This document shows, one piece after another, positions 1-64,000 of a stretch of 64,000 bases of DNA (the first letter of the stretch is position 1; each line of letters begins with the position of its first letter). Below the pieces are notes generated by a model. It did not search any database. It was not told where the DNA came from and saw only the letters and a program-made list of their open reading frames with translations. The stretch covers positions 1 through 64,000 of the forward strand of contig JAGXTL010000042.1 in NCBI GenBank assembly GCA_018333635.1. The letters are read 5' to 3'. The DNA is from Dethiobacter sp. Its GTDB lineage: Bacteria > Bacillota > Dethiobacteria > Dethiobacterales > Dethiobacteraceae. The translations under genes and the position numbers were made by a program.

Positions 1-126
1 CTAATAGGTTTTTTATTGTAAGATGTGGTCACCGCGTAAAGCGTTGTCCCAGCAGTTATCGAGTCTAGTGGGTAACCCTTCAGGAGTTATCCATCAGAAT
101 CCACAGCTGCACCATCTTAATGACCT

Positions 127-852
127 TTATCCATGATCCATCCGGTAGGACGGGTTATTCATGTTCAGGATATGTGACCGAAAGGTAAGCCTGTCCACTA
201 GTGCTGCAGTCAATGTGGGGTTTTCAAACAACTCCGTCCATCGCGAAAACACCAGGTTGGTGCTGATGATCACGCTACTTTTTTCTGCTCGATCAGAGAT
301 AACTTTAAAGAGAAGCTCAGACTGGTGGCGGTTAAAACTGAGGTAGGATAATTCATCAATGATAAGTAGCTCCACCTTTTGTAACTGGCGCTCAAGCTTC
401 AGAAGTTCTTTTGTGTCTTTTGCTTCCACCAGCATGGTGGCCAGGGTAGCGGCAGTGGTGAATTTGACACGGAAACCTGTCTGGCATGCGCGCAGTCCTA
501 AGGCTATACTCAAGTGGCTTTTGCCACTGCCGGGATTACCGATCATTAAGATGTTTTGCCGGTTACGGATAAAGTCGCAGCTGGCCAGCTGGTGTACAAA
601 GGCTTCTTCGATGTGCATCAGCCGTTTGAAATCGAACTCTTCTAAGGTTTTCTGATTGGAAAAGCCGGCCTGTTTAATCCGTCGTTTCTGTTGGTTGGCA
701 TTGCGAGATATTAGTTCTTGTTTCATCATAGCTATGAGAAAATCTTCATACCCGAGCTGTTCCTGCTGGCGTAACACCTCTTCGTACCTGGTAAAGCTGG
801 GAATCCGGAGTTGTTTGGCATACAGAGCAATGATTTCACTTTTAGGATTCAT
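127..852 (-). CDS. istB: IS21 helper ATPase IstB
   Basis: AAA+ ATPase of the DnaC/IstB type, which helps the IS21 transposase choose and capture target DNA. A Walker A motif (GNPGSGKSHL, about residues 105-114) and a Walker B-like LLIIDELSYL (about 162-171) are clear, followed by the arginine-rich C-terminal region usual for the family. At 241 residues it is close to the normal 240-260, so it looks intact. Its ATG overlaps the istA stop as ATGA, the standard translational coupling of the pair. Confidence 0.95.
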   Translation of the reverse strand: MNPKSEIIALYAKQLRIPSFTRYEEVLRQQEQLGYEDFLIAMMKQELISRNANQQKRRIKQAGFSNQKTLEEFDFKRLMHIEEAFVHQLASCDFIRNRQNILMIGNPGSGKSHLSIALGLRACQTGFRVKFTTAATLATMLVEAKDTKELLKLERQLQKVELLIIDELSYLSFNRHQSELLFKVISDRAEKSSVIISTNLVFSRWTELFENPTLTAALVDRLTFRSHILNMNNPSYRMDHG

Positions 853-2315
853 TGTGCCACCACCTTGTACTTACGGTCATAGCCTGACAGGTCAATAGGA
901 CTGACAGGAATGTCTTTGGTCGTGGCAAGTTTCATTGGTTCGTGTGGTTCTAATTCGTTTAACACCAAACCAATGGTAGGAGTGATGCCAGTCGGCAATC
1001 GATCTCTGACTGCTAGTACCCGGGCAAGACCGTATTCAACGCTAAACTTTAGTAGTTTAACAGTATCTTTGGCGGTGCCGGGAAAGGTCTTTCCCCACTC
1101 TAGGAGCTCGTTTGCACCAGTTCGGCGGACTGGCTTGGCGTGAAACACGGATCGAGGCTTTTGCTCCAGCAGTGGCAGGTAGTGTTCCAGTTGAAAGGCT
1201 GTCTCTCCTCGGCCATAACAGCGCTGATGCCGGGCGATTTCATCTCCTCCGTGGTAACAGAGCACATGGTTACCGTATGCTTTGAGACTGACGGTTTTCC
1301 CCACTAAATGAACGGGAACAGAGTACTGGTTTTTATCAAAACGGATCAAGCTGCTGTCAGCTACTCGGACAGATAAGCTTTTGCTGGTATCAAATTTAAA
1401 GGCAGGTAGCGGATTCGAGCAGTGCTTATCCACTTGATACTGCTGACCCACCGTTTGATCCCGGCCTTGGATCTGGTGATTCCGGTATTTCAGACAGGCG
1501 ATATTTAGAGTTTCATTCAGTTCTTCTAAACTATCCACGCGAGGCACCGGTACTAGCACGTTGCGTCTGGACCAGCCCACCAGATTTTCGACTAAGCCTT
1601 TTTCGTTGCCACTATTAATGTTGCAAAAGTGCATTTCAAAAGCGTAGTGAGCACTTAGCGCCATGTAGTTATCCTGGGGCTTGGCACAAATACCGAATCC
1701 TTCCTTTACGGCTACCCGTGCATTATCAAAGATGACTTTCCGGGGTACGCGACCGTAGTGATTGAAAGCGGCCACGTGTCCTTCCAGAAAAGATTCCTGG
1801 TTTTGACGTAAGAAAGCTTTAACAAAGATATCGGCACTGTAACAAAGCCGGAAGCAGAACAGCTGGACTTTAATCTTCTTACCTTTTAGGTAAACAGTGG
1901 CTTCTCCCCAGTCAATCTGGGCGGCTTCTCCAGGGTCAAACTCCAGTGGAACAAAAGCTTCCTTAGCGGGTTGCTTTATCTCCCGAACAATACGCCTAAC
2001 TGTGGATTCTGCTCCTGTAAATTTTTTTTCATTTACCAGGCGTTTATAAATCTGTCTGGCAGTATGGCGCTGTTTGGGAATATTTTCTGCCTGGTCTTCT
2101 GCAAAACACTGGTGGATAAAGGTTTCGACTTCATCGGTGATTACGGAAGACTGTCGGTCGTAGGGTTGCCGTTCCCAGGGTACATGATCTCCGTCACAGT
2201 ACTTTTTAACAGTATTTCGTGAGATGCACAGTTCCCGAGCAATTGCCCGCTGTGACATTTTTTGTTGAACAAACATGTGTCTGATTTGGCCATAAAGTTC
2301 CACGTCTATGATCAC
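849..2315 (-). CDS. istA: IS21 transposase IstA
   Basis: DDE-type transposase that cuts and joins the IS ends. The N-terminus has a helix-turn-helix (MSQRAIARELCISRNTVKKY, residues about 19-38). The catalytic triad is visible as D in AAQIDWGEA (about 134), D in VIFDNARV (about 196) and E in NEKGLVENLV (about 241). The 488-residue length fits the family and no frame damage is seen. The start is GTG at 2315, directly after an AAAGGTG; a GTG four codons further in is an alternative. Confidence 0.95.
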   Translation of the reverse strand: MIIDVELYGQIRHMFVQQKMSQRAIARELCISRNTVKKYCDGDHVPWERQPYDRQSSVITDEVETFIHQCFAEDQAENIPKQRHTARQIYKRLVNEKKFTGAESTVRRIVREIKQPAKEAFVPLEFDPGEAAQIDWGEATVYLKGKKIKVQLFCFRLCYSADIFVKAFLRQNQESFLEGHVAAFNHYGRVPRKVIFDNARVAVKEGFGICAKPQDNYMALSAHYAFEMHFCNINSGNEKGLVENLVGWSRRNVLVPVPRVDSLEELNETLNIACLKYRNHQIQGRDQTVGQQYQVDKHCSNPLPAFKFDTSKSLSVRVADSSLIRFDKNQYSVPVHLVGKTVSLKAYGNHVLCYHGGDEIARHQRCYGRGETAFQLEHYLPLLEQKPRSVFHAKPVRRTGANELLEWGKTFPGTAKDTVKLLKFSVEYGLARVLAVRDRLPTGITPTIGLVLNELEPHEPMKLATTKDIPVSPIDLSGYDRKYKVVAQ

Positions 2316-2374
2316 ACCTTTCGACCCCCCGTCAATTGATGATACTAATCAATTGTACAGGAGTTTAAATCAAA

Positions 2375-2463
2375 GTGGCTCACTTTTTGGTGATCACAAT
2401 GATTATTTCAAGTCACAGGTGGTTCATTTATTCATGATCACAAACGGTCATATTGGCTCACTA
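2375..2463 (-). repeat. IS21 right-end transposase-binding repeats
   Basis: Two related motifs, plus-strand GTGGCTCACTTTTTGGTGAT at 2375 and GTGGTTCATTTATTCATGAT at 2419, both continue into CACAA. A shorter copy, TTGGCTCACTATCA, lies at 2450-2463 at the outer tip. Multiple spaced repeats of this kind at IS21 ends bind IstA. The outermost copy provides three stop codons (TGA, TAG, TGA) reading into the element from the catalase side. Confidence 0.65.
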
Positions 2464-4095
2464 TCAGATTAGCATACGCATTTGTGGGCTTTTTAGCGTT
2501 TTTTCCTGACTTACCGCCGGTGAGGACGCGGTTACAGCGGTTTGGCCAGGCTGCGCCGGCGGGTTTGCGCCCACGCCTATGGCGATCTGTTTGGCCAAAC
2601 CACTGTCTACGTTATTAAACATATCGACAACGCGTTGTTTAATCAACTTATCGAGCACGTTGCCTACTTCGAAAATAAAAGCGTCGACAATGTGCTGCTT
2701 TTCCGTGAGGGACATGCTGTTCCAGAACAGTGCTGCCTGCCGGTAGAAATCTTTAAAACTTTCACTGCGCTCACGAATCTTGCGTCCGTCGACTTTTTCG
2801 GCATAATGGAGATAACCGTGTTCCGTATCCGGCGCCGGTTGCGGTGTGTTTTTTTGGATCTGGTTCGGAGAGTAGGCGACTACACCGCGGTCGATCGCCA
2901 TGCGGTGGTAACCGTCCCGCTGGTTGTTATGTACCGGGGCTAGGGGGCGGTTAATCGGGATTTCGTGGAAGTTTGAACCGCCGAGACGGATCAGCTGTGT
3001 ATCCAGGTAAGAGAACAGCCGTCCCTGCAAAAGCGGGTCGTTGCTAAAATCAATACCTGAAACAACATGACCGGGATGGAACGCCACCTGTTCCGTTTCC
3101 GCAAAGAAGTTGTCGACATTACGGTTGAGTACCATCTTGCCGATGATTTTGACGGGAACTTGTTCTTCCGGCCAGATTTTCGTTGCGTCCAGGATGTCAA
3201 AATCAAATTTGAATTCGCTTTCCTCTTCCAGCATCTGAACACCCAGTTCATATTCCGGATAATCGCCCATTTCAATGGCGTCCCACAGGTCACGGCGGTG
3301 GAAATCCGGGCTTTTGCCTGCAATTTTCTGCGCTTCATCCCAAACGAGGGAATGGACGCCCAACTTGGGCTTCCAGTGGAACTTTACAAAGCGGGCTTTG
3401 CCTTGGTCGTTTACAAAGCGAAAGGTGTTCACGCCAAAGCCTTCCATCATGCGGAAGCTTCTGGGAATTGCCCTGTCGGACATCAGCCACATGACCATGT
3501 GCGCTGTTTCCGGCGTACTTACCACAAAGTCCCAGAATGTATCATGTGCGGATGATGCCTGGGGAATCTCATTATGCGGCTCCGGCTTTATGGCATGGAT
3601 CACGTCCGGGAATTTAATGGCGTCCTGAATAAAGAACACAGGGATGTTATTGGCCACCAAATCGTAGTTGCCGTCCCCAGTGTAGAACTTTGTTGCAAAG
3701 CCTCGAACGTCGCGTACCGTATCAGCCGAGCCTCGGGAACCCACCACTGTGGAAAAACGCACAAATACAGGAGTTTTTACATTTGGGTCCTGCAAAAACT
3801 CCGCTTTGGTATACTCGGTCATTGGTTCGTAGACCTGGAAATAACCGTGCGCGCCAAATCCGCGTGCATGAACCGCACGTTCGGGAATCCGTTCATGGTC
3901 GAAGTGCATCATCTTCTCACGGAAATGGAAGTCCTCCATCAGAGTGGGCCCGCGCGAACCAGCTTTCAGGGAATCGTCAGTGTGCGAAACTCTCACACCC
4001 TGGTTTGTTGTCAGGATCTCACCGCTGTGGTCAACGCGGAAATCAGCAAGCTGCTTCTCTTTGCTGTGTTCGTTTATACCCTGGTTGTTGTCCAA
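2464..4095 (-). CDS. katE: Heme catalase, large-subunit type, probably truncated by the IS
   Basis: Heme catalase that dismutates H2O2. Catalytic His is in [10 protein letters not shown] (about residue 77), the distal Asn in [10 protein letters not shown] (about 148) and the proximal heme Tyr in [15 protein letters not shown] (about 362). The catalase-related helical domain follows at about 440-510. The N-terminus ([13 protein letters not shown]) and the linker [14 protein letters not shown] are those of large-subunit (clade 2, HPII/KatE-like) enzymes, which normally continue for about 150-200 residues as a flavodoxin/DJ-1-like domain. Here the frame stops five residues after the linker, at TGA formed by the IS tip. 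The core is complete, so activity may remain. Start is TTG with AAAGGTGG six bases upstream. The truncation is inferred from family architecture. Confidence 0.9.
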
Positions 4096-4371
4096 TTTCC
4101 TCCACCTTTCTTTGCATCATAATACTCCTGCCTTGTCCGGTCAAACGTGATAATCTCCAGCTTTGCAAGATTATAGGCTTTTTAGTTTGTCTTGGAAGAG
4201 CAGATCATATACTGTCTGAACCGTACTCAATTTGATAAACAGTGTAAACTCGTGGCACACTGAACATGAGAAAGGTGCAGAGGAGGTAAGGCAGTAAAAA
4301 TATATATGAAATTATGGGTATAATAGTAAAAGCTATAACCGCGATAAATAACTATGCTGGGGGGGAAAGAT

Positions 4372-5346
4372 ATGCCAATGTTGCTCAAAAAAGTGGGCTC
4401 GAAAAATAAAGTAGTCGATATTGAAGAAGTATGGAATATATGGGAGCTATTGAGTTCAGGTTATGAGAGCCTAGCAGACATTAAGCTATTAAAGAATTTT
4501 GTCCACGATAATGATTTAAACTGGCTACTTGATAGACATCTTAAGAGCCTAGAGGATGAGCTTAATATGATGGAAAAGGAGGCAATCCGATATAATATAA
4601 AAACTTCACATCAGCCTCCAGTAGACTTTAAGACCTCAGCGATTGTAGAGGAATTTTCTGATCGTTACATTTTTCGCAATGTTTACCGACGCCTGGGAGA
4701 TGATTTATTTAAATTAAGCCGGTCTATACGCACATCTTCTACAAACGATATGTTAAGGCGTAGGCTGCAGCACCGTCTTAAAGATACACTCAAGAATTTT
4801 GAGGAATTTATAAAATACGGTAGATTAAAGGGATGGCAAGATCCTCCGCCAACATATAAGATACACAAACCACAAAAATCTGAACAGTTATTGGTTTCAG
4901 AAGCGTTTCATCTCTGGGATCATTTAAATCAAAGGTACGATCAATTGCATTTGACAAGTACGTATAAATCATTAATTCATGACCCCGAATTAGTTGTGAT
5001 CATTACTTTAGGTGTTCAATCTCTTTCAGAAGAAATCAAAATGTTAGAAAATCTTATGACAAAGTTTGAAATAGTGCTGCCGGGAAGACCGCCTGCCTCT
5101 ACAAGGATACCAATTGATCCAGAGGTTTTTGAAGATGTATTCATGTTCCGCAGTATTTTGACTGGCTTGCAGGAAGCGCAGGATCTCCACTTAAGAGCGG
5201 TAGTGCAGACCGAGATGAACGATAAATTACGCAAAATGTTTACGCGAATACTATTAAACGAGATGAGTCTTTACGATAAACTACTCAAGTATGGAAAAGC
5301 AAAAGGATGGACTCAACCGGCACCGGTTTACAATGAGCCGACGTAA
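4372..5346 (+). CDS. DUF3231-like tandem-domain protein
   Basis: A protein of about 324 residues made of two repeats of roughly 150 residues. Each repeat ends in the same signature: YGRLKGWQDPPPTYK in the first and YGKAKGWTQPAPVY in the second. Both halves are predicted mainly helical with charged amphipathic helices, as in the DUF3231 family (ferritin-like/CotF-like proteins common in spore-forming Bacillota). Function is unknown. An ATG at 4354 is in frame, but the GGGGGGAAAG ribosome site lies between the two, so the ATG at 4372 is preferred. The gene stands alone and its AT content is higher than its neighbours'. Confidence 0.7.
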   Translation: MPMLLKKVGSKNKVVDIEEVWNIWELLSSGYESLADIKLLKNFVHDNDLNWLLDRHLKSLEDELNMMEKEAIRYNIKTSHQPPVDFKTSAIVEEFSDRYIFRNVYRRLGDDLFKLSRSIRTSSTNDMLRRRLQHRLKDTLKNFEEFIKYGRLKGWQDPPPTYKIHKPQKSEQLLVSEAFHLWDHLNQRYDQLHLTSTYKSLIHDPELVVIITLGVQSLSEEIKMLENLMTKFEIVLPGRPPASTRIPIDPEVFEDVFMFRSILTGLQEAQDLHLRAVVQTEMNDKLRKMFTRILLNEMSLYDKLLKYGKAKGWTQPAPVYNEPT

Positions 5347-5444
5347 GATAAAAAGAGCCTTAGGATGTAATGCAAGAGGGAAGACTAAGGATTTCTAAGA
5401 AAAATGTCATAATTTGGATTTAAGGCAGGAATTGGGCGCTCGAT

Positions 5445-6065
5445 GTGGAAGAGTTCTTGCAACCTTTTCTGGAGGCGTTCTTAGTGTTTGTTTTTCAACG
5501 CCGTGAGTTGTTGGGTGCTCTTTTCTTGGCCGGCTTGCTGATTGCCGGTTTGTTGTTACGTTTTGTGCTCTTGCCGGACAATGAGCCGGAAATTGTGCTG
5601 GAGCAAGCGGCCGAGCCGGCGGAGCAGCAAGCGCCTGGGGAAGAAAAAAAGATTGTTGTGCATGTAGCCGGTGCTGTGAAAAACCCGGGTGTTTTTACGT
5701 TGCCGGAAGGTTCGCGAGTGTTTGAAGCGATTGCCAAAGCAGGCGGTGCGTTGCCGGAGGCTAATGTCCACGCCTTAAATTTGGCTGAAGCATTGTTTGA
5801 CGGCAGGAAAATAATTGTACCGAGTGCTAATGTGCAAGAGGGAGAGAGCGAAGTAATGCCGCCTCAGGACGGCCGGATAAATATTAACAACGCGACCGCT
5901 GCTCAATTGGAAGAACTGCCAGGCATAGGTCCGGCCAGGGCAGGCGCTATTGTTCGTGAGCGAGAAAAGAACGGGCCGTTTAGGCAGATTGAGGATTTGG
6001 CTCGTGTCAGCGGCATAGGCGTTAAGACTGTGGAGGCGTTGCGCGAGTATGCTACCGTCCATTGA
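5445..6065 (+). CDS. comEA: Competence DNA receptor ComEA
   Basis: Membrane-anchored double-stranded DNA receptor for natural transformation. It has one N-terminal membrane segment (about residues 21-40), an SLBB domain with KIVVHVAGAVKNPGVF (about 69-125), and a C-terminal tandem helix-hairpin-helix DNA-binding domain (ININNATAAQLEELPGIGPA and FRQIEDLARVSGIGVKTVEA, about 143-206). Length of 206 is typical. An ATG at 5443 is in another frame; GTG at 5445 is used. The gene overlaps comEC by 17 bp and no comEB lies between, so the two are probably co-translated. Confidence 0.93.
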   Translation: MEEFLQPFLEAFLVFVFQRRELLGALFLAGLLIAGLLLRFVLLPDNEPEIVLEQAAEPAEQQAPGEEKKIVVHVAGAVKNPGVFTLPEGSRVFEAIAKAGGALPEANVHALNLAEALFDGRKIIVPSANVQEGESEVMPPQDGRININNATAAQLEELPGIGPARAGAIVREREKNGPFRQIEDLARVSGIGVKTVEALREYATVH

Positions 6066-8475
6066 AGAGCAAAGGAGCAGCGGACGGCAGACGGTGACGG
6101 CATTGCCGTTGCTCGCTGCGGCTTTTGCCGCAGGTATTGCCTTAGCTAGAATCTGGCCTCACCCTCTGATTTGGTCAGCAGGCTTAACATTTTCTCACGC
6201 TGTTTTTCTGGTGTACTTATATGTTCGGCAGCGACCGCTCGGAGCATTCGTACTGCCTTTGTTTTTGTTATTGGGAGTGCTCAGCTTCCAGTTGGCGGAA
6301 CGGGAAATCTACGCTCCCCTGAGAGAACTCCTGGGGCGGCAAGTTATCTTGTCTGGCTATGTTCATCGTATAGACAGCAGAGACAGTCAAAGTGTTGCTT
6401 TTCTCTTTAAGGTTGAAGAAGCAGCTCTCGTTGGAGAAGACGCTTCAACGTTGGGCACCATGATACGCGTCAGGATTTTTCGTCTGCCTCCGACATTGAC
6501 TATTAGCTATGGACAACGCCTTAGATTATCCGGAGAATTAGTTGCCCCGGCAGGTCAGAGAACTCCCGGCGGGTTCAATTATGCAGCCTTTCTAGCGGGG
6601 GAAGGGGTGGCAGCCCTCTTAACTACGGACGGTTCAGCCGTGGAGCTTTTGCCTGGCAGAGGCGGCTATTTTTGGCTCAGTGCCGCCGCGGCAGCGCGGC
6701 AGCGTGTTGAGGAAGCATTGCTCCGCTGGCTGCCGCCGCAAGAAGCCGGATTGGCTCTTGGCTTGCTTTTGGGAGAGACAGAGCACTTGGCCGTGGAAAC
6801 AGAAGAAGCGTACCGGCGCCTTGGCATAACACATCTTTTGTCGGTATCGGGGCTGCATACTGCTTTTGTGGCGGCTTTTGCCTTGCTGCTTACCAGGCGC
6901 ATACGCCGGAAAGCAGTGGGGGCTGTTTTGGCAGCCGCTTTAGTTTTGGCGTATCTGCTATTGACAGGCGGTGAGCCGCCGGTCTGGCGGGCGGCTATTA
7001 TGCTCTGGCTGGTGATGGGCGCACGTCAGCTTGGACGCGAGAGTGACGGAGTATTGGCCTTGGCGGCGGCAGCGCTTTTGATGTTGTTTTTTCGACCGCA
7101 CTGGCTATTTAACTTATCGTTTCAATTTTCTTTTTTAGCTTCTCTTGGTATTTTACTGCTTTCACCTCGCTTGCTGCCATATTTTTCTCGTTTGCCTCGT
7201 TTTCTGAATGGTCCTATTTCTGTTACTATAGGAGCGCAAGCAGCGGTGCTGCCGCTACAGCTTACCCTTTTTGCTTTGTTGCCGCTTTTCTCAGTCCCGG
7301 CAAATTTATTGTTTGTTCCGTTAGTTGGCGCAGTTATGGGACTAGGCTTAGCAGTTATAGGCGCGAGTATATTCTCTCCGCTGTTGGCAGCTCCATTTTG
7401 CTATGCAATTTATCCGGTTTTGTTGGCGTTAAACGAAGGGCCAAAACTATTGGCAGCACTTCCGGGTGCGGCGGTAGTGCCGCCGCCGCTGCACCCGGGC
7501 ATATGGGGATTGTATGTTCTTCTGCTCTGCCTGTTTGTATGTGGTGTTAAAATCGCCTGGTCGCGGGCGAGGCTTGCCTTGACAGCTTTATTGCTTTTGA
7601 ATATGTATGTTTCGTTCCCTCTTATAACAGGTTTGCTTCCTAGCATTGCCAGCCGGCAGCTGGAAGTTGTGTTTTTAGATGTAGGACAAGGTTTGTCGGT
7701 ATTTATCCGCACGCCGGAAGGGAAGAATATTTTATTGGATGCCGGAGGTCGACGCGGCGGCACCTTCGACCCCGGAGAGAGGATAGTATTGCCTTACCTG
7801 CGAAACCGTCGAGTTACAAGTCTAGATTTACTTGTTTTGACCCATCCCTCAGAAGATCACCATGGTGGCATACCGGCGATCTTGTCAGGCATTGCTGTCA
7901 GGCGTTTTGCCAGCAATGGCGAGAGAGATGATACGGCATCTTTCTTGGCCGTTAAGGATAAGCTTGCTGCCGCACCGATTCCGGTGATGGTTTTAGCTGG
8001 CGGGGACCGTTTGCTGCTAGGGGAAGATGTGGTGCTCGAGGTATTGTCGCCGCCGCCTGAAAAATTCAGTTATACCGTTGATGATGTTAACAACAATGCG
8101 CTGATAAAGCGGCTGATTTTTAGTGAGTTTTCAATCTTATTTACGTCTGACGGGGAGCATGAGGCGCTGGAGCGGTTGGTGCGACTACAACCGGAAAATT
8201 TGTCTGCCGCAGTTCTGCAGGTACCTCATCATGGCAGCCGCCGAGCCATGTCAGAAGCTTTTTTGGCGGCAGTCGGTGCCCAAGTGGCCGTTATTTCTGT
8301 GGGACGCAATACTTACGGTCATCCGCATGAAGACGCGCTTATGCTTTTGCAGCAAAAAAAAATGACCATCTATCGTACCGACCTGCACGGGGCTGTTAGC
8401 GTTCGCAGTGACGGCTTCGGATGGACAATAGACTCGCAGCTCTCCAATAAAATCTTGGATTTACAGTACAGATAA
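6049..8475 (+). CDS. comEC: DNA uptake channel ComEC/Rec2
   Basis: Polytopic membrane protein that carries single-stranded DNA across the membrane in transformation. The N-terminal region has DUF4131-like helices and an OB-like segment. The Competence domain includes HLLSVSGLHTAFVAAF (about residues 260-275), followed by many membrane helices. The C-terminal metallo-beta-lactamase-like domain starts at VFLDVGQGLSVFIRTPEG (about 543) and keeps HPSEDHHGG and HHGSRR, consistent with a nuclease that degrades the non-transforming strand. At 808 residues it is full length. It follows comEA with an overlap. Confidence 0.95.
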   Translation: MLPSIEEQRSSGRQTVTALPLLAAAFAAGIALARIWPHPLIWSAGLTFSHAVFLVYLYVRQRPLGAFVLPLFLLLGVLSFQLAEREIYAPLRELLGRQVILSGYVHRIDSRDSQSVAFLFKVEEAALVGEDASTLGTMIRVRIFRLPPTLTISYGQRLRLSGELVAPAGQRTPGGFNYAAFLAGEGVAALLTTDGSAVELLPGRGGYFWLSAAAAARQRVEEALLRWLPPQEAGLALGLLLGETEHLAVETEEAYRRLGITHLLSVSGLHTAFVAAFALLLTRRIRRKAVGAVLAAALVLAYLLLTGGEPPVWRAAIMLWLVMGARQLGRESDGVLALAAAALLMLFFRPHWLFNLSFQFSFLASLGILLLSPRLLPYFSRLPRFLNGPISVTIGAQAAVLPLQLTLFALLPLFSVPANLLFVPLVGAVMGLGLAVIGASIFSPLLAAPFCYAIYPVLLALNEGPKLLAALPGAAVVPPPLHPGIWGLYVLLLCLFVCGVKIAWSRARLALTALLLLNMYVSFPLITGLLPSIASRQLEVVFLDVGQGLSVFIRTPEGKNILLDAGGRRGGTFDPGERIVLPYLRNRRVTSLDLLVLTHPSEDHHGGIPAILSGIAVRRFASNGERDDTASFLAVKDKLAAAPIPVMVLAGGDRLLLGEDVVLEVLSPPPEKFSYTVDDVNNNALIKRLIFSEFSILFTSDGEHEALERLVRLQPENLSAAVLQVPHHGSRRAMSEAFLAAVGAQVAVISVGRNTYGHPHEDALMLLQQKKMTIYRTDLHGAVSVRSDGFGWTIDSQLSNKILDLQYR

Positions 8476-8526
8476 AGGAATTTTGCAGAAAAATGGAGAA
8501 GATAAGATAATGAAAATTTTGCAGGG

Positions 8527-9180
8527 GTGGTTTTCCTGAGCGAACAGAATAAACTTTTATCTGATGTGCTGCAGTCAGCGCTCGATGTTGACAATTATGG
8601 TTCACTTTCCCTTGGAGAGATAATGAACCGCATTGCTGAGCGTGGCTTTGGCTTATTATTCGTTATTCTGGCTCTGCCGACGCTTTTTCCGCTTTTGCCT
8701 CCTGGTTCAGCAGCAACAATCGGTTTTATCTATATCCTTTTTGGCGGACAGATGCTGCTTGGCCTCACTTCGCCTTGGTTGCCGCAGCGAGTCAGAAACT
8801 ATCATCTCCCCGAACAAACAGCACACAAGTTACGCGATCGGAGTGTCAGATTTTTTAAAACACTGGAGCGCTTTTCGTCTCCACGTTGGTTATTTATGGA
8901 AAAGCTATTTGTGCTCCGTTTGGTTGCCGTAACCATCGTTCTTTTGGGCGTTATTCTTTTGACGCCTTTGCCTTTTATGAATACTTTGCCAGCTTTTGCT
9001 GTACTGTTACTAGGCACCGGACTGTTAAACAGAGATGGTGTTTTTCTCTTGCTCGGTCTGCTGCTTAGCTTTGGACTGTTCAGCTTTATCTACTTTGGTC
9101 TTAGCGCTATTTTTACAACTCGGAGCTTTTTCAGGAGTGTGAGTGAGATCTTCTGCTATACAGGATTTATAAGTTTCTAA
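8527..9180 (+). CDS. ExoD-like membrane protein
   Basis: Small integral membrane protein resembling the ExoD family (named after an exopolysaccharide gene of rhizobia, biochemical role unclear). Visible are the typical SLGEIMNRIAERGFGLLFVI and LPTLFPLLPPGSA segments near the N-terminus, then FGGQMLLGLTSPWLP and three further hydrophobic stretches. The GTG at 8527 overlaps the best ribosome site (CAGGGG, 8522-8527). An in-frame CTG at 8536 lies 8 bases after it and may be the true start. It follows comEC by about 50 bp and may be in the same operon. Confidence 0.75.
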   Translation: MVFLSEQNKLLSDVLQSALDVDNYGSLSLGEIMNRIAERGFGLLFVILALPTLFPLLPPGSAATIGFIYILFGGQMLLGLTSPWLPQRVRNYHLPEQTAHKLRDRSVRFFKTLERFSSPRWLFMEKLFVLRLVAVTIVLLGVILLTPLPFMNTLPAFAVLLLGTGLLNRDGVFLLLGLLLSFGLFSFIYFGLSAIFTTRSFFRSVSEIFCYTGFISF

Positions 9181-9215
9181 ATATATCCCTGCTCATAAGA
9201 TGTCTGGTTAGGCGG

Positions 9216-9959
9216 TCAGAGAACTAAGCCTCCATCGACGCTGAGCACTGTGCCGGTGATAAAGCGAGCCTCGTCCGAGGCAAGGAACAAGTAGGCATTA
9301 GCGATATCTTCAGCATAGCCAAGTGATTTGAGAGCAGATTTATCTTTCATCATTTCGAGTACTTTATCGGGCATTTTTTCTGTCATCGGTGTAACAATGA
9401 AGCCGGGGGCGACGGCGTTTACGCGGATGCCGTTGCGGCCCAGTTCTTTGGCCCAAGACTTGGTCATGCCAATGACGCCCCATTTTGTGGCGGCGTAGTT
9501 CGTCTGTCCAAAGTTGCCATAAATGCCTACTATCGAAGAGGCGTTAAGGATGACTCCCCCATTGCCTTTTTCTACCATTACGGCGGCGACTGCTTGGCCA
9601 CAATGGAAAACTCCCTTGAGATTGACGTTTAAGACTCGATCAAATTCAGCTTCTGTCATTTTAAGCAGGGTGTTATCTGCCGTAATGCCGGCATTATTGA
9701 TGAGAATATCAATTTTACCGTAGACAGAGACGGTCGTATTGACCATCGCATCAACCATGGCGCGATTGGTCACGTCAACTTTTAAGCCGATAGCTTTTCC
9801 GCCGGCCCCGATGATTTCGGCAACGACTCTGTTGATGTCATCTTCATTGACATCCGCCGCAACTACTATGGCTCCTTCCCGGCTGAAGCACTTAGCCGTG
9901 AACTCCCCGATTCCACGCGCACCACCGGTGATGAGCGCTACTTTGTCTTTGAGACGCAT
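9216..9959 (-). CDS. SDR oxidoreductase, FabG/acetoacetyl-CoA reductase-like
   Basis: Short-chain dehydrogenase of 247 residues. The nucleotide-binding GGARGIGE (about 12-19), the NNAG motif (about 87-90), catalytic Ser in NASSIVG and the YAATK motif (about 155-159) are all present, so it should be active. It lies 22 bp downstream of a family I CoA-transferase in the same direction. That pairing suggests reduction of a 3-oxoacyl-CoA or acetoacetyl-CoA rather than housekeeping fatty-acid synthesis, because no other fab genes are near. A 3-oxoacyl-ACP substrate cannot be excluded. Confidence 0.85.
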   Translation of the reverse strand: MRLKDKVALITGGARGIGEFTAKCFSREGAIVVAADVNEDDINRVVAEIIGAGGKAIGLKVDVTNRAMVDAMVNTTVSVYGKIDILINNAGITADNTLLKMTEAEFDRVLNVNLKGVFHCGQAVAAVMVEKGNGGVILNASSIVGIYGNFGQTNYAATKWGVIGMTKSWAKELGRNGIRVNAVAPGFIVTPMTEKMPDKVLEMMKDKSALKSLGYAEDIANAYLFLASDEARFITGTVLSVDGGLVL

Positions 9960-9981
9960 TTGGCTTCTCCTCCTTTTATAA

Positions 9982-11535
9982 TTATTCTAGTTTAAGTCCC
10001 ATCGTTTCCGGCTTAAAGATGCGTTCATCCATCACTTTGAGATGAGGGCTGATAATGGGTTTGAAATCCATAAGGCTTAGAATGTCGCGCTGCAGATCTG
10101 CCCCCGGTGCGATTTCTTCCAAGACGAGACCTTCCTTGCCAAGGCAGAAGACAGCTCTTTCAGTAACATAGAGGACTTTTTTGCCATGTTCTTGCGCGTA
10201 CTCACCGCTAAATGTCACATGCTCCACTAGAGGAACGAACTTTTTGTGCGTGCCTTCCTGGGTGATGTGCAGTTTGGCGTCGGCAATGTCAATTTTCAGC
10301 TCGCAGGCGGTAAAAGTGCCGCAGAAAACTACTTTTTTTGCGTTTTGCGTGATATTGATAAACCCACCTGCGCCAGGCACCTTGGGGCCAAATTTGCTGA
10401 CGTTGACGTTACCCATGCTGTCGCATTGCGCAAGACCGAGGAAGGCCACGTCCAAACCGCCGCCGTCGTAAAAATCGAACATGTAGCCTTGGTCGATAAT
10501 TGCGTCGGGATTTGTTGCACAGCCAAAGCTCAAGCCTCCCGCAGGCACCCCGCCCACTGGACCGCTCTCGACGGTAAGACGCAAGTGATTGCCTATCCCC
10601 TCCTCATTAGCCACTAATGCTACGCCTTCCGGCATGCCTATGCCAAGATTGGTAATAGCCATCGGCACTAACTCCATGGCTGCGCGTCGGGCAATAACTT
10701 TGCGTTCATCTAAAGGCAATGTTTTTAGAGAGCGCATCGGCAATTTAATCTCGCCGCAATAAGCTGGATTGTATTGTTCGGCAAAAGTCTGCATATGGTT
10801 TTCGCTCTTAGCTACCACAACGGCATCTACTAATATGCCGGGTATCTTTACTAAGCGCGGGTCAAGCGTTCCTTTGGCTACAACCCTTTCGACCTGCACG
10901 ATGACTAAGCCACCCGAGTTGCGCGCTGCCTGGGCGATGGAGAGAACCTCAAGAGTCACTGCTTCTCTATGCATGGTGGTGTTGCCGTCTTCATCGGCGT
11001 AGGTGCCTCTGATTAGCGCTACGTCGATTGGGAAGGCCTTGTAGAACAAGTATTCTTTGCCGTGGAGATGAATCAACTCCACCACATCTTCAGTAGTGAC
11101 GCTGTTCAGTTTGCCACCTTGACGGCGAGGGTCAACAAAGGTCTTCAGGCCGACATGGGTAATGGTGCCGGGTTTACCGGCGGCGATATCGCGGAACATG
11201 TGACAGATAACACCTTGCGGCAAGTTGTATGCTTTAATCTTGTTCTCTACGGCCAACCTGCCAAGTTTGGGAGCAAGACCCCAATGGCCGCCGATGACTT
11301 TTGCCACTAGGCCTATATGGCCAAGATGATTCGTGCCTTTTTCTTTGCCGTCTCCCTGTCCGGCAGCATAGACAAGGGTTATGTTCTGAGGGTGGTTCTC
11401 CATGATGAAACGTTGCTCAATGGCAATAGTCAATTCTTCAGGATGGCAGTTACCGACAAACCCACCGCAGGCGATTGTGGCGCCATCACGAATCTTCGCT
11501 ACAGCTTCCTTGGCTGTCATCACTTTTGACTGCAT
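9982..11535 (-). CDS. Family I CoA-transferase (acetate/propionate CoA-transferase-like)
   Basis: Fused two-domain CoA-transferase of 517 residues that moves CoA between acyl-CoAs and short-chain acids such as acetate. The N-terminal half starts [20 protein letters not shown]. The C-terminal half contains [15 protein letters not shown], whose Glu is the expected covalent CoA-ester residue, and [20 protein letters not shown], as in propionate/acetate CoA-transferases of clostridia. It is first in an apparent two-gene operon with the SDR. Substrate is not determinable from sequence alone. Confidence 0.9.
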
Positions 11536-11762
11536 TTACCGTTTCCTCCCCTTATATTAATTTGACTTTGACGTCGCTTAAATTAGCAGTGATATTATTA
11601 GTTAACTATCGACTCTCCGGCACAATAATCCGCACTTACTGTTGAGTATTCGCCGTGTGGATGCGCTTTCCTGCCCTTATATTCGCCACACCTCTGCCCT
11701 GTAAAAACTGCCCTGAAAGGACTCGTTGGAATTGGAGAAATAGCCGTTTCCCATAAAAATTT

Positions 11763-11800
11763 TCCCCTCTCCCTCTGGGAGAGGGTTAGGGTGGGGGTTG
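11763..11800. repeat. CCCTAACCCTCTCCC-family palindromic repeat
   Basis: A single copy of the CCCTCTCCCTCTGGGAGAGG hairpin followed by GTTAGGGTG, the same family seen at 22076, 26036, 39545, 43131 and 47567. It lies in the 348-bp gap between the CoA-transferase gene (divergent) and msrA. Apart from this repeat nothing recognisable was seen in the gap. Confidence 0.7.
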
Positions 11801-11883
11801 GATTGCCCTGCTTATTAGGGGCATATGTATCTAATGTGGGCGTAGGGCAAACTAATTAAAACAAAGATGGAGAGATGCCAAGT

Positions 11884-12417
11884 ATGAGTATGTCTGAGGA
11901 AACTAAGGGAAATACAAAAGAAATTTATCTGGCTGGCGGTTGTTTTTGGGGAACTGAAAAATACCTGTCACTTGTCAAAGGGATAGTGAACACAGAAGTG
12001 GGTTATGCAAATGGGACTACTGCAGACCCTACTTATGAAGACGTCTGCCATAAAGGTAGCGGCCATGCAGAAACGGTTAGAGTAAGGTATAACCCGAACG
12101 AAATTAGCTTAGAGTTTATTTTGAGGCTCTTTTACGATATTATCGATCCTTTGGCGATAAACAGACAGGGCAACGATTGTGGGCCACAGTATCGTACAGG
12201 CATCTATTATGCAGATGAGCAGGACGGAGAAATAATTGCAAGTTCTATAAAAGAGCTGCAAAAAGAATATGACAGGCCTGTTATGGTTGAGGTGATGCCA
12301 TTGCAAAACTACTATGCCGCAGAAAAATACCATCAGAAATATTTAGATAAAAACCCGCATGGTTACTGCCATATCGTTAATTCGAAAAAGCAAAATATGC
12401 GCAAGACTATAATTTAA
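11884..12417 (+). CDS. msrA: Peptide methionine sulfoxide reductase MsrA
   Basis: Reduces methionine-S-sulfoxide in oxidised proteins. The catalytic GGCFWGTEK (Cys at about residue 18 of this start) and the family segments GYANG, YEDVCHKGSGHAE, GNDCGPQYRTGIYY and AEKYHQKYL are intact, but no MsrB domain is fused. ATGs at 11875, 11884 and 11890 are in frame. GGAG at 11869 is too close to the first, so 11884 is preferred. The gene appears monocistronic with its own terminator. Confidence 0.95.
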   Translation: MSMSEETKGNTKEIYLAGGCFWGTEKYLSLVKGIVNTEVGYANGTTADPTYEDVCHKGSGHAETVRVRYNPNEISLEFILRLFYDIIDPLAINRQGNDCGPQYRTGIYYADEQDGEIIASSIKELQKEYDRPVMVEVMPLQNYYAAEKYHQKYLDKNPHGYCHIVNSKKQNMRKTII

Positions 12418-12460
12418 GAAATTAGTTACAGTAGAGCGATAATAGAGCAAGCACAAAAAT

Positions 12461-12525
12461 AATGACTCCCGAAACACCCACAGCTTTATACACGATGCTT
12501 GGGGATTAGGGGAGTCATTTTTTTT
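12461..12525 (+). terminator. Terminator after msrA
   Basis: AATGACTCCC at 12461-12470 pairs with GGGGAGTCATT at 12509-12519 and is followed by a run of T. The long loop contains a smaller CACCC...GGG pairing. The T run touches the stop codon of the convergent small gene at 12524. Confidence 0.75.
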
Positions 12526-12844
12526 AGTATGCTTTACTGAAACCAGGCTCGCCGTCATAAAGCCAAAGTTTTTGCGCTGCCGACCAGAGCCAATTTTCGC
12601 TGAGTTTGCTCAGAAAGTAATCTATATCCCGGTCGGTGACTTCCGTGGTGGCGAGAAAACGACAGCGGTACCAATTGACCAGCATTAAATCGGGACTGAC
12701 ATAGCCTGGCCAAACTTTGGTGCCCCGGTTTGAAACAAATTCACACTGGAAATTTTCAAAGTCTGCAAATTGCGGCACGCCATTTTCACTGATGATATAG
12801 ACATCCACACCTATTAGCTTGATGTCTTTAGCTCTTTTATTAAT
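12524..12844 (-). CDS. Stand-alone isocitrate dehydrogenase C-terminal-type domain
   Basis: About 106 residues. The segments KLIGVDVYI, VSNRGTKVWP, NWYRCRFLATTE and LWLYDGEPGFSKA resemble the extra C-terminal domain found fused to Thermus/Rickettsia-type isocitrate dehydrogenases. Here it is a separate small gene 118 bp downstream of a short, 337-residue isocitrate dehydrogenase on the same strand. The conventional GTG start at 12808 would cut into the GVDVYI strand. The open frame continues upstream without ATG/GTG/TTG, and an ATT at 12844 sits 9 bases after a strong AAAAGGGGG, so ATT is proposed as start. Domain assignment rests on remembered motifs and needs a profile search. Confidence 0.6.
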   Translation of the reverse strand: MNKRAKDIKLIGVDVYIISENGVPQFADFENFQCEFVSNRGTKVWPGYVSPDLMLVNWYRCRFLATTEVTDRDIDYFLSKLSENWLWSAAQKLWLYDGEPGFSKAY

Positions 12845-12962
12845 TGTAACCAGCCCCCTTTTCCGTGTCGGTATATATTAGATCCGATTTTCCTGCTAGA
12901 ACAGATTAGTTTCATCGCTATTTAGCCATCGCCTGAGGCATAACGTTTGTCTTGTAGCAAGG

Positions 12963-13976
12963 TCAGTTTTGCTCACGCATTTTGTCCACGATCGCCTGGG
13001 CATAATCATCCGTGCTGGCAGTGCCGCCCACATCGTAGGTGACCCGCTTGCCTTCCGCCAGGACAGCGTTCATTGCCTTATCAATACGTTCGGCAGCTTC
13101 AGTCTCTCCCAGCCAGCGCAGCATCATAATGCCGGAAGCTAAGACAGCGGAAGGGTTAACTTTTTTCAGGCCGGCGTATTTGGGGGCCGAACCGTGGACT
13201 GCCTCAAAGATAGCGCAGTTGTCACCGATATTAGCCCCGGGGGCAAAGCCAAGTCCGCCTACCATTCCGGCACAAAGGTCGGTCATGATGTCACCGTATA
13301 GGTTGGGCAAGACAAGACAATCGAACTGGGCCGGGTTGCGCACCAGTTGCATAGCACAGTTGTCCACGATAATATCGTCTGTTTCGATTCCAGGGTATTT
13401 TTTAGCCGCCTCGCGGAAAGCGTCCAAAAAGAGTCCGTCAGTCATTTTCATGATATTGGCTTTATGCACACAGACTACCTTCTTGCGTCCGTGGGCTATG
13501 GCCCAGCGGAAAGCGAAGTCGGCGATACGGTACGACCCCGGCCAGGTAATCACCTTCAGGCACTGAGCCACTTCACTCGAAACCATGTGCTCAATGGCGG
13601 CGTACGTATCTTCCGTATTTTCACGGAAAACAAGGATATCTATATTGTTCCAAGGTCTCTTTAGCGCTGGGACAGAGAGAGCCGGACGCACATTTGCATA
13701 AAGGTCGAATACTTTGCGCAGCGTAACATTGGCGCTTTTATGGCCCGTCCCAATAGGTGTGGTGGTCGGTCCCTTCAAGGCGACCCTGTTTTTGGCAACA
13801 GACTGGATAGTCTTATCCGGCAGAAGCGTGCCGAATTTTTCCAGGCAGTCCAGGCCGATTTCTTCGTACTCCCACCTAATATCCACGCCGCTGGCGTCGA
13901 TGACCGTTCTGACCGCTTCACAGATTTCCGGACCGGTTCCTTCACCGGGGATAAGTGTAACTACATGCTTTGACAT
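12963..13976 (-). CDS. Isocitrate/isopropylmalate dehydrogenase family, probably isocitrate dehydrogenase
   Basis: Beta-decarboxylating dehydrogenase of 337 residues that would oxidise isocitrate to 2-oxoglutarate. Visible motifs are TLIPGEGTGPEI at the N-terminus, substrate-binding VFRENTEDTYAAIEH (about 112-126), the NLYGDIMTDLCAGMVGGLG metal-binding segment (about 223-241) and the cofactor region AVHGSAPKYAG. The Glu-rich RENTED segment and SANVTLRK fit isocitrate rather than isopropylmalate, and no leu genes are near. Homoisocitrate-type activity is possible. The downstream small gene may supply the missing C-terminal domain of longer homologues. Confidence 0.85.
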   Translation of the reverse strand: MSKHVVTLIPGEGTGPEICEAVRTVIDASGVDIRWEYEEIGLDCLEKFGTLLPDKTIQSVAKNRVALKGPTTTPIGTGHKSANVTLRKVFDLYANVRPALSVPALKRPWNNIDILVFRENTEDTYAAIEHMVSSEVAQCLKVITWPGSYRIADFAFRWAIAHGRKKVVCVHKANIMKMTDGLFLDAFREAAKKYPGIETDDIIVDNCAMQLVRNPAQFDCLVLPNLYGDIMTDLCAGMVGGLGFAPGANIGDNCAIFEAVHGSAPKYAGLKKVNPSAVLASGIMMLRWLGETEAAERIDKAMNAVLAEGKRVTYDVGGTASTDDYAQAIVDKMREQN

Positions 13977-14264
13977 CGGAGGCCTCCTTGGAAAAAGATT
14001 AAGCCCGTTTGGGCGAGTGTTAGCTCTTATGTTTACGAAAACGTTATTTTCGACATCAAAAGAGAGAAATCCTGTTTCATTCTAACAGATTTTGAGCCGA
14101 TTGAAAACCCCGAAACTATTTTTGTCAGCAGTCGTAGACAGGAGCCTTGCCTTGAGAGCGGAAGGGAGGCTCAGTAAGAGTGTTTTTCTAAGACATAAGC
14201 AAAGGATTTATCAATTTGATGTCGAAGTAAGAGAGCATATATAGTTATAAGGTGCGTGATTGCT

Positions 14265-14978
14265 ATGAGTGAGAGATTCTATAAGGATGTACTTGATCAC
14301 TCTCCCATCGGATATGCTTATTACAGGGTGCTTTGCGATGAGGACTGTATGCCTTATGACTATGAGTTGATTGACGCTAATCTTGCCTTTGCAAAAATGA
14401 TGGGCCTAGCCCTTGGTGAGATAGTTGGTAAAAAAGCTGCAGAGGCTTTGCCGTCAATGTGGGGAGGAAAGTCCGAGTTGTCTTTATGCTGTGAAGAAAT
14501 AGCCATACAGGGCGGCGGCAGTATAGAGTTTGAACATTATTTTGAACCGCTTGGCAGATGGTATAAAATAAATCTGTTTTCTCCGGCGAAAAGTCATATT
14601 GTGACATACTTCACTGATATTGCGCATCAGATGAGAATTCTGGAAGAGCAAATCACCTTGAATACATTCTTTAACGATATTGTGATAGAACTGGATGAAA
14701 ATTTCAGATATATCAATTACAATCCCAGCAAGAAATATGATTTTCAGCAGAGACAAAAAATTATCGGCAAAACAATTCGTGAAGTCTATGGCTTGGAATT
14801 TGCTACGTTGCTTGAGAGTGTAAAACAGCGTTGGCGTCAGGGAAAATGGAGAGTTTCATTCACAAGTCGCCGATGCCTGGTATTGACAGGTGGTTTCGCA
14901 CAAATATTATTTACAGGACTGACTGCTTCAATCAAAAGAAATATATACTTGTCACAAGAGATATCACCGAAAAGGTAG
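14265..14978 (+). CDS. N-terminal PAS part of a frameshifted signalling protein
   Basis: The product has one full PAS domain (about residues 8-130, with SPIGYAYYRV and YFTDI) and the start of a second (NTFFNDIVIELDENFRYINYN). The reading frame then passes a GGGAAAATGG run at 14841-14850 and ends in unrelated residues by 14978. In the overlapping frame the second PAS continues as MESFIHKSPMPGIDRWFRTN and runs on into the GGDEF/HD-GYP gene. One missing A in the run at 14843-14846 would explain both. Start is ATG 14265, 10 bases after AAGGTG. Confidence 0.7.
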   Translation: MSERFYKDVLDHSPIGYAYYRVLCDEDCMPYDYELIDANLAFAKMMGLALGEIVGKKAAEALPSMWGGKSELSLCCEEIAIQGGGSIEFEHYFEPLGRWYKINLFSPAKSHIVTYFTDIAHQMRILEEQITLNTFFNDIVIELDENFRYINYNPSKKYDFQQRQKIIGKTIREVYGLEFATLLESVKQRWRQGKWRVSFTSRRCLVLTGGFAQILFTGLTASIKRNIYLSQEISPKR

Positions 14979-16426
14979 AAGCTGAAAGGGCAGTATATAC
15001 AGAGAAGGAAAGGCTGCGGGTTACATTGCAGTCGATCGGTGACGCTGTAATAGCTACTGATAAAAGCGGTTCGATTATCAGTTTAAATCCCATAGCTGAA
15101 CAGTTAACCGGCTGGTCTGAACAGGAGGCCAAAGGAAAAAATGCGCAGGAAGTTTTTCATATCATCAGTGAAAAAACAAGAGAAGTATGTGAAGACCCTG
15201 TGCAAAAAGTGCTTGATTCAGGAAATATTATCGGTCTGGCAAACCACACCGCGCTAATTTCCAAAGACGGCACGGAGAGGCCTATCGCCGATAGTGCAGC
15301 ACCGATTAAAGATGAGGCTGGCGTAATTCATGGTGCCGTTCTGGTTTTCAGGGATGTGACAGGTGAAAAACTCAGGCATGAAGAAATTGAATATCTCAGT
15401 TATCATGACAGCTTAACGGGGCTATACAATCGCAGGTTTTTCGAGGAAGAATTAAACAGGATGGATGTGGAAAGGAATCTGCCAATTACACTGATTATTG
15501 GCGATGTAAACGGGTTAAAATTAATTAATGACGCGTTTGGCCATCTCGTGGGGGACAGGCTTTTGCAGAAAGCAGCGGTAGCCATAAAACAGGCTTGCCG
15601 TGTTGATGATATCGTTGCGCGCTGGGGTGGTGACGAATTCGTGATTATTCTGCCTAAGACCAACCAAAAAAGCGCCGTAGAACTTATGCAAAGAATTAGA
15701 AACTCATGTACTGAGGCGGAAATAGAAGCAATTAAGCTTTCTATTTCATTGGGTTATGAAACAAAAGAGAAAGCAGATGAATATATCTCAGATGTGCTTA
15801 AATCCGCCGAAAGAAATATGTATAAGAATAAACTGCAAGAAAGCCAGAGCATGGTAGGAAGCGCAATCAAAGTAATTCACAGTACTCTGTTCGAAAAGAA
15901 TCAAAGGGAAGCCGAGCACTCCAGAAGAGTGGCAAAGATAAGCAAAAATATAGCAAAGGCGATGGGGTTGCCGGAAGCGAAAGTAAATGAGATGGAAACG
16001 ATCGGATTGATGCATGATATCGGCAAAATCGCTATTGCGGAAACAATTCTAGAGAAGACCGGCGAACTGACTGAGGAAGAATGGACGGAAATTCACCGGC
16101 ATCCGGAGGTTGGCTACAGGATACTTAGCACTTCAAATGATACAGTTGAAATTGCTCGATATGTTTTAGCCCACCATGAACATTTTGATGGCAGCGGATA
16201 TCCCTCGCATATTAAAGGGGAAGATATTCCATTACAGGCTAGAATTCTTGCTGTGGCAGACGCATTTGATGCTCTAACAAGCAAAAGGGTCCACAGAGCT
16301 GCTTATTCCTTACCTTATGCAATAAAAGTATTGCAAAATAATGCGGGAAAGCAATTTGACCCAGAAGTGGTTAAAATTTTTATTGAAAAAGTATTGACTG
16401 ACTCGGACGGAATGGAAAGTAAATAG
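14831..16426 (+). CDS. PAS-GGDEF-HD-GYP cyclic-di-GMP turnover protein (5' part in other frame)
   Basis: Contains the end of one PAS, a further PAS (about residues 60-165), a GGDEF domain with RWGGDEF and an upstream RVDD that fits the inhibitory I-site (RxxD five residues before), and an HD-GYP domain with HDIGK and HHEHFDGSGYP. Both cyclase and phosphodiesterase signatures are intact, so the protein could make and break c-di-GMP. The first codons (TTG at 14831) are probably not a genuine start; the natural protein most likely begins at 14265. Treat the two entries as one gene split by a one-base frameshift, sequencing error or phase-variable run. Confidence 0.85.
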   Translation: MASGKMESFIHKSPMPGIDRWFRTNIIYRTDCFNQKKYILVTRDITEKVEAERAVYTEKERLRVTLQSIGDAVIATDKSGSIISLNPIAEQLTGWSEQEAKGKNAQEVFHIISEKTREVCEDPVQKVLDSGNIIGLANHTALISKDGTERPIADSAAPIKDEAGVIHGAVLVFRDVTGEKLRHEEIEYLSYHDSLTGLYNRRFFEEELNRMDVERNLPITLIIGDVNGLKLINDAFGHLVGDRLLQKAAVAIKQACRVDDIVARWGGDEFVIILPKTNQKSAVELMQRIRNSCTEAEIEAIKLSISLGYETKEKADEYISDVLKSAERNMYKNKLQESQSMVGSAIKVIHSTLFEKNQREAEHSRRVAKISKNIAKAMGLPEAKVNEMETIGLMHDIGKIAIAETILEKTGELTEEEWTEIHRHPEVGYRILSTSNDTVEIARYVLAHHEHFDGSGYPSHIKGEDIPLQARILAVADAFDALTSKRVHRAAYSLPYAIKVLQNNAGKQFDPEVVKIFIEKVLTDSDGMESK

Positions 16427-16518
16427 AGAGGATTTTTTGGTGTAAGATGTTAATGCTAATTTAAGCGGAGATGTTGGAAAAAACTAGCTAAAATTTGGAC
16501 AAAGGAGGGCGTCTTTTA

Positions 16519-16773
16519 ATGGATGGAAAATATTGCCAGGTAGTAATAGTTGAATTGCCTCAGCGGGAGGAACAAGCTCCTAAGGTGCAGGATGTCTTTA
16601 CTAAATACGGAACGTGCATCTTAACAAGACAAGGTGTGCATGACCTAAACAATAACATGGGAGTCATCACGTTGAGCGTTCGGGCCGAAGATGAATACAT
16701 GGATGAATTCTCCAAAGAATTGTCGGCTATACCGGGAGTCCGTGTCAATGTGGTAAAAACGGGATGCTATTAA
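16519..16773 (+). CDS. TM1266-like small regulator, ACT/NikR-C-like fold
   Basis: An 84-residue protein with the pattern VVIVELPQREEQAPKVQDVF ... GVITLSVRAEDEYMDEFSKEL ... GVRVNVV. This resembles the TM1266 family (iron-only hydrogenase system putative regulator), which folds like the NikR C-terminal/ACT domain. No hydrogenase maturation genes are visible nearby, so the assignment to that system is tentative. Start is ATG 16519, placed by AAAGGAGGG 11 bases upstream. It is followed by a strong terminator. Confidence 0.6.
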   Translation: MDGKYCQVVIVELPQREEQAPKVQDVFTKYGTCILTRQGVHDLNNNMGVITLSVRAEDEYMDEFSKELSAIPGVRVNVVKTGCY

Positions 16774-16821
16774 TGATTAGCTGAATTAACTTTGCTTCGT
16801 TAGTTATTTTGTTGTGACTAT

Positions 16822-16856
16822 AAAAAACGGCTCCCTCAATGGAGCCGTTTTTTTTG
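16822..16856 (+). terminator. Rho-independent terminator
   Basis: AACGGCTCC pairs with GGAGCCGTT around a six-base loop, followed by eight T. It ends the transcript of the small regulator at 16519. Confidence 0.9.
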
Positions 16857-16904
16857 GTGTACAACCTACAGGCGGACAGGTGATTTGTCCCACTCGTCCA
16901 CGCG

Positions 16905-16950
16905 ACCACCCCGCCCTTGCGGGCACCCCTCCAGGGGAGGGGAATTTTTG
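16905..16950. repeat. CCACCCC...GGGGAGGGGAATTT intergenic repeat, copy 1
   Basis: CCACCCCGCCCTTGCGGGCA, then CCCCTCCAGGGGAGGGGAAT, forming small palindromes. A related copy sits at 39711-39753 just before ygiQ. No gene is supported between 16774 and 17207. Confidence 0.65.
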
Positions 16951-16952
16951 TA

Positions 16953-17116
16953 CCAGGAAATTATATCGCTTCCAACGTAATGGGGGTGCCGCAGGGCGAC
17001 TCCTTTTCGGGCGGGTTTGAAACCCGCCCCTACCAAAAGGTGCTCAGGGTTTGCAGATCCGCCGAAGGGGCGGCAGCCCGTAGGGGCGGGTTTCAAACCC
17101 GCCCTGCAAGATGCGT
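16953..17116 (+). repeat. About 165-bp interspersed repeat with two GGGCGGGTTT palindromes, copy 1
   Basis: The block begins AGGAAATTATATCG, holds GGGCGGGTTTGAAACCCGCC, a spacer with CCCCTACCAAAAG, a second palindrome in the opposite arrangement, and ends CCTGCAAGATGCGTCAG. The same order is found inverted at 45049-45222, with about 50 bp of different sequence between the left edge and the first palindrome. No coding capacity is evident; it resembles a small non-autonomous element or REP-like composite. Confidence 0.75.
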
Positions 17117-17207
17117 CAGTTGATAGAAAAATCGAAGCGTTTTTTTTGGAGAAATGTGCTTATCGATTCGATTGGCTATCATCATGCTGCCGCTAAAAAT
17201 GGCTTTT

Positions 17208-18695
17208 TTATAAAATTACTTTGTTATCGCTTTCATAGGAGATGTCTGCTTTATCGACACCTTTTTCCAAAAGGATATTATAGCTTTCCTTAATCATATT
17301 TTTAGTGCCGCACATATAAACTTTATAGCCTTTTAGGTCTGTCATGTTTCTTAATTCCTCAGTAACACGCCCTTTTTTGAGGCTGGTTGTCTTTTCTCTG
17401 GAAACAATTGCTGTATAACTAAACTTATCGTATTGCTCAGCTAAATTGTTAAAATAGTCATGGTATAAGAGATCTTTTTCATACTTTTGACCGGATATAA
17501 GGTGGATGATTTTTGCGTTGGGGTAGTTTAACAAAGCATCTTTTAACATGGCAATGAAGGGTGTTATACCGATACCGTTGGCGATAAAGAGAATTTTTTC
17601 GGCGGAGGGATCCAGGACTAACTCATTTCCCATCGGGCCTTCAAGTTCAACCATATCTCCAATATTAAATTCGCTAAATATTTTGTCGGTACCATAACCC
17701 CCCGGGATTTTTTTTACGATTACGCTCAGCTGTCTATTGTTTTCGTTGTATGAGGAAATAGTATATGCTCGAAACGAGCTTGGATTTTCTTGAATTTTTA
17801 CTAAGATGAATTGTCCGGAGCGGTAGTTTACTTCTTTCGGTGATTCAAAAGTAAAAACATATTCGTTTGCATCCTCATTCAATTCTTTTTTAGCGGAGAT
17901 TATTGCCGTTATTTTTTTACGGTCTTCATAGCCCTCTAGAGATGTTCTTTCTTTTAACTTAAGAGCATTGTTTTTAGTTGCAAGCGATAAAGCGCCGGCG
18001 GGGCAGTGTTCTACACATGTGGAACACTTGATGCAATTTGCATCATTAAACTGATTGAGATCAGAGAACTCTAAGAAGGGTTGTAACTGGAATGGGCAAA
18101 CGCGGGAGCATTTGCCGCATTTATGACATTTTTCTAATGCTGAGATAGTTATTTTTCTCTCGGTTTTTTCAGTAATCCCCAGCGTTTTGCCTAACTTATG
18201 GGATAGCTTTTGCATGGAACCCATAGGGCAGAATTGACACCAGATCCGTGGCGTAATGAAAACCGCTAAAAGGCCACCGACTATTAATACCATAAGAAAA
18301 GTGTTGGCGAATAAAAGTCCCAACCTATCCAAGAAATCATATGCGCCCCAGTTTTGAAAGACATTTAATACTCTTCTCATAAAATTAAACATAAAAAAAA
18401 TAAAAAAGCCGACAATCATCAACTTAGATGTTAAGAAGCTGGGGATTTTGGCATTTTTACTTATGGGCAAGATGTTATCAAATAAGCTGCCATGCGGACA
18501 GTATTTTCCACACCAAGATCTGCCCGTAAAGAATCCGGTAGTAATCAGCCCAGCCATAATAAAAGGCACAATTAAACCCAGTTTAGGTTCCCACAAACCG
18601 CCGATAGCAACAAGCACAGTAATTAACCAGCCAAATTTTCTGATTAAGCTAAAAGTTCGCTTTGCTTTAATATTGTAGTTTTTTTGCGTAGCCAC
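17208..18695 (-). CDS. Membrane polyferredoxin fused to a ferredoxin-NAD(P) reductase-like domain
   Basis: About 495 residues. The N-terminal half is NapH/NosR-like: several membrane helices with WCGKYCPHG and WCQFCPMGS, then two [4Fe-4S] motifs, CHKCGKCSRVCP and CIKCSTCVEHCP (about 190-240). The C-terminal half is an FNR-type module with FAD-binding RAYTISS and NAD(P)-binding GIGITPF. It probably passes electrons between NAD(P)H and a membrane or extracytoplasmic partner. GTG codons at 18704 and 18695 are possible; AAGGGG lies 8 bases before 18695, so that is preferred. A CsoR/CstR-type operator covers the promoter, suggesting control by copper or reactive sulfur. Confidence 0.85.
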   Translation of the reverse strand: MATQKNYNIKAKRTFSLIRKFGWLITVLVAIGGLWEPKLGLIVPFIMAGLITTGFFTGRSWCGKYCPHGSLFDNILPISKNAKIPSFLTSKLMIVGFFIFFMFNFMRRVLNVFQNWGAYDFLDRLGLLFANTFLMVLIVGGLLAVFITPRIWCQFCPMGSMQKLSHKLGKTLGITEKTERKITISALEKCHKCGKCSRVCPFQLQPFLEFSDLNQFNDANCIKCSTCVEHCPAGALSLATKNNALKLKERTSLEGYEDRKKITAIISAKKELNEDANEYVFTFESPKEVNYRSGQFILVKIQENPSSFRAYTISSYNENNRQLSVIVKKIPGGYGTDKIFSEFNIGDMVELEGPMGNELVLDPSAEKILFIANGIGITPFIAMLKDALLNYPNAKIIHLISGQKYEKDLLYHDYFNNLAEQYDKFSYTAIVSREKTTSLKKGRVTEELRNMTDLKGYKVYMCGTKNMIKESYNILLEKGVDKADISYESDNKVIL

Positions 18696-18716
18696 AGACA
18701 ACACCCCTTAATCAAC

Positions 18717-18740
18717 ATTATACCCCTTGGGGGTATGTCA
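18717..18740 (-). promoter_or_regulatory. CsoR/CstR-type operator overlapping the -10 box
   Basis: ATACCCCTTGGGGGTAT at 18720-18736 is a perfect 7-3-7 palindrome matching the G/C-tract operators of CsoR-family repressors (CsoR for Cu(I), CstR for persulfides). On the minus strand it is joined to TATAAT (18723-18718), about 25 bp before the GTG start. Binding there would block the -10. No csoR or cstR gene is in the window. Confidence 0.7.
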
Positions 18741-18955
18741 TAAGTATACTTTTTTCTATGATTTTTGTAAAGGCTTTTTTATTTTTTTACTGAATTGCCA
18801 GGAAATCTGCAAAAGGGAGTGCGGAATAGTCGGCAATTATCTACGCTCAAAAATCAGGCCTGCAAAGTATGCGGCAAGGATTTTATATGTTTTTGCAGAA
18901 TACTATAATGTGTTGGTAATGCTAAAGAATTTGCGCCTGACAGGGGGTAGTGACC

Positions 18956-19078
18956 GTGTTCCGCAAATTGATACAGGCAGGATTGTTTTGGGTGTGGATA
19001 TTTTTAGCGCTAGGGTTTACTTTGGCTGCGGGAGTAGCCGTTGGGGCCGCATTGGCTGCTGCTCTAAAGCTATTTTAA
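18956..19078 (+). CDS. 40-residue single-span membrane peptide
   Basis: A short frame starting GTG with CAGGGGG 8 bases upstream. It begins MFRKLIQAG and continues as one hydrophobic, glycine/alanine-rich helix, ending ALKLF. The positive N-terminus suggests an N-in orientation. A TATAAT at 18904-18909 could be its -10 and a clear terminator follows 18 bp after the stop. Function unknown. Longer overlapping frames here have no comparable ribosome site. Confidence 0.5.
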   Translation: MFRKLIQAGLFWVWIFLALGFTLAAGVAVGAALAAALKLF

Positions 19079-19096
19079 TAATGAAGTGCTATATAT

Positions 19097-19133
19097 AATG
19101 CTCCCGTGTTAAGCAACACGGGAGCATTATTTT
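19097..19133. terminator. Bidirectional terminator
   Basis: AATGCTCCCGTGTT pairs with AACACGGGAGCATT around AAGC; T-rich tract on the right and A-rich on the left. It can end both the 40-residue peptide gene and the convergent alkaline phosphatase gene. Confidence 0.85.
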
Positions 19134-19176
19134 AGAAGTTCTACGCATAAGGAAAAATTGTGGCAAACTTATTATC

Positions 19177-20589
19177 TTACTGTAGCCACTCATTAAAGAG
19201 CGTCAAATACATTAAGCGGTAAATGTCTGTATTGTCAACGACGCCGAGTTCACGCACACGACTAGCATTAAGTCCTTCAGCGCGGACAAGGATATCGCCC
19301 GCCAAATCCCATCTGAAGCTCCAGGTAACAGCAAAGGGGAAGGTGTTGCCATTCTTGTCTGGTGCAGAAACAAACGGCGCTGTCCCGCCACCGTCGATGC
19401 CGTCAAAGGGAGCATTGACAAACCGGCCGGACGTGTCGCTGTTGACCGGACCTTCTGTTACTAAAGGTCCTGTTCTCCAGTCAACAATATTTTTGCTGCC
19501 GGCACTGATGTCAGCAGCATTGAGGAGTAGGGTGCGGGGGTTTTCATTGACAAACTCCCTGAAGATAGCAAAGGCTGCATCAGAGCGTCTGCCGGCTTCA
19601 AAAGAGCCGGCCGCATTGCTGTTGTTTGGGAAATTATCGGCGGCTTCTTCTTCAACAACCATAAAGAAAGGTCTTTTCCCCCCGCGTCTGTTTTCTTGTG
19701 CTCTTGGGTTGCGGCGCTCGGATTCCCCATTGTGTGAAAGTATTTCCAGCGCTACCTTTGACATCTCGGCAACAGTTGGGTCCGTTGGCACATAAAGAGG
19801 CAGACCGGCGATCCGTAAGGCTTCTTCAGATCTGTCGTTAAAGGTATGTCCATGAGCAAATACTCCCAGAACCTTAGGTGTGGTTCGTGGTAGGGAGAGC
19901 AACTCATCGCGGCTAAACACTACGGTGTAGCCAAGTTCACGCGCTCTGGCAATTAGGTTGAGACCGTCAGTGCGGCTGCCTGTGCCGTGGCTTCCGGCGA
20001 CGCCGGCAGGCAGCAACCAACGTTCTCCGCCGCTAAGAATAATATCGACTCCGGACTCTATCACCTGCCTGGCGATTTCCTCGTGGTTGCCACGTTCTGC
20101 CACAGAGGCGACAAAGGCGGCGGTGCCTGGCTCGGTTATAGAGCCGGTCTGAATCAGAGCCGTGGCAAAACCAGCTTGTACCGCTTCTTCCATGATGCTC
20201 TTCTGTTTGCCTGAGAGGGCTGTAATCGGACTTTCACCGTCAAGCCCGAAGCTGTCGGCAACCACTTTTACTCCATAAGCATGAGTAGTGGCGCCGCCAT
20301 GTGAAGTACCTGTTAACTGGTCTTTCATATGTCCTGAGTACCCGGCTGTGTAAGTGAGCTTGTCCCAGTTAAGTTTGCCGTCCGGTCCAACAGTCTTTGT
20401 GCGCAGGGCGTCCCAATGACTGAGCCCATAACCATCGGTATGGAAAAAAATTACATTACGTCCACTCCTTGCCTTATCGTCATCATCTCTTTTATCTTGC
20501 CTGGAAGCTGTGGCAGTCGAGACAGAAACCAATAGGCCTAAACAAAGAATTGATGCTAAAAGCTTTTTCATAGATGTTTTTTGCTTCAT
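19177..20589 (-). CDS. Secreted alkaline phosphatase family protein with altered metal site
   Basis: A 470-residue PhoA-superfamily protein with a Sec signal peptide (MKKLLASILCLGLLVSVSTA). The fold landmarks are present: FFHTDGYG for the first metal Asp, a Ser in TGTSHGGATTHAYGVK at the nucleophile position, a Thr segment GSITEPGTAAF, EEEAAD for the Glu/Asp pair and AAD for the second Asp. The three zinc-ligand histidines of E. coli PhoA are not there: H331 aligns with Asn (FPNN), H370 with Ile (AADIS) and H412 with a Trp/Arg segment. It may use other metals, other substrates, or have lost phosphatase activity. GGAGG precedes ATG 20589. Confidence 0.8.
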   Translation of the reverse strand: MKQKTSMKKLLASILCLGLLVSVSTATASRQDKRDDDDKARSGRNVIFFHTDGYGLSHWDALRTKTVGPDGKLNWDKLTYTAGYSGHMKDQLTGTSHGGATTHAYGVKVVADSFGLDGESPITALSGKQKSIMEEAVQAGFATALIQTGSITEPGTAAFVASVAERGNHEEIARQVIESGVDIILSGGERWLLPAGVAGSHGTGSRTDGLNLIARARELGYTVVFSRDELLSLPRTTPKVLGVFAHGHTFNDRSEEALRIAGLPLYVPTDPTVAEMSKVALEILSHNGESERRNPRAQENRRGGKRPFFMVVEEEAADNFPNNSNAAGSFEAGRRSDAAFAIFREFVNENPRTLLLNAADISAGSKNIVDWRTGPLVTEGPVNSDTSGRFVNAPFDGIDGGGTAPFVSAPDKNGNTFPFAVTWSFRWDLAGDILVRAEGLNASRVRELGVVDNTDIYRLMYLTLFNEWLQ

Positions 20590-20925
20590 TGATTTTTCCT
20601 CCCTGATATTTTTTTTGAGACTTCTCGAGAATCATTATATAGGAGTATTGTTAAGACAGTGTCGGAAAAGAGGCTCGGAACTTAAAATTTGTGTTAAATG
20701 CGGTTTAACGTTAAATTTCCCGCTGGGACGGATGTCAGTTGCCGTCCTTGCAGGAATTAGAAATAGTTGCTTAAACTTTAGTAAATTTTGAGGATTCATC
20801 GCGAAGCGGTAGGAAATCCAGCTTTATGGTTGAATACAGCTTAAGTGGTTGCAAGGCATCATGCTTGTATCTGCCGATAGTGCCTAGATAGCGTAAGGAC
20901 ATCTTGTTGAAATGGAGAAAAAAGA
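20590..20925. other. Divergent intergenic region without a recognised gene
   Basis: 336 bp between the alkaline phosphatase and MFS genes, which diverge, so it must hold both promoters. The only symmetric sequence noticed is TTTAACGTTAAA at 20702-20713. No RNA gene or coding frame with a ribosome site was found. Confidence 0.5.
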
Positions 20926-22044
20926 ATGTTTGCAAATACAGAAAACGCAGCTAGGTTACAGTCCAACCTGATCAATTTTTTTCTCTACTGTGCTATTATG
21001 TCTTCCCATATGTTTATCCCACTGTTTAGTACTGAATTAGGCGCATCCTCTCTCCAAGTCGGTCTGGTAGGAGCCGCATTCGGCTTTGCTTATTTACTTT
21101 CCTCGCTCTTTTTTGGCTGGAAATCCGATCTACTGGGCAGGCTGATATTTATTCGTTTTGGCTTGGCCGCAAGCAGTATTACTTTTTTGGCTCAGACGCT
21201 TTCTTTTAGTCTGGTTACTCTGTTTGTTGTTCGAGCCCTGGTTGGCTTTAGTCTAGGTATTTCCACAGCGGCGCTTACCGCCTATATGTATGATTCCAAG
21301 GGTGATATGGGAAAATTTAGTTCGTATGGTTCGCTGGGTTGGATTGGTGGCGCTGCGGCTGCCGCCTTATTGACTGCGTACAACACGCTATTCACCTTTA
21401 GTGCTCTGCTTTCTTTTGCTGCTTTTCTTGTTTCACTGAGCATGCGGGAAAAAATTTCGCCTGAGTCCAAAATTATTCCCCGGCCCTTAATAGTCATCCA
21501 ACGCAACCGCGGCATCTTGTTTGCTTTTTTTCTTCGGCACTTAGGCGCCACCGCTACTTGGATTATCCTGCCGCTTTTCTTTGCCACGCTGGGTGCTTCT
21601 AAGACATGGATCGGGCTGCTGTGGATTATTAATTTTGCGTTTCAATTCATTGCGATGCGCTTCGTGGAAAGGTTTTCAGATAAAGCCGTTTTCTTGATAG
21701 GGCAGGGGCTTTCCATTGTAGTTTTCTTAGGTTATGCCGTAAGCAGCTATTATCTACAGGCTATTCCTCTTCAAGTTATCTTGGGGTTTTCTTGGGCTTT
21801 CCTTTACGTTGGCTCTCTTTTGATTGTTTTGCGGAGCGGCGAAGAAAAAGGCACCGCAAGCGGCGTTTTCTTTTCAGCCATAAACTTGAGCGGTGCTATT
21901 GGTCCATTGCTCGGCGGGGTTATTTCCCAGTTCTTCGGATACCGGGCAGTAATGCTTTTTGCTGCTGCTATTACTCTGGTTGGTCTTTTGCCTTCTCTTT
22001 ACCGGCTTAGAGTAAATTCTCCGGAAGACGATCGGCTACTGTAG
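20926..22044 (+). CDS. MFS transporter
   Basis: A 372-residue major facilitator with about 12 membrane segments. The conserved loop between helices 2 and 3 is visible as FGWKSDLLGRLIFIRFG (about 60-76), a variant of the GxxxDRxGRR motif. Substrate cannot be read from sequence; the short loops and GTASGVFFSAINLSGAIGPL in helix 10-11 resemble drug-export or sugar-efflux type members. It stands alone with GGAG before ATG. Confidence 0.85.
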   Translation: MFANTENAARLQSNLINFFLYCAIMSSHMFIPLFSTELGASSLQVGLVGAAFGFAYLLSSLFFGWKSDLLGRLIFIRFGLAASSITFLAQTLSFSLVTLFVVRALVGFSLGISTAALTAYMYDSKGDMGKFSSYGSLGWIGGAAAAALLTAYNTLFTFSALLSFAAFLVSLSMREKISPESKIIPRPLIVIQRNRGILFAFFLRHLGATATWIILPLFFATLGASKTWIGLLWIINFAFQFIAMRFVERFSDKAVFLIGQGLSIVVFLGYAVSSYYLQAIPLQVILGFSWAFLYVGSLLIVLRSGEEKGTASGVFFSAINLSGAIGPLLGGVISQFFGYRAVMLFAAAITLVGLLPSLYRLRVNSPEDDRLL

Positions 22045-22075
22045 CTTTGTAGTTAGAGGTCTGAAAATATTGCTC

Positions 22076-22280
22076 AGCCTGCCCTCAGGCATGCCCTAAG
22101 CCGGCCCTCAGTTGGCCCTCAGGTATGCCCTAAGTCGGCCCTCACCCTAACCCTCTCCCAGAGGGAGAGGGGATTTTTGGGTAGGGAGAGGGGATTTTTG
22201 GGTAGGAAGAGGGGATTTGCTCTTGTTTTACCCTCTACCATCGGGAGAGGGTGGAGCGAAGCGAGGGTGAGGGCAGGTTG
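22076..22280. repeat. CCCTAACCCTCTCCC-family repeat cluster
   Basis: Degenerate GCCCTCAGGNATGCCCTAAG units, then CCCTCACCCTAACCCTCTCC with AGAGGGAGAGGGGATTTTTG repeated, and a second hairpin arm GGGAGAGGGTGGAGCGAAGC. It fills most of the gap between the MFS gene and the CAP gene (convergent). No gene is supported. Confidence 0.75.
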
Positions 22281-22288
22281 TTTTAGAT

Positions 22289-22327
22289 AAAAGAAAACAG
22301 CAGGCTACCTAGAAAGGCGACCTGCTA
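22289..22327 (-). terminator. Terminator of the CAP-domain gene
   Basis: On the minus strand AGCAGG pairs with CCTGCT and is followed by GTTTTCTTTTAT. It lies about 30 bp beyond the stop at 22359. Confidence 0.65.
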
Positions 22328-22358
22328 ACAGATTCTAAAAATTTTTGCTTGGATTATT

Positions 22359-22949
22359 TTAGCGCATAAAGCCGATGAACATTTGTGTGACAAAAATCTG
22401 GCGGCCTACTTGCACTACACCGATGCCTGTGCGGCTGAAGCGGTGGTTTAACAGCGTATTGCGGTGCGGGTTGCTGTTCATAAAGAGCCTTACGGCGTTG
22501 GCCGCTGTTGTAGTCCGGGCGATGTTTTCGCCGGCAAAGTTGTAACGTATCCCAGCGGCACGCATCATTTCAAACGGGGAGCCATAAACGGGTGATTGAT
22601 GGCCAACATAGCCATTGTCTACCATGTCTTGGCTCTTTCTTCTCGCCAGTTCCACTAAGGCAGGGTCAAGTACAAGAGGGGCAAGCCCACGGCTTGTCCT
22701 TTCCGCATTAATGGCAGTAAAAATATGTTGTTCAGCGGCTGTTAAAGAAATAGGCAGAGTGGGGGTCGCAGGAGGGGGAGTCACAGGGGCAGGAGCTGCA
22801 GGAGGGGGAGTCACAGGAGAGGGAGTAGGTTGTTGTTGGTTTTGGGCAAACCACGCCGGCTCAGGCCAGCGGGGAATAGCGGCCAAAGCAGTTCCGTGGA
22901 GCAGGGAAAGAATCAGAAGGAGAAGAAGCAGCTTGCTGAAATTTTTCAT
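22359..22949 (-). CDS. Secreted CAP (SCP/YkwD-like) protein
   Basis: A 196-residue exported protein. A signal peptide (about residues 1-23) is followed by a proline-rich linker with repeats of TPPPA and PVTPPP (about 40-70), then a CAP domain with FTAINAERTSRGLAPL, DNGYVGHQSP, GENIA and NPHRNTLLNHRFSRTGIG (about 75-196). CAP proteins of this class occur in spores and cell envelopes of Bacillota; enzymatic activity is uncertain. AGGAGG sits before ATG. Confidence 0.9.
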   Translation of the reverse strand: MKNFSKLLLLLLILSLLHGTALAAIPRWPEPAWFAQNQQQPTPSPVTPPPAAPAPVTPPPATPTLPISLTAAEQHIFTAINAERTSRGLAPLVLDPALVELARRKSQDMVDNGYVGHQSPVYGSPFEMMRAAGIRYNFAGENIARTTTAANAVRLFMNSNPHRNTLLNHRFSRTGIGVVQVGRQIFVTQMFIGFMR

Positions 22950-23098
22950 TCACGAGTCCTCCTTTATTAGTTCGAAGCATCACAATCTTATCAGGAGCAA
23001 GTATGAACTGTCAAAGGCGGAGAGGACAGGCTATCGGCTCCCAATGCCGGATAACCTGTCCTCTCCTGACTGACAGTTATATTAACTGAGATAAATTC

Positions 23099-24547
23099 TT
23101 AGTCTTTGTCAGATGGTTTTTTATGGATGACTTCGGTAATTTTTTCCAAAAAACTTTTCTCGCGCGCCGGTTCGTTTTTCCTCTCAGCGAGTTTGCTTTG
23201 CAACGTCTGGATTAGCGCATGGTTTTCAGACAGTTTGCTGCGCAGGAAAATCGCTTCGGCTTGACGCTGCCGTTTTTCCGTCTCTGCGCTGGTTAGTCTG
23301 TTTTGAAGCTGTTCGCATTGTTTTTTTAGAAGCGTCAGTTCCATTTCTTTGCCTTTTAGCGTTTCCGTTAACCTTTGGGCCGTTCCTGCCAGTTGACTGA
23401 GATGTGTATCCCAGTTGTGCCGCTGTCTATTGTAACTTTCCTGTGAACGCTCCATCATTTGCCGTAAATGCGTGAGAGAAGCTTCTTTTTTATGTAACTG
23501 AGATTCAAGCAGCTGTTTCCCTTCCATTAGACGTTTTGCATGAATCAGAAGCATGTTATCCTGCTCGTCGTTGCCGAGATATTTTCTATTATTGCTGTTG
23601 CCCAAGGTCTCTGCTGTAAAATACCAGTTTTCCGGCGGCAGGGCAGCGGCTAAATTAAAGCTGTTTAAACCTAAAGTTCCTACTCTTACCGGATGCCAGG
23701 CATCTAGTTCATTGCTTCCTTGTTGCCAGTGACCATTTTTTGTGTCGCAAAGGTACAGGAGACCGGATTCCTCCGTTCCCCAGAGCTGGAATACTCGCCC
23801 TTGTTCGAAAAAGTTAAGCAGTCGAGGCGAGAAGTTTGTCAGCAAGTTTTGTTCCGGTTGCCAGCCACCGTGGGGCCATCTGCCGGAAATCCTTTTGCGA
23901 TAGTTGACCGTCTGGCTTTTTGCGTCATACCAGGCAACGTGGACTGCTTGTTTTGTGTCGAGCGAGAGAACGGAAATGGCCTCCGGCTGGATAGCAGAAG
24001 CTAAAAGCTGTGGTTCAGTGCGGGAATTCTGGACATGAGAGCGGTATTGATAGATCAAAGTGTTTTTTTCCATGTGTTGGAGTAGCATATGGATTCCGCC
24101 GTACCGATCCATGGCCAGGCCTGCGGGAGCAGACGCTTCCAGCCCGGCAGCAACTTTTCTCTCGCTCCAGCCATGCTCTGCGGAGAAGACTGCTTCTATA
24201 AGCTTAGCGGTTTGGCTCCCGCAAAAATATGCGTGACCGGTGGCAGAAAATGCCAACAGGAAAGGCGCTTGGGACTTCTTGATAACAAAAGGCGCTTTCC
24301 GGACATTATTTTCATCTACCAGTAGATAACAAAGATCATTATTATTATCGGCGGCCAAAACATGCAGTATTCCTTCCCGATCCGGTGCTGCATGGAAGTA
24401 CAGGCAACTGCTGAAGATAATTATTTTCTCTGACCAGTTGCTCCGCTGTGTGCGGCGGCAAAGAATTAGATTCTGCTCATGTAATTGTAAAAAATAGTTC
24501 TGATTTTCTGTACAATAAAAGTAAGGTAGCTCAAGCTGTTTATGCAC
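23099..24547 (-). CDS. Unknown protein: propeller-like N-terminus, coiled-coil C-terminus
   Basis: About 482 residues, family not recognised. The first 330 residues hold repeated blade-like segments (ILHVLAADNNNDLCYLL, GHAYFCGS, GGIHMLLQHMEKNTLIYQY, QAVHVAWYDAKSQTVNYRK), consistent with a beta-propeller. Residues about 335-470 form a long heptad coiled coil rich in Q, E, K and R, and the tail is highly charged. No signal peptide or membrane segment is seen. ATG 24553 lies one base after GGAGGA; GTG 24547 has better spacing. Confidence 0.55.
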   Translation of the reverse strand: MHKQLELPYFYCTENQNYFLQLHEQNLILCRRTQRSNWSEKIIIFSSCLYFHAAPDREGILHVLAADNNNDLCYLLVDENNVRKAPFVIKKSQAPFLLAFSATGHAYFCGSQTAKLIEAVFSAEHGWSERKVAAGLEASAPAGLAMDRYGGIHMLLQHMEKNTLIYQYRSHVQNSRTEPQLLASAIQPEAISVLSLDTKQAVHVAWYDAKSQTVNYRKRISGRWPHGGWQPEQNLLTNFSPRLLNFFEQGRVFQLWGTEESGLLYLCDTKNGHWQQGSNELDAWHPVRVGTLGLNSFNLAAALPPENWYFTAETLGNSNNRKYLGNDEQDNMLLIHAKRLMEGKQLLESQLHKKEASLTHLRQMMERSQESYNRQRHNWDTHLSQLAGTAQRLTETLKGKEMELTLLKKQCEQLQNRLTSAETEKRQRQAEAIFLRSKLSENHALIQTLQSKLAERKNEPAREKSFLEKITEVIHKKPSDKD

Positions 24548-24721
24548 AAACATTCCTCCTCTCGCTAATCTATGTATATGAGACGGATATTTTCATCATG
24601 CCTTAAAAAAATGGCGGAAGCTTTCACACTTCCTTTGTAGAAACATATATTGTTGATGAAAGGCAGAGGAGAACTTTCTGTGGCATAAAGTTCTTACTCT
24701 GAGCAAAGGAGGTGAAATCTA

Positions 24722-25366
24722 GTGAAAACTATTGAACAGAGTGTAAGACAAGTAAATGATGTGCAGCCAGGTCCCTGTGATCCTTACCTCGGATGTCCGC
24801 CTCCAACGGAAATAGTCTGTATTAAGGTAGATAAGGTCTATTATGAGTGCAAAAACATCCAGGTTAACGAAGATGAATTCGAGTATACTCCTACACCGGA
24901 GTGCCCGGTGCTCGATGTCAGCTGCTATAAAGTAGAGTTGATTGGTGAACCGTATTGTGAGGTAGTAAAACCTGGGTTGGTTAGTGTGACTTTTCGTTAC
25001 AAAGTGACGATACGCCTGTTCTTCCCGAACACTTGTGATCCAGCATTCACAGATTTGTATCAGATAATAACCGTCACCAAACTTTTTAATATTCCGCGCG
25101 CTGGCGAAGAGGGTTTGCATGTTCAGTGTTACGTGCCATTTTTAGAGTGTCTGGATGCTTTTATCAGCGCGGTTGATCCGGAGACCGGAAGAGTTACCAT
25201 TATCGCTTGTGTGGGCAAATATATTTTGATTAAGCTCAAGGCCACTGTTCAATTGATGGTTCCGGCTTATGGTTTCTGTCCCGAGCCGCCCGATTGCGAC
25301 GAAGTGTTTGGCATCTGTCCTGATTTCCGTCCGGAATGGCCGCCATATCCGCCGCAGATAAGATAA
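24722..25366 (+). CDS. Cysteine-rich hypothetical protein, possibly spore surface
   Basis: A 214-residue protein with about 16 cysteines, many in CP or PxC contexts: CDPYLGCPPPTEIVC near the start, CFPE-like CPEPPDC near the end, and a proline-rich tail (RPEWPPYPP). The centre alternates hydrophobic and polar residues as in beta-sandwich proteins. It lacks a signal peptide. Similar cysteine-rich proteins occur in clostridial spore coats or exosporium, but this is an inference from composition. GTG start with AAAGGAGGTGA 6-16 bases upstream, one of the strongest ribosome sites in the window, implies high expression. Confidence 0.6.
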   Translation: MKTIEQSVRQVNDVQPGPCDPYLGCPPPTEIVCIKVDKVYYECKNIQVNEDEFEYTPTPECPVLDVSCYKVELIGEPYCEVVKPGLVSVTFRYKVTIRLFFPNTCDPAFTDLYQIITVTKLFNIPRAGEEGLHVQCYVPFLECLDAFISAVDPETGRVTIIACVGKYILIKLKATVQLMVPAYGFCPEPPDCDEVFGICPDFRPEWPPYPPQIR

Positions 25367-25388
25367 GGAAAGAGAGAGTGAAGAAGAG

Positions 25389-25413
25389 ACCGGCGCAGAT
25401 GCGCCGGTTTCTT
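25389..25413 (+). terminator. Rho-independent terminator
   Basis: ACCGGCGC pairs perfectly with GCGCCGGT around AGAT and is followed by TTCTTT. It lies 22 bp after the cysteine-rich protein gene. Confidence 0.85.
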
Positions 25414-25517
25414 TGTGCTTTACTTTTATAACGTATCAAGTTAAAATTTCTCTCAAGGAGCTAAAGTCAAGTTTTCTTTATAGGCGCATATATTGACTAA
25501 CAGAGGGGTGCAATAAT

Positions 25518-25793
25518 CTGGATAACTATTACGTTGTTACTTTCCATTCCGTTTCACAGGCGCTGCGATTTGAGAAATTGGCGCTCTCGCGGGGGATAGC
25601 TATCAAACTTATCCCTGTGCCACGAGTTCTTTCTTCTTCCTGCGGCATTGCCGCGCGCTTTACCGAAGGGATGTTGCAGGCTATTACCCGTCAGGCAACG
25701 GGTGAGTGGGAAGCATTATTTCGCTTTTCCCGACAAGGGAATAAATTGAGGGCTGAACGTTTGCCCGGCCCGTGGGATAAGATTCAGAATTGA
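25518..25793 (+). CDS. DUF3343 (putative Se/S carrier-like) protein, apparent CTG start
   Basis: About 91 residues with the DUF3343 pattern: NYYVVTFHSVSQALRFEKL, then IAIKLIPVPRVLSSSCGIAARF. The family is proposed to carry sulfur or selenium through the conserved Cys after SSS. Conserved sequence begins well before the first conventional start (TTG 25578). Between the upstream in-frame stop (TGA 25494) and the conserved block there is no ATG, GTG or TTG. CTG at 25518, nine bases after AGAGGGG, is the only good initiation codon. Confidence 0.75.
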   Translation: MDNYYVVTFHSVSQALRFEKLALSRGIAIKLIPVPRVLSSSCGIAARFTEGMLQAITRQATGEWEALFRFSRQGNKLRAERLPGPWDKIQN

Positions 25794-26035
25794 GCTGTTT
25801 CTTGATGCTGGCATTTAAACTATTGGCTGCGCTGTTTAGTATTTTTTTTTGCCTATAACGAAACTTTACTGCAAAACAGGAAAAAAATTATTTATGGAGA
25901 ATTTTTCTTGTTACAGAGGATATAATACTTAGAATTTCCTGCAGTGCTTTGCATTTATCCAATTATAAAGTACACCTTTCAAAGTTCCCTCACTCACACT
26001 CTAACTCTAGCTTTAAATTCGGCCCTCACTTTAAC

Positions 26036-26085
26036 CCTCACCCTAACCCTCACCCTAACCCTCACCCTAACCCTCACCCAGAGGG
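26036..26085. repeat. 12-bp telomere-like tandem repeat
   Basis: About four head-to-tail copies of CCCTCACCCTAA lead into the CCCAGAGGGAGAGGGGATTT arm of the interspersed family. Together with the next array it occupies the 536-bp gap before the Ca2+-ATPase gene. The first 120 bp of that gap hold a possible -10 (TATAAT, 25921-25926) and nothing else recognised. Confidence 0.8.
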
Positions 26086-26120
26086 AGAGGGGATTTATGG
26101 GAGGCAGCGGGGGATTTATG

Positions 26121-26291
26121 GGATACTCTTATGCCCTCTCCACCCTTTGGGGGGAGAGGGTTAGGGTGAGGCAGAGGGGATACTCTTATGCCCTCTCCAC
26201 CCTTTGGGGGGAGAAGGTTAGGGTGAGGCAGAGGGGATCCTCTTCTGCCCTCTCCACCCTTTGGGGGGAGAGGGTTAGGGTGAGGGGGGTG
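26121..26291. repeat. 57-bp tandem repeat, three copies
   Basis: Units start at 26121, 26178 and 26235 with GGATACTCTTATGCCCTCTC (third copy GGATCCTCTTCTG). Each contains the hairpin CCCTCTCCACCC...GGGGGGAGAGGG followed by TTAGGGTGAGG. Units one and two differ by a single base in the arm (GAGAGGG versus GAGAAGG). The array ends about 35 bp before the ATPase start. Confidence 0.85.
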
Positions 26292-26329
26292 TAGGGTAGT
26301 TGTTAAAAGATTGAAGAGGAGGTTTGCTT

Positions 26330-28954
26330 ATGTCGCAATGGTATAAACTTTCTACAGATGAAGTATGGGATTCTTTGGCCAGCTGCCGTGACGGTCTATC
26401 TGCCGAGGAAGCTGCGGAGCGTTTGCTACGCTACGGCACAAATGAATTAAAAGAAAAAACGAGAAGAACCTCCTTGATGATGTTTCTCGGCCAATTTAAT
26501 GATTTTTTAATTATTGTGTTGCTTGCGGCTGCAGTCATGGCCGGCTTGGCTGGTTCACCTAAAGATGCCATCGTGATTTTAACTGTGGTGGTGCTGAATG
26601 CTGTTATCGGTTTCATCCAGGAACACAAGGCAGAGAAAGCCATGGCGGCTTTAAAGAAGATGGCGGCTCCATCGGCTACCGTCATTAGAGGCGGTGAGAC
26701 GATACAAATTGGGGCTGCACTCCTGGTGCCCGGCGACATAGTGCTTCTTGATGCCGGCAGAGTGGTGCCGGCCGATATGCGTCTGGTGGAGACGGCGCAG
26801 TTGCAGGTTGAAGAAGCGGCGCTGACCGGAGAATCGATAGCTGTAGAGAAGTATACGGACTCTATCCTGACGGAAGGCGTTTTGCCTCTTGGTGATCGGA
26901 AGAACATGACATATAACGGCACTATTGTTGTTGGCGGCCGTGGCATAGGCGTGGTGGTGGCTACCGGTATGCAAACAGAGATCGGTAAAATTGCTGCCAT
27001 GCTTCAAGATGAGAAAGAAGTCAGGACGCCGCTGCAAAAACGGTTGGCTCAGTTTGCCAAAAAATTGGCCGGCGTCATTCTGCTTATCAGCGGCGTTGTT
27101 TTCACCATGGGTGTAATGCGTGGTGAAGACGTTGTGACCATGTTTCTTACCGGCATCTCGCTTGCTGTGGCGGCGATACCGGAAGCTTTGCCTGCCGTTA
27201 TTACGATTACGCTGGCTCTTGGTGCAAAAAAGATGGTTCGGCAAAACGCTTTGGTTCGCAAACTGGCGGCTGTGGAAACTTTGGGCTCGGTTACATTTAT
27301 CTGTTCAGATAAGACAGGCACGCTGACACTTAATCGGATGGAAGTTGAAGCTGTCTATAGTGGAGGCAGTCTCGTTTCTGACGGGGAAGTAGTTAACCAC
27401 AAACTGCTTCTTCATGCTATGGCTTTGAGCAACGACGCCCAGAACAGCTCTGGCGAAGAAGTTTTTGGCGATCCTACGGAAGTAGCACTCTACAATTTTG
27501 CCGGCAAACATGGTTTTCGTAAAAAAGAACTGGAGCTGCACTATCCGCGCAGCGGCGAGCTGCCATTTGACTCTGAGCGCAAGGCTATGACTACTTTCCA
27601 TCGTGCTTTAGACGGCCAATATCTTTCTTTTACCAAAGGCGCTGTGGAAATGCTGGTGGAAAAGTGCAATCTGATGCTGACTATTGATGGCCAGCAGGCA
27701 ATTGAGAGAGAAGATGTTTTGCAGGCTGCATCTCAAATGGCGGCCTCTGGTTTGAGGGTATTAGCTCTGGGGATGCGGCATTGGCTTGAACAGCCGGATG
27801 AGCTACAGCCGGCAGAAGTGGAAAGCGATTTAATTTTGCTTGGTCTGGTAGGCATTATGGACCCGCCGCGGGAGGAGGCTAGGGAAGCCGTTGCCATGTG
27901 CCGGACGGCTGGCATTGTTCCGGTGATGATTACCGGCGACCACCCGTTGACGGCAGAGGTTATTGCCAGGCGTCTGGGTATTTTGAATGACGAATCTGCT
28001 GCTGTGGTCACGGGCAGTGAGCTTGAGGAGATGTCAATGGCTGAATTCGCCGGCAGAGTAGAACAAATTCGGGTTTATGCGCGAGTAGCGCCGGAACAGA
28101 AGTTGAAAATAGTCAAAGCACTGCAAGAAAAAAATCAGTTTGTGGCCATGACCGGTGATGGCGTTAATGATGCCCCCGCCATTAAGCGGGCAGATATTGG
28201 CATTGCCATGGGTATTACCGGTACAGATGTTACTAAGGAAGCGTCGGCAATTATTTTGCTTGACGATAATTTTGCCACGATCGTTAAGGCAGTGCGGGAG
28301 GGCCGGCGGATCTACAACAATATCCTGAAGTTCATCAAGTACAGCATGACGGCAAATGCCGGCACCATTGTAGCCATTTTTTTTGCTCCTCTTCTCGGCC
28401 TGCCGCTGCCGCTTCTGCCTATCCAGATTCTTTGGCTGAACATGTTGACTGACAGCCTGCCCGGATTGGCTCTGGCCGGGGAGCCGGCGGAAAAGGATGT
28501 GATGCATAAGCCGCCGCGCAATCCGCAGGAAGGGGTTTTTGCCAGCGGCCGCGGCTTGTATATTGCTCGCTTTGGCCTGTTTGTCGGCGGTGCGGCGCTT
28601 TTTTTGCAAGCGCACGCTTATTATAGCGGCATGGCTTGGCAGACGATGGTTTTCACTTTCCTTGTTTTGAACAGGATGGGGGTGGCTTTGGCCGTTCGCT
28701 CCGATTATTTTTCGCTATGGCAGATGGGTCTTTTCAGCAATAAAGCGATCATGGCAGCCATAGCGCTGGTATTTATTTTGCAGCTGGCAGCAGTCTATCT
28801 GCCGTTCTTTAATTATATCTTTAGTACCGAGCCGCTGTCGCTGGCCGAGCTGGGGCTTGTACTGCTTCTTTCTCCTGTGACACTCTTAGCTGTGGAGGCG
28901 GAGAAGCTTTATCGGCGCCTTCGTGTGGCGCCGTTGTCTGCCGCCGGAAATTAG
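26330..28954 (+). CDS. P-type Ca2+-transporting ATPase
   Basis: Type II cation pump of 874 residues. Actuator TGES (ALTGESIAVEK, about 170), phosphorylation site CSDKTGTLT (Asp about 327), and hinge TGDGVNDAPA (about 607) are intact. Membrane helix 4 has IPEALPAVITITLALG and helix 6 has LWLNMLTDSLPGLAL, with the Asn, Thr and Asp that bind calcium. In helix 5 the SERCA sequence NVGE is NAGT here, so the Glu of site I is missing and one Ca2+ per cycle is likely, as in plasma-membrane-type pumps. Mn2+ is possible. ATG 26330 follows GAGGAGG. Confidence 0.92.
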   Translation: MSQWYKLSTDEVWDSLASCRDGLSAEEAAERLLRYGTNELKEKTRRTSLMMFLGQFNDFLIIVLLAAAVMAGLAGSPKDAIVILTVVVLNAVIGFIQEHKAEKAMAALKKMAAPSATVIRGGETIQIGAALLVPGDIVLLDAGRVVPADMRLVETAQLQVEEAALTGESIAVEKYTDSILTEGVLPLGDRKNMTYNGTIVVGGRGIGVVVATGMQTEIGKIAAMLQDEKEVRTPLQKRLAQFAKKLAGVILLISGVVFTMGVMRGEDVVTMFLTGISLAVAAIPEALPAVITITLALGAKKMVRQNALVRKLAAVETLGSVTFICSDKTGTLTLNRMEVEAVYSGGSLVSDGEVVNHKLLLHAMALSNDAQNSSGEEVFGDPTEVALYNFAGKHGFRKKELELHYPRSGELPFDSERKAMTTFHRALDGQYLSFTKGAVEMLVEKCNLMLTIDGQQAIEREDVLQAASQMAASGLRVLALGMRHWLEQPDELQPAEVESDLILLGLVGIMDPPREEAREAVAMCRTAGIVPVMITGDHPLTAEVIARRLGILNDESAAVVTGSELEEMSMAEFAGRVEQIRVYARVAPEQKLKIVKALQEKNQFVAMTGDGVNDAPAIKRADIGIAMGITGTDVTKEASAIILLDDNFATIVKAVREGRRIYNNILKFIKYSMTANAGTIVAIFFAPLLGLPLPLLPIQILWLNMLTDSLPGLALAGEPAEKDVMHKPPRNPQEGVFASGRGLYIARFGLFVGGAALFLQAHAYYSGMAWQTMVFTFLVLNRMGVALAVRSDYFSLWQMGLFSNKAIMAAIALVFILQLAAVYLPFFNYIFSTEPLSLAELGLVLLLSPVTLLAVEAEKLYRRLRVAPLSAAGN

Positions 28955-29028
28955 CTTCTGTCGGCTTAGAAGAAAGTCTCGTTAAGTGCGGAACTGTTTG
29001 GCTCTGTAGGATGAAGGAGGCGACAGAT

Positions 29029-29664
29029 TTGAAAAAGGTTAATATTTCCTCAAGCGAAGCTGAACTAACGCGTGATCTGGAGCGCTATAGGGAAAAAGCA
29101 TTGGCATTAGGAGCGACTAACGCTTGCCTGGTGCGCGCGTCGCAGATCCCTGTAGATGAAGCGGTCGTCTTGAAGTGTCAGATTCCCAGATGCTTTGGCT
29201 TCGGGGTTTCTGCCAACTGTCCTCCTCATACGCTAAAACCTGAGGAGTTGCGGCAGCATCTGAAAAAATATTCCTGGGCAGTTTTTTTTAGCATGGATGT
29301 GCCCCCGGAAGTTATCGTTCGGGACAAGGCTACAATTAAGGAAAGAGTGTCAGCTTATCAGGATATTAGTAAAATTGCGAGTGCTCTTGAGTCGCTTGCT
29401 TTTTATGACGGTTACTATTTAGCCTTTGCCCTAGGGGCCGGTTCATGCCGGCATACGTTTTGCGGCAAGGAGGAAGGGTGCTTGGCATTACAGGGAAAGA
29501 AGTGCCGTTTTGCGCTGATTGCCAGACCTTCGATGGAAGCTGTTGGGATTGATGTTTTCCAGTTGGCGGCGCGGCAGGGGTGGGAGATTTATCCAATCGG
29601 CAGCAGCATTAAGGCAGACAATGTGCCTAAGGGCGTTCTGGCTGGCATAGTTATTATCAAGTAG
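29029..29664 (+). CDS. DUF2284 predicted metal-binding protein
   Basis: About 211 residues. Cysteine-rich signatures CQIPRCFGFGVSANCPPHT near the N-terminus and CRHTFCGKEEGCLALQGKKC in the middle fit DUF2284, a family thought to bind a metal or Fe-S centre and often linked with corrinoid or radical SAM metabolism. No biochemical role is known. An in-frame ATG at 29011 contains the ribosome site AAGGAGG, so TTG at 29029, eight bases after it, is preferred. Confidence 0.8.
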   Translation: MKKVNISSSEAELTRDLERYREKALALGATNACLVRASQIPVDEAVVLKCQIPRCFGFGVSANCPPHTLKPEELRQHLKKYSWAVFFSMDVPPEVIVRDKATIKERVSAYQDISKIASALESLAFYDGYYLAFALGAGSCRHTFCGKEEGCLALQGKKCRFALIARPSMEAVGIDVFQLAARQGWEIYPIGSSIKADNVPKGVLAGIVIIK

Positions 29665-29679
29665 TTCACTTGCAATAAA

Positions 29680-29719
29680 CAAAGCCCCCGGTTGCCTAAC
29701 GGCAAAACCAAGGGCTTTC
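29680..29719. terminator. Terminator-like hairpin between convergent genes
   Basis: AAAGCCC at 29681-29687 pairs with GGGCTTT at 29712-29718, with inner GGTTGCC/GGCAAAACC pairing. The minus-strand T tract (TTTGTTTATT) is the better one. Confidence 0.55.
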
Positions 29720-29829
29720 ATGTTGACAGGCTACGCAAAGCATATTTCTCAGTAAAGCGTCGTGCAACGAATAATACTTGCGGTTGGAGAGAGGATAGAA
29801 ATTAGTCGCCTGCTCCTGCCTTCTTTTGT

Positions 29830-30210
29830 TTACGAATCTCTGACGACACCATTCTCAATGATATATGGTCTGCCGCTGGACGGGCAGCGCAGGTCTATAG
29901 TTTCCACAAATGGTTTTTGGTCAGCACCTGTTTCCAATAACTGACTAAGTTCGGTAGGGTACACGCCAAAAGCTGCTTGATATCTGTCGACGCCAGCCTG
30001 GAGAAAGGCGATGTTTTCTGCGCAGACATTGCCTGAGGGCACCCCGCTCGAAGTTGTGCTTGCAGCACTATAGACAATAAAACCAACTAAAAGGATGCCG
30101 ATAACGATGGCAATTGTTGTTGGAGAAAGCGAGTTCTTTTTTTTAGGCACACTTTTTTTCGAGCCGCCTGACTTTTTAGCAGTCTGTTTAGACACAGTTT
30201 TTTTCTCCAC
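29830..30210 (-). CDS. Membrane-anchored pseudopilin-like protein
   Basis: A 126-residue protein with a Lys/Ser-rich cytoplasmic tail (about 1-28), one membrane helix (TIAIVIGILLVGFIVYSAAS, about 32-51) and a C-terminal domain. The C-terminal part has ENIAFLQAGVDRYQAAFGVYPTELSQLLE and DLRCPSSGRPYI, which resembles the globular part of type II/IV pseudopilins such as ComGC or GspG. The usual prepilin peptidase site (G|FTLIE) is absent; the long basic tail replaces it. No other pilus gene is near. GAGGGGAG precedes ATG. Confidence 0.5.
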   Translation of the reverse strand: MEKKTVSKQTAKKSGGSKKSVPKKKNSLSPTTIAIVIGILLVGFIVYSAASTTSSGVPSGNVCAENIAFLQAGVDRYQAAFGVYPTELSQLLETGADQKPFVETIDLRCPSSGRPYIIENGVVRDS

Positions 30211-30291
30211 TTTGCTTCTCCCCTCTAGGACGTTTTTCTGGAAACGCTAGAGTGATTATAGCAATTTTTCGTCATGCTTGTCAACTGGCTG

Positions 30292-30825
30292 CTATGCTTT
30301 GCGGCGCATCCTTAGTATGGCTAACGCCCCGATTAGCGCGGCTGAAACCAGAGCTATGCCAAAATAAATCGTATTACTTGGATCTGCAGCTAAATCTGTA
30401 TCAGTAGCACGAACAGGTTCTGCCGTAGGAGCATTTTCCGTCATAAGAATTCGTGCTTGGGGGTCTTCAGGAGCAAGTCTATTGTCTTCTGCTTCTAAAG
30501 CTTTCAGTTCATCAGCCGTTAGTACAGTTTTTTGGTCTACTCTTACCGGCACTTGCACTTTTTGCTCACTTGCCAGTCCCCGGTCAATGACAGCTTCTAC
30601 CATATACACTTCAACTTTAGCGTTCCAAAATTCACGCAGCCAGCCATCTTCGATGGCTATGGCGATTGCATCAGTGTTGTGCGTTTCCGCAAGGTGTTTC
30701 ACAGCGATCGCTCTTAATTCTTCACTGATTGCGGGGTCCAGTACTTTGAGGACAGCCATGGTAGGTGTTGCCATTATTAACAGTAATCCGCAAATAACAG
30801 CAAGCATAAAAGATTTTTTACTCAT
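30292..30825 (-). CDS. Exported hypothetical protein with C-terminal anchor
   Basis: About 177 residues. A signal peptide (MSKKSFMLAVICGLLLIMATPTM), a mixed alpha/beta region of about 110 residues, an acidic, threonine-rich linker, then one membrane helix (TIYFGIALVSAALIGALAI) and a basic end RMRRKA. This is the layout of a surface protein held by a C-terminal helix, without an LPxTG sortase motif. A longer frame opens at 30873, but GGAGG lies just before ATG 30825. No family was recognised. Confidence 0.6.
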   Translation of the reverse strand: MSKKSFMLAVICGLLLIMATPTMAVLKVLDPAISEELRAIAVKHLAETHNTDAIAIAIEDGWLREFWNAKVEVYMVEAVIDRGLASEQKVQVPVRVDQKTVLTADELKALEAEDNRLAPEDPQARILMTENAPTAEPVRATDTDLAADPSNTIYFGIALVSAALIGALAILRMRRKA

Positions 30826-31015
30826 TTTGGTACCTCCAATAATTTTATTTACCGGTTTAGACGAATGAAACAAATATTTGTTCCGTAAAGTTGCTAAAAG
30901 ATATGGAATGTGCCTTATTTGCCGGAGCGGCAGCTTGAACTTGTGTATTGCACATAATTGTGCTAACTTTACTACAAGATAGTTTAATAAGCTACAGGTA
31001 TGCGGGGGTAGTTTC

Positions 31016-31864
31016 GTGGAAAAACAAATCTATAAAAATCGCAAAATTGTTCTCTTGACCAAACATAAAAAGGAGGAAGCGATTAAGCCAATCCTCGAAA
31101 AAGCTACAGGTTGCAGGTTAATTATTGAATCTGGTTTTGATACAGATATATTTGGAACTTTTTCCAGAGATATAACCAGAACTAAATCACAACTAGAGAC
31201 GGCCAGGCTTAAGATTAGAGAGGGGATGTTGCTCTCAGGGCTGGATATTGGTATCGCCAGTGAAGGAAGTTTTGGTCCTCATCCATTTATTCCGGCACCA
31301 TGGAACATTGAATTGGTGCTTTTGTTTGATCAGCAGGAAAACTTTGAGCTGTACGGTATCCATGAAAGCGGCGAGACAAATTTTGCTCAGCTAACAACGG
31401 CTAGCTTTGAGGAGGCGCTAAGCTTCGCAAATAAGAGTGGTTTTCCAGAGCATTTTTTAATTATCAGGCCGGATGATAGTGAGTCTGAGCAAATAATTAA
31501 AGGGATCAATAATTATGAATGGCTAAAAGAGGCGTTTGCATGGTGTGTCGCAGAATCTCATTCAGGTAAAGTGTTCATCGAAACCGATATGAGGGCACAT
31601 GCAAACCCAATCAGAATGGAGAATATTAAAAAAGCAACAGAGGACTTGATTGAGAAATTGCACAATTTTTGTCCAAATTGTACGGCACCAGGCTTCATTG
31701 TCAGTGAAAGAATTAAGGGACTGCCCTGTGAATTATGTGGGCTCCCCAGTGATTTAGTCCTAAAAAATAGTAGTAAATGCCGTAAATGCAGTTATGTTCT
31801 AGAGCGGTTACATCCAAATGGACAATTTGCTGCGGCCAAGTATTGCCATTTTTGCAACCCGTAG
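31016..31864 (+). CDS. DUF6671-like protein with C-terminal zinc ribbons
   Basis: A 282-residue protein. The N-terminal two thirds include KIVLLTKHKKEEAI, FGTFSRDITRTKSQLETARLK and IASEGSFGPHPFIPAPWNIE, which match my recollection of the DUF6671 family; function unknown. The C-terminus has CPNCTAPGF, CELCG, CRKCSY and CHFC pairs that should form two zinc ribbons. Start is GTG with GCGGGGG upstream. It is monocistronic, followed by a terminator at 31944. Confidence 0.65.
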   Translation: MEKQIYKNRKIVLLTKHKKEEAIKPILEKATGCRLIIESGFDTDIFGTFSRDITRTKSQLETARLKIREGMLLSGLDIGIASEGSFGPHPFIPAPWNIELVLLFDQQENFELYGIHESGETNFAQLTTASFEEALSFANKSGFPEHFLIIRPDDSESEQIIKGINNYEWLKEAFAWCVAESHSGKVFIETDMRAHANPIRMENIKKATEDLIEKLHNFCPNCTAPGFIVSERIKGLPCELCGLPSDLVLKNSSKCRKCSYVLERLHPNGQFAAAKYCHFCNP

Positions 31865-31943
31865 CTTGGCAGATATATTTTTCGGCAGTTTCACAGGGTG
31901 CCTGCCTCTTAATCTCTATTACGGTAGCTTTTTGGCAACAAGA

Positions 31944-31986
31944 AAGAAGTGCCCACCTCTCCGGAGAGAAAGGGCACTTCTTTTTT
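31944..31986. terminator. Terminator between convergent genes
   Basis: AAGAAGTGCCC pairs with GGGCACTTCTT, followed by T6, with A-rich flank on the other side. It can serve the gene ending at 31864 and nrfA ending at 32021. Confidence 0.85.
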
Positions 31987-32020
31987 GTGCTTATGCAACC
32001 AGAAGAACCGTTCCCCTGGT

Positions 32021-33271
32021 TTATGGTGTAGCTTGTTCCGTTAAGTTTGCCATTTCTTGTGTTGCCGTGCGGGCAGCTTTCAGAATGCGCCTTCCTTCGG
32101 CAGCATTGTGAAAGCCGGTGCTGTTTTCCACCAGGAACCAATCCAGGAAAAGTTGTGCTTCACGGTGTTTCGCTTGAGCTTGTCTAACTAATTCCTGATC
32201 AACATTGGGCGTACGACGTGCATCACGCAAGGCGTTGATTGCTTTTTCCAATTCCAAGCCTATTTCGTTAGCACTGGAACGCAGTTCGCCTTGGATGTCC
32301 TCTGTCCTTGTTCTGATTTCCGCCAAGTCCGCGTGGCAGCTTTGGCAGGAGGCTTCCATGTGTTTGAGCGGGCTGGCCAGCCAGTGCTGCGTATACTCTT
32401 TCCCTTGTGCATCTTTAACAGTGGGCATGTGGCAATCAGCACAGGTGAGTCCCAGATTAGCATGGATGCTGCCCTGGTAAAACTCAAACTCAGGATGCTG
32501 TACCTTGTGAACGCCGGCACCGGTGCGGGGATGAGTCCAGTCCGAGAAGTTCTCCGCATTAAAGTGTGCCAATGCGTCTTCCGGACGGAAACCTTGGCTC
32601 CAGGGGAAAACTACTTTATTTTGCGTGAACGGTCCTTCAAAATAGTATTCGGCGTGGCATTGTGCACAGACAAGGGAGCGCATATCAAAGTCGGCTAGTG
32701 TTTTCCCCTGAGCCACAATGGCTTCCTCCAGCCAAGGACGGGTAAGGCGCAAGGCAAAATCCGGGCTGTCCGGGTCGTGGCAGTCAATACAGGCAACAGG
32801 GTGTGCCGTTTTTTTGGCCGCCTCACTCCATGGCATGGTGTCAAACTCTACCTGACCATATTCTGCAACCAGCGCTGGGTAGTCGGCAGACTTACAGGCT
32901 AAACACACGCCGCCAAACTTGGGTCGTCCTGTAATCAGCGTGTCTTCAATTGTATACATGTGACCGCGCGATTCGCGGAAGTCAAACCAAAAGCCGAAGC
33001 CATGGTACATGGTGCGCATAAAGGGATATGCGTCCAGCTTTTGATAGGGTACCGAACCGGCAAAGGCTGTCGCCTCCTCTTCCTTTGTGCGCAGATAGCT
33101 GGCTACCTGAGCGGGAAACTGAGTTTGCCAATATTCAACAGCCGCTTGAGTAACGGGTGCTGCCGGCGGCGTGTCTACCGGTGTGGCTGCGGGCTGACAA
33201 CCGGACGCCAGAACCAATAACAATAAAGCAAGTGGAAGGAATAACTTTTTTAAGCCAGTAATTCTATTCAA
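32021..33271 (-). CDS. nrfA: Ammonia-forming cytochrome c nitrite reductase NrfA, lipoprotein form
   Basis: Pentaheme enzyme that reduces nitrite to ammonium outside the membrane. Five heme motifs are visible: the active-site CLACK (about 123-127, Lys-ligated) and CIDCH, CAQCH, CADCH and CQSCH (about 161, 202, 277, 309). The calcium and catalytic residues fit EYYF after the third heme and KVQH (about 256-259), with the catalytic Arg in SRGHMYTIED. The N-terminus is a lipoprotein signal (LLLVLASGC, Cys 25). No nrfH quinol dehydrogenase is encoded in the window, so the electron donor is unknown. A DUF3365 two-component system lies immediately upstream. Confidence 0.95.
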   Translation of the reverse strand: MNRITGLKKLFLPLALLLLVLASGCQPAATPVDTPPAAPVTQAAVEYWQTQFPAQVASYLRTKEEEATAFAGSVPYQKLDAYPFMRTMYHGFGFWFDFRESRGHMYTIEDTLITGRPKFGGVCLACKSADYPALVAEYGQVEFDTMPWSEAAKKTAHPVACIDCHDPDSPDFALRLTRPWLEEAIVAQGKTLADFDMRSLVCAQCHAEYYFEGPFTQNKVVFPWSQGFRPEDALAHFNAENFSDWTHPRTGAGVHKVQHPEFEFYQGSIHANLGLTCADCHMPTVKDAQGKEYTQHWLASPLKHMEASCQSCHADLAEIRTRTEDIQGELRSSANEIGLELEKAINALRDARRTPNVDQELVRQAQAKHREAQLFLDWFLVENSTGFHNAAEGRRILKAARTATQEMANLTEQATP

Positions 33272-33425
33272 TTTCTACAACCTCCCCTTTTTTAGAATAC
33301 TTTTACAATTCTCTCGAGATTAAGTCAGCGGTGACGTAATAAGCAGACTCTCCATTCATCCCCCCCTGCTTCGGATAACTCTTGTCTTATCAGCACTATG
33401 ACACATATTTCACATGCTTGTCGAC

Positions 33426-33469
33426 ATTATACAGCAGGGAAATTAATATTCTCTTAACCTTACATTAAC
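33426..33469 (-). promoter_or_regulatory. nrfA promoter with tandem response-regulator half-sites
   Basis: On the minus strand GTTAATGTAAGGTTAAG holds two GTTAA half-sites exactly 11 bp apart (33469-33454). They directly abut a poor -35 (AGAGAA, 33454-33449), which is 17 bp from TATAAT (33431-33426). This is the layout of an OmpR/PhoB-type activated promoter. The response regulator encoded 225 bp away is the obvious candidate. Confidence 0.6.
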
Positions 33470-33495
33470 AAATTGTTATAATTCGTCTAAAATAG

Positions 33496-34188
33496 TTACA
33501 ATTTGTTCCCGGTAGTGAATTTATAACCGATGCCGCGGACAGTTAGCAAGTATTGAGGTTTTGCCGGATCTTTCTCGATTTTTTGTCGGAGGCGGTTGAT
33601 AAAGACGTTTACCGCATTGCTATCCCCGATATAAGGCTCATCTTCCGTCAGTTTTAGCAGTTGTTCCCGCGTTAGAATCTGCCCTGCGTGCCGGATAAAG
33701 ATGGCCAGCAATTTAAATTCTTTTGGCGTCAAATCCACCCGCTGGCCTCGCACGAAGAGCCGGTGGGCAGTAAAATTCAGCTCCACGTCTGCGATGCGGA
33801 TGCTATCCCCTTGATGCTTGGTTTTTTGGCTTCTTTTCAGGACAGCTTTTGCTCTCAGCGCCAGCTCTTGCGGGCTGAAAGGTTTGGCAACGTAGTCGTC
33901 GGCTTCCAGGGTAAAACCTATGGTCTTATCTAGCAGTTCGTCTTTAGCCGAGAGGATAATCACAGGCGTGTCATATCTTTTGCGGATTGCTCTCAGGAAA
34001 TCAAAACCGTCCATTTCCGGCATCATCACATCTAAAATTACCAGGTCCGGTTTTTCCGCGAAGAAGCAGGCCAGAGCTTCCTGGCCATTTTCTGCCTCTA
34101 CCACTGCAAAGCCTTCCTTGAGCAGAATCTGCTGCAAGATGCGTCTGATTTTGCTTTCATCATCTACAACCAGTACCTTTTTAGACAC
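33496..34188 (-). CDS. OmpR-family response regulator
   Basis: A 230-residue regulator: receiver domain with DDE near the N-terminus, phospho-acceptor Asp in LVILDVMMPEMDGF (about 54) and Lys in AKPFSPQEL (about 103), then a winged-helix DNA-binding domain with LTPKEFKLLAIF and INRLRQKIEKDP. It is encoded 34 bp downstream of the DUF3365 histidine kinase and upstream of nrfA on the same strand. It is therefore likely to activate nrfA. It is clearly paralogous to the regulator at 62860. Confidence 0.95.
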   Translation of the reverse strand: MSKKVLVVDDESKIRRILQQILLKEGFAVVEAENGQEALACFFAEKPDLVILDVMMPEMDGFDFLRAIRKRYDTPVIILSAKDELLDKTIGFTLEADDYVAKPFSPQELALRAKAVLKRSQKTKHQGDSIRIADVELNFTAHRLFVRGQRVDLTPKEFKLLAIFIRHAGQILTREQLLKLTEDEPYIGDSNAVNVFINRLRQKIEKDPAKPQYLLTVRGIGYKFTTGNKL

Positions 34189-34222
34189 ATCTTTGCCCTC
34201 CCACAGGTAGTAGTTCAGACGG

Positions 34223-35872
34223 TCAGTCTATTGTTTTTGCTGAAGCTGTCGGCAAAGTAAACGAAAATGTGGCACCGCGCCCAGGTTCGCTCTCCAGCCA
34301 AATTTCTCCGCCCTGCATTTCGACCAGACCTTTTGAGAGATAGAGGCCTAGGCCGGAGCCGGGGGGACGATTGTTGGCCCGCTTCCCGCCTTGACGGAAG
34401 CGTTCAAAGATAAATGGCTGGTCTTCTTCGTTAATCCCGGGTCCGTTGTCGCAGACAGAAAAAATTACCCGGTCGGGTTTTTGCCCATCAGTTTGAATGC
34501 TGACGGAAATTTTGCCTCCCGGCGCAGTAAACTTCACTGCATTGCCAAGCAGGTTGACCATAACCTGTTTAACTCTTTCCGGATCACAATAGACAGCGGG
34601 TAGATCCTCTTCGAGTTTCAGCTCCAGTTCGAGACCCTTTTTTCTGACGAGCGGGCCAAAAGCTTTCATAATGCCTAAGATCAAAGCTTTGGGCTGTTGG
34701 TTTTTATTGTCCAGCCTGATACGGACTGAATCTAGCTTGGCTGTGTCAAGTAAATTATTGATCATGTTCAAAAGTTGCGTCGCGCTCTCGCGCAGATCAT
34801 GCAGATTCTGCTGCCGCTCTTCTTGTGAAAAACCCGGTATTTCTAAAAGCTCCACAAAAGCAAGGATGCAAGTAAGCGGAGTCCGCAGTTCATGGCTTAC
34901 CGCTGCCAGAAAATCACCCTGCAAGCGATTCAGTTTTTGCAGTTCTTCGTTCATCCAAAAGAGTTTCTGCTTTTCCTGTTCTAAGTTTAAAGTCTGTGCC
35001 TGCACCTTATTTTCGAGGTTTTCATAGAGCAGAAGCAGCTCGCTTGCCATGTTCTGGAATATTTCCTCCAATACCCTAATTTCTCCGTACCCTTTGTGCC
35101 GGCGGTCCTCTTCCTGCAGATAGAAGTTTCCTTTGCCCAACTTAACTGCCAGGGAGCTTAACCCTTCAAGCGGTGCGGTCACCAACTTGCGCTGCAGAAT
35201 ATACAGGAGGAGCAAGGAGAGACACAGCAGAAGAAAGATGAAAAATAACTGGGAATAAATATCTTTCCAGAGCTGAGCGTAGTATGCTGCTGCGGGAATA
35301 GTGACAGACAAGGCGCCTGCAAAATCGCCCAGAGCGAGTCCTTCCCGCGGGTAGCCGGAGATGTCTATCTCGCCTCGCGGAGAGCCATGGCAAGGCAGGC
35401 AAGAGCTGTCAGCATAAAGAGGGATCATATAGCGAAAGAACGGCTCTCCCTCTAATACGTCCTTTTTCCAGACAAAATCAGCTTCGGGGTTATCTTGCAA
35501 CCAAAGAAGCTGAGCCGACTCGAACGTATCCGGCGCGTTGGCAGGGTTGCGCGGCTGAAGGCGGGTCTGTTTAAAAGTGTATGAAGTTTTGCTGTTAAAA
35601 ATTTCGCCTACCCCACGACCGAAAGCAGCAGGATTTAGTCGTTTAAATTCGAAATTGCCGTGTGAGTCGAAATTTATTCTGTCCTGGTTTGCCGCCGCAA
35701 AAGAGCGGACAGCCACAAACTGCTGGGTAATCAACTGTGCCTTAGCCAGCATTTTTTGCTCGCCGGATTCCTGCTCTAGCCGGATATTCCAAGCCAGGTT
35801 TAGAGTCATTACTGCCGTGATGGCGAGCGTAATGTAGCCCATATAAATATGAATCAGTTTTCTGCCCTTCAC
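34223..35872 (-). CDS. Heme-binding (DUF3365) sensor histidine kinase
   Basis: A 549-residue membrane kinase. A membrane helix (about 10-30) and an extracytoplasmic DUF3365/Tll0287-like domain containing CLPCH (158-162) point to one covalent c-type heme. A second membrane helix (about 205-228), a HAMP-like linker and coiled coil lead to the kinase core: phospho-accepting His 327 in AAVSHELRTPLT, N-box, DNGPGIN and GSGLGLYLS. It probably senses redox state, NO or nitrite via heme. First gene of the kinase-regulator pair preceding nrfA; a paralogue lies at 61191. Confidence 0.93.
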   Translation of the reverse strand: MKGRKLIHIYMGYITLAITAVMTLNLAWNIRLEQESGEQKMLAKAQLITQQFVAVRSFAAANQDRINFDSHGNFEFKRLNPAAFGRGVGEIFNSKTSYTFKQTRLQPRNPANAPDTFESAQLLWLQDNPEADFVWKKDVLEGEPFFRYMIPLYADSSCLPCHGSPRGEIDISGYPREGLALGDFAGALSVTIPAAAYYAQLWKDIYSQLFFIFLLLCLSLLLLYILQRKLVTAPLEGLSSLAVKLGKGNFYLQEEDRRHKGYGEIRVLEEIFQNMASELLLLYENLENKVQAQTLNLEQEKQKLFWMNEELQKLNRLQGDFLAAVSHELRTPLTCILAFVELLEIPGFSQEERQQNLHDLRESATQLLNMINNLLDTAKLDSVRIRLDNKNQQPKALILGIMKAFGPLVRKKGLELELKLEEDLPAVYCDPERVKQVMVNLLGNAVKFTAPGGKISVSIQTDGQKPDRVIFSVCDNGPGINEEDQPFIFERFRQGGKRANNRPPGSGLGLYLSKGLVEMQGGEIWLESEPGRGATFSFTLPTASAKTID

Positions 35873-35993
35873 TCAGTCTTTCCTCCAGTTCGGCAAACTG
35901 TGAATCGGACTCTGTTTTGTTCGACAAATAACTTGGTTTTTCCTGCAGGAGCGGGAAAGTTGCCAATTTTTGCCGACAGTTTCGCGAAAGTCA

Positions 35994-36036
35994 ATAATAA
36001 AAGCAGGTTTCTTTTTCAGAGGAAACAGAAACCTGC
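35994..36036 (-). terminator. Terminator of glnS
   Basis: On the minus strand GCAGGTTTC pairs with GAAACCTGC and is followed by TTTTATTATT, about 30 bp beyond the glnS stop. Confidence 0.8.
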
Positions 36037-36065
36037 CTGATGAAAGTATGAAGCAGATGCTTTTG

Positions 36066-37763
36066 CTATTTATTTATTTTGGCCCAGGTATCTTTCAGGC
36101 CCACTGTTCGGTTGAAGACCAGTTCACCTTTGCTTGCATCGTCCGGATCCAGATAGAAATAGCCCTTGCGTATAAACTGAAAATGGCTGCCGGCGGGAGC
36201 CTGCGCTACGGCTGGTTCCACAAAAACATTGGTGAGGGTAATAAGGGAATGGGGGTTAATGATGGCGGTGAAATCGTCGGCTTCTTCGTCTCCAGGATTT
36301 TCTTTGCTGAACAGTTTATCGTAGAGCCGTACTGTAGCTTTTACGGCGTGCTGAACCTCAACCCAATGGATTACACCTTTTATTTTTTTGCCGCTCTCAT
36401 CTTCACCGCTTTTTGTCTTGGGGTCATAAGTGCAATGTAACTCAGTAATTTTCCCCGCCGTATCTTTAATGACCTCTTCACAGCGGATCACATATGCTCC
36501 TTTAAGTCGCACTTCCTGGCCGGGGGCAAGGCGGTGAAACTTTTTCGGCGGCTCCTCCATAAAATCTTCCGCTTCAATATATATCTCTCGTCCGAAGGGA
36601 ACGGGGCGTGTGCCTGCCGTTTTGTCGTCAGGCATGTTCTCCAGTGCTAATAATTCTGTCGTATCCCGGGGCCAGTTAGTAATCACCACTTTCAACGGTT
36701 CCAGCACAGCCATCATCCGGGGAACTGCCTTGCCTAGGTCTTCGCGGATACAATGCTCAAAGAGCGCTAAATCGACCGTACTATCTGCCCGGGCTACCCC
36801 AACACGTTCCTGAAAGTCGGCGATTGCGGCTGGAGTTACACCGCGTCTGCGCAGGCCGGCGATGGTGGGCATTCTTGGGTCATCCCAACCATGAACAAAG
36901 CCTTCTTCCACCAAGCGACGCAGTTTACGCTTGCTCAGTACCGTATAAGTCATGTTCAAACGGGCAAATTCATTCTGTTGCGAACGGTATTTGCAGATTT
37001 CAGGCATCAGTTCAAGCGCATTTTCCACTACCCAATCGTATAAAGGGCGATGGTCACTGTATTCGATGGAGCAGAGAGAATGAGTAATCCCCTCAAGAAC
37101 ATCAGTAAACGGGTGGTCAAAATCATACATCGGGTAAATACACCATGCGTCGCCTGTTCGATGGTGATGGGCATGGAGGATTCTGTATAGAACTGGATCG
37201 CGCATATTCAGGTTGCCTGAAGTCATGTCTATCTTTGCTCGCATTACTCTGGCGCCATTTTGGAATTCACCGTTGCGCATCCGTTCAAAGAGAGTCAGAT
37301 TTTCCGCCACCGTCCGGTTGCGATAAGGGCTTTCCTTGCCGGGCTCGGTAAGCGTTCCACGGTGTTCACGCATTTCTTCCGGAGTCAGATCGCAGACGAA
37401 AGCTCGACCCGCTTTAATTAATCGCTCTGCGAAAGTGTATTTAATTTCGAAGGAAGATGAGGCAAAAAACAGCCGTTCTTCCCAGTCTACGCCGAGCCAG
37501 CGTATGTCTTCAATTATCGATTCCACAAAAAGCTGTTCTTCTTTGATTGGATTGGTATCATCAAAGCGCAGGTTGAATTTTCCCTTAAAGTCCAAGGCAA
37601 TTTTATAGTTTAGCAACAGCGCTTTAGCATGTCCGATATGCAAGTAGCCATTAGGCTCAGGCGGGAAGCGGGTATGTATTTGGCCGCTGTTTTTCCCTTC
37701 TGCCAAGTCTTTGTTAATCAGTGTGTAAATAAAATTGGCGTTGCCTTCAGTTGCAGAGCTCAT
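36066..37763 (-). CDS. glnS: Glutaminyl-tRNA synthetase
   Basis: Class I aminoacyl-tRNA synthetase charging tRNA-Gln. The HIGH-type motif is in PPEPNGYLHIGHAKALL (about 32-48) and the KMSKS equivalent is VLSKRKL (about 265). The two beta-barrel anticodon-binding domains at the C-terminus end in VGLKDTWAK as usual. About 565 residues is full length. The open frame extends 60 codons further upstream, but AAAGGGGAG lies just before ATG 37763. Many Bacillota lack GlnRS and use the GatCAB route, so its presence is a useful lineage marker. Confidence 0.95.
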   Translation of the reverse strand: MSSATEGNANFIYTLINKDLAEGKNSGQIHTRFPPEPNGYLHIGHAKALLLNYKIALDFKGKFNLRFDDTNPIKEEQLFVESIIEDIRWLGVDWEERLFFASSSFEIKYTFAERLIKAGRAFVCDLTPEEMREHRGTLTEPGKESPYRNRTVAENLTLFERMRNGEFQNGARVMRAKIDMTSGNLNMRDPVLYRILHAHHHRTGDAWCIYPMYDFDHPFTDVLEGITHSLCSIEYSDHRPLYDWVVENALELMPEICKYRSQQNEFARLNMTYTVLSKRKLRRLVEEGFVHGWDDPRMPTIAGLRRRGVTPAAIADFQERVGVARADSTVDLALFEHCIREDLGKAVPRMMAVLEPLKVVITNWPRDTTELLALENMPDDKTAGTRPVPFGREIYIEAEDFMEEPPKKFHRLAPGQEVRLKGAYVIRCEEVIKDTAGKITELHCTYDPKTKSGEDESGKKIKGVIHWVEVQHAVKATVRLYDKLFSKENPGDEEADDFTAIINPHSLITLTNVFVEPAVAQAPAGSHFQFIRKGYFYLDPDDASKGELVFNRTVGLKDTWAKINK

Positions 37764-37830
37764 CTGTAATCTCCCCTTTATGGTGACGCTCAAAAGAGCA
37801 CCTGATCTACAATAAAGTATATTATCTCCT

Positions 37831-37889
37831 ATTATAGCAGAAATGCGACTTTGACAACAATTTCTAACATTTAACCGATGTGGTATAAT
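37831..37889. promoter_or_regulatory. Divergent promoter region glnS / COG2509 gene
   Basis: Toward glnS (minus strand): TTGTCA at 37857-37852 and TATAAT at 37836-37831, spacing 15. Toward the plus strand: TATAAT at 37884-37889, about 32 bp before ATG 37921, with no good -35. No T-box was seen before glnS. Confidence 0.5.
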
Positions 37890-37920
37890 ATCAGGAAGTA
37901 ACTTAAAAAGGAAGAAGCAA

Positions 37921-39516
37921 ATGATTAGAGTATATGAGGTCAAGCTTGCCGCGGAAGAAGATTTAGGACGATTAAGAGAGAAAATTGCTAAAAAGTTGAA
38001 TATCAGCCCTCTGCAAATTTTAGATTACAGAGTTTTTAAGGAATCAATCGACGCCAGAAAGAAGAATGAAATATTTTTTGTGTATATTGTTGATGTACAA
38101 GTAAAGGACGAAGCTAAAGTTTTACGCAGAATCAGGGGTTTGCAGAGGACTCCTTATACCAGCTATCAGGAGGCAAAACATGGTGATAAAATTTTGCACC
38201 ACCGGCCCATAGTCATTGGAACCGGGCCGGCCGGCTTGTTTGCGGGCCTCCTTTTAGCTCAAAAAGGCTATAAGCCCATCTTGTTGGAGAGAGGACAGGA
38301 TGTAGATACTAGAACAAAGGATGTGGCGGAGTTTTGGCGCCACAGAAAGTTGAACACTGAATCAAACGTACAGTTTGGGGAGGGTGGGGCAGGCACCTTT
38401 TCTGACGGTAAACTCACTACCAGAATAAAGGACCTTCGCTCGCAAAAAGTGTTGGAGGAGTTTGTTGCTGCCGGAGCACCGCCGGAAATTCTCTATGCTT
38501 ACAGGCCTCACATCGGTACAGATATTTTGAAATCTGTAGTTAAAAAGATGAGAGAGCAGATTATAGCACTTGGTGGGGAAGTGCTGTTTGGCAGTAAGGT
38601 AACAGATTTTTGCCTCAAAAACGGTCAAATCGTCGGCATTGAAATTAACAGTGCAGAACAGCTAGCTTCAAATGTGGTGGTGCTGGCAGCGGGACATAGT
38701 GCGCGCGATACGTATGAAATGCTGGCTGCCAACGGAATTCAGCTAAAACAAAAGCCGTTCTCGCTTGGGGTTAGAGTCGAGCACCCCCAGGAGTTGATCA
38801 ATAAAGTGCAGTATGGGCAAAAGGCTGAATGCGCACGCTTGGGACCTGCTGATTATCGGCTGACTTATCAAAGTAAGCTTGGCAGGGCTGTTTATACTTT
38901 TTGCATGTGTCCCGGCGGCACGGTGATTGCCGCTGCCTCTGAGGAAGGCACTGTGGTGACTAACGGGATGAGTGAATTTGCAAGAGACCGGCAAAATGCG
39001 AATAGCGCCTTGCTTGTGCAAATCAACACGGCTGATTTTACTAGTGCCCATCCTTTGGCAGGAGTTGAATTTCAGCGAAAATGGGAGAGGGCTGCTTTTG
39101 AACTTGGTGGCGCAAATTATAGCGCTCCTGTCCAGCGGGTTGAAGATTTTCTCTCAGATAGGCCAACAGTTCGACTGGGCAAGGTACAACCATCTTATCT
39201 GCCGGCAGTAAAATGCGCGGAGTTAAAAAATTGTTTGCCGGAATATGTATTTGCAGCCATGAGAGAAGCTATCGTGGAACTTGATAAGAAATTGCATGGT
39301 TTTGCCTTGCCTGATGCGATCATGACCGGTGTTGAAACCAGAAGTTCCGCGCCCGTGCGCATAGAAAGAGACAGCGCCACCATGGAAAGTATAAATACTA
39401 AGGGTCTTTACCCTATTGGCGAAGGGGCGGGCTATGCCGGTGGGATTATTTCGGCAAGCGTTGATGGAATCAAGGCTGCAGAGAAGATTATCAGTAGTTA
39501 TAGACCTAGCCTGTAA
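37921..39516 (+). CDS. COG2509-type FAD-dependent dehydrogenase
   Basis: A 531-residue flavoprotein. An N-terminal domain of about 90 residues (ending HHRP) precedes the FAD-binding VIGTGPAGLFAGLLLAQKGY (about 99-118). Characteristic family segments NVQFGEGGAGTFSDGKLTTR, CMCPGGTVIAAASEEG, GVETRSSAPVRIER and LYPIGEGAGYAGGIISA are all present. The family is widespread but its reaction is unknown. AAAAAGGAAG lies before ATG. Confidence 0.88.
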   Translation: MIRVYEVKLAAEEDLGRLREKIAKKLNISPLQILDYRVFKESIDARKKNEIFFVYIVDVQVKDEAKVLRRIRGLQRTPYTSYQEAKHGDKILHHRPIVIGTGPAGLFAGLLLAQKGYKPILLERGQDVDTRTKDVAEFWRHRKLNTESNVQFGEGGAGTFSDGKLTTRIKDLRSQKVLEEFVAAGAPPEILYAYRPHIGTDILKSVVKKMREQIIALGGEVLFGSKVTDFCLKNGQIVGIEINSAEQLASNVVVLAAGHSARDTYEMLAANGIQLKQKPFSLGVRVEHPQELINKVQYGQKAECARLGPADYRLTYQSKLGRAVYTFCMCPGGTVIAAASEEGTVVTNGMSEFARDRQNANSALLVQINTADFTSAHPLAGVEFQRKWERAAFELGGANYSAPVQRVEDFLSDRPTVRLGKVQPSYLPAVKCAELKNCLPEYVFAAMREAIVELDKKLHGFALPDAIMTGVETRSSAPVRIERDSATMESINTKGLYPIGEGAGYAGGIISASVDGIKAAEKIISSYRPSL

Positions 39517-39544
39517 TTTCTTGAGCAATGGCCTTGCCTTTTTA

Positions 39545-39686
39545 GCCCTCATTCTGCCCTCATTCTGCCCTCACCCTAACCCTCTCCCAGAGGGAGAGGG
39601 GACTTTTAGAGGATGGGGAATTTTTGGAGGGAGAGGGGACTTTTAGAGGATGGGGAATTTTTGGAGGGAGAGGGGAATTTGAGGCG
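39545..39686. repeat. CCCTAACCCTCTCCC-family repeat with 37-bp tandem units
   Basis: CCCTCACCCTAACCCTCTCC is followed by units starting at 39592, 39629 and 39666 of GGGAGAGGGGACTTTTAGAG with a constant 37-bp period. The last unit is partial. The tandem part happens to be open in the ygiQ reading frame, giving a false long N-terminus. Confidence 0.8.
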
Positions 39687-39710
39687 ATGGTGATATTCTC
39701 GGAGGCAAGA

Positions 39711-39753
39711 ACCACCCCGGTGCTGCGCACCACCCCTCCAAAGGAGGGGAATT
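39711..39753. repeat. CCACCCC...GGAGGGGAATTT intergenic repeat, copy 2
   Basis: CCACCCCGGTGCTGCGCACC followed by CCCCTCCAAAGGAGGGGAAT, related to 16905-16950. Its AAAGGAGGGG arm lies 7 bases before the ygiQ ATG and appears to serve as that gene's ribosome binding site. Confidence 0.65.
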
Positions 39754-39755
39754 TA

Positions 39756-41639
39756 ATGACAAAATTTTTGCCTGTTAATCAAGAGGATATGCAGGCAAGA
39801 GGATGGCAAGAGTTGGATTTTGTGCTGGTTTCGGGGGATGCCTATGTTGACCATCCGTCTTTTGGTGTGGCAGTCATTGGCAGGGTTCTCGAGAACAGAG
39901 GCTACAAAGTGGGGATTATTGCTCAACCATCTTGGCAAAGCAGTGCAGACTTCAAAATCCTCGGCAAGCCAAGGCTGGCCTTTTTAGTTACAGCCGGCAA
40001 TATTGATTCCCTCGTTAATCATTATACCGCAGCGAAAAAAAAGAGAAACGTTGATCTTTATTCACCAGGCGGCAATAGCGGCCGACGGCCGGACCGGGCG
40101 GTTACGGTCTATTCACAAAAGATTAGAGAGGCTTATGGTGACATTCCCATCATTTTGGGAGGGATAGAAGCAAGCCTGAGACGGTTTGCCCATTATGATT
40201 ATTGGTCAAATAAACTGAAGCCGTCGGTACTATTAGATGCAAACGCCGACTTGATTGTCTATGGGATGGGCGAGGGTCAAATCATTGAAATAGCAGAAGC
40301 ACTGGAAAGCGGCATTCCTGTTGGCGAAATAACATTTATTAAAGGCACAGTTTTTAAAACAAAGGATAGAAAAAGGCTTTATAACCCTGTATTCTTGCCC
40401 CGCTTCGAAGAACTTCACGATTCCAAGCAAAAGTATGCGGAGAGCTTCATGTTGCAATACAACAATATGGATGCCATTACGGGTAAGCTATTGGTTGAGC
40501 CTTACAAAAATTATTTCGTCGTCCAAAATCCGCCGCCAGAGCCCATGAGTTCATCGGCATTAGACAGCATCTATGCTCTGCCTTATCTGAGAGCTTATCA
40601 TCCAAGTTATGAGCATCTGGGCGGTGTTCCGGCGCTGCAGGAAGTAAAATTTAGCCTTATTAGCAATAGAGGTTGCTATGGAGGCTGCAGTTTCTGTGCT
40701 CTTACTTTTCATCAGGGAAGGGTGGTGCAAGCGAGAAGTCACCGTTCCATCTTGTCTGAGGCAGAAAAAATTGTCTGGGATGCAGATTTTAAGGGATACA
40801 TCCATGATGTGGGAGGCCCCACGGCTAATTTTCGGCATCGAGCCTGTGCCAAGCAGGAAAAGCATGGTGTTTGCTTAGATAGGCAATGCTTATTCCCAAG
40901 CCCTTGCAAACAGTTAAAGATTGATCATCAGGATTACTTAACACTTTTAAGGAAGTTAAGGGAACTACCCAATGTTAAAAAGGTCTTTATCCGCTCCGGT
41001 CTGCGTTATGATTATCTGCTTAGCGATAAAGACGATGTGTTCTTCCGGGAGCTTTGTGAGCATCACATCAGCGGACAGCTTAAAGTTGCGCCGGAGCATA
41101 TTTCCGGCAGCGTACTAAGTAAAATGGGCAAACCAGGCAGAGATGTCTATGAAAGATTTGTTAAAAAATTTCATAAATTTAATGAAGCATTGGGGAAAAA
41201 GCAATTTCTTGTACCCTATCTCATGTCCAGCCATCCGGGAGCAACGCTGCGTGATGCCATTGAGCTTGCCGAATATCTGCGGGATATTCGCTATATGCCT
41301 GAGCAAGTCCAAGACTTTTATCCAACGCCCGGCACTTTATCCACGTGTATGTATTATACGGAGCTGGACCCTAGGACGATGGAAAAGATATTTGTGCCGA
41401 AAACTGCTCATGAAAAGGCAATGCAGCGGGCTTTAATTCAGTACCGTAAACCACAAAACTACAATTTGGTAGCTGAAGCGCTGGGGAAAGCCGGCAGGAC
41501 AGATTTAATCGGGTATGGAAAAAAGTGTTTGCTAAAACCCCGAAGAAAACCGGAGCCGACTAAGGTTAACTATCAGGGAGCAAATGCGAAAAGGAAAAAA
41601 GGCAGTGATAAACAAAAAGCCGGCAGCCGGAAATTTTAG
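39756..41639 (+). CDS. YgiQ-family (UPF0313) radical SAM protein
   Basis: About 627 residues. An N-terminal cobalamin-binding-like region with [19 protein letters not shown] and IIAQP is followed by the radical SAM domain with [20 protein letters not shown] (Cx3Cx2C). Family segments [30 protein letters not shown] and [16 protein letters not shown] are complete, and the lysine-rich tail is typical. Function is unknown. The frame is open back to 39624 through repeat DNA, but AAAGGAGGGG before ATG 39756 sets the start. Its stop overlaps the convergent fetB stop by 4 bp. Confidence 0.93.
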
Positions 41640-42415
41640 ATTTCCAGCTGCTGCTCTTTATTAAAGTAGGTTTTGTAGCCCAGCTCCATAAAGATAATAA
41701 CGGTAAGCGCCACGCTGCCAACAATCCCCAACATAATGGCAATCTGGTACTCGATGGCTGTAAGCGGGGAAACACCGGCAAGAATTTGACCGGTCATCAT
41801 GCCGGGAAGAAAAACGATGCCCATTCCTACCATAGCATTGATGGTGGGGATGATGGCAGCGTCAAAGGCGCAGTCAACCAGCGGTTTTGCAGCCATCTTC
41901 GGAGTTGCACCCAGTATTAAAGCCCCTTCAACCATTTCTTTCTGGTTATGCATACCTTCCGCCAATCTGCTGACGCCGAGCGTTATTCCTGTCATGGAGT
42001 TGCCGATAATCATCCCTGCGATAGGAATAAAGTAGCGCGGTTCGTACCAAGGAGAGAGGGCTACTACCACAAAGAGAAAGTAAAGCAGGCTGGCAAGCGT
42101 GCCCGCCGTCATGGACAGAGCGATTACCTTTTTGATTTTGCGTGACAAAGGGATCTTAATCCGTTTAATGATATTGTTAATGGCAAAAACCAACATAATG
42201 GCTGTGGCTGCCACCGTTAGCAGCGGGTGGGAGTTGGCAAACAGATAGACTAGCAGATAACCGGTAAAGACAAGCTGGATGGTCATGCGAAATGTGGCGA
42301 GCGCAATTTCTTTCTCCCGCGGGATTCCTCTCATTCTGACAATGCCAAGGAGGAGCAAGATAAAAAGATAGGCGGAAATCAGTTGCCACAGTTGGAGTTT
42401 AATCACCTCCTGCAT
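41636..42415 (-). CDS. fetB: Iron export ABC transporter permease FetB
   Basis: UPF0014/FetB permease of 259 residues with about seven membrane segments. Conserved [32 protein letters not shown] and [22 protein letters not shown] are present. With FetA it forms an exporter tied to iron homeostasis and resistance to peroxide. Its ATG overlaps the fetA coding end by 17 bp, so the two are co-translated. Confidence 0.9.
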
Positions 42416-43058
42416 GGCTGTGCACCTCCTGCTGACTTACTATCTTGCCGTTACTTATTTCTATTATTTGTTCGGCATAATCTCTGGCCACTTGTTTTGC
42501 ATGGGTAACCATGAGCAAAGTTTTCTGATTTTGTTTAGTGTAGACAACTAAGCTGTTAACAACCAGCTGTTCCGTTTCCTCATCAAGTCCCGCTGACGGT
42601 TCATCCAATAACATTACTTCCGGTTCCAGCAACAGAATTCTGCCTAAGGCAAGGCGCTGCTTTTCTCCGCCGGATAATTTTTCCGCCGGGCTGTCCAGAT
42701 CTTTGCGCAGGTGGACAAAGCTGAGAATTTCAGACAGCCTTTCTGACGAAACAGGTGGTTTTTCAGCAAATTTAAGTCCCACAAGCAAATTATCTCCTAC
42801 GCTTCCGGGAAAGATCACCGGAAACTGTTGGAGCATAACTACTTTGCGGCGCAACTCAATGGCGGGAATGATACTCAGAGGGATATTCTGATAAGAGATT
42901 TCTCCCGAATCCGGGCTGATCATTTTGTTTAAGAGACGCAGAAGTGTTGTCTTGCCGCTGCCGCTTTCTCCAACGATACATGTTATTTTGTTGCCGGGCA
43001 AAGTCAAAAGTTCGATTGATAAAATGTTTTTGTATAAAACCGCCTCCAACCTAAACAT
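42399..43058 (-). CDS. fetA: Iron export ABC transporter ATPase FetA
   Basis: ABC ATPase of 219 residues: Walker A GESGSGKTTLL (about 31-41), Q-loop in VVMLQQFPVIFPGSVGDNL, signature LSGGEKQRLALGR (about 127-139) and Walker B VMLLDEPSAGLD. It precedes the FetB permease in a two-gene operon. An iron exporter fits the presence of catalase and MsrA, but no direct regulatory link is visible. Confidence 0.9.
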   Translation of the reverse strand: MFRLEAVLYKNILSIELLTLPGNKITCIVGESGSGKTTLLRLLNKMISPDSGEISYQNIPLSIIPAIELRRKVVMLQQFPVIFPGSVGDNLLVGLKFAEKPPVSSERLSEILSFVHLRKDLDSPAEKLSGGEKQRLALGRILLLEPEVMLLDEPSAGLDEETEQLVVNSLVVYTKQNQKTLLMVTHAKQVARDYAEQIIEISNGKIVSQQEVHSHAGGD

Positions 43059-43130
43059 AAGTAACCTCCGACGGCAAATGATGCTATGAGTATAGCATGC
43101 TTTCTGGCAGGTGAAAAGTAAGGAAATTAC

Positions 43131-43265
43131 TAAAAAGAATTACCCTTGGGAGAGGGCAGGCAAAAAGAATTACCCTTGGGAGAGGGCAGGCAAAAAGAAT
43201 TACCCTTGGGAGAGGGCAGGCAAAAAGAATTACCCTCTCCCACTGGGAGAGGGTAGGGTGAGGGC
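43131..43265. repeat. 30-bp exact tandem repeat ending in a family hairpin
   Basis: The unit CAAAAAGAATTACCCTTGGG + AGAGGGCAGG recurs with an exact 30-bp period from about 43132 (three copies) and a fourth that changes into the full hairpin ACCCTCTCCCACTGGGAGAG GGTAGGGTGAGG. The copies are identical, which implies recent expansion. It lies between fetA and the symporter gene; nothing else is recognised in this gap. Confidence 0.85.
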
Positions 43266-43285
43266 GGTTAATTTATTTTGACTCC

Positions 43286-44878
43286 TTAGGCAACTTTCTT
43301 AAAAGTATCTTCCAGGTGTTTTGCCATTGGTCGTTGAGTCAGCAAAGAGACGGCCACCAGTACAATGGTTGCGGCAGGGAGAGCGTAAATAAGCGGTTCG
43401 ATATGCGTCCAGGGGAAGGGCAAAAGAGTTGTTCGCCCAAGGAGCCTAGAAACGAGGCCTACGGCCACAGCTCCTTGCTCTTGCAGGAAAATATAGCCAA
43501 AACCACTGACGATGCTCCCGGTGATTGTGCTGGCGAGCGCCCCGGCCTTGGTGGCGGCAGGCCAGTAGAGAGCAGCCGTTAACGTAGGCAGAAAGGCTGC
43601 GGCACAGATGCCAAACCAGAAAGCGGTGGCACGTGCAATAACTCCGGGCGGCAAGATAAACGCTAAGGTTACGGCTGATATTATCGAGAAAAGAATCCCC
43701 AGCTTAGCCCAAAAACGGGTAGGTGCGCCCGGAAGCAATTTATTTATCCCCAGGTTTTCCACCAAGTCACGAGCAAAGGCTGTTCCCTGTACGTGGATTA
43801 GCGAAGAAAGGGTGGAGATGGCAGCAGCAAGCAGTGTGAGCATGAAGAAATAGAGGAACCAGTTGGGCATAATCTGACTGACGAAAATAGGAATAATCCT
43901 GTCAATATTGCCTTCAGCCACTTGAATAGCTATCTTGCCCTGGGTTTGGTAAAAGTAAAGATTGCTGAGCGGTCCGATAATAAATGCGGTGCCGGTCATA
44001 AAAAAGATGAAGATACCGCCTACCAAAATAGCTTGGTAGAGAGAGCGGGGTTGTTTGATGGTCATGAAACGCATAGTTAGCTGCGGTTGAGCAAGAACAC
44101 CGATGCCTACGCCTAAAACCATGGTTGAGATAACAATCCACCAGATTCTTGAGCCAAAGGCAGGCATGGCCGTCCAGCCGCGGTGCCCCTGCTCTATCAG
44201 GGTGGCAGGAACAAGATTGCTGATAGCAGAAAGACCGCTATGGCCTGGAATCACACCGCCAACGGCACTATAAGTGGCAAAAAGTAGGGTGCCCATCCCA
44301 AGAAGCATGACAACGGCAAAAAAAGCATCGGTATACATTACGCCTCTAAGTCCGCCATTCATCACATAAACAGCGACTATCACAGCAAAGAGCAACAGGC
44401 CGGTGGTGAAAGGAATGCCAAGAGCGTCGTGGAGAAAACGTCCGCCGCCAATGAGGATGGCCCCTGTGTATGCCGGCATCAAAAGGAAGATAAGCATGCC
44501 CGCAAAAGCTGTCAGTGCGGATGACTGAAAGCGCGCCCCTAGGAAGGAGGGAAATGTTTCGCTGCCAAGATTGCAGGACATGCGGCGGATTCTTGGGCCA
44601 AAGAGAGCAAAAGCGATAAAGATTCCGATAAAAATGGTTAAAACCGTGAGCCAAAGCAGTGAAAAACCAAATAGTCCGGCCGCGCCGCCAAAGCCGACGA
44701 TGGCTGATGTAGAGATAAAGGCTGCTCCGTAGGACAGGGCCATGATCCAGGGATGCATGCTGCGACCTGCCACGAGAAAATCATTGTCTGTCTTCGTTTT
44801 TCTGGAGCCTAAATACATTAATCCGGTCATAATACCGAGGAAAATGATCACTGCCGCAGAGAGGATTGGAATGTTCAT
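43286..44878 (-). CDS. Sodium:solute symporter (SSS/SLC5 family)
   Basis: A 530-residue secondary transporter with about 13 membrane segments. The family segments GSRKTKTDNDFLVAGRSM, MALSYGAAFISTSAIVGFGGA and YVMNGGLRGVMYTDAF are clear, and AISTLSSLIHVQGTAFARDL contains the Ser/Thr sodium site of helix 8. The substrate is not known, but a T-box leader upstream implies control by uncharged tRNA and so probably an amino acid or its precursor. ATG follows GAGGAGG, which overlaps the end of a 38-residue companion gene. Confidence 0.9.
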   Translation of the reverse strand: MNIPILSAAVIIFLGIMTGLMYLGSRKTKTDNDFLVAGRSMHPWIMALSYGAAFISTSAIVGFGGAAGLFGFSLLWLTVLTIFIGIFIAFALFGPRIRRMSCNLGSETFPSFLGARFQSSALTAFAGMLIFLLMPAYTGAILIGGGRFLHDALGIPFTTGLLLFAVIVAVYVMNGGLRGVMYTDAFFAVVMLLGMGTLLFATYSAVGGVIPGHSGLSAISNLVPATLIEQGHRGWTAMPAFGSRIWWIVISTMVLGVGIGVLAQPQLTMRFMTIKQPRSLYQAILVGGIFIFFMTGTAFIIGPLSNLYFYQTQGKIAIQVAEGNIDRIIPIFVSQIMPNWFLYFFMLTLLAAAISTLSSLIHVQGTAFARDLVENLGINKLLPGAPTRFWAKLGILFSIISAVTLAFILPPGVIARATAFWFGICAAAFLPTLTAALYWPAATKAGALASTITGSIVSGFGYIFLQEQGAVAVGLVSRLLGRTTLLPFPWTHIEPLIYALPAATIVLVAVSLLTQRPMAKHLEDTFKKVA

Positions 44879-44884
44879 AACCGA

Positions 44885-45001
44885 TTAATCCTCCTCGCTT
44901 TCATAGTGCCAGTTGAGAGCGCCATAAACCACGCAGCCTACTGCTGAACCGATAGAAAGGAGCCATGCTGCTGAAATCCAAAGATCCTGCATTCCTAACA
45001 T
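44885..45001 (-). CDS. Symporter small accessory peptide, 38 residues
   Basis: Starts MLGMQDLWISAAWLLSIGSA, with one membrane helix, then a short acidic tail ending ESEED. Short peptides of this form regularly precede SSS symporter genes and are annotated as symporter small accessory proteins. GGAGGTG lies 6 bases before ATG 45001, and its stop region contains the ribosome site of the symporter (7 bp gap), so translation is coupled. Confidence 0.8.
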   Translation of the reverse strand: MLGMQDLWISAAWLLSIGSAVGCVVYGALNWHYESEED

Positions 45002-45048
45002 TCTTTTCACCTCCAATTATCACTTCCAGATTACGTTTTCTGTCAGCT

Positions 45049-45222
45049 GACGCGTCTTGCAGGGCGGGTTTGAAACCCGCCCCTACGGGCTACCGCCCTT
45101 TCGGCAAGTTAGCAGGTCCTGAGCATCTTTTGGTAGGGGCGGGTTTCAAACCCGCCCGGAGCACGCCCCCTACAAACCCCAAAGCATAGGATCGTAGCTT
45201 CCCAGAACGATATAATTTCCTA
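45049..45222 (-). repeat. About 170-bp interspersed repeat with two GGGCGGGTTT palindromes, copy 2
   Basis: Inverted copy of 16953-17116: read on the minus strand it has AGGAAATTATATCG at one edge, two GGGCGGGTTTGAAACCCGCC palindromes in opposite order separated by CCCCTACCAAAAGATGCTCA and TAGCCCGTAGGGGCG, and ends GCAAGACGCGTCAG. It lies between the T-box terminator and the ribosome site of the small accessory gene, within the expected 5' leader. Confidence 0.75.
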
Positions 45223-45225
45223 TGC

Positions 45226-45500
45226 AAAAAAAAACTCACGTCCTGAAAGGACGAGAGAGTTCTCCCGCGGTACCACCTTAGTTGAATGCTTGTAAGCATT
45301 CCCGCTTGCTTCGGGTACGGAAACTTGTCGATACCCTATCCGGATAACGGCGGAAGCCGCCAGCGCCTACTGTCGTTCAGCGCGGAGCTCAAGGGCGAAC
45401 CTCAATAACTCGCAATCGCCAGGCTTTCACTACCCCCAGCTCGCTGCTGATCCGTTCGTTATCCAACTTCCCTATCATTGCTTAAAGAATTGATGCTTTT
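45226..45500 (-). ncRNA. T-box leader controlling the symporter operon
   Basis: Minus-strand leader with a Stem I AG-rich segment (AGCGAGCTGGGGGTAGTGAA), a specifier region (GAGGTTCGCCCTTGAGC), the T-box AAGGTGGTACCGCGGGAG at about 45282-45265, and a terminator CTCTCGTCCTTTCAGGACG then GAG plus T9 at 45258-45226. UGGU in the antiterminator pairs with a tRNA end whose discriminator is A. The specifier codon is either TTC (Phe) or GTT (Val) by position; this is not settled. Downstream are the 38-residue peptide and the SSS symporter. Confidence 0.9.
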
Positions 45501-45542
45501 AATTGCTTCTAATTATAGCCAGCAACGGTCTGTTCTGTCAAG

Positions 45543-45582
45543 AAAAAAATCAGGCGTTTCAAATGAACAAAACAGCCTGATT
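45543..45582 (-). terminator. Terminator of the zinc-ribbon gene
   Basis: On the minus strand AATCAGGC pairs with GCCTGATT, followed by T6. It lies about 30 bp after the stop at 45609. Confidence 0.8.
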
Positions 45583-45608
45583 TCAGATAAAAAAACAGCT
45601 TGCCTGGC

Positions 45609-45899
45609 TTAGCGGTTTTGGAAACAGCTGCGGCAATATACCGGGCGATCAGATGTGGGATTAAACGGTACTTCTGTCCCGATTCCACAGGCAGAGCAAG
45701 TTACAGTATACATGCGGCGCTCACCGCGTTCACTGCGATCCCCACCACCGCTGCTGCGCTGTCTGCGGTTTGAGCGGCAGGATGGGCAACGTGCAGGTTC
45801 ATTTTCAAAACCTTTTTCTGCATAAAACTCCTGTTCCCCTACGGTAAAGATAAACTCTCCTTGGCAATCCCGGCACGCTAACGTTTTGTCACTGTACAT
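45609..45899 (-). CDS. CxxC zinc-ribbon protein
   Basis: A 96-residue protein with two zinc ribbons: CRDCQGEF paired with CPSC, then CSACG paired with CRSC. The region between is rich in Arg, Ser and Gly. It belongs to the small CxxC-x17-CxxC zinc-binding proteins of unknown function common in Clostridia and Chloroflexi. GAGGAGG... precedes ATG. Confidence 0.85.
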   Translation of the reverse strand: MYSDKTLACRDCQGEFIFTVGEQEFYAEKGFENEPARCPSCRSNRRQRSSGGGDRSERGERRMYTVTCSACGIGTEVPFNPTSDRPVYCRSCFQNR

Positions 45900-46243
45900 G
45901 TAAAAACCCTCCTCAGTTTTGGTTCCCCTGATTTTCTTCCAGTGGACTGAGATATCTAACCAACCAAACCAAAGGAGTATAGATTCCCTATCCCACGGAG
46001 AACAGTGGCACTTACAATATTATATACTGAATATGCGGAAAAAATCAAATAAAAAAGACTTTATGCCATTTTTCTGCTGGAAGAACAGATTATGACAGTC
46101 ACTTAAGATTGTTGGTGAGAAAAAAGGTCGGCGTTAATTTTTTTGTGCCGGTGCGTTTTTTGGTGTATTATATTACACAGAAAGAATTGAAACAGGGTCC
46201 GTTATTCTCTATAATAGCTCTAGTCGCTTGGAGGGAAGTGATT
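45900..46243. other. Intergenic region with a zinc-ribbon promoter
   Basis: On the minus strand TTGATT (46048-46043) and TATAAT (46024-46019) are 18 bp apart and fit a promoter for the zinc-ribbon gene. The frame open before the GGGP synthase start lacks a ribosome site. No RNA gene was seen. Confidence 0.5.
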
Positions 46244-46987
46244 TTGTTGTTGCAAGTGCAGAAAACTTTAGATGAAATTATTATAAATCGTCCCGCACAC
46301 TTGACGTTGATTGATCCTGCCAAGCAATCTTCGGAGCGCGCTGCTGAAGTTGCGTTTACCGCAGATGAATTAGGAACGGATGGTTTTTTAATAGGCGGTT
46401 CCAGCGGCATTTCCCAGACTAATCTGTCGCTTACAGTTGATGCTGTAAAAGCCGTCAGCAAAAAGCCTGTTATCTTTTTCCCGGGGCAGGACAAAGCCTA
46501 TAGTTTAAGTTTTGATGCGGTACTCTATATTTCACTTTTAAATTCCCGCAATGTTCGTTATGTAATTCGTTCGCAAGCGGAAAGCTCATTACTATTAAAA
46601 AGATTGAACGTTGAGTTATTGCCCACCGGTTATCTGATTGTCTCTCCCGGGATGCGGGCGGGAGAAGTAGGTGAAGCAGATTTGTTGGATCGTGAAAATA
46701 ACTGGGTCGCCGGCGGTTACGCTGCCGCTGCGGAAATCATGGGCCTGAAATACCTCTATTTGGAGTGTGGCAGCGGTTCCCCGGTTACTGTTCCTCCTGA
46801 AATGGTAAAAGCGGTGAAAAAAACTGTTGATATGCCGGTTATTGTGGGTGGCGGCATTCGCACGGCGGCGGTGGCAAAGCAACTGGTGGAGGCTGGTGCC
46901 AATATCCTTGTGACAGGCAACGTGGTGGAGCGGCATGAGTTTAAACAAAGGTTAGCCGAAATAATTATGGTGGTACAAAATGTATGA
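46244..46987 (+). CDS. Geranylgeranylglyceryl/heptaprenylglyceryl phosphate synthase (GGGPS family)
   Basis: Prenyltransferase joining a polyprenyl diphosphate to glycerol-1-phosphate, the first ether-lipid step in archaea. The TIM-barrel landmarks are HLTLIDPAKQ (about 18-27), GFLIGGSSGIS, LYISLLNSRN, YLIVSPG, LYLECGSGSPVTVP and the phosphate loop PVIVGGGIR ... ILVTGNVVE. The sequence looks like group II (archaeal/Bacteroidetes-type) rather than the PcrB group I of Bacillus. TTG 46244 is 9 bases after GGAGG; GTG 46238 is too close. The stop overlaps the next start as ATGA. Confidence 0.85.
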   Translation: MLLQVQKTLDEIIINRPAHLTLIDPAKQSSERAAEVAFTADELGTDGFLIGGSSGISQTNLSLTVDAVKAVSKKPVIFFPGQDKAYSLSFDAVLYISLLNSRNVRYVIRSQAESSLLLKRLNVELLPTGYLIVSPGMRAGEVGEADLLDRENNWVAGGYAAAAEIMGLKYLYLECGSGSPVTVPPEMVKAVKKTVDMPVIVGGGIRTAAVAKQLVEAGANILVTGNVVERHEFKQRLAEIIMVVQNV

Positions 46988-47484
46988 GAAGGATCATAGT
47001 TCATCAGGCGCCAGGTCCTAAAAATTCACTCTGTTACTGGACAAGCTATGTAAATCCTTTGCGCGTTTGTCTAAACTTTGCAATCATTTACCTCTGCCGT
47101 TTTATCCCTTTCTTAGGGCTGAAAAATAGTCTTTACAGAATTGTGGGCATAAAGATCGGTAAAAATGTTTCTGTGGGGCTTATGGTAATGTTTGATGTTT
47201 TTTTTCCGCAACTTATTACAGTGGGTGATAACTCCGTAATCGGCTATAACACTACTGTGCTGGCCCATGAATTCTTAATCAGAGAGTGGAATACCGGAGA
47301 GGTCATTATCGGTCGGAACGTGATGATTGGTGCGAACACCACCATTATAGCCGGCGTGAGCATCGGCGATACCGCAGTAGTTTCTGCCCACTCGCTGGTG
47401 AACCGTGACGTATCCCCCGGGAGCTTTGTCGGTGGTGTGCCGGCGCAGTTAATCAATAAGAATAATAGCTATAAAGAATGTTAA
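46984..47484 (+). CDS. Left-handed beta-helix acyltransferase, YvoF-like role likely
   Basis: A 166-residue hexapeptide-repeat acetyltransferase. After a hydrophobic N-terminal stretch (about 25-50) come repeats IGKNVSVG, ITVGDNSVIGYNTTV, VIIGRNVMIGANTTIIAGVSIGDTAVVSAHSLV and the PGSFVGGVPAQLI end. The likely catalytic His is in VLAHEF. In B. subtilis, YvoF acetylates the dephosphorylated product of the PcrB prenylglyceryl phosphate synthase. Here the gene overlaps a GGGPS by 4 bp, which supports the same job. Confidence 0.8.
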   Translation: MRRIIVHQAPGPKNSLCYWTSYVNPLRVCLNFAIIYLCRFIPFLGLKNSLYRIVGIKIGKNVSVGLMVMFDVFFPQLITVGDNSVIGYNTTVLAHEFLIREWNTGEVIIGRNVMIGANTTIIAGVSIGDTAVVSAHSLVNRDVSPGSFVGGVPAQLINKNNSYKEC

Positions 47485-47510
47485 GCTTAAACAGTTAGCT
47501 TTCGCATCGC

Positions 47511-47550
47511 AGAAAAGCCTGCCCAAAGCGTAAATGGGTGAGGCTTTTCT
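47511..47550 (+). terminator. Terminator after the acyltransferase gene
   Basis: AGAAAAGCCTGCCC pairs with GGGTGAGGCTTTTCT around an AT-rich loop, followed by CTTATT. Confidence 0.7.
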
Positions 47551-47566
47551 CTTATTAGAGCACTAG

Positions 47567-47625
47567 GCCCTCACCCTAGCCCTCTCCCAGAGGGAGAGGG
47601 GATTTGTTGGGCAGGGAGAGGGGAC
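47567..47625. repeat. CCCTAACCCTCTCCC-family repeat
   Basis: CCCTCACCCTAGCCCTCTCC with the arm AGAGGGAGAGGGGATTTGTT and a second GGGAGAGGGGA. It sits between the acyltransferase and the convergent chromate transporter gene. Confidence 0.75.
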
Positions 47626-47658
47626 TATCGTGACTGTTTTCAGGGTAGAATCGCTATT

Positions 47659-48180
47659 TTAGGAATAAAAGATTAGCCCTGCGGCTGCGGCTAATAGCAG
47701 GACAAGCACAGGATGGAGGCGGGTCAGCAGCAGCAAGGCCATTACCGCTAAAAAGAAGATGGCGGACATGATATCTGTCACGGCAGACTCTGCGACAAAG
47801 ATGGCGGCACTAGCTATCAGCGCCAACACGGCAGGACGGAGCCCGTCTAGGGCAGCCCGGACCCAACGGTTTTGATAAAAATGGCTTAACAGTGAGGCCG
47901 CGGCGACCATCAGTACAAGAGAAGGAGTTACCACTCCGGCTGTAGCAAAAGCCGCACCCCAAAAGCCTCCTGCTAGGTAGCCGATAAAAGTTGCGGAATT
48001 TATTGCCACTGGACCGGGTGTCATCTCCGCTATAGCCAGGATATTCAAAAATTCAGGCAGCGAGAGCCAAGCGCGATTTTCGATGATTTCTTGCTGAATC
48101 AACGGCAGCATCACATAGCCGCCGCCGATACTAAAGGTGCCAATTTTCAAAAAAGATAGATATAGTTCTAAAATAATCAC
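47659..48180 (-). CDS. Chromate transporter ChrA-type half, second subunit
   Basis: A 173-residue short-chain CHR protein with about six membrane segments. FLKIGTFSIGGGYVMLPLIQ (about 10-29), AEMTPGPVAINSATFIGY and GLRPAVLALIASA are the family signatures. It pairs with the first half at 48177, overlapping by 4 bp (ATGA). Short CHR pairs act as heterodimers in the export of chromate; a natural substrate such as sulfate or another anion is also possible. Confidence 0.88.
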   Translation of the reverse strand: MIILELYLSFLKIGTFSIGGGYVMLPLIQQEIIENRAWLSLPEFLNILAIAEMTPGPVAINSATFIGYLAGGFWGAAFATAGVVTPSLVLMVAAASLLSHFYQNRWVRAALDGLRPAVLALIASAAIFVAESAVTDIMSAIFFLAVMALLLLTRLHPVLVLLLAAAAGLIFYS

Positions 48181-48743
48181 GTCTGTTCACCCTTTTTCTC
48201 ACCCTTATCCCCCAGGTAAGCGAGCAGCAGACCGCTGCCTGCTCCCAGTAAAATGATTGCTACCGGGTGGACATCAAAGCCTGCGGAAAGCACCAGGAAA
48301 CCCAGTATATAAACAAGCTTCACCGGGGTTTTTAGTGTGGGTTTGCCTAATTTAACCATGGCGGCAATAATCATGGCGGCGATGGCGGGACGAACTCCGG
48401 CAAAGGCCGCCACTGCCGCAGGATGTTCGGCGAAGTGGTTGAGAAAGACGGCTATCGCCAGGATTACGAAGAAAGAAGGCAGGATCGAGCCTAGCAGTGC
48501 AGCTATAGCTCCCGGGAAGCCCCGTAGTTTGCAGCCGATGAAAACAGCAGAATTTACTGCTACCGCCCCCGGTGAAGAATGAGCAACTGCCAAGACATCA
48601 ATAAATTCATCTTCCTCCAACCAACGGTGACGCTGTACTATTTCACGGTGAATAATGGGCAGCATCGCATAGCCACCGCCGAAAGTGGTGGCTCCAATCA
48701 GGAAAAATGTAAGAAAAAGCTGGTACTCCAGATGTTGCTTCAT
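48177..48743 (-). CDS. Chromate transporter ChrA-type half, first subunit
   Basis: About 188 residues, homologous to the neighbouring half: FFLIGATTFGGGYAMLPIIHRE, VAHSSPGAVAVNSAVFIG and GVRPAIAAMIIAAM. The frame opens at 48773, but AAAAGGAG lies six bases before ATG 48743. It is the promoter-proximal gene of the pair and its promoter shares a 66-bp gap with the divergent cwlD. Confidence 0.88.
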   Translation of the reverse strand: MKQHLEYQLFLTFFLIGATTFGGGYAMLPIIHREIVQRHRWLEEDEFIDVLAVAHSSPGAVAVNSAVFIGCKLRGFPGAIAALLGSILPSFFVILAIAVFLNHFAEHPAAVAAFAGVRPAIAAMIIAAMVKLGKPTLKTPVKLVYILGFLVLSAGFDVHPVAIILLGAGSGLLLAYLGDKGEKKGEQT

Positions 48744-48809
48744 GGCAACTCCTTTTCTCATAAGCTGCTGCACCTTGTCATATCTATCTAAAGACAGGGA
48801 GGAGTGTTA

Positions 48810-49538
48810 ATGCAGGTTACTATTTTTGCTTTGCGAAAAACACGTCGGAGAATATTTTTTATTTGCACGTTAGTTTTTCTGTTACTGACAGCAAGCCTCT
48901 CTTGGCAGATAGTTTTTGCTTGGCGTCAGGCTGTTGCCGTGCCGGTTTTGCGTCTTTCAGGGCAAACGGTGGTCCTTGATCCCGGACATGGCGGATATGA
49001 CCCCGGCGTTTGGCGAAATAAGCTGGCGGAAAAAGCGGTGGCGCTAAATATTGCGCTTATTTTGCGCGACTATCTGCAAGCGACCGGTGCCCGTGTAGTG
49101 ATGACGCGAGAGACTGACCGGGATTTGCTTGTGCTGCCGACAGCGGGAGCAAAGAAGCAGCGCGATATGCAAAACAGGCTGAAAATAATCACAGACGCTG
49201 AAGCTACTTTGTTAATCAGTATTCACGTAAATGCCACCGGGGACTCCCGCTGGCGCGGAGCACAGGTTTTTTTTAAAAACGGCTGCGAGGGAGCAAAGCT
49301 GTTGGCAGGGATGATTCAGCAAGAATTAGGCCGCATCCTGGCTAATACCACCCGCCAAGCTCAGTCTGGGGATTATTTTATTTTGAACGAGGTGCAGATG
49401 CCCGCGGTTTTGGTCGAGACCGGATTTATCTCAAATCCGCAGGAGGCCCGACTGTTGATAGAACCGGAATACCAAGCCAAATTGGCCTGGGCTATTTACT
49501 TGGCTGTGATAAAGTATGTTGAACAGCTGGAGACGTAA
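48810..49538 (+). CDS. cwlD: N-acetylmuramoyl-L-alanine amidase CwlD-like
   Basis: Zinc amidase of about 242 residues. One N-terminal membrane helix (about 16-38) precedes the Amidase_3 domain with VVLDPGHGGYDPG (first zinc His), SIHVNAT (second His) and VLVETGFISNPQEA (catalytic Glu). In spore formers CwlD removes peptide side chains so that muramic-delta-lactam of the spore cortex can form. GGGAGGAG is 8 bases before ATG 48810. Confidence 0.88.
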   Translation: MQVTIFALRKTRRRIFFICTLVFLLLTASLSWQIVFAWRQAVAVPVLRLSGQTVVLDPGHGGYDPGVWRNKLAEKAVALNIALILRDYLQATGARVVMTRETDRDLLVLPTAGAKKQRDMQNRLKIITDAEATLLISIHVNATGDSRWRGAQVFFKNGCEGAKLLAGMIQQELGRILANTTRQAQSGDYFILNEVQMPAVLVETGFISNPQEARLLIEPEYQAKLAWAIYLAVIKYVEQLET

Positions 49539-49702
49539 CGCTAAACATATATTCGTGCTTCAGTTTTTAAAATCCTCTCTTTATTTTCTCTCGCTGATGG
49601 TAATTAGAGATTGCCGCAGAGCTAAAAAATCAGCTATGATAGATGTAGAGAAGTATTTTTCAGGTAATGATAGTCAGAGAAAACAGATTGGAGTGAATTG
49701 TC

Positions 49703-51058
49703 TTGCGTACTGTGTCTCATGCCGGAATCTATCCGCATCCGCCCATTCTGATTTTAGAGGTAGGCGGTGCGGAGAGTGCAAAAGTGGCTGTTACTGCGGA
49801 GGCAGTCTCAGAAATGGCTGACCGTGTAAAAGAAAGCGGCGCAGAGACAATAGTGCTGATCACACCGCATGGACCGGTATTTCATGACGCTGTGGCGTTG
49901 TTGTCCGTAAATACTCTTGAGGGGTCACTTGCTCGCTTTGGCGCTCCCGGCGTACGAGTTGCCTATCAGAATGACCTGCAGTTACTTGCAGCTATCGAGT
50001 TTGAGGCCGACAGGGCTGGTATCCGTACTGTATTGCTGGATGAGCGCGGCGCTGCTGCCTATGGTGTGTCGGCCGCTTTGGACCATGGCGCTTTGGTGCC
50101 GCTGTATTTCTTCGCCAAGAAAGGTGTTTTGCTGCCGCTCGTTCACCTTACATTTGGACATCTTACGCCGCATCAGCTGTTTGCTTTTGGACAAGCTGTG
50201 CAACGAGCTTTGCTCCGCCTGAAGCGACGTGCTGCCGTTGTGGCCAGCGGCGACCTATCGCATCGGCTCTCGAAAGATGCGCCCGCCGGATTTTCGGCAG
50301 CAGGAGAGGAGTTCGACCAGGAAGTAATCAGGCTGCTGGAGCGCTTTGATCCCCAGTCTATTTTGAGCATTGACGAGCGTCTGTTGGCAGAAGCGGGAGA
50401 ATGCGGCTACCGCTCTATTGTTATTTGCCTGGGCATTCTGGATGGCCAAAGCGTGCAGCCGGAGATCATCTCGTATGAGGCGCCGTTTGGTGTAGGTTAC
50501 CTCGTGGCAGATCTTACTCCCAAAGGTACTGAAGAACAGAAGGAGCGGGAGGTGGAAAGCGAGCTTGTGCGGCTGGCACGCGACACATTGGAAACATTTG
50601 TGCGTCACAGAGAAATTATTGAACCGGTCGTTGACTCCTCGCTTTTAGTTCAACAAGCCGGTGTCTTCGTTTCGCTAAAAATCAACGGGCGGCTGCGGGG
50701 TTGTATCGGTACTATAGCGCCTGCGCAGGCCAATCTGGCCGCGGAAATTATTGAAAACACTATTTCTGCCGGCTTTTATGACCCTCGTTTCCCTCCTGTT
50801 GCGGCGGAGGAGTTGCCACTGATAGAGTATTCAGTCGATGTGCTTTCCCCGTCGGAGCCTATCAGCGGACCGCATGAACTGGATCCAAAAAAATATGGTG
50901 TGATTGTAGAAAAGGGTGGGCGCAAAGGTCTTCTCCTGCCGGATTTGGATGGGGTTGATACGGTGGAGAGGCAATTGTCGATTGCCCTGGAAAAAGCCGG
51001 GATTATGCCGCAGGAGAACTATCAAATTTCTCGTTTCCTGGTAACGCGTTATTATTGA
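49703..51058 (+). CDS. MEMO-AMMECR1 fusion (AmmeMemoRadiSam system)
   Basis: A 451-residue fusion of two uncharacterised conserved modules. The N-terminal 265 residues are a class III extradiol dioxygenase-like/MEMO domain (SHAGIYPHPPI, VLITPHGP, VVASGDLSHRLSKDAPAGF). The C-terminal 180 residues are AMMECR1 (GVFVSLKINGRLRGCIGTI, DPRFPPVAAEELPLIEYSVDVLSPSEPI, GLLLPDLDG). A radical SAM partner follows 16 bp downstream. The three families co-occur from archaea to bacteria and their joint reaction is unknown. TTG start with GGAGTGA upstream. Confidence 0.92.
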   Translation: MRTVSHAGIYPHPPILILEVGGAESAKVAVTAEAVSEMADRVKESGAETIVLITPHGPVFHDAVALLSVNTLEGSLARFGAPGVRVAYQNDLQLLAAIEFEADRAGIRTVLLDERGAAAYGVSAALDHGALVPLYFFAKKGVLLPLVHLTFGHLTPHQLFAFGQAVQRALLRLKRRAAVVASGDLSHRLSKDAPAGFSAAGEEFDQEVIRLLERFDPQSILSIDERLLAEAGECGYRSIVICLGILDGQSVQPEIISYEAPFGVGYLVADLTPKGTEEQKEREVESELVRLARDTLETFVRHREIIEPVVDSSLLVQQAGVFVSLKINGRLRGCIGTIAPAQANLAAEIIENTISAGFYDPRFPPVAAEELPLIEYSVDVLSPSEPISGPHELDPKKYGVIVEKGGRKGLLLPDLDGVDTVERQLSIALEKAGIMPQENYQISRFLVTRYY

Positions 51059-51074
51059 AGGGAGGGAGGAATCA

Positions 51075-52052
51075 ATGCACGAAGCGCAATATTATCAAAA
51101 GCAAGACGCAGGAGTGCGTTGTTTTCTCTGTCCGCATTTTTGTTCTTTAGGGGCTGCTGAAATAGGTCGATGCGGCGTGCGGCAAGAAAAAGACGGCATG
51201 CTCTTTACGATGAATTATGGTTTATGTGCCGCGACGGCTTTGGACCCCATCGAAAAAAAACCGCTTTATCATTTTCATCCCGGTCGTAAGGTTTTTTCCA
51301 TTGGCACGCTGGGCTGCAATTTAAGTTGCGGCTTTTGTCAGAACTGGCAACTGGCAACAAGAGCTCCGCACGTGGAAAGCGTTAGGCTGCTGCCGGCGGA
51401 ATTGATGTCATTGCTGGAAAGCTGTTCAGAGCAAAACCCATTGGGAATTGCCTACACTTATTCAGAACCGGGCATCTGGTATGAGTATGTGTTGGACGCA
51501 GCCATACTTGCCAGCAAGCGCGGTTATAAAAATGTGCTTGTCACAAACGGCTTCTTAAATGAAGCGCCGCTGCAAGAACTGCTCCCCTACATTGATGCGT
51601 TCAATATTGATTTGAAAGCATTCAATGAAGACTATTATCGCCGGTATTGCGGCGGTCGTCTGGCGCCGGTTCTGCGCTGCGTGGAAATGGCGGCTGAGGC
51701 AGCCCATATAGAGCTGACCTATCTGGTTATTACCACGCTTAACGATAGTGCAGCTGACATCCGACGTTTTGCGGCATGGGTTGCAGAGATAAATCCTGCT
51801 ATCCCCGTCCATTTTTCACGTTATTACCCGCAATATAAATTTACGCTGCCGGCGACGCCTGTGAAATTAATGGAGAATATTGCGGCCATAGCCAAAGAAA
51901 AGCTGCAATATGTCTATCTTGGTAATCTTCCGGGACATAATTTGGCTCATACTTATTGCTCACAATGCGGGATGAAGCTGATTCATAGAGACGGTTATCG
52001 GGTGCAGTTAAATTTCGGAGACGGCAAGTGCCCGCAATGCGGTCAGCTTTAA
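51075..52052 (+). CDS. amrS: AmmeMemoRadiSam system radical SAM enzyme
   Basis: A 325-residue radical SAM protein related to pyruvate formate-lyase activating enzymes. It has an extra N-terminal Cys cluster (CFLCPHFCSLG, GRCGVRQ), the SAM cluster CNLSCGFCQNWQLA (Cx3Cx2C, about 84-97), YTYSEPGIWYEYV and VTNGFL. A C-terminal CSQCG...CPQCG zinc ribbon ends the protein. It is co-directional with the MEMO-AMMECR1 fusion, separated by an AGGGAGGGAGG ribosome site. Confidence 0.93.
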   Translation: MHEAQYYQKQDAGVRCFLCPHFCSLGAAEIGRCGVRQEKDGMLFTMNYGLCAATALDPIEKKPLYHFHPGRKVFSIGTLGCNLSCGFCQNWQLATRAPHVESVRLLPAELMSLLESCSEQNPLGIAYTYSEPGIWYEYVLDAAILASKRGYKNVLVTNGFLNEAPLQELLPYIDAFNIDLKAFNEDYYRRYCGGRLAPVLRCVEMAAEAAHIELTYLVITTLNDSAADIRRFAAWVAEINPAIPVHFSRYYPQYKFTLPATPVKLMENIAAIAKEKLQYVYLGNLPGHNLAHTYCSQCGMKLIHRDGYRVQLNFGDGKCPQCGQL

Positions 52053-52112
52053 GGTTGCGCAAAAATAATAACATGTTTTCCCTGTCCGACGGCATACTAT
52101 TTTTGAGAGAAG

Positions 52113-53480
52113 ATGGACGGGGGTCTGGCTTTGGGCATTACAGAGATTTTCGGCAACTTCAATCAATTGCTGCATGATTTTGTCGGCGGACCGGTGCTGA
52201 CTGCAGCCATTCTCACCACCGGCATCTTTCTGACGGTGCGCTGCAAATTTCTGCAGCTTCGCTGCTTTAACCTGATGCTCAAAGAAACTATTTTTGGCAT
52301 TTTTCAAACGGAAAAGAGCGGCAGGGGGGAAATGACGCCTTTCCAGGCACTGACTACTGCTCTTGCCGCCACAATCGGGACAGGAAACATCGCCGGCGTG
52401 GCAACCGCCATTACCCTGGGCGGACCAGGCGCAATTTTCTGGATGTGGGTTTCTGCTTTCTTTGGGATGGTGACAAAATATGCGGAAGTCGTCTTAGCCG
52501 TTCACTATCGGCAAACCAGTCAGAACGGTATGGTTGTGGGAGGGCCGATGTATTTTTTGGAATATGGCCTCAAAAAACGTTTCCTGGCAGTGTTGTTTGC
52601 GCTCTTTGCTTCACTTGCGGCTTTCGGCATCGGCAATATGGTGCAGGCCAATTCGGCGGCAGACGCCATGCATCAGGTTTTTAATATTCCGCCTTTACTG
52701 ACGGGAGTGGTTTTGTCCATAGCTACAGCGTTGGTGATTTTGGGGGGCATTCAGCGAGTGGCTGCTCTCACCGCCAAGTTGATTCCGCTGATGTCGGTAT
52801 TTTATCTGCTTGCTGCTCTCATCATTCTGTTTTGGTTTGCCGACAGGATACCTGCCGCTTTTGCTGCTATCATCGGGAATGCCTTTACAGGCACTGCCGC
52901 TGTGGGTGGATTTGCCGGAGCCGGAGTACTGCAAGCGTTTCGTTTCGGTGTGGCACGCGGTATTTTTACTAACGAAGCAGGCCTTGGCAGCGCTTCCATT
53001 GCCCACGCTACCGCTAAAACCGACCATCCAGCCCGACAGGGGCTTTGGGGCATGTTTGAAGTTTTTTTTGATACTCATCTTGTCTGCACGATAACTGCCG
53101 TCACAATTCTGGTAACAGGTGTCTGGATTGAAGGGCTTGAGGGCGCGGCTCTGACTACCGCCGCATTTAGCCGGGGACTGCCGGGAATTGGCGGATATGT
53201 CGTGGCTCTCAGCCTAATATTTTTCGCTTTCTCAACGCTTGTTGCCTGGTCATTTTATGGTGAAAAATGCTGCGAATATTTGGCCGGCACCAGCTCGGTA
53301 ATGTTATACAGGGTGGTTTGGATTTTGTTAATCCCCGTGGGAGCCATGGGCGGGCTAAGAACAGTTTGGGCCTTGGCCGACACCTTAAACGGCTTGATGG
53401 CTATTCCCAATCTTATCGGTCTTTGGGGACTAAGCGGCGTGGTTATTAGGCTGACAAGGGAGTTTTTCCGCCGGCGTTAA
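52113..53480 (+). CDS. Alanine/glycine:cation symporter AgcS/AlsT
   Basis: Sodium-coupled amino acid carrier of 455 residues with about 11 membrane segments. ATIGTGNIAGVATAITLGGP (about 82-101), GPMYFLEYGL and FTNEAGLGSASIAHATAKT (about 287-305) are diagnostic. An ATG start at 52113 has only GAGAGAAG close upstream; a TTG six codons on follows ACGGGGG and is an alternative. Confidence 0.93.
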   Translation: MDGGLALGITEIFGNFNQLLHDFVGGPVLTAAILTTGIFLTVRCKFLQLRCFNLMLKETIFGIFQTEKSGRGEMTPFQALTTALAATIGTGNIAGVATAITLGGPGAIFWMWVSAFFGMVTKYAEVVLAVHYRQTSQNGMVVGGPMYFLEYGLKKRFLAVLFALFASLAAFGIGNMVQANSAADAMHQVFNIPPLLTGVVLSIATALVILGGIQRVAALTAKLIPLMSVFYLLAALIILFWFADRIPAAFAAIIGNAFTGTAAVGGFAGAGVLQAFRFGVARGIFTNEAGLGSASIAHATAKTDHPARQGLWGMFEVFFDTHLVCTITAVTILVTGVWIEGLEGAALTTAAFSRGLPGIGGYVVALSLIFFAFSTLVAWSFYGEKCCEYLAGTSSVMLYRVVWILLIPVGAMGGLRTVWALADTLNGLMAIPNLIGLWGLSGVVIRLTREFFRRR

Positions 53481-53606
53481 GCTCTTATGGAGAAAACAGG
53501 CAAAAATATATCAGCCGGTACGGGATGGCAGGTTTTTTGCGGTCGGCTAGCGAATAAGAAGACAGTCGAGTGGAATATTTACCCTTTGCTTCCGGAGGTG
53601 ACGACT

Positions 53607-54419
53607 GTGGCGCAATTTCTGCAAATAATTACTGCTTTAAATTGGTTGAGTCTGCTCGATATCGCCCTCGTTACCTATGTTTTTTATAAGGCGATTATTC
53701 TTATCCGCGGAACACGGGCGGAGCAATTAGTAAAGGGACTTGCTGTACTGTTGATTACAACGGTGGTAAGCGGGCAGATTGGGCTGCATACATTTCATTG
53801 GCTATTGCGCAATACGATGGCTATCGGCCTTGTGGCCATCGCCATTCTTTTCCAGCCGGAATTACGCAGGGCCCTGGAAACCTTGGGGCGCGGTAAAATT
53901 TTTACCCGCAGCAGCTATCTTTATGCCGATAAAGATTTTGAACTGATGCTGGATGAATTGATTAAAGCCGTACAAGTATTGGTGAAAAAACGTCTTGGTG
54001 CCCTTATTGTGCTGGAGCGGGAGACAGGGCTTAACGAATTGATAGAAACAGGGATTTATATTGACGGTCAGGTGACAGCGGAGTTGTTAATCAATATTTT
54101 TCTGCCCCGTAGCCCTTTGCACGACGGAGCAGTAATTGTCCGCGGCAGTAGGATGATGGCTGCAGGCTGTTATCTGCCGCTGACAGAAAACCCTAATCTT
54201 AGCACGGAACTGGGTACCAGGCACCGCGCAGCTCTTGGTGTTTCGGAGCAATCGGATGCGGTGGCAATTGTCGTGTCCGAGGAAACGGGAGTGGTATCTA
54301 TCACAAATAATGGCAAGCTGACACGCTATTTAGATGAGAAAACGCTGAAACAGTTGCTGATAAATTTATGCAAGCCGCCTGCTCAAAACCAGAGTTTCTG
54401 GCAATGGAGGTCGAACTGA
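53607..54419 (+). CDS. cdaA: Diadenylate cyclase CdaA
   Basis: Makes the second messenger c-di-AMP from two ATP. Three N-terminal membrane helices (about 10-80) are followed by the DAC domain with SPLHDGAVIVRG (DGA motif) and LGTRHRAALG (RHR motif). The frame runs back to 53487, but GGAGGTG eight bases before GTG 53607 fixes the start and gives the usual 270 residues. First gene of the conserved cdaA-cdaR-glmM block, one base from cdaR. Confidence 0.95.
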   Translation: MAQFLQIITALNWLSLLDIALVTYVFYKAIILIRGTRAEQLVKGLAVLLITTVVSGQIGLHTFHWLLRNTMAIGLVAIAILFQPELRRALETLGRGKIFTRSSYLYADKDFELMLDELIKAVQVLVKKRLGALIVLERETGLNELIETGIYIDGQVTAELLINIFLPRSPLHDGAVIVRGSRMMAAGCYLPLTENPNLSTELGTRHRAALGVSEQSDAVAIVVSEETGVVSITNNGKLTRYLDEKTLKQLLINLCKPPAQNQSFWQWRSN

Positions 54420-54420
54420 G

Positions 54421-55359
54421 ATGATGGAGCGCCTCCTCAAAAACAACACTGTGGTAAAAGTCTTCGCATTTTTTCTGGCAATGATGCTGTGGGTGTATGT
54501 TACAGGCGATACCTTGCGTGCTAATATCCCGGAAGTAACTCGCACCTTCCGTAATGTTCCGCTTTCGTGGCTTAACTTGGATGAGCGGTTGGAAATTATG
54601 GATATTCCCAAGGGAATAGACGTAGTGTTAAGCGGACGGGCGGATTTGATTAATGAAATTACCCCGGAAGATATCAAAGTAAGTGTAAACCTGGAGGGGC
54701 TAAGTGAGGGACAGCACAGCGTTTTTCCTGCGGCGGTAGTGCCGCGCGGTGTACGTGCGCGCTCTTTTGTTCCGCAACAAGTAGCCGTAGCGCTGGAAGT
54801 CGTTGAGTCACCGCAAAAACCTATCGTTCTGGAAATAACCGGTTCACCCGCTGCCGGATTTGTGATGGGCGAGCCGCGCCTGCTGCCGGACGCCGTTTTT
54901 GTGCGCGGCCCTCGCTCTTTGCTTGCTCGTGTAGATCGAGCAAGGGCCGCAGTGAACGTGGACGCTGCTGACGGTGATCGTGTGCAGCTGGTGCCTGTGC
55001 AAGCTGTTGACGCTGCCGGGCAGGTAATTGATAATCTGGTGGTCAACCCGGATATGGTAGAAATCCTGATTCCATTCTCTAAACCGCAAAAAACTGTGCC
55101 TGTCCGTGTTCCGCTACGCGGGGAGCCGGCAGCCGGCTATGTCGTTCGTCAGTTAACAGTAACGCCGGCAGCTGTAACACTGGAGGGTTCTGAAGAAGAC
55201 TTGGCGGCTATCAGTGAACTGATAACCGAACCTGTAAATATTACAAACGCTATCGGAAATATCACGCTTGAACTGCCTCTTAGAGGTTTGCCCGAAGGCG
55301 TGAGCAGCGTATTTGCCGGCAATATTCAAGTGGAAATTGTGATTGAGCAGCAGCAGTAA
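54421..55359 (+). CDS. cdaR: YbbR-domain regulator CdaR
   Basis: A 312-residue protein with one N-terminal membrane helix (VVKVFAFFLAMMLWVYV) and a series of extracytoplasmic YbbR repeats of about 80 residues each, recognisable by PSxVxVxGP-like DAVFVRGPRSLL and AAVTLEGSEEDLA. CdaR binds CdaA in the membrane and tunes its activity. It starts one base after the cdaA stop. Confidence 0.92.
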   Translation: MMERLLKNNTVVKVFAFFLAMMLWVYVTGDTLRANIPEVTRTFRNVPLSWLNLDERLEIMDIPKGIDVVLSGRADLINEITPEDIKVSVNLEGLSEGQHSVFPAAVVPRGVRARSFVPQQVAVALEVVESPQKPIVLEITGSPAAGFVMGEPRLLPDAVFVRGPRSLLARVDRARAAVNVDAADGDRVQLVPVQAVDAAGQVIDNLVVNPDMVEILIPFSKPQKTVPVRVPLRGEPAAGYVVRQLTVTPAAVTLEGSEEDLAAISELITEPVNITNAIGNITLELPLRGLPEGVSSVFAGNIQVEIVIEQQQ

Positions 55360-55422
55360 TTGTAAAAAATGAGAGGGCATGCTATACTACAATAGTTTTA
55401 GTTTGGGAGGTGAAAAGTTAAT

Positions 55423-56766
55423 ATGGGGAAACTTTTTGGGACAGACGGAGTCCGCGGAGTAGCAAACCGAGAGCTGACTCCTGAAATGGCTTTTAAAATA
55501 GGGAGAGTAGGGGCGTGTTTGTTATCGCAGAAGCGGAGCGGCAATAGCGCCGTTTTTGTTGCCCGCGACACTCGTATTTCCGGCCCTATGTTGGAGGGTG
55601 CGCTCATTGCCGGTTTGACTTCGGCCGGTGTCGATGTTTATACGGCCGGCGTAATTTCCACTCCGGCTACCGCCTGGCTCACGAGAAGTCATGATGTTTG
55701 CGGCGGCGTGATGATTTCTGCTTCACACAATGCCTACCCGGACAATGGAATCAAGTTTTTTAATGCCGACGGCTTTAAGTTAGCCGATCAGATCGAGGAG
55801 GAAATTGAAGAGCTTTATTTTCAGCATTTGGACAACCTCCCCCGACCGGAAGGCGAACAGATCGGCCGTGTTTTTCCGGACAATGAGGCGGAAGGCCGTT
55901 ATTTGGCTTATCTGCTTTCCACTGTACCTGCTCGTTTGACAGGTCTGCGCATTGTTTTGGACTGTGCAAACGGTGCTGCCTATCGCTTAGCCCCACAATC
56001 ATTTAGTGCCCTTGGTGCCGAAGTAATCGTTATCCATAATGCTCCGGACGGAATTAATATTAATAAAAACTGTGGGTCGACTTATCCGGAAACAGTCAGT
56101 CGTGCCGTCAGAGAAAATGATGCGCACCTCGGCTTTAGTTTTGACGGTGACGCAGACCGTGTACTGGCAGTTGATGAAACGGGCAGCTTGGTGGACGGGG
56201 ATGCGCTCATGACTATTTTAGCCATGGCGCTGCAAGAAAAAGGACTTCTGCGAAAGAATACGGTCGTTTCTACTGTTATGAGTAATCTTGGCCTGGATAA
56301 AGCTGCTCTAAGGCATGGTTTTAACATCTTGCGCACAAAGGTGGGAGATCGTTACGTATTGGAGGAAATGTTGGCCGGCGGTTATAATCTGGGAGGAGAA
56401 CAGTCCGGCCATATTATCCTGCTAGATCATAATACTACGGGCGACGGAGTGTTGACGGCGCTGCAGCTGGCTGCAGTTTTGGTCGAAAAGCAATTGCCTC
56501 TCTCAAGGCTTGCCTCAAGCTTTACCCGTTATCCTCAGGTGCTTGTTAATTGCCGTGTTAAGGCAAGTGCCGGCTGGGAGACAAACGTCCGGATTGGCCA
56601 AGCAATGGCTGATGTGGAAAGAAAACTGGCTGAAGCGGGCAGACTGCTGGTTCGCCCTTCCGGAACAGAACCATTGATTCGTGTGATGCTGGAGGGGCCA
56701 AATGAGGATGAACTGCATAAGATGGCTAGTGAGTTGGCAGAGGTAATCAAGGGGGAGATGGCTTGA
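55423..56766 (+). CDS. glmM: Phosphoglucosamine mutase GlmM
   Basis: Converts glucosamine-6-phosphate to glucosamine-1-phosphate for peptidoglycan precursors. The catalytic phosphoserine loop MISASHNAYPDNGIKFF (Ser about 101), metal loop DGDADR (about 240-245), sugar loop GEQSGH and phosphate loop RPSGTEPLIRVM are intact in 447 residues. GGGAGGTG precedes ATG. GlmM also binds and restrains CdaA, which explains the conserved neighbourhood. Confidence 0.97.
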   Translation: MGKLFGTDGVRGVANRELTPEMAFKIGRVGACLLSQKRSGNSAVFVARDTRISGPMLEGALIAGLTSAGVDVYTAGVISTPATAWLTRSHDVCGGVMISASHNAYPDNGIKFFNADGFKLADQIEEEIEELYFQHLDNLPRPEGEQIGRVFPDNEAEGRYLAYLLSTVPARLTGLRIVLDCANGAAYRLAPQSFSALGAEVIVIHNAPDGININKNCGSTYPETVSRAVRENDAHLGFSFDGDADRVLAVDETGSLVDGDALMTILAMALQEKGLLRKNTVVSTVMSNLGLDKAALRHGFNILRTKVGDRYVLEEMLAGGYNLGGEQSGHIILLDHNTTGDGVLTALQLAAVLVEKQLPLSRLASSFTRYPQVLVNCRVKASAGWETNVRIGQAMADVERKLAEAGRLLVRPSGTEPLIRVMLEGPNEDELHKMASELAEVIKGEMA

Positions 56767-56810
56767 ATGAGTAAAACATAGCAGGGGTGGTGTTGCTGAA
56801 GAATTGCATA

Positions 56811-56945
56811 TCCAAAGCGCCAGGACACACGATTTGTGTGTTGACGAGGAGGAGGTTTATCGATTTTTCGGCGGATGCCTCCCGGCCGAACCACGGCCGT
56901 AAGATGCCCACAACACCGGTAAGCGATTACCGCGACAAAAGGGTC
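56811..56945 (+). ncRNA. glmS ribozyme-riboswitch
   Basis: The 215-bp gap before glmS holds the self-cleaving glmS RNA. AAGCGCC places the cleavage between 56816 and 56817. It is followed by the conserved GTTGACGAGGAGGAGGTTTA, ATCGATTTTTCGGCGGATGC, CC(A)CGGCCGTAAG-type P3 and GTAAGCGATTACCGCGACAA segments. Glucosamine-6-phosphate triggers cleavage of the mRNA and so lowers glmS expression. The GGAAAGGAGAG ribosome site lies after the ribozyme, before ATG 56982. Confidence 0.95.
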
Positions 56946-56981
56946 TCATGGTTTGTCTGGAAAGGAGAGTCTGATTAAAGA

Positions 56982-58805
56982 ATGTGTGGGATAATTGGTT
57001 ATATCGGGGAAAAGCAAGCATACCCCATCCTTATAGATGGTTTGTCGAAGTTGGAATACCGCGGTTACGATTCAGCAGGCGTTGCCCTGTTAGATGAAGA
57101 CCAGTTGGAGATCATGAAATCAGTGGGCCGGTTACGTAAGCTGGAGGAGAAGATAGGCGAACAGGTTCCCTTTGGCACCATGGGAATCGGCCATACACGC
57201 TGGGCTACCCATGGGCGTCCCTGTGACATGAATGCCCATCCTCACAGTGATTGTACCGGAGAATATGTGGTCATTCACAACGGAATCATTGAAAACTACC
57301 AGGCTCTGCGTGAATGGCTTAAAGCAGAAGGGCATATTTTTCGTTCTGAAACTGACACGGAAGTTCTGGCACATTTGGTTGAACATTATTTCCGCGGGGA
57401 TTTAAAAGCGGCCGTTCGCCAAGTTTTAGAAAAGGTCAGCGGTTCTTATGCCCTGGTGGTGATGAGCGAGCGCGACCCTCATCGTCTGATTTGCGCCCGC
57501 AAAGACAGCCCGCTTGTTATCGGTCTTGGGGATGGCGAGAATTTTATTGCTTCAGACATCCCGGCACTACTGAAGTACACCCGTAAAACTATTATTCTCG
57601 AAGATGGCGAGTTGGCGGAAGTCTCCCGCGACGACGTGACTGTAGAGAGCTGCGGCCGGCTGCTGACCAAGGAAGTGTTTAATGTGGAGTGGGATGTGGT
57701 AGCTGCTGAAAAAGAGGGCTTCGAACATTTTATGTTGAAGGAAATTCACGAGCAGCCCAAAGCAATTCGCGAAACACTCCGCAGTCGGATTACTGCTGAT
57801 GGACTTGTCAATCTGGCAGAGTTGAATCTGGCGGAAGATGAAATTTGGCAACTAAAAAAAGTGGTAATGGTAGCCTGCGGTACTGCCTATCATGCCGGTT
57901 TAGTGGGAAAATATGTTTTTGAGAAGCTGCTTCGTCTACCGGTAGAAGTCGATGTCGCCTCGGAATTTCGTTATCGGAATCCGCTTCTTGGTGAAGACAC
58001 GCTTGTGGTGGTGATCAGTCAGTCGGGAGAAACGGCGGACACGTTGGCAGCTATGCGTCTGGCCAAGGAGAAAGGAAGTCCGGTGGTAGCGATCACCAAC
58101 GTAGTCGGCAGCACGATCTCGCGGGAAGTAGCTCGTGTCATCTACACCTGGGCCGGACCGGAAATAGCTGTTGCTTCTACTAAGGCATATATCACTCAGT
58201 TGATTGTCCTGTATCTGTTTGCCCTGCAGATTGGTCAGATTGCCGGGCTGATTCCCGAAGCTGAGATCAAGGCTATGACAGCAGCGCTAAACAAACTGCC
58301 AGTGGACGTGGCCGGTATCATAGGGAAAGAAGAAGTTCTCAAAGAATTTGCCGGTCGGATTAAAGATTGGGAAGATACTTTCTTTATCGGTCGCGGGCTT
58401 GATTACGCAGTTGCCCTCGAGGGCTCACTTAAACTCAAAGAAATCTCATACATCCACGCGGAAGCATACCCTGCCGGTGAACTTAAGCACGGGACATTGG
58501 CTCTTATCACGGAAAATATTCCAGTCATCGCCTTAGCTACTCAGCCGGAGCTCTACGAAAAAATGTGGAGCAATATCAAGGAAGTTAAAGCTCGGGACGC
58601 TTATGTGCTTGCGATTGTCAACGAGGGTGACAACGAGACAGGCAAAGAAGTGGACGATGTTTTTGAAATCCCGCTCACTAATCCAATTTTTACCCCTGTT
58701 CTCACCGTCATCCCGTTGCAGCTTCTCTCTTATTATGTTTCCGTCATGCGCGGCTGCGATGTGGATAAACCAAGGAATTTAGCTAAAAGTGTAACTGTGG
58801 AGTGA
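56982..58805 (+). CDS. glmS: Glucosamine-6-phosphate synthase GlmS
   Basis: Glutamine:fructose-6-phosphate amidotransferase of 607 residues. The N-terminal glutaminase begins MCGIIGYIG with the nucleophile Cys 1 after Met removal, and has GHTRWATHGRP and HNGIIENY. Two SIS sugar-isomerase domains follow (ACGTAYHAG, SQSGETADT, IGRG) and the C-terminal DKPRNLAKSVTVE loop is complete. Its mRNA carries the glmS ribozyme. Confidence 0.98.
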   Translation: MCGIIGYIGEKQAYPILIDGLSKLEYRGYDSAGVALLDEDQLEIMKSVGRLRKLEEKIGEQVPFGTMGIGHTRWATHGRPCDMNAHPHSDCTGEYVVIHNGIIENYQALREWLKAEGHIFRSETDTEVLAHLVEHYFRGDLKAAVRQVLEKVSGSYALVVMSERDPHRLICARKDSPLVIGLGDGENFIASDIPALLKYTRKTIILEDGELAEVSRDDVTVESCGRLLTKEVFNVEWDVVAAEKEGFEHFMLKEIHEQPKAIRETLRSRITADGLVNLAELNLAEDEIWQLKKVVMVACGTAYHAGLVGKYVFEKLLRLPVEVDVASEFRYRNPLLGEDTLVVVISQSGETADTLAAMRLAKEKGSPVVAITNVVGSTISREVARVIYTWAGPEIAVASTKAYITQLIVLYLFALQIGQIAGLIPEAEIKAMTAALNKLPVDVAGIIGKEEVLKEFAGRIKDWEDTFFIGRGLDYAVALEGSLKLKEISYIHAEAYPAGELKHGTLALITENIPVIALATQPELYEKMWSNIKEVKARDAYVLAIVNEGDNETGKEVDDVFEIPLTNPIFTPVLTVIPLQLLSYYVSVMRGCDVDKPRNLAKSVTVE

Positions 58806-58948
58806 GGCCGGTACATCTTCCCCCTTGCTTTTTATGAAAAGCGGTGGTTTTCTCGTGTCATTTTTCCGAAGGAATGCAATGAGAATACCGTTAATATCAA
58901 GAATTATGCGGCTAAGAACCTTGCCAAAAGCACCTTATTTAGCCTGGG

Positions 58949-59842
58949 GTGAGTGGGAACAGGATGGCGGACAGGAACAAAGGTATTTTTTATATGGTGA
59001 TGTCATCGCTATTTTTTGCTGTGATGGCTGCCGCCGTAAAGTTAGCCGGTGATTTGCCTGCCATGGAGAAGGTTTTTTTCCGTAACGTGGTGGGTTTTTT
59101 TGTTTCGGGATTAATCATTTGGCATTCCGGCAGGGGATTTGCGGGAAGCGATAAGAGAGGTTTGTTCTATCGTTCTCTTTTCGGTTTTTTGGGTCTTGTT
59201 TCATATTTTTATGCAATTGACCGGTTGCCGCTGGCTAATGCGGTAATCCTCAACCAGATGAATCCTTTCATTGTGCTTGTATTGGCATATCTTTTCTTAC
59301 GAGAAAAGATTGTTAAAATGCAGTGGCTGGCAATTATGGTTGCAATCTTAGGAGTATTTCTGATTGTAAAACCCGGGACAGGCTATCAGCTGCTACCAGC
59401 CTTGGCAGGACTTCTTTCCGCATTTTTTACAGCGGCTGCCTATACTGTTATTCGTCTTCTGCGCGCTTCTGATCATCCGCAGATCATCGTTTTTTATTTC
59501 ACCGGTTTTAGCACTTTCGCTACCCTGCCGTTTATGCTTGTGCGGGGATTTGTGATGCCGGACTTCTTTCAGCTGCAGGTTCTATTGGTAGTAGGGGTGA
59601 CGGCCACAATCGCTCAGTTTTTTATGACTCATGCTTACCGCTATGGTGAGGCGGGAGATTTGTCTATCTACTCTTACGGCAATACAGTTTTTGCCATGGC
59701 TATCGGCATGCTGCTGTGGGGAGAATTTCCAGACGTACTTGGCTTTGTGGGCGTATTTTTTGTTTTTACCGGAGCATATCTAAACTGGCGGGTCAATCGG
59801 GGAGCGGTGATAGCGGAGGGGGATAAGCAAACAAAAGCTTAA
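58949..59842 (+). CDS. EamA-family (DMT) transporter
   Basis: About 297 residues forming two EamA repeats with ten membrane segments in all. Helix ends LPLANAVILNQMNPFIVLVLAYLFLREK and GEAGDLSIYSYGNTVFAMAIGMLLWGE show the repeat signature near helices 3-4 and 8-9. Substrate unknown. The start may be GTG 58949 or, closer to the conserved helix, ATG 58964 after GGGAACAGG. Confidence 0.85.
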   Translation: MSGNRMADRNKGIFYMVMSSLFFAVMAAAVKLAGDLPAMEKVFFRNVVGFFVSGLIIWHSGRGFAGSDKRGLFYRSLFGFLGLVSYFYAIDRLPLANAVILNQMNPFIVLVLAYLFLREKIVKMQWLAIMVAILGVFLIVKPGTGYQLLPALAGLLSAFFTAAAYTVIRLLRASDHPQIIVFYFTGFSTFATLPFMLVRGFVMPDFFQLQVLLVVGVTATIAQFFMTHAYRYGEAGDLSIYSYGNTVFAMAIGMLLWGEFPDVLGFVGVFFVFTGAYLNWRVNRGAVIAEGDKQTKA

Positions 59843-59934
59843 ACTTAGGATTATCTCGATCTGAAATGATAGGCTGCAAATCGGGGTGTTAGCAGTTTAA
59901 ATTACGGTATAATTTGCGATATAGGAGAATAGCA

Positions 59935-61089
59935 ATGGCAAAAATTGAATTTATTGCCACCGCCGCTTTCGGCTTGGAAGCGGTGGTGGCAAAAGAGTTA
60001 AAAGTTCTGGGGTATACTGATCAACTGGTGGAGAACGGGCGCGTCACTTTCCGAGGCGATGAAGAAGCGATGTGCCGGACGAATCTCTGGCTCCGTTCCG
60101 CCGATCGGGTCTTACTGAAAATGGGTGAATTTGAGGCAGCCACTTTTGAGGAGTTGTTCCAGCAGACTAAGGCATTGCCTTGGGCAGATCTTTTGCCGGC
60201 AGACGCCGAGTTTCCGGTGGATGGCAAATCAATTAAATCGAAACTGTTTAGTGTGTCTGACTGCCAGGCAATTGTGAAAAAAGCAATCGTTGAAAAAATT
60301 AAGCAGTCATACAAACAGAACTGGTTTGCGGAGACGGGTGCGCGCTATAAAATAGAGGTGGCGCTACTGAAAGATAGAGCTACTCTCACCGTAGATACAA
60401 GCGGTGCCGGTTTGCACAAACGCGGTTACAGGGAATTATCTACCAAGGCTCCGCTCAGGGAAACACAGGCTGCCGCTTTAGTGCGCTTAAGCAACTGGCC
60501 GGCAGAGCAGGTGTTGGCAGATCCGCTCTGCGGTTCCGGGACTATTCCCATTGAAGCAGCCATGTCGGCGCTTAATTTGGCTCCGGGATTGAACCGCCGC
60601 TTTGTGGCGGAATCATGGCCCCACATTCCCGCCAAATTATGGGAGAGAGGACGGGAAGAGGCGAGAAGCGTTGCGTTGCGGGGGCGGACTTTGCGGATTA
60701 TCGGTACTGATATAGACGAAAAAGTGCTTAGTCTTGCCCGGCATCATGCCCGCAAAGCTGGGGTGGAAGAGTATATCCACTTTCAACAGTTGCCTTTGGC
60801 ACAGTTTCGTTCACGTTATGAGCACGGCTCGATAATCTGCAACCCACCTTACGGAGAGAGATTAGGCGAAGTGCGTGAAGCGGAAGTTATTTATCGAGAA
60901 ATGCGTCAGGTAATTGCTAAACATCCGACTTGGTCACTATTTCTCCTGACATCTCATTTGGGTTTCGAGCAGATATTCGGACGGCCTGCCAGCAAAAAAA
61001 GAAAACTTTACAATGGCAGGATTCAATGTAATTATTATCTCTACCATGGGCCGGAACCTAAGGCTAAGGAGCGGGAAGAAAAAGTTTAG
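59935..61089 (+). CDS. THUMP-domain rRNA methyltransferase, YpsC/RlmL-N-like
   Basis: RNA guanine-N2 methyltransferase of about 384 residues. An N-terminal ferredoxin-like/THUMP region (about 1-160) is followed by the UPF0020 Rossmann domain with DPLCGSGTIPIEAA (SAM binding), GTDIDEKVL and the catalytic NPPYGERLG. Likely target is 23S rRNA. A longer frame begins at 59914, but TAGGAGAATAGC precedes ATG 59935. Confidence 0.92.
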   Translation: MAKIEFIATAAFGLEAVVAKELKVLGYTDQLVENGRVTFRGDEEAMCRTNLWLRSADRVLLKMGEFEAATFEELFQQTKALPWADLLPADAEFPVDGKSIKSKLFSVSDCQAIVKKAIVEKIKQSYKQNWFAETGARYKIEVALLKDRATLTVDTSGAGLHKRGYRELSTKAPLRETQAAALVRLSNWPAEQVLADPLCGSGTIPIEAAMSALNLAPGLNRRFVAESWPHIPAKLWERGREEARSVALRGRTLRIIGTDIDEKVLSLARHHARKAGVEEYIHFQQLPLAQFRSRYEHGSIICNPPYGERLGEVREAEVIYREMRQVIAKHPTWSLFLLTSHLGFEQIFGRPASKKRKLYNGRIQCNYYLYHGPEPKAKEREEKV

Positions 61090-61190
61090 GCTTGTGCCGC
61101 GGCAGTGTAAATCAGGAGATAAAAAGGAAATAGGCTGCTTTTGTCGAAATTAACACGGTTGTTTTTTTTATTGACAAAGGTGGTTTTTTT

Positions 61191-62867
61191 ATGTTTTTTC
61201 TGCACAGGCGTTCACTTGTATGGCGTTATCTGTGGATTTTGAGTTTTTTGACAGTTATTATTTTGACGTTGAACTTTTTTTGGAGCAGTGCGAAGTTAAG
61301 GAGTAGCGAGTTTTCTCACTTGAGAAATAAAGCCTCTGCCCTGACTGAGCAGTTTGTTTCCATGCGCTCGCTCATCGCAGAAAATCAGCAGAGGATTAAC
61401 TTTGATGCCGCAGGTAATTTTGAATTCAGACACTTAAATCCGGCTGCGGCGGGCAAGGGAGTAAGCGAATTCTTCGCCGGCCGGACATCTTATCTCATTA
61501 AACAGACAAGGCTCAATGCCCGTAATCCGCAAAACTTGCCGGACGCATTCGAGCGTGAGGCGCTCAGCAATTTTGCGGAAAATCCAGGGTTGACAGAGTT
61601 GTATAGAGCATACATGTTGAACGGTAAACCAGTATTCCGTTATATTACCCCGATCTATCTGGAAGAAGCCTGCTTGGCTTGTCACGGCGAGCCTGCCGGC
61701 AAGCCGGATGTGGTAGGCTTTCCGCGTGAGGGTCTGCGGGGAGGGGAACTGGCGGGTGCTATCAGTGTGCTGATTCCAATGGAAGAAACGCAGCTTACGC
61801 TGGCTGACAGCCGGAACAGTTTATTGATTTTCAGCTTGGTTTTACTTGTCACTATTTTGCTTGGAAGTTTAGTATTAACTGCCCGTTTAGTGATTCGTCC
61901 CTTGCAGGAGATTGCTAAAATGGCGCAGCAGGTGGCCAAAGGTGACTTAGGCGCTAAATTTGACGAAATTACTGCATATGGCGAAGTGGCTGCTCTAGCG
62001 CACGAGTTTTCTGTGATGCTTAACACTCTAAAGGATCTCTATCAGAATATGGAGCGCAAGGTGAAATCACGTACGCGGGAGATAGAGGCAGCCAACCTGC
62101 GCTTGCAGGAAGGGCAAAAATATCTGACTCAGCTCAATTATAAATTAAGTGAAAACAGCCGCTTGAAAAGTGAGTTTATGGCTACAGTAACCCATGAACT
62201 GAAGACTCCGCTTACCGCTATTGTGGCTTTCTGCGAGATTTTATTAGATGAGATCCCCGGGCCGCTAAACGGAGAGCAAAAAGAGGATCTGCTGGATATT
62301 AAAACGAGTGCTCAGCAGCTCATGATTTTAATCAGCGATATTTTAGATATGGCCAAGTTTGAGGCGGGCGCTTTGCGTGTTGAAAAAGAGCAGGTTGATT
62401 TAAACGATGTCTTTCGTGTTGTGCGGCGCACCATGTCTGCCATTGCTTACCAGAACAATATCCGTCTTACGGTTGCCAGATCTGAGTTGCCGCTGTTAAT
62501 GGGTGACCCGGAAAGGCTGCGGCAAATAATTTGTAATCTCATCTCTAATTCGATTAAATTTGTTAAAGAGGGAGGAGAGATAACAGTTTCCGCAGAAGCA
62601 GAGAGCAATTTTGCAGCTATCTCTGTTGCTGATACCGGTGAGGGGATTCCGCCGGAACTAATGCCGCATATCTTTGAAAAATTCAGACAGGGAGAAGAAT
62701 CGCTAAAGCGTCGGCGAGGTGGCACAGGCTTGGGGCTGGCGCTTGTGAAAACGCTGGCAGAACTGCATGACGGCAGCGTGTCGGTTAAAAGTGAGCTAGG
62801 CAAAGGAACCACATTCACCGTACGGATTCCATTTGTAAGGCTGGGGGGAGGAGGAAGCGATGAATAG
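61191..62867 (+). CDS. Second heme-binding (DUF3365) sensor histidine kinase
   Basis: A 558-residue paralogue of the kinase at 34223. One membrane helix (about 10-32), a DUF3365 domain with LNPAAAGKGVSEFF, TSYLIKQTRLNARNP and the heme motif CLACH (161-165), a second helix (about 210-232) and a HAMP domain follow. The kinase core has His 335 in ATVTHELKTPLT, DTGEGIP and GTGLGLALVK. It should sense a heme ligand or redox signal outside the membrane. It overlaps its regulator by 8 bp. The targets are not apparent from neighbours. Confidence 0.93.
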   Translation: MFFLHRRSLVWRYLWILSFLTVIILTLNFFWSSAKLRSSEFSHLRNKASALTEQFVSMRSLIAENQQRINFDAAGNFEFRHLNPAAAGKGVSEFFAGRTSYLIKQTRLNARNPQNLPDAFEREALSNFAENPGLTELYRAYMLNGKPVFRYITPIYLEEACLACHGEPAGKPDVVGFPREGLRGGELAGAISVLIPMEETQLTLADSRNSLLIFSLVLLVTILLGSLVLTARLVIRPLQEIAKMAQQVAKGDLGAKFDEITAYGEVAALAHEFSVMLNTLKDLYQNMERKVKSRTREIEAANLRLQEGQKYLTQLNYKLSENSRLKSEFMATVTHELKTPLTAIVAFCEILLDEIPGPLNGEQKEDLLDIKTSAQQLMILISDILDMAKFEAGALRVEKEQVDLNDVFRVVRRTMSAIAYQNNIRLTVARSELPLLMGDPERLRQIICNLISNSIKFVKEGGEITVSAEAESNFAAISVADTGEGIPPELMPHIFEKFRQGEESLKRRRGGTGLGLALVKTLAELHDGSVSVKSELGKGTTFTVRIPFVRLGGGGSDE

Positions 62868-63570
62868 CAAAACAACAAAAATATTGGTGGTTGATGATGA
62901 GCCTAAAATCAGGCGAATTGTCGAACAAAGCCTGCGTAAAGATGCGTATCGTGTTGTTCACGCTTGTGACGGTAAGGAAGCAATGCAGAAAATTGCTGCT
63001 GAACAACCTGATCTGATTGTTTTGGATCTGATGATGCCGGAAATGGATGGCTTTGAAGTTTGCAGAGAGATGCGCAGCCGTGGTGACAATACTCCCGTGA
63101 TTATCCTCACAGCCAAAGATGAGCTGGAAGATAAAGCTCAAGGGTTTAACTTGGGTGTGGATGACTATGTAACTAAACCGTTTAGTCCTTCGGAACTGGC
63201 GCTGCGGGTTAAAGCCGTACTGCGCCGGGTTGGCGGAGAGGATTTGGCTCCGCGCTTGAAAGAAGGCACATTTAATGACGGCAGGCTCTATATTAATAGC
63301 AAGACACGGGAAACAAAATTAAATAATGACGGCGTATATTTGACTGCCAAAGAATTTGATTTGCTTTGGGTATTGGCTAATAATCCCGGGGTGGTCTATA
63401 GCCGTGACCAATTGCTAGATATGGTCTGGGGTAACGAGTATTTCGGTGATTCGGGCACGGTGACAGTTTTAATCAGGCGCATCAGGGAGAAAATAGAGAA
63501 AGATCCTGCAAACCCGACATATCTGAAAACAGTGTGGGGGATCGGCTATAAGTTTGAAGCAGCCTTATAA
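62860..63570 (+). CDS. OmpR-family response regulator, partner of the second DUF3365 kinase
   Basis: A 236-residue regulator with receiver motifs VVDDEPKIRRI, LIVLDLMMPEMDGFEV (phospho-Asp about 55) and TKPFSPSEL. The winged-helix domain has LTAKEFDLLWVLA and LIRRIREKIEKDP. It starts inside the kinase 3' end after GGGGGAGGAGG. It closely resembles the regulator at 33496, so the two may share binding sites. Confidence 0.95.
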   Translation: MNSKTTKILVVDDEPKIRRIVEQSLRKDAYRVVHACDGKEAMQKIAAEQPDLIVLDLMMPEMDGFEVCREMRSRGDNTPVIILTAKDELEDKAQGFNLGVDDYVTKPFSPSELALRVKAVLRRVGGEDLAPRLKEGTFNDGRLYINSKTRETKLNNDGVYLTAKEFDLLWVLANNPGVVYSRDQLLDMVWGNEYFGDSGTVTVLIRRIREKIEKDPANPTYLKTVWGIGYKFEAAL

Positions 63571-63599
63571 AAGGGAAGAATGGATAGAGAGGGATTTGT

Positions 63600-63968
63600 G
63601 TGCTGCGCTGTGGTGTTGATATCATCGAGATAAAAAGAGTGAGCCGGGCTTATCACAAACAACCCCGGCTTTTTCTGAAACGGCTTTTTACTGACCGTGA
63701 AGTCAGCCAACTGCTGCTTCGCTCCCATATCGGAAAACATTTGGCTGTCCGTTTTGCCGGAAAAGAGGCTGTCTTTAAAGCGCTGGGGGTAGGACAGGGT
63801 TCAATCGCTTGGACTGATGTGGAAATATTATCTCTGCCAAGCGGAGAACCTGTGGTTTTCTTACACGGCAAGGCTGCGCAAAGAGCAGAGGATCTGGGAC
63901 TTAAAAAAATCATTCTTTCCCTGAGCCACTGCCGGGAGTACGCCGTGGCTCAGGTAGTCGCTACATAA
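63600..63968 (+). CDS. acpS: Holo-[acyl-carrier-protein] synthase AcpS
   Basis: Transfers phosphopantetheine from CoA to acyl carrier protein. The 122-residue protein has CGVDIIEIKRV (metal Asp) and VRFAGKEAVFKALG (metal Glu), ending in LSLSHCREYAVAQVVA. GTG start with GAGAGGG about 7 bases upstream. In many Bacillota acpS neighbours alr and toxin-antitoxin genes; none is visible before the window ends. Confidence 0.95.
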   Translation: MLRCGVDIIEIKRVSRAYHKQPRLFLKRLFTDREVSQLLLRSHIGKHLAVRFAGKEAVFKALGVGQGSIAWTDVEILSLPSGEPVVFLHGKAAQRAEDLGLKKIILSLSHCREYAVAQVVAT

Positions 63969-64000
63969 TCTCTTACAGAGCAATAAAATTGCGCAAATAA

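Follow-up and report, generated by a model that had tools for sequence, protein, structure and literature searches.

A gene of Dethiobacter sp. that joins ferredoxin-type membrane modules to a flavin reductase is preceded by a perfect 17-bp palindrome, ATACCCC-TTG-GGGGTAT (18720-18736), and the question raised by this locus is which regulator reads the palindrome and which signal that regulator answers. We analyzed the locus within a window of 64,000 nucleotides (the whole stretch of DNA, positions 1 to 64,000 of contig JAGXTL010000042.1; Table 1). The palindrome, which the sequence-only reading had described correctly, would be expected 0.08 times per window when as many as three mismatches are allowed; the exact 17-mer occurs once across the 2.39-Mb draft genome, and the general form ATACCC-N4/5-GGGTAT occurs twice in the whole genome, as against once for a reversed control pattern. 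Read as TAC-CCCCAAGGG-GTA, the site is an exact fit to the type 2 CsoR operator, described in the part of the source available to us as a 5'-TAC-X9-GTA-3' inverted repeat with semi-continuous C/G tracts (PMC3902906).

Table 1. Features of the fusion locus, in window coordinates
Feature	Position	Strand	Basis
-35 hexamer TTTACA	18766..18771	-	promoter scan and comparison with relatives
-10 hexamer TATACT, ending 6 bp before the operator	18743..18748	-	same geometry in relatives
17-bp putative operator (in gene direction: ATACCCCCAAGGGGTAT), with TAC-X9-GTA enclosing C/G tracts	18720..18736		sequence, conservation, match to type 2 CsoR consensus
Probable ribosome-binding site AAGGGG, serving the GTG start at 18695	18704..18709	-	read from sequence; inferred
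Fusion of polyferredoxin and flavin reductase, listed with 498 codons; start probably at 18695	17208..18704	-	domain search, alignment, model
Four-helix membrane part (residues 20-174) bearing the Cys motifs WCGKYCPHG (C65/C69) and WCQFCPMG (C156/C159)	18183..18647	-	domains, alignment, model
Two [4Fe-4S] motifs, residues 190-240	17985..18137	-	domains, alignment
Reductase part that binds FAD and NAD(P), residues 268-472	17289..17903	-	domain and fold search

In the sequence-only reading the palindrome overlapped the -10 element, a placement that did not hold. The best promoter is TTTACA-17-TATACT (18771-18743), and the overlapping TATAAT counts as not conserved because it reads TATAAG in G001 and G002. 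The operator starts 6 bp past the -10 hexamer and therefore covers the transcription start; a sigma-70-like -10 likewise ends 0-13 bp ahead of the operator in 36 of 39 operator-bearing rows, which include one duplicate (L040). The GTG at 18695 is probably the true start codon, since the AAGGGG ribosome site overlaps the GTG at 18704. Elsewhere in the window, a gene at 14256-16426, which we take to be of the PAS/GGDEF/HD-GYP type, lies in two overlapping frames and forms one 724-aa frame in G001 (L042:2878-5052); the split is probably a frameshift. Dispersed repeats with GGCGGGTTTGAAACCCGCC palindromes were seen at 16890-17120 of the window and near position 4600 of a second locus (L104).

The encoded protein carries two Fer4_5 domains, two 4Fe-4S modules, FAD_binding_6 and NAD_binding_1, in line with the earlier picture of iron-sulfur modules joined to an FNR domain. 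The NapH part of that picture fared less well: the NCBIfam name that comes nearest to the N-terminal half is NapH, which scores 54 bits where the cut-offs are 213 and 234. The cupric reductase family ccoG (TIGR02745) was not among the best 25 NCBIfam families for this half, and a relative (L051) scored 22.4 bits against its cut-off of 316.7. Among the best 50 matches listed in the fold search only the flavin half was matched, with no relative of the membrane half alone. All eight cluster cysteines (C193/196/199/203 and C224/227/230/234) are invariant in 26 aligned full fusions, as are C65, C69, C156 and C159. The AlphaFold model (mean pLDDT 84.4) presents four long membrane helices, and charged-residue analysis, whose rows include the duplicate L040, places both Cys motifs on the K/R-rich side of the membrane part; by the positive-inside rule, both motifs, the clusters and the flavin part are predicted to face the cytoplasm.

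Relatives were drawn from a class sample (97 genomes, of which 29 encode the protein or only its N-terminal half, with E <= 1e-60) and a phylum sample (398 genomes, of which 34 do so with E <= 1e-50, six of these also in the class sample), together giving 58 loci from 57 genomes. The G004 fusion locus, at a contig edge, was set aside, which left 57 assessable loci, and the operator was counted as present at 11 or 12 of 12 positions. It was found within ~330 bp upstream in 38 of the 57, as against 1 of 464 control regions (other upstream regions in the same loci, with the duplicate among their rows), though loci of one genus are not independent of one another, so that the Fisher values computed on these loci overstate the evidence. 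The duplicate, L040 (NPL), repeats the record of G305 (L256) and was removed from the 38/57 counts, and both copies of the G001 fusion were counted; these lie, with flanks, at the end of G001:C80 and the start of G001:C81 (L041, L042), as a duplication or an assembly overlap.

Full fusions and N-terminal-only genes bore the operator to a similar extent (19/28 and 19/29, respectively). This first scan of ~330 bp missed operators at operon heads, and a rescan of the 19 negatives to 3 kb recovered a perfect operon-head operator in four: G329, G281, G375 (trx-fusion) and G147, the last heading an operon of a CoA-disulfide-reductase-like gene and the polyferredoxin gene. In G329 and G281 the trx gene has a divergent TrxR-like gene beside it, and in G228 the operator lies ahead of a nearby trx gene. 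At both gene and operon head the operator was missing in 15 of the 57 loci (G228 included), two of which, G327 and G255, have 10/12 operator positions near the gene. In one further locus (L219 of G090), SelD and a NifS-like desulfurase gene lie directly 5' of the polyferredoxin gene, without the operator. These comparisons support well the conclusion that a CsoR-family-type operator is the rule in this protein family, not the oddity that the sequence-only reading had taken it for.

CsoR-family genes also accompany the family physically. A PF02583-type gene lies directly 3' of the fusion or its half in 13 of 58 loci, a count in which the short 3' flanks of G089, G090, G372 and the first G001 copy imply no absence. 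Ten of the 13 linked regulators (G034, G046, G058, G059, G062, G064, G065, G066, G081 and G091) read Cys-Phe/Tyr-Cys, that is, two cysteines at the CsoR positions and no His, as expected of a CstR; those of G281 and G329 read Cys-Leu-Ala, keeping the first aligned cysteine with Ala at the second, and that of G122 reads Cys-His-Cys. The operator is 16 nt long in all ten loci with a linked two-Cys, no-His regulator, and in the remaining 28 operator-bearing loci it is 16 nt in four and 17 nt in 24; this is a correlation rather than proof, because the ten loci span few genera (six belong to one). Both forms occur in G034, with a 17-nt copA site near a C-H-C CsoR and a 16-nt fusion site with a C-F-C regulator.

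The CsoR-family gene whose existence the earlier reading presupposed was found in the genome itself, as a single PF02583 protein (C108:47264-47503) beside mgtE and unlinked to the fusion; no operator was found at this csoR. It is Cys-His-Cys, the copper-type ligand set, and thus departs from the His-less CstR pattern, and its best PDB matches are the Geobacillus copper CsoR and then InrS. Of 59 near genomes, 47 hold some PF02583 gene. The case has its main gap in two sister drafts, both ~93% complete, in which no CsoR-family gene was found: G002, which bears both fusion and operator, and G003, which has the ferredoxin site described below. A DNA search of these two for the mgtE-csoR locus returned a dispersed repeat only. 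A short element near csoR occurs in tens of copies in G002 and G003.

Taken together, CsoR-family control of this fusion architecture is well supported, because the genome holds a CsoR-family gene and the palindrome is conserved in relatives, the two points whose failure would have refuted the sequence-only reading, and we consider it very probable that the putative operator serves such control. The earlier CsoR/CstR assignment stands to this extent and is not narrowed further, since the genome's own member is Cys-His-Cys while the relatives' linked regulators mostly lack the His, so that CsoR and CstR are not separable in this genome. Our gradings of CsoR-family control here, and of a sulfur/thiol effector and of copper below, are judgements, none of them computed.

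Other genes bear the operator as well. The second site of the genome (C10:12376) comes with a TTGACA-TATTCT promoter directed at a 62-aa [4Fe-4S] ferredoxin, an arrangement shared by G001, G003, G005, G007, G011 and G013 and varied in G004. In G000, G001 and G003 the operator at the ferredoxin measures 16 nt, though no C-F-C regulator was found there. A role for the second site as a cobQ (cobalamin) operator was rejected, as its promoter points the other way, and a SelD site (G003:C99) was dismissed as chance, lying within the SelD reading frame, where it codes I-P-P-G. The operator, which the sequence-only reading had advised seeking ahead of sulfurtransferase or copper genes, precedes in G004 a CoA-disulfide reductase that carries a rhodanese domain and in G007 copA, but not the genome's own copA. 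Among HesB-like proteins (36 matches, spread over 35 genomes out of 59, with 30 of the loci examined), those with an in-frame TGA carry the operator in 7/7 cases in the genome's own family (six at 12/12, one at 11/12) and in 1/23 in the other families examined; no such TGA-containing protein was found in the genome itself. The HesB-like loci L145, L146, L151, L155 and L156 (G005, G007, G011, G015 and G018) and L312-L341 read G-stop-GGP and were taken as selenoproteins, a family already known but of unknown function according to the available part of its description (PMC11097638). A consensus promoter and a perfect operator also accompany a small DUF1440-like membrane protein that belongs to a different family of the class (L173 and L175, in G021 and G030).

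We propose that a CsoR-family (DUF156/PF02583) repressor would occupy the palindrome at the transcription start and block the promoter, until modification of its reactive cysteines, most likely by persulfide/polysulfide or related thiol stress, releases it and the gene is made. The fusion would then act as a cytoplasm-facing membrane reductase, passing electrons from NAD(P)H through FAD and the two [4Fe-4S] clusters to the conserved pair of CysX2-3Cys motifs at the membrane, then on to a sulfur or thiol acceptor, with the co-controlled small ferredoxin, a thioredoxin or a CoA-disulfide reductase as possible partners. The sequences themselves show the operator, the geometry of the promoter, the conservation, the order of the domains and the linkage to CsoR-family genes, and repression, effector, electron path and acceptor belong to the proposal. 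Taken whole, this explanation seems to us evenly poised; sulfur/thiol as the effector, judged by itself, leans toward the probable. Copper or persulfide sensing, as first suggested, is plausible on the sequence evidence, and we favor reactive sulfur or thiol stress over copper as the proposed effector, because no CPx-motif P-type ATPase or small HMA protein (that is, no heavy-metal ATPase or copper chaperone) appeared in the flanks of the 58 fusion loci in a motif search, and because the genome's own copA lacks the operator. The thioredoxin and CoA-disulfide-reductase-like operons and the CstR-like cysteine pairs count for sulfur/thiol; in E. faecalis, CstR has CoA persulfide reductase among its targets (PMC9405070), and Dethiobacter reduces sulfur and polysulfide (PMC5609068), as far as the consulted parts of these sources report. 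Against it count the lack of any sulfur gene adjoining the fusion within the window, the genome's C-H-C regulator, which does not look CstR-like, the sister drafts without a CsoR gene, the 15 of 57 loci that lack the operator at both gene and operon head, and the operator at copA of G007.

This last site belongs to the best-surviving alternative, in which a C-H-C CsoR senses Cu(I) and the fusion is a CcoG-like, self-sufficient cupric reductase with its own NAD(P)H module, delivering Cu(I) to CopA. The genome's operator matches the copper CsoR type 2 consensus given in the consulted part of PMC3902906, and its CsoR has the copper ligand set; a perfect operator lies 21 bp ahead of the start of the G007 gene (G007:C44, L147:2729-4930), which encodes a CopA-like ATPase; copA genes in other families of the class have the same operator with a C-H-C CsoR nearby; and CcoG is itself a two-cluster membrane cupric reductase, of unknown donor in the available portion of its report (PMC7558416). 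However, of the 27 copA-like loci examined across 22 near genomes only that of G007 has the operator, none was found at the genome's other HMA loci either, which speaks against copper-efflux control here, 12 of the 13 linked regulators lack the His, and the ccoG scores given above are poor. We therefore regard copper as unlikely. Other copA loci of the genome's own family have C[CT]ACCCCCC...GGG variants, which may be a second operator type.

Ranked below copper, and likewise doubtful, is another CsoR-family effector (nickel or cobalt, as for RcnR and InrS, or formaldehyde, as for FrmR) or a general disulfide/oxidant stress, controlling an electron-supply module. It is consistent with InrS as the second PDB match, with matches of NCBIfam RicR, RcnR and FrmR (each below its cut-off) and with the residue preceding the first Cys of the genome's CsoR, which differs from the Tyr of copA-linked CsoRs, but among the operator-controlled genes we saw none for nickel, cobalt or formaldehyde. 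It is quite improbable that the operator is real yet read in this genus by an unrelated regulator, with the C108 CsoR as a bystander: the site is kept in G002, where no CsoR-family gene was found, and csoR adjoins mgtE without an operator, yet CsoR-family genes are linked at 13 other loci and G002 is an incomplete draft. Finally, a chance feature or terminator stem, as a simple scan scored the palindrome, is refuted by the conservation of its position and sequence over ~50% protein divergence (in the proportions given above); the missing T-tract after the palindrome in most relatives also counts against it.

Returning to the sulfur/thiol reading, we tentatively extend it to a widespread CsoR-superfamily regulon of anaerobic Bacillota, in which a self-sufficient NAD(P)H-polyferredoxin membrane reductase, as a membrane analogue of ferredoxin-thioredoxin reductase, may clear persulfides and disulfides. 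It would be switched together with thioredoxin, CoA-disulfide reductase, the small ferredoxin and, in the genome's own family, the HesB-like selenoprotein, by dithiol repressors without the copper ligand, which a difference of one base in the spacing of the operator would set apart from copper CsoR. The persulfide dioxygenase route is oxygen-dependent and closed to strict anaerobes, which would, if this proposal is true, gain a cytoplasm-facing reductive route for reactive sulfur. It would also add an electron-transfer branch to the repertoire of the CsoR superfamily, give a first functional handle on a common, uncharacterised family of polyferredoxin-flavin reductases, and provide a test case for how paralogous repressors with near-identical operators (spacing 8 vs 9 bases) are kept apart.

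CsoR/CstR regulation is already known, and a search of the open-access literature did not find this target family, the recurrent operator or the co-controlled genes. Among known systems, the NapH/MauN ferredoxin-type membrane proteins are the best family for the N-terminal half, though it scores far below their cut-off, has a flavin module fused to it and forms a single-gene unit in the window. CcoG/FixG/YccM cupric reductase is also a membrane protein with two [4Fe-4S] clusters, as the consulted part of PMC7558416 has it, whereas the fusion has an FAD/NAD(P)H module, and the family score is marginal and comes from a relative. TTHA1953 of Thermus thermophilus, regulator of the Sox pathway, is also of the CsoR family, unlinked to its targets and concerned with sulfur metabolism, but its operator lacks G-tracts and its targets are others, according to the portion of PMC10318464 available. 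The type 2 CsoR systems (S. lividans csoR/copZA and B. subtilis copZA) share the same TAC-X9-GTA inverted repeat with C/G tracts, whereas here the operator stands at an iron-sulfur flavoprotein and a ferredoxin, not at the genome's own copper efflux genes. The CstR systems (E. faecalis CoA persulfide reductase and the S. aureus cst operon) differ in that the regulator of this genome has the His and no sulfide oxidation genes are seen here, and the His position is Phe/Tyr in the linked regulators but Asn in the aligned PDB chain 7mq1, which we take to be a CstR. They are nonetheless alike in that the relatives' linked regulators likewise have two Cys and no His, and in that the operator stands at CoA-disulfide-reductase-like genes in G004 and G147.

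Follow-up and report, generated by a model that had tools for sequence, protein, structure and literature searches.

What controls nrfA in a member of the Bacillota, and which signal does the controller read? The known nrf regulators (NarXL/QP, FNR, NsrR, NssABC and NrfS-NrfR) all come from Gram-negative bacteria, and a 2025 review of nrf regulation presents regulators from four Gram-negative species only (PMC12285233). The window analysed here, a stretch of 64,000 nt comprising positions 1-64,000 of the forward strand of contig JAGXTL010000042.1 (Dethiobacter sp., GCA_018333635.1), raises this question through a kinase with a heme motif and an OmpR-type regulator encoded directly upstream of nrfA. 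The initial annotation placed kinase, regulator and nrfA in this order on one strand, and order, strand and coordinates are all exact. The features of the window are as follows.

34223..35872, minus strand: sensor histidine kinase, 549 aa (Pfam and structure match; TM segments read from the sequence)
35273..35791, minus strand: modelled sensor-domain region of the kinase, with a single CXXCH and no other Cys (alignments)
33496..34188, minus strand: OmpR/PhoB-type response regulator, Response_reg PF00072 and Trans_reg_C PF00486 (Pfam)
33443..33469, minus strand: three direct half-sites GTTAA, GTTAA and ATTAA at 11-bp spacing, separated by tgtaag and gagaat; putative regulator-binding array in the place of the -35
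33426..33431, minus strand: -10 hexamer TATAAT, without variation among three species of the genus
33398..33425, minus strand: conserved block GTCGACAAGCATGTGAAATATGTGTCAT just 3' of the -10, 90-95% invariant in three species
32021..33271, minus strand: nrfA, 416 aa, pentaheme cytochrome c nitrite reductase and predicted lipoprotein (Cytochrom_C552, E=2e-103)
61191..62867, plus strand: paralogous sCache_heme kinase, ancillary and unlinked to nrfA
62860..63570, plus strand: OmpR-type regulator of the second system

The last two form a second, paralogous kinase/regulator pair (61191-63570, plus strand) that the initial annotation had overlooked. Synteny of the nrfA locus among congeners was rejected as proof of a regulatory connection; taken alone it is weak evidence, since the flanking GlnRS and DUF6671 genes are also conserved beside the locus in the genus.

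The sensor kinase

The kinase consists of a first TM segment (about residues 7-27), an extracytoplasmic sCache_heme/Tll0287 domain (residues 35-193), a second TM segment (about residues 206-228) and the HisKA and HATPase_c domains. The Tll0287-like domain (PF11845, DUF3365), recently given the new name sCache_heme (PMC12889525), is found with E=8e-30 and 104.7 bits against a curated cut-off of 24.1, and the CLPCH motif of the initial annotation lies within it (Pfam). The Cys, Cys and His of CXXCH are invariant in two alignments of sensor-domain homologues (15 and 23 sequences), and, unlike Tll0287, the domain has no axial Cys. With a fused HisKA/HATPase output and Cys confined to CXXCH, the protein falls into signalling cluster (2) of the family. 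It matches the Tll0287 structure 5b82 by profile (E=6e-11), and an AF2 model of residues 28-200 (pLDDT 89) adopts a Cache fold with the heme helix insertion, with 5b82 as its top Foldseek match in the PDB (E=5e-8, TM 0.67/0.72). By sequence and modelled fold the sensor domain belongs to the c-heme Cache family. We infer that it is loaded with heme; the System II attachment machinery (ResB-CcsA) is encoded in the same genome. Other members of the family are known to carry covalent heme c and to bind NO (PMC12889525).

The P. azotoformans signalling member WP_033902098 shares the extracytoplasmic Cache domain with CXXCH, the two TM helices, the fused signalling module and the absence of an axial Cys; it binds NO tightly in vitro (koff 6e-4/s) and forms no stable O2 complex (PMC12889525). 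The window protein, in contrast, is a histidine kinase; its partner OmpR regulator is encoded next to it, and nrfA is a candidate target. Neither a target gene nor a gene neighbourhood is named in the preprint, according to which Bacillota have few or no members of the family (PMC12889525). The Geobacter proteins GSU0582 and GSU0935 (3b47, 3b42) also contain a periplasmic c-heme sensor domain, but it is fused to chemotaxis output and redox sensing is proposed; Foldseek retrieves 3b42 only at E=1e-3.

The regulator and the nrfA promoter

The regulator contains Response_reg and Trans_reg_C domains only, which sets it outside the sigma54-dependent class of NrfR, and Pfam finds in it no LuxR/GerE-type output domain of the NarL kind. 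Its phospho-acceptor Asp (VILDVMMP) and Lys (AKPFSP) are intact in an alignment of 19 regulators. Against the PhoB equivalog TIGR02154 it scores 193 bits, well below the NCBIfam cut-off of 296.

Upstream of nrfA, GTTAATGTAAGGTTAA occupies exactly 33454-33469 (minus strand); the window holds no other exact copy, and shuffling would give 0.17. Two GTTAA half-sites 11 bp apart had been described here; both sites and their spacing hold, while the count has to be raised to three by an ATTAA that ends at 33443. The complete pattern GTTAAN6GTTAAN6RTTAA has a single mismatch-free copy in the 2.39 Mb genome. Arrays with one mismatch, at C19:30065 and C39:8768, were not adopted as a regulon; the genes that follow them are an HD-domain gene and a DNA polymerase IV/copper-amine-oxidase-like pair. 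The array of the nrfA promoter ends 11 bp upstream of a perfect TATAAT, and the hexamer at 17-bp spacing, AGAGAA, matches a -35 element at one of six positions, so that the -35 was rightly called poor. In Pho boxes, direct repeats with an 11-bp period stand where the -35 would be, upstream of the -10. The nrfA promoter has the same architecture with a different half-site, GTTAA, and on sequence it is of the OmpR/PhoB type with putative regulator binding. The conserved block 3' of the -10 is a candidate second operator or Crp/Fnr-like site.

The nitrite reductase

NrfA carries one CLACK and four CXXCH heme motifs, as expected of a PF02335 protein with the CXXCK site. It aligns with Desulfovibrio vulgaris NrfA (2vr0, E=3e-61), a pentaheme enzyme with the same CXXCK site and catalytic residues, and its RESRGH, HAEYYF and KVQHPE segments match those of 2vr0/1oah (RGH, EYYF, KxQHPE). 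The catalytic Arg, Tyr and His are thereby in place, and by sequence the protein would be a canonical ammonia-forming nitrite reductase. The nearest solved structures are of the Desulfovibrio NrfHA type; against the NrfABCD-type equivalogs NF008339 and TIGR03152 the protein scores 252 and 196 bits, below their thresholds of 595 and 692.5. In contrast to 2vr0, the window enzyme is a predicted lipoprotein, as previously claimed, with the lipobox LASGC, and has no adjacent NrfH: no nrfH lies beside nrfA, and NrfH/NapC-like multihemes are found in the genome only on contigs C25, C27 and C131, while several relatives do carry nrfH. The lipoprotein character is ordinary in Bacillota and holds no novelty; it has been predicted in other Firmicutes, Bacillus and Desulfitobacterium (PMC3475470). 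The idea that the lipid anchor makes up for an absent NrfH was dropped, since the NrfH-less enzymes of G288 and G312 lack a lipobox and many NrfAs have both lipobox and NrfH.

Linkage and phased repeats across the Bacillota

Across 399 genomes of Bacillota, sCache_heme occurs together with full-length NrfA in 33 of 42 (odds ratio 31, p=2e-20), and NrfA is the strongest gene association of the domain. Recurrence of the synteny outside this genome, on which the initial annotation had staked its proposal, is borne out: 17 pairs lie within 10 kb of each other, in 16 genomes and 12 families, where about 0.6 would be expected. At least 11 families of the same phylum other than that of the window therefore have the two-component system beside nrfA, typically in the order HK-RR-(NrfH)-NrfA, and the flanks differ among the 12 families. 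Cultured carriers are Desulfofundulus australicus DSM 11792 and Carboxydothermus islandicus. The window kinase and those of two other families form a cluster (97/91), and these families likewise show HK-RR-nrfA without NrfH. The nrfA-linked kinases as a whole are scattered over the kinase tree, so the linkage is either old and kept or repeatedly gained.

In the intergenic regions between regulator and nrf, direct repeats recur with a phase of 11 bp. Eleven independent regions give a combined z of 7.9, a score never reached on resampling 150 other intergenics of the same loci (p<5e-5). General A/T phasing of promoters was rejected as the source of the period, the mean z at period 11 being 0.32 in these 150 against 2.4 in the RR-to-nrf regions. 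Linked nrf promoters also exceed those of NrfA in genomes devoid of sCache_heme (mean z 1.8 vs -0.1, p=0.02). Ten independent promoters have a clear array, and in five of them a -10-like TANNNT follows it by 10-11 bp. Regulator-type sites are present at the promoter in most linked cases examined; three loci (G129, G207, G206) have two repeats only or none clear, with the -10 absent from its expected place. The sites of G153 and G225 read GTCAT, like a Pho box. In the same test and set there is also a period-16 signal (z 5.0) that has no explanation.

Recurrent linkage and phased repeats specific to the linked promoters make direct wiring of the two-component system to nrf, the core of the initial annotation, well supported by comparison. 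The kinase-regulator pair very probably regulates nrfA directly, judging from these sequence patterns, and the regulation is likely to be positive.

The nature of the signal

Our favoured reading, by a small margin over even chances, is a dedicated NO-heme two-component system that switches respiratory ammonification. The kinase would hold a covalent c-type heme in its extracytoplasmic Cache domain, with a distal side free of a Cys ligand. NO leaked from or accompanying nitrite reduction would bind this heme and alter kinase activity; binding is probably restricted to ferrous heme, so that the redox state would gate the response. The OmpR/PhoB-type regulator would then bind the three half-sites in place of the -35 and recruit RNA polymerase, NrfA would rise, and nitrite and NO would be removed as ammonium. 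Both NO as the signal and activation rather than repression are what we infer. NO as the main signal of the kinase is an even call; it is nevertheless the most likely one, with heme redox state as main rival and nitrite possible.

With the same wiring, the heme could instead read redox potential: nitrite, Fe(III) or an increase in potential would oxidise the iron, change its coordination and switch the kinase, and NO binding would be non-physiological. The heme domains of GSU0582 and GSU0935 change spin state and Met ligation at -156 and -251 mV and are thought to be redox sensors despite binding NO; the same review classes DcrA as a redox/O2 sensor (PMC8396549). Elsewhere in Bacillota the neighbour of a related kinase can be an HAO-like cytochrome or a DMSO-reductase-family gene in place of nrfA, so the kinases may respond to more than NO, as would suit a general respiratory cue. 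Yet the partner most strongly associated with the domain is an N-oxide enzyme, and the one signalling-fused member tested, in a 2026 preprint, acts as an NO binder (PMC12889525); we regard redox sensing as rather unlikely. Still less probable is direct binding of nitrite (or hydroxylamine) by the heme, a kind of sensing that has been proposed for NrfS-NrfR and reported for NarX/NarQ. The linked gene does encode the nitrite enzyme, an open distal site could in principle bind nitrite, and NrfS-NrfR of Desulfovibrio responds to nitrite (PMC5701242), but we found no published nitrite binding by any Tll0287 domain, the cited work giving NO and CO.

On a last reading, the two-component system would be a general regulator of respiration or of the envelope, next to nrfA by chance, and the repeats would serve another regulator or autoregulation. 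This would fit the conserved flanks within the genus and the 44 of 61 sCache_heme kinases in NrfA genomes that are more than 10 kb from nrfA. It is very improbable given linkage in 12 families with different flanks, repeats specific to linked nrf promoters and the dispersal of linked kinases over the tree.

Relation to known nrf regulators

The NO-heme switch would resemble NrfS-NrfR in being a dedicated two-component system beside nrf; NrfS-NrfR activates nrfHA on nitrite (PMC5701242, PMC6456213). The regulator sets the two apart, NrfR being a sigma54-dependent activator and the window protein an OmpR/PhoB type at a sigma70-type promoter. With NarX-NarL and NarQ-NarP it would share two-component control of nrf by N-oxides, whereas its predicted c-heme sensor and its direct repeats at 11-bp spacing distinguish it; NarL and NarP bind heptameric inverted repeats (PMC12285233). 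The system is distinct from NarXL and NsrR, as first proposed, in both sensor and regulator type. NarX and NarQ bind nitrate and nitrite, and we know of no use of heme by these sensors.

Implications

We found no published description of a sCache_heme two-component system paired with nrf. An NO-binding sensor family, recurrent adjacency to nrfA and matching promoter sites together look like an undescribed switch of nitrite ammonification. More broadly, and tentatively, at somewhat less than even chances, sCache_heme kinase-OmpR modules may be the NO switch of respiratory ammonification in Bacillota, with nrfA or nrfHA as the target operon and, in certain lineages, octaheme cytochromes of the HAO-like kind as well. 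Whether nitrite becomes ammonium, and nitrogen is kept, or gas, and nitrogen is lost, hinges on nrf expression. The recurrent system and its candidate binding motif offer a directly testable nrf regulator for Bacillota, and a candidate target gene for a family whose NO binding in vitro had no known output. If true, this would be the first physiological role for the sCache_heme family and the first nrf regulator for Bacillota.

Sensor kinase and its neighbours

The minus strand of the window carries GlnRS, a histidine kinase, a response regulator and nrfA in that order. Domain content and gene order confirm the initial annotation, which placed a CLPCH kinase and an OmpR-type regulator directly upstream of nrfA.

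35872-34223, minus: sensor histidine kinase (Tll0287-like domain, HisKA, HATPase_c)
34188-33496, minus: response regulator (receiver and winged-helix, Trans_reg_C, domains)
33469-33443, minus: half-site array GTTAA N6 GTTAA N6 ATTAA, conserved in three species
33431-33426, minus: TATAAT, a perfect -10, conserved in three species
33425-33398, minus: 28-bp conserved block downstream of the -10, 90-95% invariant in three species
33271-32021, minus: nrfA (CXXCK and four CXXCH)
31016-31864: DUF6671 gene facing nrfA
61191-63570, plus: second sCache_heme kinase with OmpR-type regulator
127-2315, minus: IstB/IstA-like gene pair (IS21-type insertion element) at the window start

In the kinase (PF11845 score 104.7 bits), two hydrophobic segments flank a Tll0287-like domain of 159 aa containing a single CLPCH, followed by HisKA and HATPase_c. 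A profile from 15 homologues matches Tll0287 (5b82) in the PDB at 6e-11. The AlphaFold2 model of the sensor domain (pLDDT 89) likewise points to 5b82 as its sole match below 1e-3 (TM 0.67/0.72), with GSU0935 ranking third. A 2026 preprint renamed the family sCache_heme, gives CXXCH conservation as 99% and terms the domain rare or absent in Bacillota; the signalling-associated member tested has no axial Cys, releases NO slowly (koff 6e-4/s) and forms no stable O2 complex (PMC12889525). The only cysteines of the window domain are those of CXXCH, and it is therefore assigned to the sCache_heme signalling cluster.

NrfA has the active-site motif CXXCK (CLACK) and four further CXXCH, and its Arg, Tyr and His lie in the sequence contexts seen in NrfAs of known structure. 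Its start codon is TTG, preceded by AAGGGGAGG. The lipobox LASGC is kept in two congeners, and lipoprotein NrfA is already known in Firmicutes (PMC3475470); the organism is assumed to be monoderm from its Bacillota affiliation. No nrfH adjoins nrfA at the window locus. Elsewhere the genome encodes other NrfH/NapC-like multihemes and, on contig C99, ResB-CcsA for system II heme attachment. A second NrfA-like protein with eight motifs (contig C131, L013:9718-11133, minus strand) packs seven CXXCH and CMFCK, an octaheme-like count, into just 471 aa and has a hydrophobic anchor at its C-terminus; its gene neighbours a TorD-like chaperone, a ferredoxin and an NrfH-like multiheme. A molybdopterin oxidoreductase frame with one in-frame TGA (G000:C102:23707-25101, L220) is a candidate selenocysteine formate dehydrogenase.

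Linkage of sCache_heme kinases to nrfA

Among 399 surveyed Bacillota genomes, many of them MAGs, PF11845 above its cut-off occurs in 42, NrfA (E<1e-30) in 71 and both in 33 (Fisher p=1.6e-20, uncorrected for phylogeny). Both proteins are commoner in anaerobic lineages rich in cytochromes, which inflates this co-occurrence and, to a lesser degree, the adjacency. The recurring synteny of DUF3365 kinases with nrfA, proposed as a check in the initial annotation, is found: in 16 genomes from 12 families the two genes are no more than 10 kb apart, giving 17 pairs where 0.6 would be expected from uniform placement, and in 15 of these pairs NrfA lies 3′ of the kinase. Within the class (98 genomes) adjacency is confined to the window's genus, where it is weak evidence by itself because flanking genes are conserved as well. 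Phylum-wide, it is strong evidence.

Gene layouts (G-numbers are surveyed genomes; HK, kinase; RR, regulator)
HK-RR-NrfA: window genus, G288, G312
HK-RR-NrfH-NrfA: G153, G225, G129, G207, G206, G435
HK-RR-two genes-NrfH-NrfA: G342 (Desulfofundulus australicus), G365; first of the two genes ResB-like by sequence
NrfA opposite to the kinase: Carboxydothermus, G186, G373

The nrfA-linked kinases are dispersed across a tree of 74 kinases. That of the window groups with those of G288 and G312 (support 97/91), which represent two further families sharing its gene order without NrfH. In Carboxydothermus-like genomes a 20-heme NapC/NrfH-like cytochrome lies directly upstream of the kinase (L165:3090-4478 and relatives). 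The Carboxydothermus islandicus kinase (L160:6683-8211, also L095) is in two frames of 117 and 439 aa, reflecting either a frameshift or a sequencing error, and is intact in relatives G144 and G182.

Other sCache_heme kinases have different partners. In other Bacillota they adjoin HAO-like multiheme cytochromes (PF13447; L083:7887-12240, L084, L212, L080), with a NapC/NrfH-like tetraheme in between in L083 and L084. In Gordonibacter (L091, L092) kinase and regulator precede a DMSO/selenate-reductase-family catalytic subunit. The second window system lies between rlmL and an IscR-like/nifS pair; in other Dethiobacter-related MAGs the orthologues of its kinase have these same neighbours, and nrfA is absent from the locus.

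An 11-bp repeat at nrf promoters

Regulator and nrfA are separated by 224 bp. The initial annotation had counted two GTTAA half-sites 11 bp apart; both are present, and a third, ATTAA, follows at the same spacing. The triple array without mismatch occurs once in the genome. Among the remaining arrays of this kind in the genome, the best is a four-unit 11-bp repeat, GTAAA/GTTAA/ATTAA/GTTAA, upstream of an HD-domain gene (G000:C19:30065-30102, L068). The 28-bp block contains GTGAA N6 GTCAT, resembling a degenerate TGTGA-N6-TCACA Crp/Fnr-type site; its three-mismatch match at C85:57791 is itself a perfect such dyad upstream of Mrp-antiporter-like genes.

Corresponding regions in other families show the same spacing and related half-sites.

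GTTAA pairs: G129, G207, G365, Yes71-11
GTAAG/GTAAA: G288, G312, G435, Bin_10
GTCAT: G153, G225

Unsupervised scanning for 5-mers repeated three times (periods 6 to 18) puts the combined z of 11 independent regions at 7.9 for period 11; at the other periods it is about 0, apart from 1.8 (period 6) and 5.0 (period 16), the latter unexplained. At period 11, 150 unrelated intergenics of the same loci have a mean z of 0.32, and resampled sets of 11 never attain the observed value (p<5e-5). With one fixed upstream-region definition throughout, mean z is 1.8 for linked nrf promoters, 0.6 where the genome holds an unlinked sCache_heme kinase and -0.1 in genomes without sCache_heme (Mann-Whitney p=0.02). 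The half-site form GTNA, derived post hoc by inspecting these regions, is left out of the independent evidence. TANNNT follows the last half-site by 10 or 11 bp in 5 of 10 independent promoters with a clear array. Such array-to--10 spacing is the geometry of PhoB-type activation, and argues for activation rather than proving it.

Regulation and signal

The nrf regulation tabulated in a 2025 review is confined to E. coli, Shewanella, Wolinella and Desulfovibrio (PMC12285233). NrfS-NrfR is a precedent as a dedicated nrf two-component system but, unlike the window system, uses a sigma54 activator (PMC5701242, PMC6456213). No description of the sCache_heme-nrf pairing was found in the open-licence literature on DUF3365, Tll0287 and sCache_heme, and a search of the sCache_heme preprint for nrf found no mention (PMC12889525).

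Direct control of nrfA by the sCache_heme system is a prediction well supported by genome comparison. The signal is most likely NO, since the closest tested architecture binds NO and nitrite reduction yields NO as a known by-product (PMC5701242). The main rival is the redox state of the heme: the related c-heme domains of Geobacter bind NO, yet are regarded as redox sensors (PMC8396549). Redox state could also act as a gate on the response. With NO as the preferred signal, a broader one is still conceivable, given other N-oxide or respiratory targets in relatives.
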